This document shows positions 1 to 44,859 of a stretch of DNA of 44,859 bases, one piece after another. The notes under the pieces were generated by a model. The model saw only the letters and a list, made by a program, of their open reading frames with translations. It did no database searches and had not been told where the DNA came from. This DNA is from Magnetococcales bacterium (GTDB taxonomy: Bacteria > Pseudomonadota > Magnetococcia > Magnetococcales > JADGAP01). The stretch spans positions 1 through 44,859 of the forward strand of contig JADGAP010000007.1 of the NCBI GenBank assembly GCA_015231965.1, given 5' to 3'. The translations under genes and the position numbers were made by a program. Numbering within the stretch: the first letter of the stretch is position 1; every line of letters begins with the position of its first letter.

Positions 1-32
1 CCTGCCCCGGGGGGCCCCCCGGTCTCTTTTTC

Positions 33-63
<31 letters not shown>

Positions 64-134
64 CTGGGCCACGAGAGTATCAGTATTTCCTGATTTTCAT
101 CGGGAGGAAAGGGGAAAGTGGACCTTGGGCGCGC

Positions 135-164
135 CTCCCCCCGGGAGAGGGTCAGGGTGAGGGG
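135..164. repeat. Palindromic intergenic repeat of the CTCCC..GGGAGAGGGTCAGGGTGAGGGG type
   Basis: Sequence ctccccccgggagagggtcagggtgagggg resembles a repeat type common in proteobacterial intergenic regions; single copy seen here. Confidence 0.4.
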
Positions 165-467
165 AGCCGGGGCCGGGTAAGAGCCCTGGGGTCTTTCATG
201 CTCCGAGGTAGCGCTTGCGCCATGCGCGTTAGGACGCCTTCGCCCCCGCCCCGTCATTTTAATGGAGCGCCGGAGACGTTGGAGTTATACTGAGAGGCTG
301 GGTCGCGGGTGTCGCGGCCCGAAGTCGCCCCGCCCGGCGGGCGGCGGCGGCGTGTGGCGAAACGGAGGAGCGATTTTCCGCTCTATTGAGGAGACCTCTC
401 CTTCGCCTTTTTTCGATTCCCCCCCTTTTCGGAGAGCATCCGAGTCACGTGACGGAGAGGTTGCGCC

Positions 468-1430
468 ATGCCCAAGGTTGAACATCGTTCGGTGGTGATT
501 CTTGGTTCCGGCCCCGCCGGGTACACCGCCGCCATTTACACCGCCCGCGCCAATCTGCAACCGGTGCTGATTCAAGGCATGCAGCCCGGCGGTCAGTTGA
601 CCACCACCACCGAGGTGGACAACTTCCCCGGCTTCGAGCATGGGGTGCAGGGTCCAGAGCTGATGGAGATCATGCGCAAGCAGGCGGAGCGGTTTGGCAC
701 GGAGATGGTGTTCGACACCGTCACCGAGACCCATCTGAAGGAGCATCCCTTCCGGCTGGTGTGCGACTCCGGGGATCAATACACCTGCGATGCCCTGATC
801 CTCTGCACCGGGGCCTCGGCCCGCTGGCTGGGGCTTGAGTCGGAGCAGAAGTTGCGGGGTTTCGGGGTTTCCGCCTGCGCCACCTGCGACGGCTTTTTCT
901 TCCGCAATCAGGAGATTGCCGTGATCGGCGGGGGCGACGCGGCGGTGGAGGAGGCGATTTTCCTGACCAACTTCGCCAGCAAGGTTTATGTGATCCATCG
1001 TCGGGATCAACTGCGCGCCGAGCGGATCATGCAGGATCGTTTTTTCGCCAATCCCAAGATCGTTCCCGTCTGGTTTTCGGTGGTGGAGGAGATTTTGGGC
1101 GACCAGAAGAGCGGCGGGGTGACGGGGGTTCGGGTCAAGAACGTGCAGTCCGGCGAGGTGAGCGATCTGGCCGTGACCGGGGTTTTCGTGGCCATCGGCC
1201 ATTCGCCCAACACGGAAATTTTTGGCGACCAGTTGGACAAGGACGCCCAAAACTATCTGGTGACCAAGCCGGGCAGCACGACGACGAATATTCCCGGCGT
1301 GTTCGCGGCGGGGGATGTGCAGGATCGTCACTTCCGCCAGGCGGTGACGGCGGCGGGCACCGGCTGCATGGCGGCCCTGGAGGCGGAACGTTATCTCGCC
1401 GCCCGGGAAGGGGACGCGGCGCGCAAGTGA
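468..1430 (+). CDS. trxB: Thioredoxin reductase
   Basis: 320 aa; GSGPAGYTAAIYTARA FAD motif, CATCDG redox motif, GGGDAAVEEA NADPH motif, GVFAAGDVQD. Confidence 0.95.
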   Translation: MPKVEHRSVVILGSGPAGYTAAIYTARANLQPVLIQGMQPGGQLTTTTEVDNFPGFEHGVQGPELMEIMRKQAERFGTEMVFDTVTETHLKEHPFRLVCDSGDQYTCDALILCTGASARWLGLESEQKLRGFGVSACATCDGFFFRNQEIAVIGGGDAAVEEAIFLTNFASKVYVIHRRDQLRAERIMQDRFFANPKIVPVWFSVVEEILGDQKSGGVTGVRVKNVQSGEVSDLAVTGVFVAIGHSPNTEIFGDQLDKDAQNYLVTKPGSTTTNIPGVFAAGDVQDRHFRQAVTAAGTGCMAALEAERYLAAREGDAARK

Positions 1431-1443
1431 CGCCCTCCTCGCC

Positions 1444-2298
1444 ATGACCACGGACCCCACCGCCCAGGACGCCCCCGCAGACGCCGCCGCGCCGACTCCC
1501 GCCCCTCCCATTGTGGAGGTGCGGGGGTTGCGCGCCCGGTATGGGGAGCGATGGGTGCTCAAGGGGGTGGATCTGGCGGTGCAGCCGGGGGAGATCCGGG
1601 CGATCATGGGGGGGAGCGGTTCGGGCAAGACGACGTTGTTGCGTCATTTACTGGGGTTGGCGCGGCCCGAGTCGGGATCGGTGCGAATTTTCGGAAAGGA
1701 GATTCATCATCTCAACGCCCGGGATCTTTACGCCTTGCGGCGGCGCATGGGGGTGGCGTTTCAGGGCGGGGCGTTGATGAGTTCCATGACGGTTTCGGAA
1801 AACCTCATGTTTCCCCTGGTGGAACACACCACGTTGGATCGGGCCACCATGGAGATCATGGTGCGGATGAAGCTGGAGGCGGTCAATTTATCTCATGCCG
1901 GGCATTTGTTGCCCAGCGAGTTGTCCGGGGGGATGCTCAAGCGGGCGGCGATGGCGCGGGCGATGATCATGGATCCGCCGTTGTTGTTTTGCGACGAGCC
2001 TTCGGCGGGGTTGGATCCCATGGTGGCGAGTCAGTTGGATGATTTGTTGTTGCAGTGGCGGGAGGTGTGGGGGGTGACCATCATCGTCGTGACCCACGAG
2101 TTGGCCAGCGTCTTTAAAATCGCCGATCGGGTGACGATTCTCGATCAGGGGGAAATTCTCTTCACCGGCACGTTGGAGGAGATGCGGGCCTCGCCGTTGG
2201 TCCGGGTGCAAAATTTGCTGCATCGGCGCACCGAGGAGAAGCCTCAGGATCCGGCGGCTTATCTGCATCGGTTGACTTCGGGATGGGGTCAATCGTGA
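1444..2298 (+). CDS. mlaF: ABC transporter ATP-binding protein, Mla (phospholipid transport) type
   Basis: 284 aa; Walker A GGSGSGKTTLL, signature LSGGMLKRAAMARA, Walker B LLFCDEPSAGLDP. Confidence 0.8.
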   Translation: MTTDPTAQDAPADAAAPTPAPPIVEVRGLRARYGERWVLKGVDLAVQPGEIRAIMGGSGSGKTTLLRHLLGLARPESGSVRIFGKEIHHLNARDLYALRRRMGVAFQGGALMSSMTVSENLMFPLVEHTTLDRATMEIMVRMKLEAVNLSHAGHLLPSELSGGMLKRAAMARAMIMDPPLLFCDEPSAGLDPMVASQLDDLLLQWREVWGVTIIVVTHELASVFKIADRVTILDQGEILFTGTLEEMRASPLVRVQNLLHRRTEEKPQDPAAYLHRLTSGWGQS

Positions 2299-2372
2299 GT
2301 GGGCTGGCGGGTTGTCCTTATCGTTCCAATCCAGTTTTGCACATCACGAAATGACCCCAAAGGTCGGGTTCT

Positions 2373-2567
2373 GTGAAAATATGGTCGCCTCCGGCGACGA
2401 TTGGGCGCGCTGCGCCGAAGCAAAAGACGCTTCGGCTTCACTTGAAAGCGCGCCTAAAAAACTGCAAAGTCAAAAGCGAAAGTCAAAACCGTAGGGCTCT
2501 GCCCCCCGCCTTCGCGGGGGCAGGCTCTACAACCCGCCAGGGCAATGATTGCTCTGGACCCGCAGTC
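2373..2567 (+). repeat. Multi-hairpin interspersed repeat, copy A
   Basis: About 195 bp matching the reverse complement of 36779-36982; contains GTCGCC/GGCGAC, GGCGCGC/GCGCGCC enclosing GCCGAAGC/GCTTCGGC, CCCCCGC/GCGGGGG and CCAGGGCAA/TTGCTCTGG stems. Confidence 0.85.
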
Positions 2568-2619
2568 CCTGTTCGTTCAAACGCTCGAATCGATTGGGAC
2601 AAAAGTCCAGAAGGGCGAC

Positions 2620-5214
2620 ATGGTCAAGAAATCCGCGCGACCCGCCACCGCCAAGAAACACGCCCCCCCCCACTCCCCGCCGCCCGCCGCCGCGGAACAA
2701 CCCGACATACTGTTCGCCCAAGCCGCCGCCTGCCACCACCAGGGGGAATGGACGGAGGCGAACCGGCTCTACCAAGCCTACCTCGCCACCCACCCCCACT
2801 CCCGGGAAGGATGGTACAACTGGGGACTGCTGCAACAAACCCTGGGCGCGCCGAAAGAGGCGGAACAAGGCTATCGCCAAGCCCTGGACGTGGATCCGAA
2901 CTACGACAAGGCGGCGATCAACCTGGGGGCGCTGCTCTTCGACCAACGCCGCTTCCCCGACGCCCTGAATTTTTGCCAATCCCGACTGCAACGACGCCCC
3001 GACGACCGCCACGCCCTGCTGACGGCGGGCATGACCCTGCAGGCGCTGGACCGCGTCGAGGAGGCGCGGACGCTGCTGCAACGGGCGGTGGAACTCACGC
3101 CCGACTGGCCAGAAGCCCTTAACGCCCTGGGCATGGCGCTGCAATCCCTGGGCAAATCCGACGAAGCCCTGGCGCGATTCGACCAGGCGGTGCGCCTGGC
3201 ACCGGGCTTGGCCTCGGCCCACAACAACCGCGCGGTGGTGCTGAAACAGCGGGGACGACTGGACAAGGCCCTGGAGGCGACGCGACAGGCGGTGCAATGC
3301 GACCCCGACTTCGCCGTAGCCCTGAGCAACCAGGGAACCATCCTCTACGATCTGCTGCGCCACGACGAGGCGATGGCCTGCTTTCACCAAGCCCTGCGCC
3401 TGAAACCCGACTTCGCCGAGGCCCACGGCAATCTGGGACAAATCCTCCTCACCCTCGGCCGGTTCGACGAAGGGTGGCCGGAGTACGAATGGAGGTTGCA
3501 CTTTCAAAAGATGGTCCGACATCCCCAGCCCCGCTGGAATCCGGCGGAAGCGGGACGCTTCACCGTGCTGATCCAGACCGAGCAGGGTTTGGGGGACGTG
3601 ATCCAGTTCTCCCGGTTCCTGTCCCGGCTCCAGGGCCTGGACCATCGTTTCGTCTGGGAGGTTCCTCCCCCCCTGGTCCGGCAGATGAAGGGGCTGGCGG
3701 AGGCGTCGGGGGTGGCGATGATTCCCCAAGGGGAGCCCCTCCCGCCCTTCGACCGGGTGATTCCCCTGCTGAGCCTGCCCCTGGCGCTGGGGCTGGGGTG
3801 GGAGGAGATCTCCCGCCCGGTTCCGCCGCTCCAGCCCGAGGCGGACAAGGCGGCCCGCTGGGCGGCGCGGATGGCGGACGAGGTGCCGGAGGTGGGGCTG
3901 AGGGTGGGTCTGGTGTGGCGCGGCAGTCCCAACCACAACAACGACGCCAACCGCTCCCTCCCCCCCGAGGCGCTGCTCCCCTTGTTCCAAATTCCCGGCG
4001 TCCGCTTTTTCAGCTTGCAAAAGGAGCGGGGCGGCGAGGGACTGGCCATATTCGCCCGGGCCGGGGCGCGGATCGTCGATTGGACCGCCGGGTTGGAGGA
4101 TTTCACCGACACCGCCGCCCTGATGTCCCATCTGGATCTGGTGATCGCCGTCGATACCTCCGTCGTCCATCTGGCCGGGGCCATGGGTCGTCCGGCCTGG
4201 GTGATGCTGCCCTACCGCTCCGACTGGCGCTGGCTGTTGAACCGCTCCGACTCCCCCTGGCACCCCTCCCTTCGCCTGTTTCGCCAGCCTCGGCCCGGCG
4301 ACTGGGAGGCGGTGCTGCGTCAGGTGGGAGAGGAACTCGCGGCCCTGACCCTAGCCCGGGGGGTACCCCCCCGCGTCGGGAAACCCCAAACTCCCTCTCT
4401 CGATCCCCCCCAGCCGTACGCCGCCGCCCCCACCCCGGGCGCGGCGAGGAGTCCCGTCATGAGCGACCTACCCGTCCCCTTCACCCTCGTGGTCCCCACG
4501 GTCTATGGCTTGATGATGGTCAACCGCCACGACATCAACCAGACCAACGCCCTGATCAAGACCGGCAAGGGCCACAGCCACGACGAGGTGGAGCTGCTGG
4601 CCCACCTGCTCAAACTGTGCGGAACCAATCAGACGGTGCTGGACATCGGGGCCAACTTCGGGGTGATCTCCCTGGGGTTGGCCCGGAGCCTCGGCCCGGA
4701 GGGGACGATCCACGCCTTCGAGGCGCAACGGATCATTTTCTACATGCTGGCGGGCAGCGTCGCCCTCAATGCGTTGATGAACGTCCATTGCCATCATCTG
4801 GCGGTGGGGGATGTCGAGGGGGAGATTGAAATTCCCCAGTTCGACTACGCCGCCCCCCTCAACTTCGGCAGCATCGAATTCGGTCCGGAGCAGACGGAGC
4901 CCCTGAATCAGCAGCGCCAGCACGACCCCTCCCGCCGCGAGAAGGTGGCCATGACCTTCATCGACCGCTTCGACTTCCCCCGAGTGGACCTGATGAAAAT
5001 CGACGTCGAGGGGATGGAGATGAAGGTTTTGGAGGGGGCCAAGCAGACCATCGCCCGCTGTCGGCCCATTTTGAACGTGGAGTACATCAAGTCCGACCGG
5101 GCGGCGCTGCGGCAGCGCATCGAGTCCATGGACTACGCCGTCTACATCAACGGCGTGAACTATCTCTGCCTGCCCACCGAATTGACCAAACGGATCATCG
5201 TGCAGCAAAACTGA
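2620..5214 (+). CDS. TPR protein fused to a GT9-like glycosyltransferase domain and a C-terminal FkbM-family methyltransferase
   Basis: N-terminal TPRs (ALNALGMALQSLGKSDEALARFDQAVRLAP); GT9-like core (IQTEQGLGDVIQFSRF, LVWRGSPNHNNDANRSLP, DLVIAVDTSVVHLAGAMGRPAWVMLP); C-terminal VLDIGANFGVISLGLAR and RVDLMKIDVEGMEMKVLEGA. Track start 2545 lies inside the repeat; ATG at 2620 preferred. Confidence 0.85.
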   Translation: MVKKSARPATAKKHAPPHSPPPAAAEQPDILFAQAAACHHQGEWTEANRLYQAYLATHPHSREGWYNWGLLQQTLGAPKEAEQGYRQALDVDPNYDKAAINLGALLFDQRRFPDALNFCQSRLQRRPDDRHALLTAGMTLQALDRVEEARTLLQRAVELTPDWPEALNALGMALQSLGKSDEALARFDQAVRLAPGLASAHNNRAVVLKQRGRLDKALEATRQAVQCDPDFAVALSNQGTILYDLLRHDEAMACFHQALRLKPDFAEAHGNLGQILLTLGRFDEGWPEYEWRLHFQKMVRHPQPRWNPAEAGRFTVLIQTEQGLGDVIQFSRFLSRLQGLDHRFVWEVPPPLVRQMKGLAEASGVAMIPQGEPLPPFDRVIPLLSLPLALGLGWEEISRPVPPLQPEADKAARWAARMADEVPEVGLRVGLVWRGSPNHNNDANRSLPPEALLPLFQIPGVRFFSLQKERGGEGLAIFARAGARIVDWTAGLEDFTDTAALMSHLDLVIAVDTSVVHLAGAMGRPAWVMLPYRSDWRWLLNRSDSPWHPSLRLFRQPRPGDWEAVLRQVGEELAALTLARGVPPRVGKPQTPSLDPPQPYAAAPTPGAARSPVMSDLPVPFTLVVPTVYGLMMVNRHDINQTNALIKTGKGHSHDEVELLAHLLKLCGTNQTVLDIGANFGVISLGLARSLGPEGTIHAFEAQRIIFYMLAGSVALNALMNVHCHHLAVGDVEGEIEIPQFDYAAPLNFGSIEFGPEQTEPLNQQRQHDPSRREKVAMTFIDRFDFPRVDLMKIDVEGMEMKVLEGAKQTIARCRPILNVEYIKSDRAALRQRIESMDYAVYINGVNYLCLPTELTKRIIVQQN

Positions 5215-5442
5215 ACCGCGCCCCCCGCTCTTCCCGCGTTTCACGACCATTTCCCGCGCCTTCGCCCGCCTTGCTTCCCCCTTTTTCGCGCGCCAGCCTG
5301 GAGGAGGGGGGAGGTTTGTTTTTTCCCCGGACGCGCCGCCCCCCGGGGCGGATAAGATGAACATGGCGTCCGCCTCGGACCCTGTGCCATCATGAGGGGT
5401 CATCCCAATTGGCAAGGCAATCACCGAGGGGGAGAAGGCGTC

Positions 5443-5883
5443 ATGGCGGATCATACCTATTTGTTGGAGGAGGGCCGCTGGCGGGCCTTGGGAGAGCTGC
5501 TGGACTCCCAGGGGCGGGCGGTGATGGTGGAAGGGGAGTCGGTGGTCAAGCATCAGGAAAAGGTGTGGATTCTGGACAGCCGGGTCAAGCTGTCGGGGCA
5601 GGAGAAGGCTCTGATCCAACACCGCTACGCCATTCGCCCCCTGGAAGCGGGGGGGGATTCCATGGGCTGGGTCTCCAAGAACGAAACCATCGGCCAACTC
5701 ATCGGACGGTTCAACCTGGTCGGGGACAGCATCCTGTCGGTTTTCCAATCCCAGGACGGCAGCCACACCGGATCGGAATTTTTGATCAAGGAAAACGACA
5801 CCACCTATCTCAACCGGGGGGTGCTGTTCAAGGGGGATGAGCGGATCTCCGCCTGGATCTTCAAGCTGACCCGGCGGGAATGA
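5443..5883 (+). CDS. Hypothetical protein
   Basis: 146 aa from ATG 5443 preceded by gaggggg; stop overlaps the start region of the next gene; no recognised family. Confidence 0.6.
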   Translation: MADHTYLLEEGRWRALGELLDSQGRAVMVEGESVVKHQEKVWILDSRVKLSGQEKALIQHRYAIRPLEAGGDSMGWVSKNETIGQLIGRFNLVGDSILSVFQSQDGSHTGSEFLIKENDTTYLNRGVLFKGDERISAWIFKLTRRE

Positions 5884-7109
5884 TGGCGTCCGCCGCCGCC
5901 CGCGCCGCCGCCCGCGCCGATGGTCGGCCTCCCCGGCGCATTTTGGCCGTGACCGGCTCCCGGGCGGAGTATGGTCATCTCCAGTGGGTGCTGCGGGAGA
6001 TCGCCGAGGCCCCGGATCTGGAGCTGCGGCTGGCGGCGACGGGGGCGCATCTGGCGGCGGAACACGGCCTGACCGCCGGAGAGATGGAGGCGGACGGTTT
6101 TTCCCTCGACGCCCGCATTCCCCTCCCTCTGCCCGACGACGGCCCCCTGGCCATCGCCCGGGCCATCGGCGCGGGGGTGGCGGGGTTCGCCGAGGTTTAC
6201 GCCCGGCTGCGCCCCGATCTGCTGCTGATTCTTGGCGACCGCTATGAAATGTTGGCCGCCGCCTGCGCCGCGTTGCCCCTGCGCCTGCCCATCGCCCATC
6301 TTCACGGCGGCGAGACCTCCCAGGGGGCGATGGACGAGGCGATTCGTCACACCATCACCAAGATGGCCCATCTCCACTTCACGGCGGCGGAGCCCTATCG
6401 GCGGCGGGTGATCCAGTTGGGGGAGGATCCGGCCCGGGTGTTCAACTTCGGTGCCCCCGGGCTGGACCATCTGACCCGCGGCCCCGCCCTGTTGAGCCGG
6501 GAGGCGTGGCGGGAGCGTTTCGGTTTTGAGCTGGGGAGGGTCAATTTTCTCGTCACCTACCACCCGGTGACGCTGGAGGCAGACGGACCCCAGCGGGCCG
6601 TCGCCGCCCTGCTCGCCGCCCTGGACTTATTCCCCGAGGCCCGCGTCATTTTCACCAAGGCCAACGCCGACGCCGAGGGGCGGGCGATCAACGCCCTCCT
6701 GGAGGCCTACGCGGCCCAGCGTCCGGGGCGGGCGGCGTTGTTCGACAGTTTGGGGCCGTTGGGCTATCTTTCGGCCCTGGCCCTGGTGGATGCGGTGGTG
6801 GGCAACTCCTCCAGCGGGATCATCGAGGCACCGTTTTTCCGGGTTCCCACGGTCAATCTGGGGGATCGGCAGAAGGGGCGGCTGCGGGCGGCGTCGGTGA
6901 TCGACTGTCCGGAGCAGGCAGAGGCCATCGCGGCGGCGATTCGTCGGGCGTTGTCGCCGGAATTCCGCGCCTCCCTGGCGGGGATGGCGTCGCCCTACGG
7001 TCAGGGCGACGCGGCGCGAAAAATCGTCCAGGTATTGCGGAGCTTCGATTTGACGGGAATATTAAAAAAAGAATTTCACGACCTCCCGTCTCACGGGGAG
7101 ACGGCCTGA
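5880..7109 (+). CDS. neuC: UDP-N-acetylglucosamine 2-epimerase (hydrolysing), NeuC family
   Basis: 409 aa; TGSRAEYGHL, ILGDRYEMLAAA, IAHLHGGETSQGAMDEAIRHTITKMAHLHF, VGNSSSGIIEAPFF. Confidence 0.88.
   Translation: MMASAAARAAARADGRPPRRILAVTGSRAEYGHLQWVLREIAEAPDLELRLAATGAHLAAEHGLTAGEMEADGFSLDARIPLPLPDDGPLAIARAIGAGVAGFAEVYARLRPDLLLILGDRYEMLAAACAALPLRLPIAHLHGGETSQGAMDEAIRHTITKMAHLHFTAAEPYRRRVIQLGEDPARVFNFGAPGLDHLTRGPALLSREAWRERFGFELGRVNFLVTYHPVTLEADGPQRAVAALLAALDLFPEARVIFTKANADAEGRAINALLEAYAAQRPGRAALFDSLGPLGYLSALALVDAVVGNSSSGIIEAPFFRVPTVNLGDRQKGRLRAASVIDCPEQAEAIAAAIRRALSPEFRASLAGMASPYGQGDAARKIVQVLRSFDLTGILKKEFHDLPSHGETA
7087..7103. terminator. Short palindrome at convergent gene ends, possible bidirectional terminator
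   Basis: CGTCTC-acggg-GAGACG in the overlap of two convergent 3' ends. Confidence 0.4.
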
Positions 7110-7651
7110 TTTCCCTTGGCTTTCCAACGGTTCGCTCGCGCTTGCGCCTCGGCGATTTGCCCGGGGGCCAGGAGCCTGGTCAGCTTTTTCAGAATTTTTT
7201 CGGCGTGTTCCTGCCCTTGCGCCGCCGCCAGGGTGCACCACATATACGCCTGAACCAGATCCACAGCGACGCCGTCGCCCGCGCCCAACATCCTGCAGGC
7301 GTTTTCCTGGGCGGCGCTGGAACCCAGATCTGCGGCTTTGAGATACCAATTCAAAGCCTCCACGCGGTCAAAGGGAACGCCCTTGCCGATGGAGTACATC
7401 AGGCCAAGGTTGTTTTGAGCGCCGCTGTCCCCCTGCTCTCCCGCCAAGAGAAACCATTTCGCCGCTTCAGCGTAGTCCTGGGGAACGCCGTCTCCTTTAA
7501 AGTGCATGGCACCGAGTACGAATTGCGCGTCGGCGGAGCCCTTTTCCGCGGCTTGGCGAATCGAATCGACGTTTGCCGAGAGAGCGGGTGTAGCCATGGC
7601 CATCGTTGCCGCCAGGAGGAGGATGGGCGTGATCATTTTGCATGGTTTCAT
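7091..7651 (-). CDS. Exported Sel1-repeat protein
   Basis: 186 aa from MKPCKM; signal peptide-like ILLLAATMAMATPALSA; repeats ADAQFVLGAMHFKGDGVPQDYAEAAKWFLLA, GAQNNLGLMYSIGKGVPFDRVEALNWYLKAA. Confidence 0.8.
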   Translation of the reverse strand: MKPCKMITPILLLAATMAMATPALSANVDSIRQAAEKGSADAQFVLGAMHFKGDGVPQDYAEAAKWFLLAGEQGDSGAQNNLGLMYSIGKGVPFDRVEALNWYLKAADLGSSAAQENACRMLGAGDGVAVDLVQAYMWCTLAAAQGQEHAEKILKKLTRLLAPGQIAEAQARANRWKAKGNQAVSP

Positions 7652-7714
7652 AGTTGATTCTCCGAGACAAATTGGCGCGCGTACTGAAAATAAAGAATTA
7701 TTCAATCCACCAGA

Positions 7715-7732
7715 GCCTCCCCCAAGGGAGGC
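7715..7732 (-). terminator. Hairpin downstream of nuoN
   Basis: GCCTCCC-ccaa-GGGAGGC just past the nuoN stop; no strong U tract. Confidence 0.4.
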
Positions 7733-7743
7733 CCCCCGCCCCA

Positions 7744-9210
7744 TCACCGAAACGTGCTGACCGTCAAAATCACCGTGGAAGTCAGGCTGGCGGGAAAAAC
7801 GCCCCACACCAACACCAACGCAGCGCACACCGCCACCGCCACCCCACCCATCGCCCCCACGGGCATCTGAAAAGCCTCTTCCCGGGGCTGATCAAAGTAG
7901 ATCACCTTGACCACCCGAATATAGTAGAACGCGCCAATGGCCGAGAAGATCACACCCGCAATGGCCAAAGCAAGATACCCCGCCTTCACCGCCGCCATGA
8001 AGATGTAAAGCTTGCCGATAAAGCCCGCCAAGGGCGGAATGCCCGCCATCGAGAACATGAAGATGGCCATCAACAACGCCAACATCGGCCGCTTGTGACC
8101 CAACCCCTTGAAGTCCTCGATGTTGTCGCCGATCCCCTCCTTGTTCAACATGAGGATCAAACCGAAGGCCCCGATGTTCATGAAAACGTAAATGGTCAGA
8201 TAAACCAACACCCCCTGATGGCCCATGTCTCCCCCCGCCACCAAGCCAATGAGGATGTACCCCACATGACCGATGGAAGAGTAAGCCAACATGCGCTTGA
8301 GGTTACTCTGGGCGATGGCCGCAATGGCCCCCACCGCCAAGGACAACAACGCCACCAGTTGGAACACATTGCTCCAATAGGCGTGCATCGGGGCGAAGGC
8401 CTCGACGAAAACCCGGTAGAACGCGGAGAATGCCGCCACCTTGGGCATGGCCGCCATAAAGGCGGTCACGGGAGTGGGGGCACCCTCATAAACGTCGGGA
8501 GCCCACATGTGGAACGGCGCTGCCGCCACCTTGAAGCTCAACCCGGCGAGGACCAACGTCACCCCCAGATTGATCACCATGCGGGAATGCTCCAACCCCT
8601 CCCCCGCCAAAAACCGCTGAATCTCGACAAACTGGGTGGAGCCGGTGACGCCGTACAGCAGCGAAATGCCGTAAAGCAGCAGACCCGAGGCCACCGAGCC
8701 AAGGACAAAATATTTCAAGCCCGCTTCGTTGGAAAGGGCGTTGTCCCGGCGGGAAGCCGCCAACACGTAGATGGAGAGGGACATCAACTCCAGCCCCAGA
8801 TAGAGGCTGATAAAATCGCCGCTGGAAGCCATCATCATGCCGCCCAGCAGGGCGAACAGGGTGAGGACGAAAAATTCCGGGGTGTCCAGGTTATGCTGTT
8901 GCAGATAATCCCAGGAGATCATCAAGGGCAGCAGCGTCGCCAGGAGCATCAGGATCTTCATGAAGCCGGAGAAGGGGTCCACCACATACTGATTGTTGAA
9001 GGTGGAGGTGGGCCAGTGCATCCCCTCCTTCCACAGGATGATCAGACAGGTGGCCAGGGTCAGCAGGGCCAATCCCCCCACCAGCTCCCGCCGGGTCTCC
9101 GCGCTGCGCCAAGCCCCCAGCAGCAGCAGCAGCATGGCCACGATCCCGATGAGAATTTCCGGGGCCATGAGGGCGAGGTTCATATCCAGAATGGGCGCTG
9201 GCTTGGTCAC
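7744..9210 (-). CDS. nuoN: NADH-quinone oxidoreductase subunit N
   Basis: 488 aa polytopic protein; position in operon; EFFVLTLFALLGGMMMASSGDFISLYLGLELMSLSIYVLAA. Confidence 0.95.
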   Translation of the reverse strand: MTKPAPILDMNLALMAPEILIGIVAMLLLLLGAWRSAETRRELVGGLALLTLATCLIILWKEGMHWPTSTFNNQYVVDPFSGFMKILMLLATLLPLMISWDYLQQHNLDTPEFFVLTLFALLGGMMMASSGDFISLYLGLELMSLSIYVLAASRRDNALSNEAGLKYFVLGSVASGLLLYGISLLYGVTGSTQFVEIQRFLAGEGLEHSRMVINLGVTLVLAGLSFKVAAAPFHMWAPDVYEGAPTPVTAFMAAMPKVAAFSAFYRVFVEAFAPMHAYWSNVFQLVALLSLAVGAIAAIAQSNLKRMLAYSSIGHVGYILIGLVAGGDMGHQGVLVYLTIYVFMNIGAFGLILMLNKEGIGDNIEDFKGLGHKRPMLALLMAIFMFSMAGIPPLAGFIGKLYIFMAAVKAGYLALAIAGVIFSAIGAFYYIRVVKVIYFDQPREEAFQMPVGAMGGVAVAVCAALVLVWGVFPASLTSTVILTVSTFR

Positions 9211-9321
9211 AGGCGGTTCCTCTTACGGTCCAACGTCATGCGAAGGCAGGTTCCGGGTTGATTCCCCTCCCCGTCGCGGTCCTTCCTGCCCCGGCGACGG
9301 GAGGGCTCGGCGTTCGGCGGA

Positions 9322-10815
9322 TCAGTGCAAGGCCGCCGCCAGGGCACCGCCCTTGGTCACCGCCGCTTGCATCAGCAAATTTTCCACCGAGGCGTGAAAC
9401 ACCTGGAGGAAGGGATCGGGATAGAAACCGATCCAGAACACCAGGACCAACAGTGGGATGAAAATGGCAATCTCCCGCCCATTGACATCGGTGACATGAT
9501 GCTCGACGTCGGGGTTGCGAATCTCGCCAAAGACCACCTTCTTGAACATCCACAGCATGTAGGCGGCGCCCAGCACCACGCCGGTGGCGGCGATCAAGGC
9601 CACCAACTTGTTGGTGTGGAAGGCCCCCAGCAGGATGAGGAACTCCCCGATGAAGCCATTGGTGCCGGGCAATCCCACCGAAGCCATGGTGAAGACCATG
9701 AAGATCAGGGCGTAGATGGGCATTTTATGCACCAAGCCGCCAAACTTGGCGATCTCCCGGGTGTGCAGCCGGTCGTAGATCACCCCCACCAAGAGGAAGA
9801 GCGCCCCGGCGACGATGCCGTGGTTGATCATTTGCAGCAGACCGCCCTCCACCCCCTGCACATTGAAGGAGAAGAGACCGATGGTGACAAAGCCCATGTG
9901 CGACACCGACGAATAGGCGATGAGCTTTTTCAGGTCGGTCTGCATCAAAGCCACCAGGGCGGTATAGACCACCGCCACCAGCGACAGCCCGAAGATCAAG
10001 GGCAGGAAGTAGCGGGAGGCGTCGGGCAGCATGGGCAGGGAAAAGCGGATGAAACCATACGCGCCCATCTTCAACAGGATGCCGGCCAGGATCACCGAAC
10101 CGGCGGTGGGAGCCTCGACGTGGGCATCGGGCAACCAGGTGTGGACCGGCCACATGGGAACCTTCACCGCGAAGGAGGCCATGAAGGCCAGGAAGGCCCA
10201 CAATTGGAAGATCACCGGGAAGGGATAGTCCATCAACTCGGGAATGCTGAAGGTGCCCGCCTTGAAAAACATGGCCAGGATGGCGATGAGCATCAACACC
10301 GAGCCCGCCAGGGTGTAGAGGAAAAACTTGAAGGCGGCGTAAACCCGGCGCGGCCCGCCCCACACCCCGATGATCAGGAACATGGGGATGAGCATGGCCT
10401 CCCAGAAGATGTAGAAGAGCATGAAGTCGAGGGCGCAGAAGACCCCGACGACAAACGCCTCCAGGGCGAGGAAGGCCACCATGTACTCCTTCACCCGCTT
10501 TTGCACGCTCTCCCACGAGGAGAGGATGCACAACGGGGTGAGGAAGGTGGTGAGCAGCACGAAGGGCATGCTGATGCCATCCACCCCCATGCGATAGACG
10601 ATGCCGAAAGAGGGGAGCCAGGGCTTCTCCTCCAGGAACTGATAGCCCGCCGTGGTCAGGTCGAAGCCGGTGTAGAGGCGCAGACTGATGACGAAGGTCG
10701 CCAGCGAAACCCCCAGCGCCGCCCATCGGGCGATGGTGGGTCGGTCGGAGCCCACCAGCAGAATAATCGCCAGGGCACCCGCCAAAGGAAGAAATGTCAC
10801 CAGGCTCAGCAGCAT
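9322..10815 (-). CDS. nuoM: NADH-quinone oxidoreductase subunit M
   Basis: 497 aa; FYIFWEAMLIPMFLIIGVWGG, YSSVSHMGFVTIG. Confidence 0.95.
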   Translation of the reverse strand: MLLSLVTFLPLAGALAIILLVGSDRPTIARWAALGVSLATFVISLRLYTGFDLTTAGYQFLEEKPWLPSFGIVYRMGVDGISMPFVLLTTFLTPLCILSSWESVQKRVKEYMVAFLALEAFVVGVFCALDFMLFYIFWEAMLIPMFLIIGVWGGPRRVYAAFKFFLYTLAGSVLMLIAILAMFFKAGTFSIPELMDYPFPVIFQLWAFLAFMASFAVKVPMWPVHTWLPDAHVEAPTAGSVILAGILLKMGAYGFIRFSLPMLPDASRYFLPLIFGLSLVAVVYTALVALMQTDLKKLIAYSSVSHMGFVTIGLFSFNVQGVEGGLLQMINHGIVAGALFLLVGVIYDRLHTREIAKFGGLVHKMPIYALIFMVFTMASVGLPGTNGFIGEFLILLGAFHTNKLVALIAATGVVLGAAYMLWMFKKVVFGEIRNPDVEHHVTDVNGREIAIFIPLLVLVFWIGFYPDPFLQVFHASVENLLMQAAVTKGGALAAALH

Positions 10816-10876
10816 CGTCGTGGATTCCCGCGGTCGATGGTTGGTTCGGCCGTTGCGGCGGAAAAGCCGTCAGCGG

Positions 10877-12889
10877 TTAAACGTAGAAGGTCACCAACAC
10901 CATGACGCCGATCAACATGGCGAAGGCGTAGTGATAGATGTAGCCGGTCTGCATCCCCCGGAACCACTGGGCGATGCGCAACACCGCGGCACCCACCCCC
11001 TCCACCAGATACTTGTCGATGATGGTGGCGTCGCCGGTTTTCCACAGTCCGTCGCCGATGCACTTGGCGGGCTGGACGAAAATTTTGTCGTAGAGCTTGT
11101 CGAAATACCAGGCATTGAGCAGGAAGTTGTACAAGCTGCTCAACCGGGCGGCGATACGGGCCGGGGTGCCGGGATTTTTCACATAGAGCAGCCAGGCCAG
11201 GGTCAAACCGGCGAGAAACATGCCGAAGGGCAGCCACTTGACCACGAAGGGGACGTGGTGGGCGTTGGCCAGGGCGTCATGCCCCTCGGCCAGGGGCATG
11301 GCCGCGCCGAACCACCCCTCATGCACCAGGGGAGATCCGACCCAGCCCGCCAGCACCGCGCCGATGGCCAGCACCATGTTGGGGAAGCGGACGAACCAGC
11401 TGGGCTCGCGGACTTCGTGGGAACCATGACCGCCATGGCCGTGATCGTCATGGGCGGCGGCGGCGTGGGCGGCGGCGGCGTGGGCGTGGCCGTGATCTTC
11501 GCCGTGACCATGGTCGGCCCCCGCCTTTTGATCGTGGGGCGTGCCGTGGAAGGTCATGAAGACCAGGCGGAAGGAGTAGAAGGTGGTCATGAAGGCGGCC
11601 ATGATCCCCATGGTGAAGGCCAGCATCCCGGTGGGGGTGTGGGCGGCGTAGGCCGACTCCAGGATGGCGTCCTTGGAGAAGTAGCCAGCCAGACCGGGGA
11701 AGCCGGTGAGGGCCAGAGTGCCCACCATCATCAGGGTGTAGGTGATGGGGATCTTCTTCGCCAGACCGCCCATCTTGCGCATGTCCTGCTCATGGTGCAT
11801 GGCCATGATCACCGCCCCGGCCCCGAGGAAGAGCAGGGCCTTGAAGAAGGCGTGGGTCATCAGGTGGAACATGGAGGCGGCGTAGGCCGAAACCCCGGCG
11901 CCGAAGAACATGTAGCCCAACTGGGAGCAGGTGGAGTAGGCGATGACCTTCTTGATGTCGTTTTGCACCATGCCGATGGTAGCGGCCATGAAGGCCGTGC
12001 CCGCGCCCACCAGGGTGACCACGGCCAGGGCGGTGTCGGAAAGCTCGAACAGCGGCGAGGCGCGGCAGACCATGAAGACGCCCGCCGTCACCATGGTGGC
12101 GGCGTGGATCAGGGCGGAGACCGGGGTGGGGCCCTCCATGGCGTCGGGCAGCCAGGTGTGCAGACCCAACTGGGCCGACTTGCCCATCGCCCCGATAAAG
12201 AGCATCAGGCAGATGGCGGTGATGGTGGGAACCTGACCCCAGATGAAGTCGATGGTCTGGGGATATTGCCCGGCCTGGGCCATCTGGAACACCTCGGCGT
12301 AGTCCAGCGTGCCGAAGACCATGAAGATGGTGAAGATGCCCAGGGCGAAGCCGAAATCCCCCACCCGGTTGACCAGGAAGGCCTTGATGGCGGCGTTGCA
12401 GGCCGACTCCTTCTTGAACCAGAAGCCGATGAGCAGGTAGGAGGCCAGCCCCACCCCCTCCCAGCCGAAGAAGAGCTGGAGGAAGTTGTCGCCCAGCACC
12501 AGCATCAGCATGGCGAAGGTGAAGAGGGAGAGGTAGCTGAAGAATCGCGGATTGTGGGGATCTTCCTCCATGTAGCCGATGGAGTAGATGTGGATCAGGG
12601 TGGCGATGGGGGCGACCACGACGAGCATCACCGCCGTGATTTTATCGATGTAGATGGCGAAGTTGACGGCGAAATCACCGGAGATGATCCACTTGAACAG
12701 CACCTCGTGGATCACCGGTCCGCCCTGCACCGCCACCTGCCAGAAGGCCTGGATGGCCAGCAGCGAGGCCCCGATCATGCAGAGGATGGTCGCCAGTTGG
12801 CTCAACCGGACGCCGATCAGGCGGCCCAGCAGTCCGGCGGTCAACGACCCCAGCAGAGGGAGCAGGGGGATGTAGGCGTATTGGCTCAT
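10877..12889 (-). CDS. nuoL: NADH-quinone oxidoreductase subunit L
   Basis: 670 aa; LQLFFGWEGVGLASYLLIGFW, MEGPTPVSALIHAATMVTAGVF; His-rich loop. Confidence 0.96.
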   Translation of the reverse strand: MSQYAYIPLLPLLGSLTAGLLGRLIGVRLSQLATILCMIGASLLAIQAFWQVAVQGGPVIHEVLFKWIISGDFAVNFAIYIDKITAVMLVVVAPIATLIHIYSIGYMEEDPHNPRFFSYLSLFTFAMLMLVLGDNFLQLFFGWEGVGLASYLLIGFWFKKESACNAAIKAFLVNRVGDFGFALGIFTIFMVFGTLDYAEVFQMAQAGQYPQTIDFIWGQVPTITAICLMLFIGAMGKSAQLGLHTWLPDAMEGPTPVSALIHAATMVTAGVFMVCRASPLFELSDTALAVVTLVGAGTAFMAATIGMVQNDIKKVIAYSTCSQLGYMFFGAGVSAYAASMFHLMTHAFFKALLFLGAGAVIMAMHHEQDMRKMGGLAKKIPITYTLMMVGTLALTGFPGLAGYFSKDAILESAYAAHTPTGMLAFTMGIMAAFMTTFYSFRLVFMTFHGTPHDQKAGADHGHGEDHGHAHAAAAHAAAAHDDHGHGGHGSHEVREPSWFVRFPNMVLAIGAVLAGWVGSPLVHEGWFGAAMPLAEGHDALANAHHVPFVVKWLPFGMFLAGLTLAWLLYVKNPGTPARIAARLSSLYNFLLNAWYFDKLYDKIFVQPAKCIGDGLWKTGDATIIDKYLVEGVGAAVLRIAQWFRGMQTGYIYHYAFAMLIGVMVLVTFYV

Positions 12890-12968
12890 GGCGGCTTCCG
12901 TGATGCGTCCGTTTTTAGCTTTCGTCAGGCGTCGAATGCGCTGGGCCGTGGTGCGGCGACCAGGGCCG

Positions 12969-13277
12969 TCATCCCTTCAATTGATCGATCTCTTCCACGT
13001 TGATGGTGGCCCGGTTGCGGAAGAAGGTGACGACGATGGCCAGCCCGATGGCCGCCTCCGCCGCTGCCACGGTCAGCACGAAAAAGGTGAAAATCTGCCC
13101 CAGCACGTCCCCATGATGGGCGGAGAAGGCCACCAGGTTGACGTTCACCGCCAGGAGCATCAACTCGATGCTCATCAGGATGGTGATGACGTTCTTGCGG
13201 TTGAGAAAGATGCCGAAGACGCCGATGGTGAACAAAATGGCGCTGACGGTCAGGTAGTGATGCAGGGTCGGGGTCAT
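12969..13277 (-). CDS. nuoK: NADH-quinone oxidoreductase subunit K
   Basis: 102 aa; [24 protein letters not shown]. Confidence 0.95.
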
Positions 13278-13313
13278 GGCGTCTTCTCGTTCGTCCGTTG
13301 GGCTGTCGCCGGA

Positions 13314-13928
13314 TCAAGCCCCTTGACCGGGGGCGACCTCTTTCAATTCCACCGCCTCGTCGCGGCGACGGGCAATCTGCTCGCACACCTTTTGCCGCCG
13401 GATATCCCGGCGCACCCGCTGGGTCAGACCGATGGCCCCGATCATGGCCACCAACAGGATCAGCGAGGCGGCCTCGAAGGGGTAGAGATACTGGGTGTAG
13501 AGAACCTTGCCGATGGCCATGGTGTTGCTCACCGGAACCGCCGCCGCATGGGCCGCCCCCTCGCCGGGATGGATGCCGGCCATGATCACCACCAACTCCA
13601 CCAGGATGGCGAAACCCACCGCCAACCCCATGGGCAGGTGATCGGCCGCGCCCTGTCGCAAGGTGTCGAAGTCCACATCGAGGAGCATGACCACGAAGAG
13701 GAAGAGCATGGCCACGGCACCCATGTAGACCATCACCAGCACGGCGGCCATGAACTCTGCCCCCAGCAGCACGAAGAGCCCCGCCGTGGAGAAGAAGGTC
13801 AGCACCAGGCTCAGCACCGAATGGACCGGATTGCGCGCCGCCACCACCAGCACCGCCCCCAGCACCGCCATTCCGGCGAAGAGGTAGAAGGCGAAGGACT
13901 GCACCAGAGATGCCACAGATGCCATCAT
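13314..13928 (-). CDS. nuoJ: NADH-quinone oxidoreductase subunit J
   Basis: Start MMASVASLVQSF; VLSLVLTFFSTAGLFVLLGAEFMAAVLVMVYMGAVAMLFLFVVMLLDVD. The track ORF extends too far upstream. Confidence 0.93.
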   Translation of the reverse strand: MMASVASLVQSFAFYLFAGMAVLGAVLVVAARNPVHSVLSLVLTFFSTAGLFVLLGAEFMAAVLVMVYMGAVAMLFLFVVMLLDVDFDTLRQGAADHLPMGLAVGFAILVELVVIMAGIHPGEGAAHAAAVPVSNTMAIGKVLYTQYLYPFEAASLILLVAMIGAIGLTQRVRRDIRRQKVCEQIARRRDEAVELKEVAPGQGA

Positions 13929-13950
13929 CGATTGATTCTCCCCCGTCCGG

Positions 13951-14448
13951 TCAGCGGTATTTGGCGTCCGCCGCCAGATTGGCGTCCAGTTGGCTCTTCC
14001 ACTTGTCACCGTTGCCCAGCAGCCGGGCCTTGTCCGAGAGCAGCCCTTCCCGGGTTTCGGCGTAGAACTCAAAATTTTGCGACATGACGATGGCATCCAC
14101 CGGACAGGCCTCCTGGCAGAAGCCGCAGAAGATGCACTTGCTGTTGTCGATGTCGTAGACCTTGGTCTTGCGCTGCTGGCCTTGGCTCTTGGGGTCGATC
14201 TCGATAAAGATCGCCTGGGCCGGGCAGACCGCCTCGCACAATTTGCAGGCGATGCACCGCTCCTGGCCGTTGTCATAGCGGCGCAGGGCGTGCTCCCCCC
14301 GAAAGCGCGGCGACAGCGGGGTCCGCTCCTCGGGATAGCGGATGGTGATCTTGGGCTTGAACAGGTACTTCAGCGTCACCCCCAACCCCGCGAAGAGTTC
14401 CTTCAGGGTGAAGCTGGCGATCAAGTCCTTGACGGTCGATTGGCTCAT
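13951..14448 (-). CDS. nuoI: NADH-quinone oxidoreductase subunit I
   Basis: Start MSQSTVKDL; two 4Fe-4S motifs [12 protein letters not shown] and [12 protein letters not shown]. Confidence 0.95.
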
Positions 14449-14462
14449 GGTCGTCTTATCCC

Positions 14463-15491
14463 TTACGCCTTGCCCAGCAGGTGCAGGGCCGCCCCGGTCA
14501 AAAAGATCCACAACAGCGAGAAGGGCAGAAAAACCTTCCAACCCAGACGCATCAACTGGTCATAGCGATAGCGGGGGAAGGTGGCCCGAATCCAGAGGAA
14601 GACGAAGAGCAGGAACCCGGTCTTGAGGGCCAGCCAGAAGATCCCCGGGATGAACGACAGGAAGGGCAGCGGCGGCAGCCATCCCCCGAGGAAGAGGATG
14701 CTCCCCATGGTGGAGACCAGGATCATGTTGGCGTACTCGCCCATGAAGAACATCCCGAAGGTCATGGCCGAGTATTCCGTGTTGAACCCGGAAACCAGTT
14801 CGGATTCCGCTTCCGGCAGATCGAAGGGGGCGCGATTGGTCTCCGCCACCACCGAAATGAAATAGATGAAGAACATGGGGAAGAGGGGCACCACGTTCCA
14901 CAGGTCGGTCTGGGAAAGCACGATCTCCTTGAGATTGAGGCTGCCCGCCAGCATCACCACCGGGATGATGGTGAAGCCCATGGAGACCTCGTAGGAGATC
15001 ATCTGGGAGGCGGAGCGCACCGAGCCCAGGAAGGAGTAGCGGGCGTTGGAGGCCCACCCCGACATCAGGATGCCGTAGGCCCCCATGGAAGAGATGGCCA
15101 GGACGTACAGCACGCCGACGTTGATATCCGCCAGCACCAGCTCCGGTGAGAAGGGGATCACCGCCCAGCCCAACAGCGCCGGGATGAAGGTCAGCGCCGG
15201 GGCGAGGATGAAGACCAGCTTTTCCGACTTGCTGGGGATCAAGGTCTCCTTGAAGAAGAGCTTGACGGCGTCGGCCAGGGGTTGCAGCAGCCCCAGGGGG
15301 CCGACCCGGTTGGGCCCCATGCGGATCTGCATCCAGCCGATGATTTTGCGCTCGGCCAGGGTGAGGTAGGTGACGCAGAACATCACGATGCCCAGGAGGA
15401 TGGCGATCTTGACCACCGTCCAGACCCCGGGCCAGACGAATCCGAAGAGTCCGCCGCCCAATTCGTGGACCACGCGCAGGATGTCGTTCAT
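14463..15491 (-). CDS. nuoH: NADH-quinone oxidoreductase subunit H
   Basis: 342 aa; [58 protein letters not shown]. Confidence 0.96.
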
Positions 15492-15495
15492 TGGC

Positions 15496-17892
15496 TCACA
15501 ATCCCACCAGGCTCACGGCCGGAAAGCCGCCATTGAGTTCGATCAACTCCTGCGCCAGGGCCTTTTCGTAGCCGCAACCGGCGAAGAGCGTCCCTTCCGG
15601 AATCAGCGGATCCAGGGCCGCCACCCCTTCCAGGGTGCGGTCGCCCTGCACCACCCGCACCCGTTGACCGTGGGCCACCCCCATTTTGGTCGCCTCGGCG
15701 GGGTTGAGCCGCAGATGGGGGCCGGGGTCCAGTCGATTCAAGGTGGCGGAACGGCGCGCCACTCCATCCCCCTGATAGAAGGGATGCTCCCCCACCAGGG
15801 TCAAGCCGACGTGGGGTTTTTCCGCCGGTCCGCCCAGGGGCAGGCCGATGGTCACCGGGCTGTGGTCGCAGGGGTCGGCCATCTCGCCACCGTCGAGGGC
15901 GGAGAGCTGGTAGCGATGGTCGGCGGCGGCCATGGCTTGACGCAACGCCTCCACGGTGTTGTAGGGCAGGGGCTGGGCGAATCGGTCGGAGAGGGCGCGC
16001 AGAATGCGCCAATCCTCCTTGGCCTCGACGGGTCCATCCACCGCCTTGCGGCTCACCTGCACTCGCCCCTCGGCGTTGGTCAGGCAGACCTCTTTTTCGC
16101 TGATCGCCAGACCGGGGAGAACCACTGTCGCCAAGTCGGCGGCGGGGGTGCGATGGCTGCCCAGGTAGATCACCTTGGCTTTTTTCATCGCCTCCCGGGC
16201 CAGATTGGCATCCACCCCGTCCAGCAGTGGATCGCACCCCAGGAGGAACAGCACCTTGATCTCGCCGGAGGCAGCCGCCTTGAGTATTTTCCCGGCGTCA
16301 TGGCCGCTCTTCTCCAGCTTGGCGTAGCCCGGTCCGCGGTGGGGAACCACCCCCAGGTCTTGCGCCGCCGCCGCGTTGGCCCGGCTGCTCACCCGGTTGA
16401 AGCCGTTCCACTGCCCCCCCAGGGCGTTGCATTCGTCCAGCAGGGCCGCCGCCAAACGGCGCAGCCGTTCCGCCGAGGGGTGCTGAATGGCGTAATCCCC
16501 GAGGATCACCGCCGGACGCTTGGCCTTGTGCAGCGCCGCCGCCAACCGCCCCGCGTCGCCGGTTCCGCCGCCGCCGTGCTTGAGAAACTCCAGGGTAAGA
16601 TCGAGAAAATCGATCTCGGCACCGGGGCGAAGGACCATCTCCCGCAGTCCGGGGAGGTTGTGCTTGAGCTTGCGGGGGTTGACCGAGATCACCGTCGCCC
16701 CGTTGAGCGCCGCCTTGCGCACCCGCAGGTTGAGCAGCGGGGTTTCGTGGCGGGGGTCGCAGCCCACCAGCACGATGAGATCCGCCGTCGGCAGCTTGAC
16801 CAGGGGGGTGTTCATCAGCAGATCGGCCCGGGTCAGGGGGATCGCGTCGCCGCTGAAATCCCGTTGCCGGAGGCGATGATCGACGTGGGGCGTCCCCACC
16901 CCGCGACGCAGCAGATCCTGGAAGGCGAACAACTCTTCCGCCCCTTGATCATCCCCCGCCAGCCCCGCCGTCTCTTCCGGCTTGACCCCCTTGAGCAGTT
17001 CGGCGGCGCGGTCCAGCGCCTCCTGCCAGTTCACCGGGGTGGGGTTGAGTTGGTTCCGCCGCACCGTGGGATCCCGCAGCCGCTCCACCGCCAGGCCGTC
17101 GTAGGAGAAACGTCCCTTGTCGCAGAGCCACACCTCGTTGATGGCGTCGCAGGAGCTGGCCATCACCCGCTTGACCTGCCCGCCCAAGTGATCCCGCCGC
17201 AGATGGCAACCCACCGCGCAGTGACCGCAGATTCCCTCCGTCCGCTTCAGTTCCCAGCCTCGGGCCTGATAGTGGAACGGCTTGAGATTCAACGCCCCCA
17301 CCGGGCACAACTCGGCCATGTTGCCGGCCATCTCGGAGGAGAGGGTTTTTTCGACGAAGGGGCCCACCGCCATGTGGTCGCCGCGATAGACCGCCCCCAT
17401 CTCCTCCACCCCGGCAATTTCCGTCGAATAACGGATGCAGCGGGTGCAGTGGATGCAGCGGTTCATCACCGTTTCGATCAGCGGCCCCAGATCCTTGTCC
17501 GGAACCTGCCGCTTGGTTTCGCAGAAGCGGGAGCGGTCCGGGCCATATTTCATGGCCAGATCCTGCAGGTCGCACTCGCCGCCCTGGTCGCAGACCGGGC
17601 AGTCCAGGGGGTGGTTGATGAGGAGAAACTCCATCACCCCCTTGCGGGCGTCCAGGGCCATGGGGCTTTGGGTTTTCACCACCATCCCATCGCCCACCGG
17701 CATGGCGCAGGCCACCACCGGCTTGGGCATTTTTTCCACCTCCACCATGCACATGCGGCAGTTGCCCGCCACCGGCAGTTTGGGGTGCCAACAAAAGTGG
17801 GGAATGGAGATCCCGAGCTTGCGGGCGGCTTCCATGATGGAAGTACCCGGTTTGACGTCGATCTCCTTGCCATCGATGATCAGCGTGGGCAT
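15496..17892 (-). CDS. nuoG: NADH-quinone oxidoreductase subunit G
   Basis: 798 aa; 2Fe-2S region [50 protein letters not shown]. Confidence 0.95.
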
Positions 17893-17908
17893 GGGTCGAT
17901 CTCGCTCC

Positions 17909-19183
17909 TCATCCGACCATGCAGCGGCCGTTTTTGATGTGATATTCGACTTCGTCGCGGAAGTGGCGCAAAACGCCTTGCACCGGTCCGGCGGCGGCGT
18001 CCCCCAGGGCGCAGATGGTCTTGCCCGAGATGTTCTTGCAAATATCGGTCAGCAGGTCCAGGTCTTCCATGCGTCCCTTGCCCGCCTCGATGCGGGAGAC
18101 GATCTGGGAGAGCCAGCCCGTGCCCTCGCGGCAGGGGGTGCATTGGCCGCAGGATTCGTGGCGGTAGAACCTTTCCAGCCGCGCCAAGGCCCGCACGATG
18201 CACACCGACTTGTTGACCACGATCACCGCCCCGGAACCCAGCATGCTCCCCGCCTTGCCGATGGCGTCGTAGTCCATGGTGATGGTTTCGCACACTGCGG
18301 GGGGCAGGATGGGGGCCGACGAGCCGCCGGGAATCACCCCCTTGAGGTTGGCCCATCCCCCCTTGACCCCGCCGGCGTACTCCTCCAACAGCGTCTTCAA
18401 GGGAATGCCCAACTCCACCTCATAATTGCCCGGTTTGTTGACGTGGCCCGAGACGGCGAAAATTTTGGTTCCGGTGGAGTTGGTCACCCCCAGCTTGGAG
18501 TACCATTCGCCCCCCTGGGCGATGATCTCCGGCACCGAACTCAGGGTCTCCACGTTGTTGATCACGGTGGGGCAGTCGTAGAGACCGACATTGGCAGGAA
18601 AGGGCGGTTTGACCCGAGGCTGGCCCTTCTTGCCCTCGATGGACTCCAGGAGCGCCGTCTCTTCGCCGCAGACGTAGGCCCCGGCCCCGCGATGCACCGC
18701 CAGATGGAAGGTCGCCCCCTTGCCGTGGAGGTTCGCCCCCAGATGTCCGGCGGCGTAGGCCTCGGCGATGGCCGACTCCAGCCGCTCGGCCTCGTGGACG
18801 AACTCGCCGCGAATGTAGATGTAGCCCTGCTGGGCCCCCACGGCGTATCCGGCGATGGCCATCCCCTCGATGAGCAGATGGGGATCGTAGCGCATGATGT
18901 CCCGGTCCTTGCAGGTGCCGGGCTCGCCCTCGTCGGCGTTGCACACCAGATAGCGGGGGCGGGGATCGTTCTTGGGGATGAAGGACCACTTCAGCCCGGC
19001 GGGAAAGCCCGCGCCGCCGCGCCCCCGGATGCCCGCCTTCTTGACCTGGGCGATGATCTCCTCGCCGCTCATGCCCAGGGCCTTCTCCAGGGATTGATAG
19101 GCCCCCAGGGCCGTCACCGCCGCCAGGGTGTGGCTGTTGGCGACGTGGATGCGCTTGAAGAGTATTTGGGTTCCTGTGCTCAT
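17909..19183 (-). CDS. nuoF: NADH-quinone oxidoreductase subunit F
   Basis: Start MSTGTQILF; GRGGAGFPAGLKWSFIPK, CNADEGEPGTCKDRDI, ESCGQCTPCREGTGW. Confidence 0.95.
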   Translation of the reverse strand: MSTGTQILFKRIHVANSHTLAAVTALGAYQSLEKALGMSGEEIIAQVKKAGIRGRGGAGFPAGLKWSFIPKNDPRPRYLVCNADEGEPGTCKDRDIMRYDPHLLIEGMAIAGYAVGAQQGYIYIRGEFVHEAERLESAIAEAYAAGHLGANLHGKGATFHLAVHRGAGAYVCGEETALLESIEGKKGQPRVKPPFPANVGLYDCPTVINNVETLSSVPEIIAQGGEWYSKLGVTNSTGTKIFAVSGHVNKPGNYEVELGIPLKTLLEEYAGGVKGGWANLKGVIPGGSSAPILPPAVCETITMDYDAIGKAGSMLGSGAVIVVNKSVCIVRALARLERFYRHESCGQCTPCREGTGWLSQIVSRIEAGKGRMEDLDLLTDICKNISGKTICALGDAAAGPVQGVLRHFRDEVEYHIKNGRCMVG

Positions 19184-19250
19184 CACGGCTCCCCGTGCTG
19201 GTGAATCCAACCGATCATTCGTCCATCCCCCGATCCCAAAGCGCGGACGG

Positions 19251-19778
19251 TCAGGTCAATCCGTCGAGGATGCCGCTGATTTTGTCCGGGGTGAGGTCTT
19301 CGTAATAGTCGTCGTTGATCTGCATCATGGGGGCGTTGACGCAGGCCCCCAGACACTCCACCTCGGTGAGGGTGAAGCGTTTGTCCTTGTCGGTCTGCCC
19401 GAAGCCGACCCCCAGCTTTTGCTGCACCGCCTTGACGATGGCGTCGGAGCCGCAGAGCCAGCACGAAATGTTGGTGCAGATCTGGACGTGATGCTTGCCC
19501 ACCGGCTTGAGGTTGAACATGGTGTAGAAGGTGGCCACCTCATAGACCCGGATGGGCGGAATGCCCAGGTGGTCCGCCACCAGGTCCATGGCCTGCCGCG
19601 ACAGCCAGCCGCCGAACTCCTTCTGCGCCAGATGCAGCACCGGAATCAGCGCCGAGCGGCGACGATGGGCCTCGGGGTAACGGGTCAGGATCTCCTCGAT
19701 GCGTTGCAACGCCTCGGGGGAGAACCGGGGAGGGGGACCGTCCACCTCCATGGGGATAGTCTGCTGATCGCTGCTCAT
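19251..19778 (-). CDS. nuoE: NADH-quinone oxidoreductase subunit E
   Basis: Start [65 protein letters not shown]. Confidence 0.94.
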
Positions 19779-19839
19779 GCTTGCCTGCTTCCCTGTCGAA
19801 GGGCCGTTTCCGGCGGCGCCGAGGGCGGGATGGGGGTCG

Positions 19840-21021
19840 TCAACGGTCGATTTCGCCAAAGACGATATCGACGGTGCCCACGATGGTGGTGACGTCGGCC
19901 ACCATGTGCCCCTTGGCCATGTACTTCATCGCCTGAAGGTGATTGAACCCGGCGGCGCGAATTTTCACCCGATAGGGTTTGGTGGTCCCGTCGGAGACGA
20001 TGTAGACGCCCAACTCCCCCTTGGGGGTTTCGGTGGCGGCGTAGATCTCTCCCGGCGGGGTGCGGAACCCTTCGGTGAAAAGTTTGAAATGGTGGATCAG
20101 GGACTCCATGTCCTGCTGCATCGCGCCCCGGTAGGGGGGGGATTGCTTGAAATTTTCATGGCGCACCGGACCCGCCTTCATCTGCTTCAAACACTGGCGG
20201 ATGATCTTGTTGCTCTCCCGCAGCTCTTCCACCCGGATCAGGTAGCGGTCGTAGGAGTCGCCGTTCTTGCCGATGGGGATTTTGAACTCCACCTTGTCGT
20301 AGGCGTCGTAGGGTTCGGCCTTGCGCAGATCCCAAGCGAAGCCGGAGCCGCGAATCATGGGGCCGACGAATCCCCAGTCCAGGGCCTGTTGCGGCGTCAC
20401 GATGCCGATGCCCACCAGCCGCTGTTTCCAGATGCGGTTTTCGGTGAGCAGGGTTTCGTATTCGTCGATCTTGCCGGGGAAGGTTTCGGTGAACTCCCAG
20501 ATTTTGTCCGCCAACCCGTCGGGCATGTCCTTGGCGACGCCGCCGGGGCGGAAGTAGGCGGCGTGAATTCGCGCCCCCGACACCGCCTCGTAAAAGTCGA
20601 TGAGCTGTTCCCGCTCGCGGAAGGTGTAGAGGAACATGGTCATGGCCCCGACGTCCAGGCCATGGGCTCCCAGAAAGAGCAGGTGGTTCAGCATGCGGGT
20701 GATTTCGGCAAAGATGACCCGGATGTACTGGGCCCGCTCCGGGGCCTCGATGCCCAACAGCCGCTCCACCCCCAGGACGTAGGGATGCTCCTGGGCCATC
20801 ATGGACATGTAGTCCAGACGGTCGAAGTAGGGCACCCCCTGGAGATAGGTCTTGTGTTCCAGCAGCTTTTCGGTGCCGCGGTGGAGGAAGCCGATGTGGG
20901 GGTCGGCCCGTTCCACCACTTCGCCGTCCAGTTCCAGCAGCAGGCGCAGCACCCCGTGGGCCGCCGGATGCTGGGGACCGAAGTTGACGGTGAAGTTTTG
21001 AAACTCCCTGTCCTCGGCCAT
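19840..21021 (-). CDS. nuoD: NADH-quinone oxidoreductase subunit D
   Basis: 393 aa; [43 protein letters not shown]. Confidence 0.96.
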
Positions 21022-21602
21022 CAGCGCTCGTCCCGTGCGTTGTAGTATTCCCGGCTTTCACGCTGCAACTGGGTGGGCTCGCGGATGATCCGCCCCTGCT
21101 CCTCGCTGTAGCGCAGTTCGTAATTTCCGGAAAGAGGGAAATCCTTGCGGAGGGGGTGGCCCTCGAAATCATAGTCGTTGAGGAGGCGCCGCAGGTCCGG
21201 ATGGCCGGTGAAGAGGATGCCGAAGAGGTCGAAGGCCTCCCGCTCGTACCAGTCGGCGCAGCTCCACACCCCGATGATGGAGGGAATGGGCTGCCCCTCG
21301 TCCAGGGCGACCTTGATCCGGATGCGGTGGTTGTGGCGCATCGACAGCAGGTGATAGACCACTTCCAGGGGTTTGGCCCGCTCCGGATAGTGCACCCCCG
21401 CCAGATCGATCATTTGATGGAAGTTGAAGCCCGGATCGTCCCGCAGGATGGTCAGCACCGCCAGCAGATTGTCCGGGTCGACATGCACGGTCACAGCGGC
21501 GCCGAGATGCTTCTCGCCGAAGCCGGTGAACAGTTCCGCCTCCAGCCCGGCGAAGCGGCTTTTCACCGCCTCGGCCAGACGTTCCAGCTTTTCCAGGCTC
21601 AT
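21021..21602 (-). CDS. nuoC: NADH-quinone oxidoreductase subunit C
   Basis: 193 aa; [45 protein letters not shown] overlap with nuoB. Confidence 0.95.
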
Positions 21603-22108
21603 AGGGACTTCCTCCAGCCGGTGTAGAGGGTGCATTCCCGGTGGATCTTCTTTTGCAGTTGCAGGATGCCGTAGATCAGGGCTTCCGCCGTGGGGGGGCA
21701 GCCGGGGATGTAGATGTCCACCGGCACGATGCGGTCGCAGCCCCGCACCACCGAGTAGCCGTAGTGGTAATAGCCGCCGCCGTTGGCGCAGGAGCCCATG
21801 GAGATGACCCAGCGGGGCTCCGGCATCTGGTCGTAGACCTTGCGCAGGGCGGGGGCCATCTTGTTGGTCAGGGTGCCGGCCACGATCATCACGTCGGACT
21901 GGCGGGGGCTGGGGCGAAAGACGATGCCGAAGCGGTCCAGGTCGTAGCGGCTGGCACCGGCCTGCATCATCTCCACGGCGCAGCAGGCCAAGCCGAAGGT
22001 CATGGGCCACATGGAGCCGGTGCGGCCCCAGTTGACCAGCGTGTCGACGCTGGTCAGCAGAAAGCCCCGGTTGTCCAGTTCATGCCGGACTTCCTTGATC
22101 ATTCCCAT
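21599..22108 (-). CDS. nuoB: NADH-quinone oxidoreductase subunit B
   Basis: Start MGMIKE (or ATG at 22102); [53 protein letters not shown]. The track ORF start at 22504 is too long. Confidence 0.94.
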
Positions 22109-22455
22109 TCCAGCGCCCCTTTCTTCCAGGCGTAGGCGTAACCCACCAGCAAAATCAGCAGGAAGAGGACCATCTCCACAAAGCCGACAATGCCGATCTC
22201 GCGAAAGGCCACGGCCCAGGGGAAGAGAAACGCCGCTTCGATGTCGAACACGATGAACAGGATGGCGATGAGGTAGAACCGCACGTCGAAGCGCATCCGC
22301 ACCCGGTTGAAGGGGGCGAAGCCGCATTCGTATTGGCTGCGCTTCTCCTCGTAGGGATTTTTCACCCCCACCAGCCAGGAGGCCCCCAGCATGAAGACCG
22401 CCATGCCGACGGCGATGAACATGAAGACGAAAATGGGGAAATAGTTTTCCAGCAT
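22099..22455 (-). CDS. nuoA: NADH-quinone oxidoreductase subunit A
   Basis: 118 aa; [41 protein letters not shown]. Confidence 0.95.
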
Positions 22456-22898
22456 GACCCGCCCCCTGGTTGATCGCTTCCAACCGCCCCAAACGGCGGT
22501 TCACTCCCCGGCTTCATCCACCCGGGGGGTGTGGTATTTTCCACTGTTGATCATGGAATTTATCGCGCCGGATGGGTGATTCCGCCCTTTCCGGGGTCTT
22601 GAGAACTATCACCATCCCATGCCGTCGTCAACCGGCGACAATGGGGGGAGGGTGAAATCCCCGTCAAGATAGGGAATCTCCCCGTCCATCGCAACTTTTT
22701 CCTAATCAAAACACATCGTCCGGATTTTTTCTTGATTTAGGAGCTGTCCAAGCCAATATTCAGCACTCAACATATTATTATATACTAATGTACTTTTCCC
22801 CTTGTCTCCGGGTCGTCATGATGGCGCAATCCGGGGGGTTCATCCAGCTTCCCGCCGCTGTGAGCGCTCCCTTACCCTTTGGAGAAAGGCCCGCGAGC
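22456..22898. promoter_or_regulatory. Divergent intergenic region between the nuo operon and the TPR-glycosyltransferase gene
   Basis: 443 bp between divergent starts, with an AT-rich patch (acatattattatatactaatgtac, about 22769-22793) unusual for this window. Confidence 0.5.
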
Positions 22899-24812
22899 AT
22901 GACCACTTCCCCCCCCCTCTCCCCCTCCCCGCCGCCGGAGGATGCGTGGCGCGAGGGGCTGTTGCGCCTGCTGGCGGGCGAGACGGCGGCGGCGACGGGG
23001 ATCTGTCTCGAAGCGTTGAACCAAGCCCCGAAGGATGGGGAACTCCACTATTTACTGGGGCTGGCGCTGCTGGAGGCCCAGGAGAACGCCCGAGCCGCCG
23101 GGGTGTTGAGCCGGGCGGCGGGGTTGATTCCCCAGGCCCCCCACGTCTGGCTGGCCCTGGGGCGGGCGTTGCGCCGGGAAAAACGGCTGGACGACGCCCT
23201 GACCGCCCACGGCCAGGCCCTCGCCCTGGATCCGGCCCAGGCCGACCCCTTGCTGGAGATCGGCATGATCCTCATGGAAAAGGGGCATCCGGCGTGGGCC
23301 AGCGTCTATTTGCGCCGCTTCGAGGATCGGGTGCAGGATGCCGAGGTGCTGAATCCCCGCCCGGTGGACGCCTATTTTCTCGACAGCGACCAGGCCCGCA
23401 AGGCAGCGGCGATTCCCACCCTCATCCCCCGTTTTCGCATCGTCAACTCGGTCCCCGGGACGCGGCTGTGTTTCCATCCCGGCCCCCCCCTGCCGGAGGA
23501 TCCGCCCCACCTGATCAGCGTCCCGGAGGAGGGGCTGGAGCCCTTTTTCCGCCTCACCCCGTTGCGCCGCCCGTTGATGGTTCACTTCAACCCCCGGGAT
23601 CCCGAACAGAACGCCCGGGCCGAGGGGATCGGCGAGGCCATCGCCCGGGCCGAGCGGTTTCGCGAGCAGTTCGCCGCCGCGGCCCTGGTCCGCCTGAAAA
23701 ACCGCCCCCCCCGGCTGGGTCCGGGGGAGGCGTTGCGGATTCTCCTCCCCTCCTCCCGCCACGATCGGGATTTGCAATATCAAATGCGGCTGCTGGCCCG
23801 GGCGCTGCTCCGACGGGGCGCACGCCCCGTCCTCGCCCTGGAGCGCCCCGAGTTGGACCACTTCGACGACGCCCTCTGGCGTCGCGCCCTGGAGGAGCAT
23901 CAACCCCACGCCGTGATGAGCTTCAACCGGCTGTTCAACCAGGCGCTGCATCCCAAGCAGCCGCTCATCGTCTGGTGGCAGGATCCCATGCCCATCCTCG
24001 CCGACGGGGAGCCCCTGCCCTGGCGGGAGCGGGATCTGGCCTGGTCCCTCTGCCCCGAGTTCGACGACCTGCTGCGGCGCACTGGGGCGCAACGCATCGC
24101 TCGCCAATCCTTTCGGGTGGACCTGGAGACCTTCCGCCCCCTGCCCGACCTCCCTCGCGAGGAGAAGGTGGTGGTGGTGGGCTCCTCCTACGCCGAAAAG
24201 CTGGATCTCTACCGTCAGGCCCCGCAACAGGCGGCGCTGCGCCGCGCCCTGGGGGAGTTGACCGAGCGATTCGACGCCGGGGAGCCCATGACCGACGACT
24301 TGCTGGCCGAAACCGCCCGGCGTTACGGCATGACCCGCTACGCCGTCTTCTGGAAACTTTTCCACTATCTGGTGCGGGATCGCTGCGTGCGCTGGCTTTG
24401 TCAGGTCAGCCCCCTGCCGGTGGAGGTGTGGGGCAATTTTTGGGAGCGGGATCCCTTGATCCGCCCCTTTCACCGAGGGGTGCTGCCCCAGGGGGAGGCG
24501 GTAGCCCGGGTCTATAATCAAGCGCGCTACGCCCTGGCGGCCCACCCTTTCGATCTGCAAAGCCAGCGCATGGGGGAGGCCTCGGCCTGCGGTGCCATTC
24601 CCCTGGTCTACGACTGCCGCCACCGGGCCGAGCCCCCCCACTGGGACGACGCCTGCCTCTGGTTCCGCACCGCCCAGGAGTTGCGGGAGCAACTGGGACG
24701 CCGCCCCCCCGGCGACCCCCGCCCAATCTCCCGCGACAAGGGATACGACACCCTGGCCCGGGATCTGGAGTCCGCCATCCTCCGGTGGCTGGGGGAGAAA
24801 AATGGCGAGTGA
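22899..24812 (+). CDS. TPR protein with C-terminal CgeB/Glyco_trans_1_2-like glycosyltransferase domain
   Basis: Start ATG 22899 after ggagaaagg; TPRs HYLLGLALLEAQENARAAGVLSRAAGLIP; C-terminal FDLQSQRMGEASACGAIPLVYDCR. Confidence 0.78.
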   Translation: MTTSPPLSPSPPPEDAWREGLLRLLAGETAAATGICLEALNQAPKDGELHYLLGLALLEAQENARAAGVLSRAAGLIPQAPHVWLALGRALRREKRLDDALTAHGQALALDPAQADPLLEIGMILMEKGHPAWASVYLRRFEDRVQDAEVLNPRPVDAYFLDSDQARKAAAIPTLIPRFRIVNSVPGTRLCFHPGPPLPEDPPHLISVPEEGLEPFFRLTPLRRPLMVHFNPRDPEQNARAEGIGEAIARAERFREQFAAAALVRLKNRPPRLGPGEALRILLPSSRHDRDLQYQMRLLARALLRRGARPVLALERPELDHFDDALWRRALEEHQPHAVMSFNRLFNQALHPKQPLIVWWQDPMPILADGEPLPWRERDLAWSLCPEFDDLLRRTGAQRIARQSFRVDLETFRPLPDLPREEKVVVVGSSYAEKLDLYRQAPQQAALRRALGELTERFDAGEPMTDDLLAETARRYGMTRYAVFWKLFHYLVRDRCVRWLCQVSPLPVEVWGNFWERDPLIRPFHRGVLPQGEAVARVYNQARYALAAHPFDLQSQRMGEASACGAIPLVYDCRHRAEPPHWDDACLWFRTAQELREQLGRRPPGDPRPISRDKGYDTLARDLESAILRWLGEKNGE

Positions 24813-25017
24813 CGATGCGCCCCGAAATGCGCTATCATGCCGAAGCTTTGGTCACGCCGAGCCCCCTGGCCTCCTCCGACGCCCCGTGCGGCGCGAATGG
24901 CGCGGCCTGCGGGGGTGAGCCGCCGCCGACCCCTTCCGGATTCCTCCCGTATTTCCGGAAACCGCGAGCGTATTTCCATCCTCCTTTCACACGATTCGAC
25001 AGCCCAAAGGCCATCCC

Positions 25018-27876
25018 GTGAGCAGCCCATTCGATTCCGCCGACGAAGACGCCCCCACCCGCCTGGGCGACACGCCTCCCTTCAAGCTGGTGGATGAAGA
25101 CGCCCCCACCCGCCTGGGTGCCCCCTCCGCCGCCGCTTCCGAGACCGACGAGGACGCTCCCACCCGCCTGGGCACCCCCTCCGCCGCCGCTTCCGAGACC
25201 GACGAGGACGCTCCCACCCGCCTGGGAGCGCGCGGCTCACGCCGTCCCGCGGTGGACGCCGACGCCGCCACCCGCCTGGGGGCTCCGCCGCCCGTCGCGG
25301 GCGGCGTCCTGCGTCCTGCGGAAAAAGCCAAGGATTCCTATCCCTCCGGCCTGCCGGTGGATCACATGTTGTTGTGGTATCGCATCGAAAAGGTGTTGGG
25401 CCAGGGGGGCTTCGGCATCACCTACAAGGCCCACGACACCCGCCTGGACAACTACGTCGCCCTCAAGGAGTACCTGCCCTCGCAAATGGCCAGTCGGGGA
25501 GCGGATCTCTCGATCCGTCCCATCAATCCCAGCCAGAACGAGGACTTCATCCATGGTCGGCAACGCTTCCTCGACGAAGCCCGGACCCTGGCCAAGTTCA
25601 AGCACTCCTCCCTGGTGCGGGTGGCCACCTTTTTCGAGGAACACAACACCGCCTACATGGCCATGGAGTTCGAGGACGGCGAATCGCTGGCCTCGGTGCT
25701 GAAGCGCCAGGGCACCCTGGCGGAGAAGGATCTCATGTCCCTGGTCATGCCGCTGCTCCAGGGGCTGACCACCCTGCACGAGGCGGGGATCATCCACCGG
25801 GACATCAAGCCGGATAATATTTTCATCCGCAAGAAAGACGGCACCCCGGTGTTGCTGGACTTCGGCGCGGCGCGCCGCACCACCGGCGGCGAGGCGGGGG
25901 TGATGACCACCGTGCTGACCCCCGGTTACGCCCCCATGGAGCAATATTTCGACGACGCCAGCCGCCAGGGGGCATGGACCGACATCTACGCCATGGGGGC
26001 GGTGATGTACCGCTGCATCAGCGGCAACAAGCCCATCGGTGCCCCCCAACGGGGCAACGCCTTGATGCGCGGCGACGTCGATCCCATGGCCCCGGCGGTG
26101 CAGGTGGGGGCGGGACGCTACGCCACGCCGGTGCTGAAGGCCATCGATCTGGCCATTCAGGTCAGCGAGATCAATCGTCCCAAAAGCATCCCCGAGTGGC
26201 TGCGGGCGGTGGAGGTGGAGATGCCCTCCGCCGACGAGGGCCAGCTCTCCGCCGCCAGCCTGGCCAAATCCTCTCCCGCCGCCAAGGCGGGGATGGCCGC
26301 CGCCGCCGTGGGGGTGTTGATGCTGGTCGGGGCGGGAATCTGGTCGATCACCGGGGGTTCCCAGCAGACCATTCTGACTCCGGCGCAGCAGGAGATGAAG
26401 CAGTTCGACGCGCTGAAATCCCGCATGGAAAAAGGCGAGGCGGCGGCCCAGCGGGAGTACGGCCACCGTTTGATGGAAGGCCGCGGCATGCCCCTGGATC
26501 TCTCCCAGGGATTGGGGCTGCTGCAAAAGGCCGCCCTCCAGGGCGACGCCGACGCCGCGTTGGATTTGGGTCTTCTTTACGCCGAGGGCAAGGGAACGTC
26601 CAAGGATGAGGCCAAGGCCTTGGAGTGGTTCCGCAAGGCGGCGGAGAAGGGGGCCGTCGAGGCGCAGTTTCAATTGGGACGTTCCCTGGGCAGGGGCGAC
26701 GCCGCCCAGCGCAAGGAGGCCCGGGAGTGGCTGCGCAAGGCGGCGGAAGGCCATTCGCCCCAGGCCCAGGCGACCTTGGCCAACCTGTTGGAAACCTCCT
26801 CGGGCGATGACAAGGCCCATCCCGAGGAGGCCTTCCAGTGGTATCTCAAGGCCGCCGGGCAGGGGGTGACGGAGGCCGAAACCCGGGTCGGGGTGATGTA
26901 CGAAGAGGGAATCGGCGTGCCCCAGGATGAATCCCAAGCCGTTGCGTGGCTGACCAAGGCCGCCGAATCCGGCTCCCCGGAGGCCCAATTCCGGCTGGGA
27001 CGCCTGTTGATGGAGGGGCGGGGCGGCAAGAAGGATCCCAACGAGGCGACCAACTATTTCACCAAGGCGGCGAGCAAGGGGTATGTTCCGGCGCAAGCGG
27101 CCCTGGCGGCGGCCTATGAGCAGGGGGCGGGGGTTCCCAAGGACGCGGTGCAGGTGGTTCGCTGGTATCGCGAGGCGGCGGAGCAGGGCGATGTGAAATC
27201 CCAATTGATTTTGGGACGCAAGCTCATCGTCGGCGAGGGCAGCGGCGGCAAGCCCGATCCCCAGAGCGCCGCCTCGTGGTTCCGCAAGGCGGCGGATGCC
27301 GGGGATCCGGGCGGACAAACCAGCCTGGGCGTGTTGTATCGCAACGGCCTGGGCGTCAAGAAGGATGTGGGCGAGGCCCTCAAGTTGTTCCGCCTGGCGG
27401 CCCAGAAAAATAATCCCGATGCGCAAAATCAGTTGGGGGCGCTTTACGAGCAAGGCGAGGGGGTTGGCAAGGATCCGCAGGAGGCTCTTCGTTGGTATCA
27501 CAAGGCGGCGGAACAGGGTCATGCCGGGGCGCAGGCCAACCTGGGCTGGCTCTTCGAGGAGGGCAAGGGCGCGGCCCGGGATCCGGTCAAGGCGGCGGAG
27601 TGGTATCAAAAAGCGGCGGTGGCGGGCGAGGTGCGGGCGCAGAAAAGCCTGGCCTTTCTCTATGAGGATGGCATGGGGGTGCCCAGGGATCCGGTCAAGG
27701 CTTTCGCCTGGTACAGTTTGGCGGCGGTGCAGGACGACAAGGATGCGGTGAAAAATCTGGCGGTGATGGGGCGCACGCTCTCCCCGGAACAGCAGCGCGC
27801 CGGACAGGAATTGGCCAAGGAGTTGCTGCAACAACAGCGCCTGCTGCGCGACAAACAGCAAAAATCCGGCGATTGA
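25018..27876 (+). CDS. Membrane Ser/Thr protein kinase with C-terminal Sel1-like repeats
   Basis: GTG start; kinase motifs LGQGGFGITYKA, VALKEYLP, IIHRDIKPDNIFI, LLDFGAARR, GYAPMEQY; TM-like AGMAAAAVGVLMLVGAGIWSI; about 12 Sel1 repeats. Confidence 0.92.
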   Translation: MSSPFDSADEDAPTRLGDTPPFKLVDEDAPTRLGAPSAAASETDEDAPTRLGTPSAAASETDEDAPTRLGARGSRRPAVDADAATRLGAPPPVAGGVLRPAEKAKDSYPSGLPVDHMLLWYRIEKVLGQGGFGITYKAHDTRLDNYVALKEYLPSQMASRGADLSIRPINPSQNEDFIHGRQRFLDEARTLAKFKHSSLVRVATFFEEHNTAYMAMEFEDGESLASVLKRQGTLAEKDLMSLVMPLLQGLTTLHEAGIIHRDIKPDNIFIRKKDGTPVLLDFGAARRTTGGEAGVMTTVLTPGYAPMEQYFDDASRQGAWTDIYAMGAVMYRCISGNKPIGAPQRGNALMRGDVDPMAPAVQVGAGRYATPVLKAIDLAIQVSEINRPKSIPEWLRAVEVEMPSADEGQLSAASLAKSSPAAKAGMAAAAVGVLMLVGAGIWSITGGSQQTILTPAQQEMKQFDALKSRMEKGEAAAQREYGHRLMEGRGMPLDLSQGLGLLQKAALQGDADAALDLGLLYAEGKGTSKDEAKALEWFRKAAEKGAVEAQFQLGRSLGRGDAAQRKEAREWLRKAAEGHSPQAQATLANLLETSSGDDKAHPEEAFQWYLKAAGQGVTEAETRVGVMYEEGIGVPQDESQAVAWLTKAAESGSPEAQFRLGRLLMEGRGGKKDPNEATNYFTKAASKGYVPAQAALAAAYEQGAGVPKDAVQVVRWYREAAEQGDVKSQLILGRKLIVGEGSGGKPDPQSAASWFRKAADAGDPGGQTSLGVLYRNGLGVKKDVGEALKLFRLAAQKNNPDAQNQLGALYEQGEGVGKDPQEALRWYHKAAEQGHAGAQANLGWLFEEGKGAARDPVKAAEWYQKAAVAGEVRAQKSLAFLYEDGMGVPRDPVKAFAWYSLAAVQDDKDAVKNLAVMGRTLSPEQQRAGQELAKELLQQQRLLRDKQQKSGD
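25121..25228 (+). repeat. Two tandem 54-bp in-frame repeats in the kinase N-terminus
   Basis: ccccctccgccgccgcttccgagaccgacgaggacgctcccacccgcctggg repeats with period 54, encoding (A/T)PSAAASETDEDAPTRLG. Confidence 0.9.
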
Positions 27877-28389
27877 TCGATCACGGAAAGTCCGGGCTTC
27901 GGGGGATGGTGGGGAGGGGGAACCCTTCTTCGCCAGCAGAGTGCCGGGGAACTTGCCGGGAGGAGCGCCGGTCGCGGACCATTGACGATGATCCCGTCTT
28001 CTCCGGCAGCCTGCTCGACCGGCCCGCCCTGCAACGCGTGCCGACCGGCCTCGACGCGGGGAAGGGGGATGGCGTGGCGGCCTCAAACTGGACCGGCTCT
28101 CCCGCGCCCTGCCCCGTAGACCACGGAACCCCTCATCCGATGCGGCCAAGCATGGTGTTTCAAGCAGGGGTCGAGTAGACCGGTTTCTTCGGAATGCTTC
28201 AAGTCGAGGGTTGTTTTATCTGCTTATGCCTGATTTTTCGGCAGCTACGAATGATTTAGATCATGCGACAGAGTCCCCCGAAAAAAGTCAAGAATCTCCC
28301 CTTGATCGGCATGGTCGTTCATCGCGAAGGCCGTCTGTTGCCCGTTCCGCCGATCGAAGGTTTGCCACTTTTTGCGGGGGACTCAAGCC

Positions 28390-29022
28390 CTAGGTGCCCT
28401 TTTCGGAAAACTCGCACTGGGGGCGAAGGAGGCAATCGCCGCAGCGGGGCTTGCGCGCCTGGCAGACGTAACGCCCGTGGAGAATCAACCAGTGGTGGGC
28501 GTGACGCTTGAATTCGGGGGGGACGACTTGCTCCAGCCCCTTTTCCACCGCCTCGGGGGTTTTGCCGGGGGCCAGGCCGGTGCGGTTGGCCACCCGGAAG
28601 ACGTGGGTGTCGACGGCGATGGTCGGCTGGCCGAAGGCGATGTTGAGGACGATGTTGGCGGTTTTCCGCCCCACCCCGGGCAGGGCTTCCAGGGCTGCCC
28701 GATCCTGCGGAACCGATCCGCCGTGGCGCTCCAGCAACAGACGGGAGAGTTCCCACACATTCCGGGACTTGGTGTTGAACAGGCCGATGGTGCGAATCAA
28801 CCCCCGGATGCCCTCCTCCCCCAGCCGGACCATGGCGGCGGGGTCCGGGGCGGCGGCGAACAGGGCCGGGGTGGCCCGGTTGACCCCCACGTCGGTGGCC
28901 TGGGCGGACAACACCACCGCCACCAGCAGTTCAAAGGGGTTGCCATGGCGCAGCTCCCCCCGGGGTTCGGGATTGGCCGCCCGCAAGGCGGAAAACAGGG
29001 CGTGGATCGATTCCGGGGTCAT
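28390..29022 (-). CDS. nth: Endonuclease III
   Basis: 210 aa; LLVAVVLSAQATDVGVNRATP, LPGVGRKTANIVLN, VDTHVFRVANR, C-x6-C-x2-C-x5-C FeS loop CQARKPRCGDCLLRPQC. Confidence 0.94.
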   Translation of the reverse strand: MTPESIHALFSALRAANPEPRGELRHGNPFELLVAVVLSAQATDVGVNRATPALFAAAPDPAAMVRLGEEGIRGLIRTIGLFNTKSRNVWELSRLLLERHGGSVPQDRAALEALPGVGRKTANIVLNIAFGQPTIAVDTHVFRVANRTGLAPGKTPEAVEKGLEQVVPPEFKRHAHHWLILHGRYVCQARKPRCGDCLLRPQCEFSEKGT

Positions 29023-29162
29023 GGCATGGGTTCGGAAGAGGTGAAAGAATCAAAGGAACCGCCGGGAGGCGGGGGGGTCTCATGTTCACAAGGCGTTCGC
29101 CGCATGACGTCGCCTCAAGAGAGTGCTATACTATGCGAATTCCCTCTTTGGAGCATCCGACC

Positions 29163-30017
29163 ATGGCCAAGGCGAAAAAAATCGTTGCATTGCCCAACGC
29201 TTCCCAAAGCGTCGCCACCAGCCGTGAGCTGTACCGGCGGTTGCGCCGTCTGTGGGCCGAGGAGAAGCCCCACCGCTATGAATTTTCCCTGCTGCGCATC
29301 GAGGAGGACGCCCGGGAGCGCATCGCCTCCGACGATCTTCAAGAGGCGGGCTGGGCCTGGATGGTGCTGGGTGGGGTGGCGGTCAAGCGGGGCGACGCCC
29401 AGGGGATGAGCGAAGCCCTGGAAGCCGCCCTCGACCTCCTCGACGGGGACGCCCCGGGATTTCTCACCGCCCTGGTCAATCACGCCGAGGGGTGGTTGAG
29501 CTTCCAACGCCTGGATCTGGCCACCCTGTTGCTGGAAAAGGCCCATCAGGCGGCCCCCGGGGATCGGGAGATCCTGGAGCGGCTGGTGGAGTTGCGGCTT
29601 TTCCAGGGACGGTTCCACCAGGCCCGGAGTCTGGCCCAACGGTTGACCGAACTGGATCCCTCGCGCCTCGCGCCGCTGCCCGGCCAGGGGGAGCGGATCG
29701 TCCGCTTTTTGCGCGAACTGGAGGTCGAGGACGACGACATCGCCCCCATGCTCCACGCCGCCTGGGAGTGCTTCAATGTCGAGGGGGTGGAGTGCCGCCG
29801 CGTCGAGGCGGCCTTTCACGATTGGCATCTCACCGTCCGCTTCCACCTTCCCCTGGAGCCCCACCGGGTGGACGACCTGGAGGAGCTTTACGTGGAACGG
29901 CTGATGGAGTTGGACGTGCCGGTGCGGGCGGTGGAAAATTTGACCCTCATCTTTCTCCCGGAAGCCCGCGCCCAGCGGGCCAACGCCGCCGCGCAAGAGC
30001 GGTGCGCCTCGGCGTGA
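29163..30017 (+). CDS. TPR-like protein with uncharacterised C-terminal region (TPR1)
   Basis: ATG 29163 (MAKAKKIVALPNAS); helical repeats; C-terminus resembles that of the next gene. Confidence 0.7.
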   Translation: MAKAKKIVALPNASQSVATSRELYRRLRRLWAEEKPHRYEFSLLRIEEDARERIASDDLQEAGWAWMVLGGVAVKRGDAQGMSEALEAALDLLDGDAPGFLTALVNHAEGWLSFQRLDLATLLLEKAHQAAPGDREILERLVELRLFQGRFHQARSLAQRLTELDPSRLAPLPGQGERIVRFLRELEVEDDDIAPMLHAAWECFNVEGVECRRVEAAFHDWHLTVRFHLPLEPHRVDDLEELYVERLMELDVPVRAVENLTLIFLPEARAQRANAAAQERCASA

Positions 30018-30039
30018 AGCCGCCCAACAGGAGATCGGG

Positions 30040-30852
30040 ATGATCGCCCCCCAGCCCAAGCGCAAGATCGATGATTTGCACGATCAAATGATCCCCCTGA
30101 TGGTCGAGCGGGATCTCGGACGGATTGAATTGCCTTTGAAGCGCATCGAGATGGAGGCGCTCAAGATCCTCCGCTCGGCTGCTTCCGGTCACGATGAAAT
30201 CGCCATCGGTCATTTGCTATTGGCGGGAATCGCGGCCAAAAGAATGCGGCGCGAGGAAGCGCGCGAACACTGCGCCAACGCCATTCGATTTGCGCCCAAC
30301 GATCCAGGAATTCGTTATAACATCGGGGTGACGCTGCGTACTGTGGGAGATTATGGCGAGGCCATCGCGGCCATGGAACAATGTCATCGTTGGAATGGCA
30401 TCGATCCCGCGCCACTCCGGGAACTGGGTATCCTGTGCCATCACACCTGCCGCTATCAGGCGTGCGCGGTTTGGTTGGAAAAGCTCCAGGCGCTGACCCC
30501 CGACGATTTTTACCCTCTTTCGGAGGAGGTGAACCGTTTCGCCGATTTCACCCGGCGGATGAACCTTACGGATGAAGACGTTTCACGCGTCATGGAGGCA
30601 GCCCTGGAAGCCGCCCGCCCCTTTGCCGACCGATTGACCATCGAATCGGATCTGTTCGATGGAGAACCCGAGCATTCGTTCATGAAATTCAATTTCCTGT
30701 TGGATGTGGACGAAGACAAGGTGAACGTGGTGAGTAACGACTATTATGAACGCGCGGCGCTTTTGGACCCCCCTTCCGTGGCGGAATGGTACATGTTGAT
30801 CACTTTTTCCGGAAAACGGCGGGACGCCTCGGCAGGGGATGGCGAATCATGA
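30040..30852 (+). CDS. TPR protein with related C-terminal region (TPR2)
   Basis: 270 aa; RYNIGVTLRTVGDYGEAIAAMEQCHRW; RBS caggaga; stop overlaps next start (ATGA). Confidence 0.75.
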   Translation: MIAPQPKRKIDDLHDQMIPLMVERDLGRIELPLKRIEMEALKILRSAASGHDEIAIGHLLLAGIAAKRMRREEAREHCANAIRFAPNDPGIRYNIGVTLRTVGDYGEAIAAMEQCHRWNGIDPAPLRELGILCHHTCRYQACAVWLEKLQALTPDDFYPLSEEVNRFADFTRRMNLTDEDVSRVMEAALEAARPFADRLTIESDLFDGEPEHSFMKFNFLLDVDEDKVNVVSNDYYERAALLDPPSVAEWYMLITFSGKRRDASAGDGES

Positions 30853-31289
30853 GCGTGACAGCGAGAGATTTTCTCTCGTTCGCCCGCCAATTCGCCCAGA
30901 ACCAGATGGATTCACGAGACGAAATGGGGCTGCGCACGGCCATCAACCGCTTCTATTACGCCGCCTACCATGGTTGCGCTCCCCTTGCCGATGAACTTCC
31001 CGAACCTTCACGCCTTGAGGGGGGAGTTCATCAACAACGCATCCAACGATTCATGTCTTTCCCGCTGTCCGCGCCATCCGGTTCGCCTCTTCGGCAAAGG
31101 CAGGAGCAGATGCGCGTCTTGGGCCGCCGTTTGAAAGACGCCCACAGGTTTCGCGTCCAAGCCGATTACAGGCTGCAACCCGTGGTTACCCCAGAGGATT
31201 TGCGAAAGTGTATCGGCATCGTGAATGACATTGACCGATTGTTGAACACACTCGTGGCTGATTTACACCGCCCGACTTCCGGGGGCTGA
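30849..31289 (+). CDS. HEPN-like domain protein (candidate RNase/toxin-like or accessory)
   Basis: 146 aa; LRTAINRFYYAAYHGC fits the HEPN-type R-x6-H motif; ATGA overlap with TPR2. Confidence 0.6.
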   Translation: MSVTARDFLSFARQFAQNQMDSRDEMGLRTAINRFYYAAYHGCAPLADELPEPSRLEGGVHQQRIQRFMSFPLSAPSGSPLRQRQEQMRVLGRRLKDAHRFRVQADYRLQPVVTPEDLRKCIGIVNDIDRLLNTLVADLHRPTSGG

Positions 31290-31290
31290 G

Positions 31291-32313
31291 ATGATCCTCG
31301 ACGCATCCAAGACCGTTCTGGTCACCGGCGGCGCGGGCTACATCGGCTCCCACGCTTGCAAGGCGTTGGCGGCGGCGGGGTATTTGCCGGTGACGCTGGA
31401 CAACCTTTCCAAGGGTCACGCCTGGGCGGTGCGCTGGGGGCCGCTGGAGCGGGTGGACCTTCGCGACCGGCGGGGCGTGGACGAGGTGCTGGAGCGGCAT
31501 CGTCCGACGGCCTGCCTGCACTTCGCCGGGCTGATCGAGGTGGGGGAGTCGGTGAACGACCCGGCCCTCTATTACGACGTCAACACCGCCGGAACCCTCA
31601 CCCTGCTGACGGCGTTGCGGGATCACGGGGTGAAGCGGTTCATCTTTTCCAGCACCTGCGCCATTTACGGAGTTCCGGAGCGGCTGCCCCTGACCGAGGA
31701 TCACCCCCGGCGGCCCATCAACCCCTACGGTGCCAGCAAGGCGGCGGTGGAGGCGATGCTGGAGGATTTTTCCCGGGCTTACGACTTTCGTTACGCGGCG
31801 CTGCGCTATTTCAACGCCGCCGGGGGCGACCCGGCGGGGGAGATCGGCGAGGCCCACCAGCCGGAAACCCATCTCATTCCCTTGGTGCTGGACGCCGCCC
31901 TGGGCCGTCGGCCCCACGTGGCGATTTATGGCCAGGATTACCCCACCCCCGACGGCAGCTGCGTGCGGGATTACATCCACGTCGACGACTTGGCCGAGGC
32001 CCACCGCTTGGCCCTGGCCTGGCTGGAGCGGGGCGGGGAGAGCGGGGCCTTCAATCTGGGCAACGGCCAAGGCTTTTCGGTGCGTCAGGTGATCGAAACC
32101 GCCCGCCGGGTGACGGGGCGGGAGATCGAGGCAGTGGAAGCCCCCCGCCGCCCCGGCGATCCCCCCTTTCTCATCGGCGACGCCCGCCGGGCGCGGGAGA
32201 TTCTGGGGTGGACCCCCCGCCGACCCGAGCTGGAGACCATTCTCGGCGACGCCTGGCGTTGGCGCCAACGGCTTTTTTCCTCCCATGACTGCCCCGGGGA
32301 GAACGGACCATGA
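31291..32313 (+). CDS. galE: UDP-glucose 4-epimerase
   Basis: 340 aa; VTGGAGYIGSHACKAL, FSSTCAIYGVP, NPYGASKAAVE, RYFNAAGGDPAGEIGEAH, DYIHVDDLAEAH. Confidence 0.92.
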   Translation: MILDASKTVLVTGGAGYIGSHACKALAAAGYLPVTLDNLSKGHAWAVRWGPLERVDLRDRRGVDEVLERHRPTACLHFAGLIEVGESVNDPALYYDVNTAGTLTLLTALRDHGVKRFIFSSTCAIYGVPERLPLTEDHPRRPINPYGASKAAVEAMLEDFSRAYDFRYAALRYFNAAGGDPAGEIGEAHQPETHLIPLVLDAALGRRPHVAIYGQDYPTPDGSCVRDYIHVDDLAEAHRLALAWLERGGESGAFNLGNGQGFSVRQVIETARRVTGREIEAVEAPRRPGDPPFLIGDARRAREILGWTPRRPELETILGDAWRWRQRLFSSHDCPGENGP

Positions 32314-33311
32314 TCCTCCACCCCCCCCTGCCCTTCCGTCGGGCGTTGGTCACTGGTGCCACGGGATTTATCGGCCGGGTGTTGTGCCGCCGCCTGGGCG
32401 AGTTGGAGGTGGCGGTAACGGCGACCGCCCGCCACGAGGCGGAAGGCCCCTGGGATCGCTTCCTCCCCCTGGACCTGGGCGAGGACCCCGCCGCCCCCCT
32501 GCCGCCCGAACTGTGGGAGGGGGTGGACGTGGTGTTTCACCTGGCAGGCAAGGCCCACGCCCTGGAGGAGCGCCCCGGCGAGGAGGAGGAGAGCTATTTC
32601 CGCATCCACCGGGACGGAACCGCCCGACTGGCGGCGGCGGCCCGGGAGCAGGGGGTGGATCGTTTCATCCTCTTCAGCAGCGTCAAGGCGATGGGCGAGG
32701 GGGGGGAGGACGAGCAGGACGAATCCGCCCCCTGTCAGCCGGTGACCCCCTACGGACGTTCCAAGTGGGAGGCCGAGCCAATCGTTCTGAAGGCGGGATT
32801 TCCCCACGCCACGGTGTTGCGCCTCTCCATGGTCTACGGACCGGGGGCCATGGGCAATCTGCCCCGCATGATGGAGGCGATTCGTCGCCATCGCTTCCCC
32901 CCCCTGCCGCCGCTGGACAACCGCCGCTCCATGATCCACGTCGAGGATGTCGCCGACGCCGCCATTCTCGCCGCCTCGCTGCGCAAGGCCCGGGGCAAGA
33001 CCTACCTCCTCACCGACGGCCAGGACTACTCCACCCGCTTGATCTACGAATGGATGCTCCTGGCCCTGGGGCGGGAGATTCCCCGCTGGTACGTCTCCCA
33101 CGGTCTGCTCAAGTTCGCCGCCCGGCTGGGGGATCACCTCGGACGCGCCACCGGTCGGCGCATGCCCCTGGATTCGGACCAACTGCGCAAATTGTTCGGT
33201 TCGGCGTGGTACGCCAACGGGCGCATCTGCCATGAACTGGACTTCACGCCCCAGTGGAATCTCATGAACACCCTCAAGGAGATGGCCCGGGAGTTGGAGC
33301 CGCGCCGGTGA
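32310..33311 (+). CDS. NAD-dependent epimerase/dehydratase (SDR), WbpV-like
   Basis: 333 aa; VTGATGFIGRVL, VVFHLAGKAHALEE, FSSVKAMGEG, PYGRSKWEAE; ATGA overlap with galE. Confidence 0.83.
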   Translation: MILHPPLPFRRALVTGATGFIGRVLCRRLGELEVAVTATARHEAEGPWDRFLPLDLGEDPAAPLPPELWEGVDVVFHLAGKAHALEERPGEEEESYFRIHRDGTARLAAAAREQGVDRFILFSSVKAMGEGGEDEQDESAPCQPVTPYGRSKWEAEPIVLKAGFPHATVLRLSMVYGPGAMGNLPRMMEAIRRHRFPPLPPLDNRRSMIHVEDVADAAILAASLRKARGKTYLLTDGQDYSTRLIYEWMLLALGREIPRWYVSHGLLKFAARLGDHLGRATGRRMPLDSDQLRKLFGSAWYANGRICHELDFTPQWNLMNTLKEMARELEPRR

Positions 33312-34375
33312 GCGGCGGTCTCTCCCCGCCCGTACTCTTCGCCCTGTGGACGGCGCTGGCCTTCGGGCTGGCGTGGTGGTTGACCGGTCGGCTGTGCGAC
33401 CCCGACTCCCGGCTGCGGGTGCTGGATCACCCCAATTCACGCTCGCTGCATCAGCGTCCCACCCCCCGACTGGGCGGGGTGGGGGCGATGAGCGGATTTT
33501 TCGTCGCCTGGGCCGGGGCGTGGCTCACCTCCGGCGGTCTGGCGGCTGACGGCGCGGCGGCGCTGGAGATTCCTCCCGGCGTGATCTGGCTGTGGCCCGC
33601 CCTGCTGCTGCTGGTGGGGGTGTCGTTGCTGGACGACTGGCGCTCCCTCACCCCCAAAAGCCGTTTTGTGGTCCATCTGCTGGCCGCCGCCCTGCCGCTG
33701 ATCGGCGGGCTCTCTCTGGAACACCTCGACCTCCCCGGAATCTCCCTGCCCCTGGGCTGGGGCGGGCCGCTTTTCTCGCTGCTCTTCCTGGCCTGGATGC
33801 TCAATCTTTACAACTTCATGGACGGCATGGACGGATTCGCCGGGGGGATGGGGTGGTTCGGATTCGGCTTTCTCGCGGCGGCGGGATGGCTGGCTGGGCA
33901 GCCCTTTTTCGCCCTGACGGCGTTGCTGGTCGGGGCGGCCAATCTGGGCTTCCTTTATTGGAATTTTCCTCCGGCCCGCATTTTCCTTGGCGACGCCGGA
34001 TCGGTCCCCATGGGTTTTCTCGCCGGGGGGATGATTTTGTGGGGGGATCGGCAGGGGGTGTTGCCGTTTTGGGCCGGGGTGTTGATCTTCGCCCCCTTCG
34101 TGGTGGATGCCACCGTGACCTTCCTGCGTCGTTTGTTGCGGGGGGAAAAGGTTTGGGAGGCCCATCGCAGCCACGCCTATCAGCGGTTGGTGCGGTCGGG
34201 GTGGGGGCATCGTCGGACCACCCTGGCGGAATACGCCCTGATGGCCGCCTGCGGCGCTTCCGCCCTGGGGTTGGGCCGGAGCGGGTCGGTGGTTTGGGCG
34301 TGGGGGGGGATTGTGGCCTGGGGGGTGATTTTCACGCTCTTGTTGCTGTGGGTGGAGCGTCGGGCCAAGGTTTGA
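33308..34375 (+). CDS. MraY/WecA/WbpL-family glycosyl-1-phosphate transferase
   Basis: GTGA overlap start; VLDHPNSRSLHQRPTPRLGGVGAM, DDWRSLTPKSRF, LYNFMDGMDGFAG, FLGDAGSVPMGFLAG. Confidence 0.88.
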   Translation: MSGGLSPPVLFALWTALAFGLAWWLTGRLCDPDSRLRVLDHPNSRSLHQRPTPRLGGVGAMSGFFVAWAGAWLTSGGLAADGAAALEIPPGVIWLWPALLLLVGVSLLDDWRSLTPKSRFVVHLLAAALPLIGGLSLEHLDLPGISLPLGWGGPLFSLLFLAWMLNLYNFMDGMDGFAGGMGWFGFGFLAAAGWLAGQPFFALTALLVGAANLGFLYWNFPPARIFLGDAGSVPMGFLAGGMILWGDRQGVLPFWAGVLIFAPFVVDATVTFLRRLLRGEKVWEAHRSHAYQRLVRSGWGHRRTTLAEYALMAACGASALGLGRSGSVVWAWGGIVAWGVIFTLLLLWVERRAKV

Positions 34376-34497
34376 CAAGGGGCGCGCGGCGGGGGAGCTT
34401 GGAGGCGCCCGCGCCATGTGAAATAATTCCGTTCCATGGTTCTCTGGCTTGATTATTTGATTATTGAGGAGTACGTAAGTATCCGAACTCCTAATCC

Positions 34498-34742
34498 CGT
34501 CATTCCCGCGAAAGCGGGAATCCAGCCTTTGTGTTTTTGAACCGCCGATCTTGCGTCCCAGATGAAATGGACAGACTTTCTTTCAAACATCGAAAGCCAA
34601 TCCATGGAGTTGTCGCTATTAACTTATTTATTTTATTTAGTATTATTTCCAACGATCCACGCTGTCGGCACTGGTTTTATCGTGGTGATGGGATAAGGCG
34701 CATGGAAACAACGGCTGGATTCCCGCTTTCGCGGGAATGACG
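34498..34742. mobile_element. MITE-like 245-bp element bounded by perfect 30-bp inverted repeats
   Basis: 34498-34527 cgtcattcccgcgaaagcgggaatccagcc is the exact reverse complement of 34713-34742; each arm is itself a hairpin. Confidence 0.75.
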
Positions 34743-34783
34743 ATCTGTTTTTGGAATGAGTTCCATGTCTCCACAATCTCTGT

Positions 34784-36742
34784 GTGTGCAAATCTTCAAT
34801 GAATCCGAAAGTTCCCATGCCCATCGATCACGCCATGAAACGAGAGCTGCTGACCCTGTTGCGTTTGGTGCGCAACCGGCGGGCGGCCTTTGTGCACGAT
34901 CTGCTTTGGATCCCGGTGGTCATCTTCCTGGCCTTTCAGTTGCGGTTCAACTTTCAAATGCCCCCCGGTTACGACAAGGGGATGGTGCAGTTGATGCTGC
35001 TGGCGGTGCCGTTGCAGGGATTTTTCTTCTGGTTTTTCGGGCTTTACCGGGGGGTGTGGCGTTTCGCCTCGATTCCGGATTTGATGCGCATCCTGCAATC
35101 CCTGGGGGTGGGGGTGGTGCTGTTGTCCGCCATCATCACCTTCGCCCGCTGGCCGGTGGGCATCCCCCGCACCGTGCTGGTGCTTTATCCCATCCTGCTG
35201 ACGGTGGGGCTCTCTGGACCGCGGCTGTTCTATCGCTGGCTCAAGGATCATCGGGTGCGGCTGGCCCGGCGGTCGGGGCAACGGGCGTTGATCGTGGGGG
35301 CGGGGCGCAACGGCGAAATGCTGGCCCGGGATCTGCTGCGCAACGACGAATACCAGCCGGTGGGCTTTCTCGACGACGACCCCCGCAAGCTGGGCTCGGA
35401 GATCCACGGGGTGCGGGTAATGGGGGCGGCCAAGGATCTCACCCGCCTGATCGGCGAACTGGAGGCCGACCTGGTCTTTGTCGCCATTCCCGACGCCAAG
35501 CGCCCCCTAATCCACCGCATCGTCACCGCCTGCGCCGAGGCCCGGATTCCCAGCCGCATCCTCCCCTCGCTGCGGGAGTTGGCGGGGGGGCGGATCGAGG
35601 TGGCGCGGCTCCGGCCAGTGACGGTGGAAGACCTGCTGGGGCGGGATCCGGTGAGCCTGGACAACGACGCCATCGCCGCCTATATCGCCGACAAGGCAGT
35701 GCTGGTGAGCGGCGGCGGCGGTTCCATCGGGTCGGAGTTGTGCCGTCAGGTGGCGGCCCTCGGACCCAGCCGCCTGATCATCCTGGAACACGGCGAGTTC
35801 AACCTCTACCGCATCGAGGAGGAGTTGAAGCGGAGCTTTCCCCAGTTGAGCCTGCACGGGGTATTGGGGGATGTGAAGGACGCCGAGCGGGTGCACTGGG
35901 TGTTCGACCATTTCCGCCCCCAGGTGGTGTTTCACGCCGCCGCCTACAAGCACGTGCCCATCGTCGAGGTCAACCCGGCGGAGGGGGTGCGCAACAACGT
36001 GCTGGGAACCCGCAACCTGGCCGACGCCGCCCACGCCTTCCAGTGCGACCGCTTTGTCATGATCTCCACCGACAAGGCGGTCAAGCCCACCAACGTCATG
36101 GGAACCACCAAGCGGGTGGCGGAAATCTACTGCCAAAATCTCAACCCCCGCTCCCGCACCCGCTTTATCACGGTGCGTTTTGGCAACGTGCTGGGGTCCG
36201 CCGGATCGGTGGTCCCGCTGTTCGAGCAGCAGATTCGGAAAGGCGGTCCCGTCACCGTCACCCATCCCGAAATCACCCGCTATTTCATGACCATCCCCGA
36301 GGCGGTGGGGCTGGTGCTGCAGGCCGGGTCGATGGGCGAGGGAGGGGAAATTTTTGTGCTGGACATGGGCGAACCAGTCAAGATTCGCGAACTGGCGGAA
36401 CAGATGATCCGCCTCCACGGCCTGGAGCCCGACGTGGATGTGGCCATTCAATACGTCGGATTGCGACCTGGAGAGAAACTTTACGAGGAGCTGTTCCACG
36501 AGGCGGAGGATTTGAAAGGGACGCACCATCCCAAGATCATGCTGGCTCACAGCCGCGCCTGCGATTGGGACAAACTCCAGGAGGAGTTGACATTGCTGGA
36601 AGGGGCGGCCCGGAGTCGCGACCCGGAACAGGTCTATCTCCATTTGCGGCGGTTGGCCCCCGAGTTCACCCCCACCCACTCCCCCACCGTCCTCATCGGC
36701 GGCGAAACCCCGCCCCGGCTGCGGGTGGTGGGGAGCGAATGA
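34784..36742 (+). CDS. Membrane-anchored UDP-sugar 4,6-dehydratase, WbpM/CapD family
   Basis: 652 aa; N-terminal TM helices; LIVGAGRNGEMLARDL, VLVSGGGGSIGSELCRQV, FHAAAYKHVPIVEVNP, STDKAVKPTNVMGTTKRVAE, RFGNVLGSAGSVVPLF, GLRPGEKLYEELF. Alternative starts at 34799 and 34817. Confidence 0.92.
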   Translation: MCKSSMNPKVPMPIDHAMKRELLTLLRLVRNRRAAFVHDLLWIPVVIFLAFQLRFNFQMPPGYDKGMVQLMLLAVPLQGFFFWFFGLYRGVWRFASIPDLMRILQSLGVGVVLLSAIITFARWPVGIPRTVLVLYPILLTVGLSGPRLFYRWLKDHRVRLARRSGQRALIVGAGRNGEMLARDLLRNDEYQPVGFLDDDPRKLGSEIHGVRVMGAAKDLTRLIGELEADLVFVAIPDAKRPLIHRIVTACAEARIPSRILPSLRELAGGRIEVARLRPVTVEDLLGRDPVSLDNDAIAAYIADKAVLVSGGGGSIGSELCRQVAALGPSRLIILEHGEFNLYRIEEELKRSFPQLSLHGVLGDVKDAERVHWVFDHFRPQVVFHAAAYKHVPIVEVNPAEGVRNNVLGTRNLADAAHAFQCDRFVMISTDKAVKPTNVMGTTKRVAEIYCQNLNPRSRTRFITVRFGNVLGSAGSVVPLFEQQIRKGGPVTVTHPEITRYFMTIPEAVGLVLQAGSMGEGGEIFVLDMGEPVKIRELAEQMIRLHGLEPDVDVAIQYVGLRPGEKLYEELFHEAEDLKGTHHPKIMLAHSRACDWDKLQEELTLLEGAARSRDPEQVYLHLRRLAPEFTPTHSPTVLIGGETPPRLRVVGSE

Positions 36743-36778
36743 GGGGGGGATATCGATTCAGCACCTCCCCGCTTTTTC

Positions 36779-36982
36779 GACTGCGGGTCCAGGGGGATCA
36801 TCCCCCTGGCGGGTCCAAAGCCTGCCCCCGCGAAGGCGGGGGGCGGAGCCCTGGGGTTTTGACTTTTGCTTTTGATCTTGCATTTGTTTTTGTTCTTTTG
36901 GCGCGCTTTCAAGAGAAGCGAATGCGCTTTTCAGCATTCGCGTAGCGCGCCCAATTGTCGCCGGAGGCGACCCTATTTTCAC
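36779..36982 (-). repeat. Multi-hairpin interspersed repeat, copy B
   Basis: Reverse complement aligns with 2373-2567 with compensatory changes in two stems. Confidence 0.85.
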
Positions 36983-37152
36983 CTAATTCCGGATTTCTCT
37001 CCAAAAAATGGGGGGCTGAATAGTTACCCGCCGTCTTGGATCGGGCCGCCCGCCGTTGCTCCCCGGGCGGATTCGTGATCATATGGTTCAGTTGAAATCA
37101 ACTCGAATGAGTCGGAAAACGGCGGCATCTCGCGAGGTTGGAAGGGTGTAGC

Positions 37153-39000
37153 GTGAGCGGCGGTAAAAAATCAAAGCCGATCAAGCGGGTGGAGAATGGG
37201 GAGGGCGTCGGAAAAGGCGCTGGGCTTCCGGGGGATTCCCTGTTCGAGGCGCGGCTGCTCCATGTCCTGTTGCAAAACAGCGCCGAAGGCGTAGTGGTGG
37301 CGGATCGGCGGGGTGCGGTGCGTCAGGTCAATCAGGCCTTCAGCCAAATGACGGGTTTTTCTCCAGAGGAGGTGCGGGGTCGCCACGTTCGCCGGTATCT
37401 CTCCGCGTCCGCCATCGCCCAGCATGGCGAGTGGATGGAAGCCCTGACCCTGGGTCAATCCTGGGAGGGCTCGTCGGAGGTTCGGAGCAAGGGGGGGGAG
37501 CTGTTGGCGGTGCGGGCGCGGGTCAACGCCATCCATCCCGAGGGCGAGCCGGTCCACTTTTACGTCTGCCAGTTTTTCCCCCAGAACGCCCTCTCCCCCC
37601 CGCCGGGCCCCCGTTTGGCCGGTCTGCTCTCCAACACCACCGACGCCGTGACCGGACTGCCCACCCGGATGCTCTTCGAGGACCGGGTGCAGCAGGCCAT
37701 CACCCAGGCGCGGCGCAACGCCTCCAGCGTCGCCCTGCTGCTGGTGGATTTGCAGCGCTTCAAGGCGATCAACGAAACCTTGGGGCGCAAGGCGGGGGAT
37801 TTCGTCCTCTCCACCGTCGCCGAGCGGTTGACCGCCCTGCTGCGCACCAGCGACAGCGTCGCCCGGCTGGAGGCCGATCAATTCGCCCTGCTGTTGACCC
37901 ACATCGACAAGGAGCCCAGCGCGGTGCGCAACACCGACGTGGTGGCCCGCAAGGTGCTGGAGGGGATCAGCCACGAGCCGGTGATCCTGTCGGAGGGGAT
38001 GGGATCGGGAGCGGGGCAGGAGGTGCCCATCTCGGTCTGTCTGGGCATCACCCTCTTTCCCCAGGACGGCGAATCCTGCGACGAACTGCTGCGCAACGCC
38101 GCCATCGCCCTGGGCCACGCCCGCCGCCGGGGCTGGAACGCCTACGAATTTTTTTCGGCGCAAATGGCCGAAACCGCCCGCCGCCGCTTTCTGGTGGAAA
38201 ACGATCTGCGCCGCGCCCTGGACAAGGGCGAATTGTGCCTCTTCTATCAACCCCAGGTCGACCTGGGCAGCGGCGAGATCGTCGGGGCGGAGGCCCTGAT
38301 TCGCTGGCGCCACCCCTCCCGGGGATTGGTCCCGCCGGGGGAGTTCATCCCGGTGGCGGAGGAGAGCGGGCTCATCGTGCCCATCGGCGAATGGGTGATG
38401 CAGGAGGCGTGTCGTCAGCAGGTGGCGTGGCGGCGTCAGGGGTTGGATCTGGTGCGGGTGGGGGTCAACATCTCCGCCTTACAGTTCCGGCGGCAAAATC
38501 TGGCCGACATGGTCTCCCGCCTGATGGGCCAGAGCGGCATCGATCCGTGCAGCCTGGACCTGGAGATCACCGAAAGCTCCCTGATGGAGGATGTGGACAA
38601 GGTGGTGGGCATCCTGCGCAAAATCAGCGAGCAGGGGGTTCATCTCTCCATGGACGACTTCGGCACCGGCTATTCGTCCCTCAGCTACCTGCGTCGTTTT
38701 CCCTTCAAAACCCTCAAGATCGACCGCTCCTTCATCAGTCAGATCGAGCGGGATTCCAGCGACGCCGCCATTGTCGGGGCCATTGTCGCCATGGCCCACA
38801 ACCTCAACCTCAACGTCATCGCCGAGGGGTTGGAAAATCGCGAGCAACTGGCCATCCTGCAACAACTGAAATGCGATGAACTCCAGGGCTTCCTGTTCAG
38901 CCGTCCGGTTCCCGCCGACGACATGGAGCAGCTTTTAAAAAAAAAAGTCGGCTTGAATGATGTGCTGCAAGCGTTGGACGCCCGTCAAGCCAAATCGTGA
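37153..39000 (+). CDS. PAS-GGDEF(degenerate)-EAL c-di-GMP signalling protein, probable phosphodiesterase
   Basis: PAS region VVVADRRGAVRQVNQAFSQMTGFSPEEVRGRHV; GGDEF site replaced by EADQF; EALIRWRHPSRG, MDDFGTGYSSLSYL, LKIDRSFI; GTG 37153 preferred over TTG 37138. Confidence 0.88.
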   Translation: MSGGKKSKPIKRVENGEGVGKGAGLPGDSLFEARLLHVLLQNSAEGVVVADRRGAVRQVNQAFSQMTGFSPEEVRGRHVRRYLSASAIAQHGEWMEALTLGQSWEGSSEVRSKGGELLAVRARVNAIHPEGEPVHFYVCQFFPQNALSPPPGPRLAGLLSNTTDAVTGLPTRMLFEDRVQQAITQARRNASSVALLLVDLQRFKAINETLGRKAGDFVLSTVAERLTALLRTSDSVARLEADQFALLLTHIDKEPSAVRNTDVVARKVLEGISHEPVILSEGMGSGAGQEVPISVCLGITLFPQDGESCDELLRNAAIALGHARRRGWNAYEFFSAQMAETARRRFLVENDLRRALDKGELCLFYQPQVDLGSGEIVGAEALIRWRHPSRGLVPPGEFIPVAEESGLIVPIGEWVMQEACRQQVAWRRQGLDLVRVGVNISALQFRRQNLADMVSRLMGQSGIDPCSLDLEITESSLMEDVDKVVGILRKISEQGVHLSMDDFGTGYSSLSYLRRFPFKTLKIDRSFISQIERDSSDAAIVGAIVAMAHNLNLNVIAEGLENREQLAILQQLKCDELQGFLFSRPVPADDMEQLLKKKVGLNDVLQALDARQAKS

Positions 39001-39098
39001 CCCCATGAACCAGGATAAACCGGAGGGACGCGGCGGACGCGAGGTCGTCGCGGGAGGAGAGCCGGACGCAGGGCTGATACCGGAAAGGGATTGTCCGC

Positions 39099-39710
39099 AT
39101 GGCCATTGAGTTGCCTCCCGAGTTTCGGGAGAGGATCTCCAAGGAGGAGATCAACGACTTGCCGATGTGCAAGTGGGAGGGTGAAATCCATCTGGTGCAG
39201 AGCGCCAAGCGACTCAAAAGCGCCCTGGCGGCGTTGCGTCAGGAGTCCGCGCCCATCATCCTGGGGTTCGACACGGAGAGCCGCCCCTGTTTCAAAAAGG
39301 GGGAACACTATCCCCCCTCCCTGGTGCAGTTGGCCGGGGCGCAGGATGTTTATATCATTCAATTGGCCTCGGTCGGCAAACTGGACCCCCTGGCGGAACT
39401 GTTGGCGGACCCTTCGGTGATCAAGGCGGGGGTGGGACTGGAGCAGGACAACCGCCAGTTGCAGGAGTTGATGCCCTTTGAACCCGGCGGTTTCGTCGAT
39501 GTGGGCGAGGCGGCTACCCGGGCCGGGGGGGAAAACGGCAGTTTGCGGGGGATGGCGGCCCGATTCCTGGACATCCGCATCTCCAAAACCGCCCAGTGTT
39601 CCAACTGGTCCCGCCCCAAGTTGGAACCGGCGCAAATCTACTACGCCGCCACCGACGCCTGGGTCAGCCGGGAAATTTATCTCTACCTGCAACGCCACGG
39701 CCTGGTCTGA
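39099..39710 (+). CDS. 3'-5' exonuclease, DEDDy (RNase D/WRN-like) family
   Basis: ILGFDTESRP, KAGVGLEQDNRQLQEL, IYYAATDAWVSREIYLYL. Confidence 0.82.
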   Translation: MAIELPPEFRERISKEEINDLPMCKWEGEIHLVQSAKRLKSALAALRQESAPIILGFDTESRPCFKKGEHYPPSLVQLAGAQDVYIIQLASVGKLDPLAELLADPSVIKAGVGLEQDNRQLQELMPFEPGGFVDVGEAATRAGGENGSLRGMAARFLDIRISKTAQCSNWSRPKLEPAQIYYAATDAWVSREIYLYLQRHGLV

Positions 39711-39735
39711 CCGGACCTCGGGAGCCTTCTTCGTT

Positions 39736-40002
39736 ATGTCCAACTGGCTGGCCCGTTTTGTCTTTGGCGAAACGAAGCCGGTGAAACAATCCGGACCCTC
39801 CCCCGCGTCCGCCCCCCGGTCCCCGACTCCCGGCAAAAGCGCCACCGAACTGGCGGAAAACATTCGCAAGCAGGTGGGCGGCCCTCCCCAGGGGGGGAAA
39901 CCGGTCCTCCCCGGCAAGGACAACGGCGTGCAGCGCACCCTGAAGGCCGACGAGGAACGAGCCCGCACCGTGCTGCGCGATTGGCTTAAGCAGGGGGATT
40001 GA
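39736..40002 (+). CDS. Small hypothetical protein
   Basis: 88 aa from MSNWLARFVFGETKP, inside the longer track ORF 39478-40002; low complexity middle. Confidence 0.5.
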   Translation: MSNWLARFVFGETKPVKQSGPSPASAPRSPTPGKSATELAENIRKQVGGPPQGGKPVLPGKDNGVQRTLKADEERARTVLRDWLKQGD

Positions 40003-40201
40003 GGGAGAATCGTCGGCGTGGGGCGCGCCCAACGGAGAGGGAAGGCGACGCCCCGTGGTAGACCTTGGGTTTGTTTTATCGACGATGTTAAGGATGAATC
40101 CGAGCCGTTTCGATAAATTTTGTTGAAATACGGTATTTCGCCTGGAGTGTTGTCGCACCACGCCGCGCGGGGATCGATCCTGCCGAATGGAGAAACGAAT
40201 C

Positions 40202-40702
40202 ATGAAAGTCGACATGGCGGTGATGTTTACCGATTTGGTGGGCAGCACGAAGCTTTATAACGATCTGGGCGATGAATTCGCCCAGAAAATCATCGCGGAC
40301 TATTTGGAGGTGATCCGGAACGCCGCCACGCCGCACCACGGCAATGTGATCAAGAAAATGGGCGATGGGGCCTTGATCGTCTTTCCCACCGCCGAGGCGG
40401 CGGCCCGGGCGGCCCGGGAGATGATGCGCCATTGCCACTCCCGGTGGGGCGACAAGCGGATGAAGTTGCGCATTGGCTTCAGCTTCGGACCCGTCCAGTT
40501 CATTCACGAGGACGCCCACGGCGAAACGGTGAATCGGGCGGCGCGGCTGCTGGAGTTGAAGGGAATCGACGAAATCTTGCTGGATGAATCCACCGCCGCT
40601 CTTTTGAGCATCGAGCAGTTTGCATTCGAGTTTTACAAAAAGGCGACCCTGAAGGGTTTTCCCGGACAACATTCGATCCACCGGCTGGAGTGGCGGGAGT
40701 AA
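40202..40702 (+). CDS. Class III adenylate/guanylate cyclase catalytic domain protein
   Basis: FTDLVGSTKLYNDLGDEFA, KKMGDGALIVFPTAEAA, GETVNRAARLLELKG; RBS ggagaaa before ATG 40202. Confidence 0.88.
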   Translation: MKVDMAVMFTDLVGSTKLYNDLGDEFAQKIIADYLEVIRNAATPHHGNVIKKMGDGALIVFPTAEAAARAAREMMRHCHSRWGDKRMKLRIGFSFGPVQFIHEDAHGETVNRAARLLELKGIDEILLDESTAALLSIEQFAFEFYKKATLKGFPGQHSIHRLEWRE

Positions 40703-40804
40703 TCACGGAAAAGCGCCAGGGCGTCTCCCGTTCCCGTGGATGGGGAGCGCGGCGTCTGGCGGCGGGATTCATGGGATTCAATCGTTGCGAGGGGAGTGTT
40801 TGAG

Positions 40805-41719
40805 ATGGCCAATACCAAAACAGTGACTGAAATGGCGATCATGTTCGTGGATATGCCGGGAAGTCTACATTTATATGGACAGATTGACGAAGGACACGCC
40901 CGAAACATGGTGTCGGAATATCTGGAGATCATCCGAACCGCCATCAGGACTTCCCAGGGAACGGTGTACAAGGAGATCGGCGAGGAGCTTCTCTGTACCT
41001 TTCCCACTGCCGAGGACGCCGCCCGTGCGGCGGTTCAAATTCAGGAAAATTGCAAGCGCCGATTCGGTGAAAAACGGTTGGGGGTGCGGGTGGTCTTTCA
41101 TCTGGGCATGGCGATCATCGACGGCGAGGTGCTGGTGGGGGAGAGCGTCAACGTGGCGACCATCTTGATTGGTTTCGCCAAGGAGGATCAGATTCTGCTC
41201 AGCGGCACCGCCCATGACAAATTGTTCCGGTCCAAGTCCGAGACGCGCTTCGTCTCCTCCTTTCCCATCCGGGGGCGAAGCAAGCCGTTGGAGGTGCATG
41301 AACTGGTATGGGGAGATGACGCCACCGTGACCGAGGCGGATCCCAATCCCATGCCAAAGAGCCATTCGGACAGCCCCATGGTCAGGCTGATCCATGGCAC
41401 TCTGCGCCGTTGGGTCAACGCCGAACATCCCGTGGTCACGTTGGGGCGGATGGAGAAAAATGACAACCAACACAACCAACACATCCAGCTTCTGAACGAT
41501 CTGGCCTCGCGGAAACACGCCGAGTTTATTTTTCGCGACGGGCAGTTCTTCCTGGTGGATTCCAGCACCAACGGCGTCAGTTTCATAACCCAGCAGGGAA
41601 AACTCACCTATATTCATCGGTCGGAGATGGCCATCACCGAAAACGGGGTGATCGGCGTGGGAAAACAAAGTCCCTGCGAAGAGTCTGGGGTGGTGGTGAC
41701 GTTCGTCGATGTTTCGTAG
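40805..41719 (+). CDS. Degenerate class III cyclase domain fused to a C-terminal FHA domain
   Basis: FVDMPGSLHLYG, KEIGEELLCTFPTAEDAA, GESVNVATILIGFAK; FHA region VVTLGRMEKND..LASRKHAEFIFRDGQFFLVDSSTNGVSF. Confidence 0.85.
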   Translation: MANTKTVTEMAIMFVDMPGSLHLYGQIDEGHARNMVSEYLEIIRTAIRTSQGTVYKEIGEELLCTFPTAEDAARAAVQIQENCKRRFGEKRLGVRVVFHLGMAIIDGEVLVGESVNVATILIGFAKEDQILLSGTAHDKLFRSKSETRFVSSFPIRGRSKPLEVHELVWGDDATVTEADPNPMPKSHSDSPMVRLIHGTLRRWVNAEHPVVTLGRMEKNDNQHNQHIQLLNDLASRKHAEFIFRDGQFFLVDSSTNGVSFITQQGKLTYIHRSEMAITENGVIGVGKQSPCEESGVVVTFVDVS

Positions 41720-41739
41720 GGAAAGCGGCGAAAGGGCTG

Positions 41740-41763
41740 GGGAAGGGCTGGATTCCCCTTCCC
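41740..41763. terminator. Bidirectional hairpin between convergent genes
   Basis: GGGAAGGG-ctggattc-CCCTTCCC. Confidence 0.5.
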
Positions 41764-41778
41764 TGGCATTGCGGCGGG

Positions 41779-42582
41779 TCAAGATTGCTGCAAGGTTTCA
41801 GCCTCTTCGTCCCGTGGCGCGTCCATTCCCAAGAGGCTGAGCAGCCGCGCCTCGCGGAGTTCCATCTGCCGCACTTTCTGTTCCAGCCGCCCGGCCTTGG
41901 CAACCCACTCGTCCCGTTCCTTTTGCAGCGCCGCGAAGGATGCCTTGAGTTGCGCCATTTCGGAGTGATGGCGTCCGCTCAGGGCCTCCTTTTGAATTCG
42001 AGAGAGATCGGAAAGGGTGATGATCCGAAACAGCCTGTCTCCTCCCGTCATTTTGCGACGGCAAATGGCCACGGGTTCCCGTTGCGCCAAATTTCTCGCG
42101 TCATCCACCACTTTTCGCGGTAACGCGCCCTTTCGGACCAGATATTCAAACGGGACGTGGCAGTTATACAACTCCCAGTCGGCCTCGATCTCGCCGGAAC
42201 TGCGCTTGACGTAGACCTTGGGCAGGGGCAACTTCATCAGAACTTCCAGCCGCCCGTCGTCCAACGCCATGAAGCGGATGCCATAGCCGGTCTCTTCCTT
42301 GCGCACCACGGTGAAGGGCCGTTCGAGAAATCCCGAGGGGGGATTGTCCAAGCCCGGGCCGGGATCCGCTCGCAACACGCCGGATTCCCCCATTTCCACC
42401 CGTTGCGGATCCTCCTCGACAAAGGCACCCAGCTCATTCAGATCCTTCAACACCGCCTGCCGCGCCCCCTGACGGGTGTGAACCTCGGCGGTGAAGTCGC
42501 AACGGCCCCGTGGTTGTTTGCGGCGCATGGCGTTCACGAATCCGGGGGCGGATTGTTCCAATTGATCGAGCAGAGCCACCAT
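41779..42582 (-). CDS. PilZ-like domain protein with C-terminal coiled coil (paralog 2)
   Basis: Start MVALLDQLEQSAPGFV; RKQPRGR and DLNELGAFV PilZ-like motifs; coiled-coil C-terminus. Confidence 0.65.
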   Translation of the reverse strand: MVALLDQLEQSAPGFVNAMRRKQPRGRCDFTAEVHTRQGARQAVLKDLNELGAFVEEDPQRVEMGESGVLRADPGPGLDNPPSGFLERPFTVVRKEETGYGIRFMALDDGRLEVLMKLPLPKVYVKRSSGEIEADWELYNCHVPFEYLVRKGALPRKVVDDARNLAQREPVAICRRKMTGGDRLFRIITLSDLSRIQKEALSGRHHSEMAQLKASFAALQKERDEWVAKAGRLEQKVRQMELREARLLSLLGMDAPRDEEAETLQQS

Positions 42583-42772
42583 GGTGAGAATGATTCCTCT
42601 TCTACATGAGGTTGTAGACAATGAAAGCGTTAATTATATTACGCGAGCCGCGCCCCCGGTCAAGCGTTAAGATGAGGCGTGCGTCTTTCGGGGCGGTTGG
42701 AAGATCGTGCATCGCGTCAAATGGCATGGAAACGATGGGGGATCGTCCTGACGTTGGATGCCCCGGATTCCT

Positions 42773-43609
42773 TCAGGTGGGAATCCCCCAAGGCCCCTCG
42801 TGATCGGTGGGTTCGTGATGGGTGATGGAGGCGTCGCTGGGATCGATGGGGAGCCCCATGCCGCGCAGCAGCCGCCTTTCCCGGGATTCCAATTGTTGGA
42901 TCTTTTGTTCCAGTCGCTGCTTGTGGGCCATCCATTCGTCCCGTTCGTCCTTGAGCGTGGCGATGATGGCGTGGAGTTGGGTGATTTCGTCCTCCTTGAG
43001 CCGGAGCAGATTTTCCTTTTGCAGCCGGGACAACTCCGACAGGGGCAGGACGCGAAACATGCGCACACCGTCCGGGTTGATCCGCAGGCAGATGGCCACC
43101 GGCTCCTGATGGGCCAGTTTTTTGGCGTCTTCCACGGTTCGGGGGGGGATTTCGCTCCGCTTGGCCAGATATTCCAGGGGAACGTGGGCGTTGAACAACT
43201 GCCAATCGGTTTCGATCTCGCCGGAACTGCGCTTGACGCACACCCGGGGCAGGGGGAGTTGCAGCCGTTGCGCCAACTGCGCCTCGTCCAACTGCACGAA
43301 GCGGATGCCGTACCCCTCCTGATCCTTGCGCACGACGACGAAGGGGCGATCCATCAAGGCATTAAAATCATTTTGCAGGCCGGGGCCCGGGTCGGCGCGC
43401 AGCACCCCGGATTCCTTCAGGGAGACCCGGTTGGGATCGTCGAGGACGAAGGCCCCCAGGTCGTTCAAATCCCGCACATCGGCCCGTCTCACCCCATGCA
43501 GGCTGTGGATCTCGGCTTCGAGTTCGCACCGACCGCGCGGCTGCTGTCGGCGGGTGATCCCCAGAAAGTCCGGAACCTTTTGTTCCAGTTGATTGAAGAG
43601 CGCAACCAT
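42773..43609 (-). CDS. PilZ-like domain protein with C-terminal coiled coil (paralog 1)
   Basis: Start MVALFNQLEQKVPDFL; RRQQPRGR and DLNDLGAFV; highly similar to the neighbouring gene. Confidence 0.65.
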   Translation of the reverse strand: MVALFNQLEQKVPDFLGITRRQQPRGRCELEAEIHSLHGVRRADVRDLNDLGAFVLDDPNRVSLKESGVLRADPGPGLQNDFNALMDRPFVVVRKDQEGYGIRFVQLDEAQLAQRLQLPLPRVCVKRSSGEIETDWQLFNAHVPLEYLAKRSEIPPRTVEDAKKLAHQEPVAICLRINPDGVRMFRVLPLSELSRLQKENLLRLKEDEITQLHAIIATLKDERDEWMAHKQRLEQKIQQLESRERRLLRGMGLPIDPSDASITHHEPTDHEGPWGIPT

Positions 43610-43789
43610 GGTGATGAGCCCTCCCCCCCCGGGCGAGAAATCATGACGTGTAATATCCTGGATTGTATCGGCGGCATGAGGGGGTGGGTCAAGCGATAAT
43701 TTCAAGACCCTGGCGAATGGGGCGCGACGCCCGGAAGGCTGGATTTTTTCGGTCGGTTGGGGTACCATCGGGTTCAAGGAGAATGGAAC

Positions 43790-44146
43790 ATGACCGCCGT
43801 CACTTTCGATACCATGCGTCTGGTGGAGTCCCTGCAATCCGCCGGGTTCGACGAGACTCAGGCCAAGGGGATCACTGCCGCCATCCGCGAGGCGCAAGAG
43901 ACCCGACTGGACGATGTGGCGACCAAGGGGGATGTGGTCGAACTGAAGCGGGATATTCGGGAGCTGGACTCCCGGACGGAGGCCCGTTTCAAAGAGATGG
44001 AACTGCGCATGACCATCAAGCTGGGCGGGATGATCCTGCTCGGGGCGGGGCTCGTCGTCGGGATGTTGCGGGCCTGGCCCCTGCCCGTGCAGTACGTCCC
44101 CGCGCCGGGGATGGAGTTTCGCCCCCCCCAGCCCTCCGTCAAGTGA
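43790..44146 (+). CDS. DUF1640/CCDC90-like coiled-coil membrane protein
   Basis: 118 aa; FDTMRLVESLQSAGFDETQAKGITAAIREAQE..DVATKGDVVELKRDIRELD then a single TM segment. Confidence 0.7.
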   Translation: MTAVTFDTMRLVESLQSAGFDETQAKGITAAIREAQETRLDDVATKGDVVELKRDIRELDSRTEARFKEMELRMTIKLGGMILLGAGLVVGMLRAWPLPVQYVPAPGMEFRPPQPSVK

Positions 44147-44612
44147 GGTCGAGTCGGTCGGGAGAGGGCGTAGGACGGGTCGGCGGCGCGGCGTTAAATA
44201 TCTAAAATCATTTTATGCCGGGCTTGGAAGCGCCCTCCGCTGGGACGCTCCAACGCCTTCCTTCCCCTGGAAAGGAAGGACGGGGGATGTCCCAGGGGAA
44301 GGGCGTCACGTCGGGATCCAACATCCTTCGCGTTGGATGGCGTCGTGCATGGCATCCGGGGCCAGTCCAGATCCCCGGCCAAGTGACGGTCCCAGCGCCA
44401 CCCGCGCCAGGGCGAAGAGTCCGGGGTGAAAAAGAGCCCAGGGGCGCTGGTGATTCGTTCCCGGGAATGGGATATGATAAAGAACGGTTTCGTGTTTCGC
44501 GACGCCGCGCCCTTCGATTCTCCATGCGCCGTCCGCCCGGTCGCCCATCCCCCGGATGAGGCCCGTTCCCGGGGGGGCGGTGCCGCGACGCCATTCCGAC
44601 GGGGACGATCCC

Positions 44613-44859
44613 ATGGTCATCCAGTGCGAACATTGCGCCAGCCGTTTCAAGGTGGACGAAACCAAATACAAGCCGGGAAAACGGCGCTTCAAGTGCGCCA
44701 AATGTCAGCAGGCCCTGGAAGTGGAGATCCCCGCCCCGCCGCCTGCACCGCCCGCCATGGAATCCGCCGCCATCGCCGAGGCCGCCGCCGAGCCGACCAA
44801 ACCGATGCGCCGGACTCGCGCCCCCACCGCGCCCCCCAAAGCCCCCCGCGCCGCCGCCA
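44613..44859 (+). CDS. MJ0042-type zinc-ribbon protein, N-terminal fragment truncated by the window end
   Basis: Reads MVIQCEHCASRFKVDETKYKPGKRRFKCAKCQQALEVEIPAP; CxxC..CxxC ribbon; absent from the ORF track because no stop falls in the window. Confidence 0.85.
   Translation, partial: MVIQCEHCASRFKVDETKYKPGKRRFKCAKCQQALEVEIPAPPPAPPAMESAAIAEAAAEPTKPMRRTRAPTAPPKAPRAAA

Follow-up and report, generated by a model that had tools for sequence, protein, structure and literature searches.

REP and BIME elements are palindromes tagged with GTAG or CGTC (PMC3733652). The repeat family described here resembles them in being palindromic, mosaic and intergenic, in its preference for gene 3' ends and in the occasional formation of head-to-head pairs. 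However, it is much longer and carries inverted-repeat ends, we noticed no GTAG or CGTC tag in it and found no linked Y1 transposase, and its G-U pairs are rare, whereas for the stems of REPs PMC3733652 indicates G-T pairing. We do not claim REP/BIME membership for the family. Bacterial stem-loop sequence families (PMC2267715) are likewise repeated, intergenic and characterized by a shared predicted structure, but our family is set apart by its transposon-like ends and its strong covariation; the text of that survey does not mention this bacterial group. MITEs with IS66- or IS630/Tc1-type ends are short, apparently non-coding and dispersed in many intergenic copies, as is our family, whose terminal inverted repeats also match transposase-bearing elements, with 8-bp duplications at some of the copies that have one kind of end (type I below). 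Unlike MITEs, it combines a single structured interior, made up of swappable modules and several hairpins that covary, with at least two end types unrelated to each other. Template switching has been documented to introduce multiple compensatory changes in one step (PMC8794818), and the hairpins maintained by it display multi-base compensatory changes restoring Watson-Crick pairing, as do ours; those hairpins, however, lie in RNA genes, whereas the present ones lie in dispersed, mobile-looking repeats for which we infer template switching. We found no description of the family in a literature search that covered few of the subscription journals.

The window, a stretch of 44,859 nucleotides from a Magnetococcales bacterium (contig JADGAP010000007.1), contains two copies of the repeat, designated A and B, with the following features.

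2322..2372 (extent approximate), forward strand: left flank of copy A, a decayed type II end (TATAGNNRTTCCAAT-like), read as TTATCGTTCCAATC
2373..2567, forward strand: core of copy A, with the modules in the same order as in copy B
2404..2454, forward strand: outer stem of copy A with the variable inner stem GCCGAAGC/GCTTCGGC
36750..36761 (approximate), reverse strand: opposite end of copy B, decayed type I (GCTGAATCGATA)
36779..36982, reverse strand: core of copy B, GTGAAAAT...GGACCCGCAGTC, with hairpin P1, the outer stem, P3, P4 (CCCCCGC hairpin inserted) and P5
36900..36951, reverse strand: outer stem of copy B, GGCGCGC/GCGCGCC, around the variable inner stem GCGAATGC/GCATTCGC
36954..36968 (approximate), reverse strand: hairpin P1 of copy B, GTCGCC TCC GGCGAC
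37015..37027, reverse strand: left end of copy B, type I terminal inverted repeat GTAACTATTCAGC

A sequence-only reading of the window had reported five stems in the same order in both copies, and the alignment of copy A (2373-2567, +) with copy B (36779-36982, -), which extends over the whole length, finds them as described. P1 (GTCGCC/GGCGAC), the outer stem GGCGCGC/GCGCGCC and the CCCCCGC/GCGGGGG hairpin are identical in A and B. The compensatory changes reported for the other two stems are genuine: the inner stem is GCCGAAGC/GCTTCGGC in copy A versus GCGAATGC/GCATTCGC in copy B, and the last stem CCAGGGCAA/TTGCTCTGG versus CCAGGGGGA/TCCCCCTGG. Both copies sit at the coordinates first given for them, but that extent is too short, as the repeat of copy B continues from a GTAACTATTCAGC end at 37027 to a GCTGAATCGATA end near 36750 (-). 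Copies A and B fold much more stably than shuffled sequence, with z = -6.6 and z = -3.7, respectively. Perfect hairpin arms total 22 bp in copy A and 30 bp in copy B; 200-mers sampled elsewhere in the window have 3.9 bp on average and 22 bp at most, and their 99th percentile is 17 bp. The end of copy A is overlapped by a TPR/methyltransferase ORF listed from 2545, for which an ATG at approximately 2620 seems the likelier start.

On the strand of that reading (hereafter the described strand), the 5' part of the core consists of GTGAAAATCTGG, hairpin P1 and a short linker. The outer stem, GGCGCGCT/AGCGCGCC, comes next, with P3 as the inner stem and a short TTCACTTGAA stretch inside it, and is followed by an A-rich linker made of repeated units (e.g. 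AAAAGCGAAAGTC), the length of which varies by tandem units such as AAAAGATAAAATC or AAAAGCGAAAGTC in both the home genome (G000) and the relative G081. Hairpin P4 (CCAGGG/CCCTGG) is present with or without the inserted CCCCCGC/GCGGGGG hairpin, and the 3' part comprises hairpin P5 (CCAGGGGGA/TCCCCCTGG) and GGACCCGCAGTC. Where both ends are visible, the element measures approximately 250-300 bp. Relatives display the same plan with other stems; in G081, P1 is 17 bp long and its middle differs from copy to copy. An extra module of three hairpins (CGATTCGCCAGGACTGGCGAATCG...GGGCCAGGGATGGCCC) is nested at several positions in the core (loci L009, L015, L016, L019, L026, L027 and others), and its first two stems also vary while their pairing is kept. 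For the inserted module (CGATTCGCCAG...GGCCCGAATCA), copying of the target sequence into the module's own first stem was considered; this idea was dropped, since among 26 copies shared subfamily history seems to account for most of the match.

The family extends far beyond the two copies of the window. In the home genome (3.82 Mb, 314 contigs), copy B as the query matches 52 pieces, and copy A adds further places. After merging and removal of duplicates, the loci fetched contain 73 sequence instances, some of them partial, and we cautiously put the copy number at 60 or more; the initial description of a two-copy repeat was thus a considerable underestimate. An element from a relative has matches at E <= 1e-6 in 24 genomes out of the 48 examined in the class. 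Some relatives contain more than 70 matching pieces, with at least 72 in G081. All these counts, for the home genome as for relatives, are lower bounds, as the searches score limited numbers of candidates. Three Paenibacillus matches from a genome-wide pattern scan were discarded as chance occurrences: the sequence is similar in three species, forms no hairpins and is apparently coding.

All 62 copies placed relative to genes are intergenic, none lying inside a gene predicted by a simple and rough hexamer-based gene finder. The copies are scattered among unrelated genes and have no fixed gene neighbour; the arrangement of the neighbouring genes is convergent in 13 cases, co-directional in 24 and divergent in 5. 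On the side of the GC hairpins, the neighbouring gene faces the element with its 3' end in 34 of 51 cases (p = 0.024), and on the opposite side in 28 of 51. We treat this 3'-end preference as supporting evidence only, given the rough gene finder and the four such tests that were run.

One core of approximately 200 bp is common to different transposon-like ends. Type I ends, GTAACTATTCAGC...GCTGAATAGTTAC, occur in copy B and others, and type II ends, TATAGYNRTTCCAAT and its inverse, occur in decayed form in copy A. The type I terminal inverted repeat GTAACTATTCAGC has 55 sites versus one in the reversed control, and the type II repeat TATARYNRTTCCAATY has 206 versus none. Hybrids exist as well, such as L007 with a type I left end and a type II right end, and suggest recombination in addition to transposition. 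Target duplications of 8 bp accompany three of the nine type I elements: the duplication is exact in L012 and in L113, the interior of which is related to the core but different, and matches at 7 of 8 bp in L005/L070, for which L130 provides a relative of the uninserted target sequence. The remaining six type I elements, copy B among them, have no target duplication. Transposase sequences are found between both kinds of ends. A 1.58-kb IS66-family element in G081 (L233) carries GTAACTATTCACCACCC at each end, that is, the type I ends, and a DDE_3 transposase fragment in the home genome (L280) is flanked by type II ends, the sequence of which resembles an IS630/Tc1 end. In the home genome we found only fragments of IS66 and IS630 elements and no complete element of either. 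Three of the features by which a MITE is recognized are present in the family: terminal inverted repeats, a target duplication (in some copies only) and a transposase-bearing element, the last assigned by family. Other, unrelated interiors, with GTCATTCCCGCGAAAGCGGGAAT hairpins, are also enclosed by type II ends. The window itself has a repeat of a second kind at 34499-34742, two inverted GTCATTCCCGCGAAAGCGGGAAT hairpins approximately 200 bp apart, which is similar to what type II ends enclose at other places in the genome. One 55-bp locus of the home genome (L118; contig C263, 4057-4111) contains nothing but a pair of type I ends around GCAGTCGCAAAAGC and is probably a deletion derivative.

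The paired positions covary across the further copies. In 24 ungapped elements of G081, 98.7% of 792 cells are paired and 10 pairs vary on both sides, giving a covariation score of 0.197 versus 0.053 in shuffles; 24 copies from the home genome score 0.140 versus 0.050. None of 500 shuffles reaches the observed score in either alignment, and slid controls stay far below, at 0.043 at most. The shuffle results are not probabilities, as relatedness among copies persists in the shuffles, and the choice of rows, made by equal length or by an 8-bp inner stem free of inserts, is biased towards intact copies. Nearly all varied pairs are Watson-Crick, with G-U in only 1 of 792 cells in G081 and 2 of 528 in the home genome. 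P3 of the home genome has at least eight distinct arm sequences, and 322 of its 327 cells are Watson-Crick when the best-scoring stem is taken per copy. Two conserved unpaired motifs deviate from their consensus at 4-6% per site, compared with 1.5% broken cells in P3. In genome G113, breaks in the P1 stem are frequent (29 of 537 cells). A preference for G-U on the described strand was sought and turned out reversed: among distinct mismatched stems in 150 elements from six genomes, A·C is found in 23, G·T in 7 and other mismatches in 30. The excess of A·C over G·T has p = 0.005, with a lower true weight, as many stems share ancestry and most come from P1. A stricter stem finder, which takes in some flanking stems, gives 16 versus 3.

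Covariation is the standard proof of functional RNA; here it is very strong, yet G-U is nearly missing and the element looks mobile. The sequence-only reading had proposed either a structured RNA or an undescribed repeat family, and the many further copies in the genome and in relatives, their covariation and the lack of an Rfam match favour the latter. A discrete structured non-coding RNA produced from the described strand would be expected to covary strongly and to fold beyond shuffles, as the repeat does. The near absence of G-U pairs and the prevalence of A·C over G·T, however, do not support RNA from this strand as the selected product. In addition, the window contains no Rfam match above the gathering score, a scan of the two copies found no promoter-like site, and the element has transposon-like ends and no constant gene neighbour; we give an RNA from this strand the least credence of all the explanations considered. 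The mismatch pattern is compatible with a role of the opposite strand, as RNA or as exposed single-stranded DNA, or with strand-biased mutation. For the opposite strand, transcripts of neighbouring genes would enter at the GC-hairpin side, the hairpins would act in the 3' UTR as terminator-like or stabilizing structures, and selection on RNA would keep them paired. The gene 3' ends facing the GC-hairpin side agree with such a role, and REPs have a comparable location at the 3' ends of genes (PMC3733652). What is an A·C mismatch on the described strand is G·U on the other, and a T-rich tract follows the GC hairpins in the reverse direction. Still, G-U is very rare on both strands, the excess of A·C is owed mostly to one stem and to shared ancestry and could be produced by strand-biased mutation, and the 3'-end preference depends on the rough gene finder. 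In an intrinsic-terminator scan of the two copies, the terminator-like matches (3 versus a shuffle mean of 1.4, and 3 versus 0.9) are near background. We consider such a reverse-strand RNA rather unlikely.

Movement of a REP/BIME-type element by a Y1 transposase (TnpA-REP/RAYT) acting on single-stranded hairpins would suit a multi-hairpin, intergenic repeat that forms head-to-head pairs in relatives, and both the home genome and its relatives encode Y1 transposase domains. A link to Y1/RAYT was nevertheless sought and not found: none of the loci examined around Y1 genes contains a copy of the core. Inverted-repeat ends with 8-bp duplications are of the DDE type, and we hold movement by Y1 to be very improbable. 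In genome G129, loci L163-L171 are long imperfect palindromes of two head-to-head halves, each ending in CTGGGGGATTGCCCCCAG and a T-rich tract.

We therefore regard it as probable, with some reserve, that the hairpin-rich core forms the inner part of a MITE/BIME-like mobile DNA repeat that is mosaic and non-autonomous, its palindromes being kept paired probably by template switching, by selection for hairpins or by both. Points against this reading are the six type I elements that have no target duplication, the finding of mere fragments of IS66 and IS630 elements in the home genome and the broken P1 stems of G113. Such a repeat would be assembled from exchangeable hairpin modules, as a MITE with a BIME-like inside. 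Transposases supplied elsewhere, of the IS66-family type for copy B and IS630/Tc1-like for copy A, would act on the terminal inverted repeats, and this action in trans would spread copies across intergenic sites. In the interior, conserved short motifs would alternate with palindromes, the arms of which drift yet stay complementary. Pairing would be kept at the DNA level: after a mutation in one arm, a replication template switch on the hairpin would copy one arm onto the other, which would yield Watson-Crick stems. Selection for hairpins that cause little damage near gene 3' ends possibly assists in this. Strong purifying selection on the hairpins would give a similar pattern, and both processes may act. 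Recombination-type maintenance of palindromes, suggested at the outset from the two copies, is among the proposals that hold best, the step by which pairing is restored being the conjectural part of it. More tentatively, and with some doubt on our side, the repeats may constitute a class-wide mobile family with hypervariable hairpins, both arms of which are rewritten together by hairpin-templated copying. If so, the element would acquire new stem sequences with perfect pairing retained, and covariation could arise in mobile DNA largely through a mutation mechanism. With dozens of copies per genome, the family offers a large natural data set on whether template switching at the DNA level can mimic selection on RNA structure.

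Many contigs of the home genome, G129 and G113 start or stop inside the repeats, a hint that assembly merged some copies and that their number is underestimated. The location of repeats at so many contig ends probably contributes to the strong fragmentation of the assemblies of this class.
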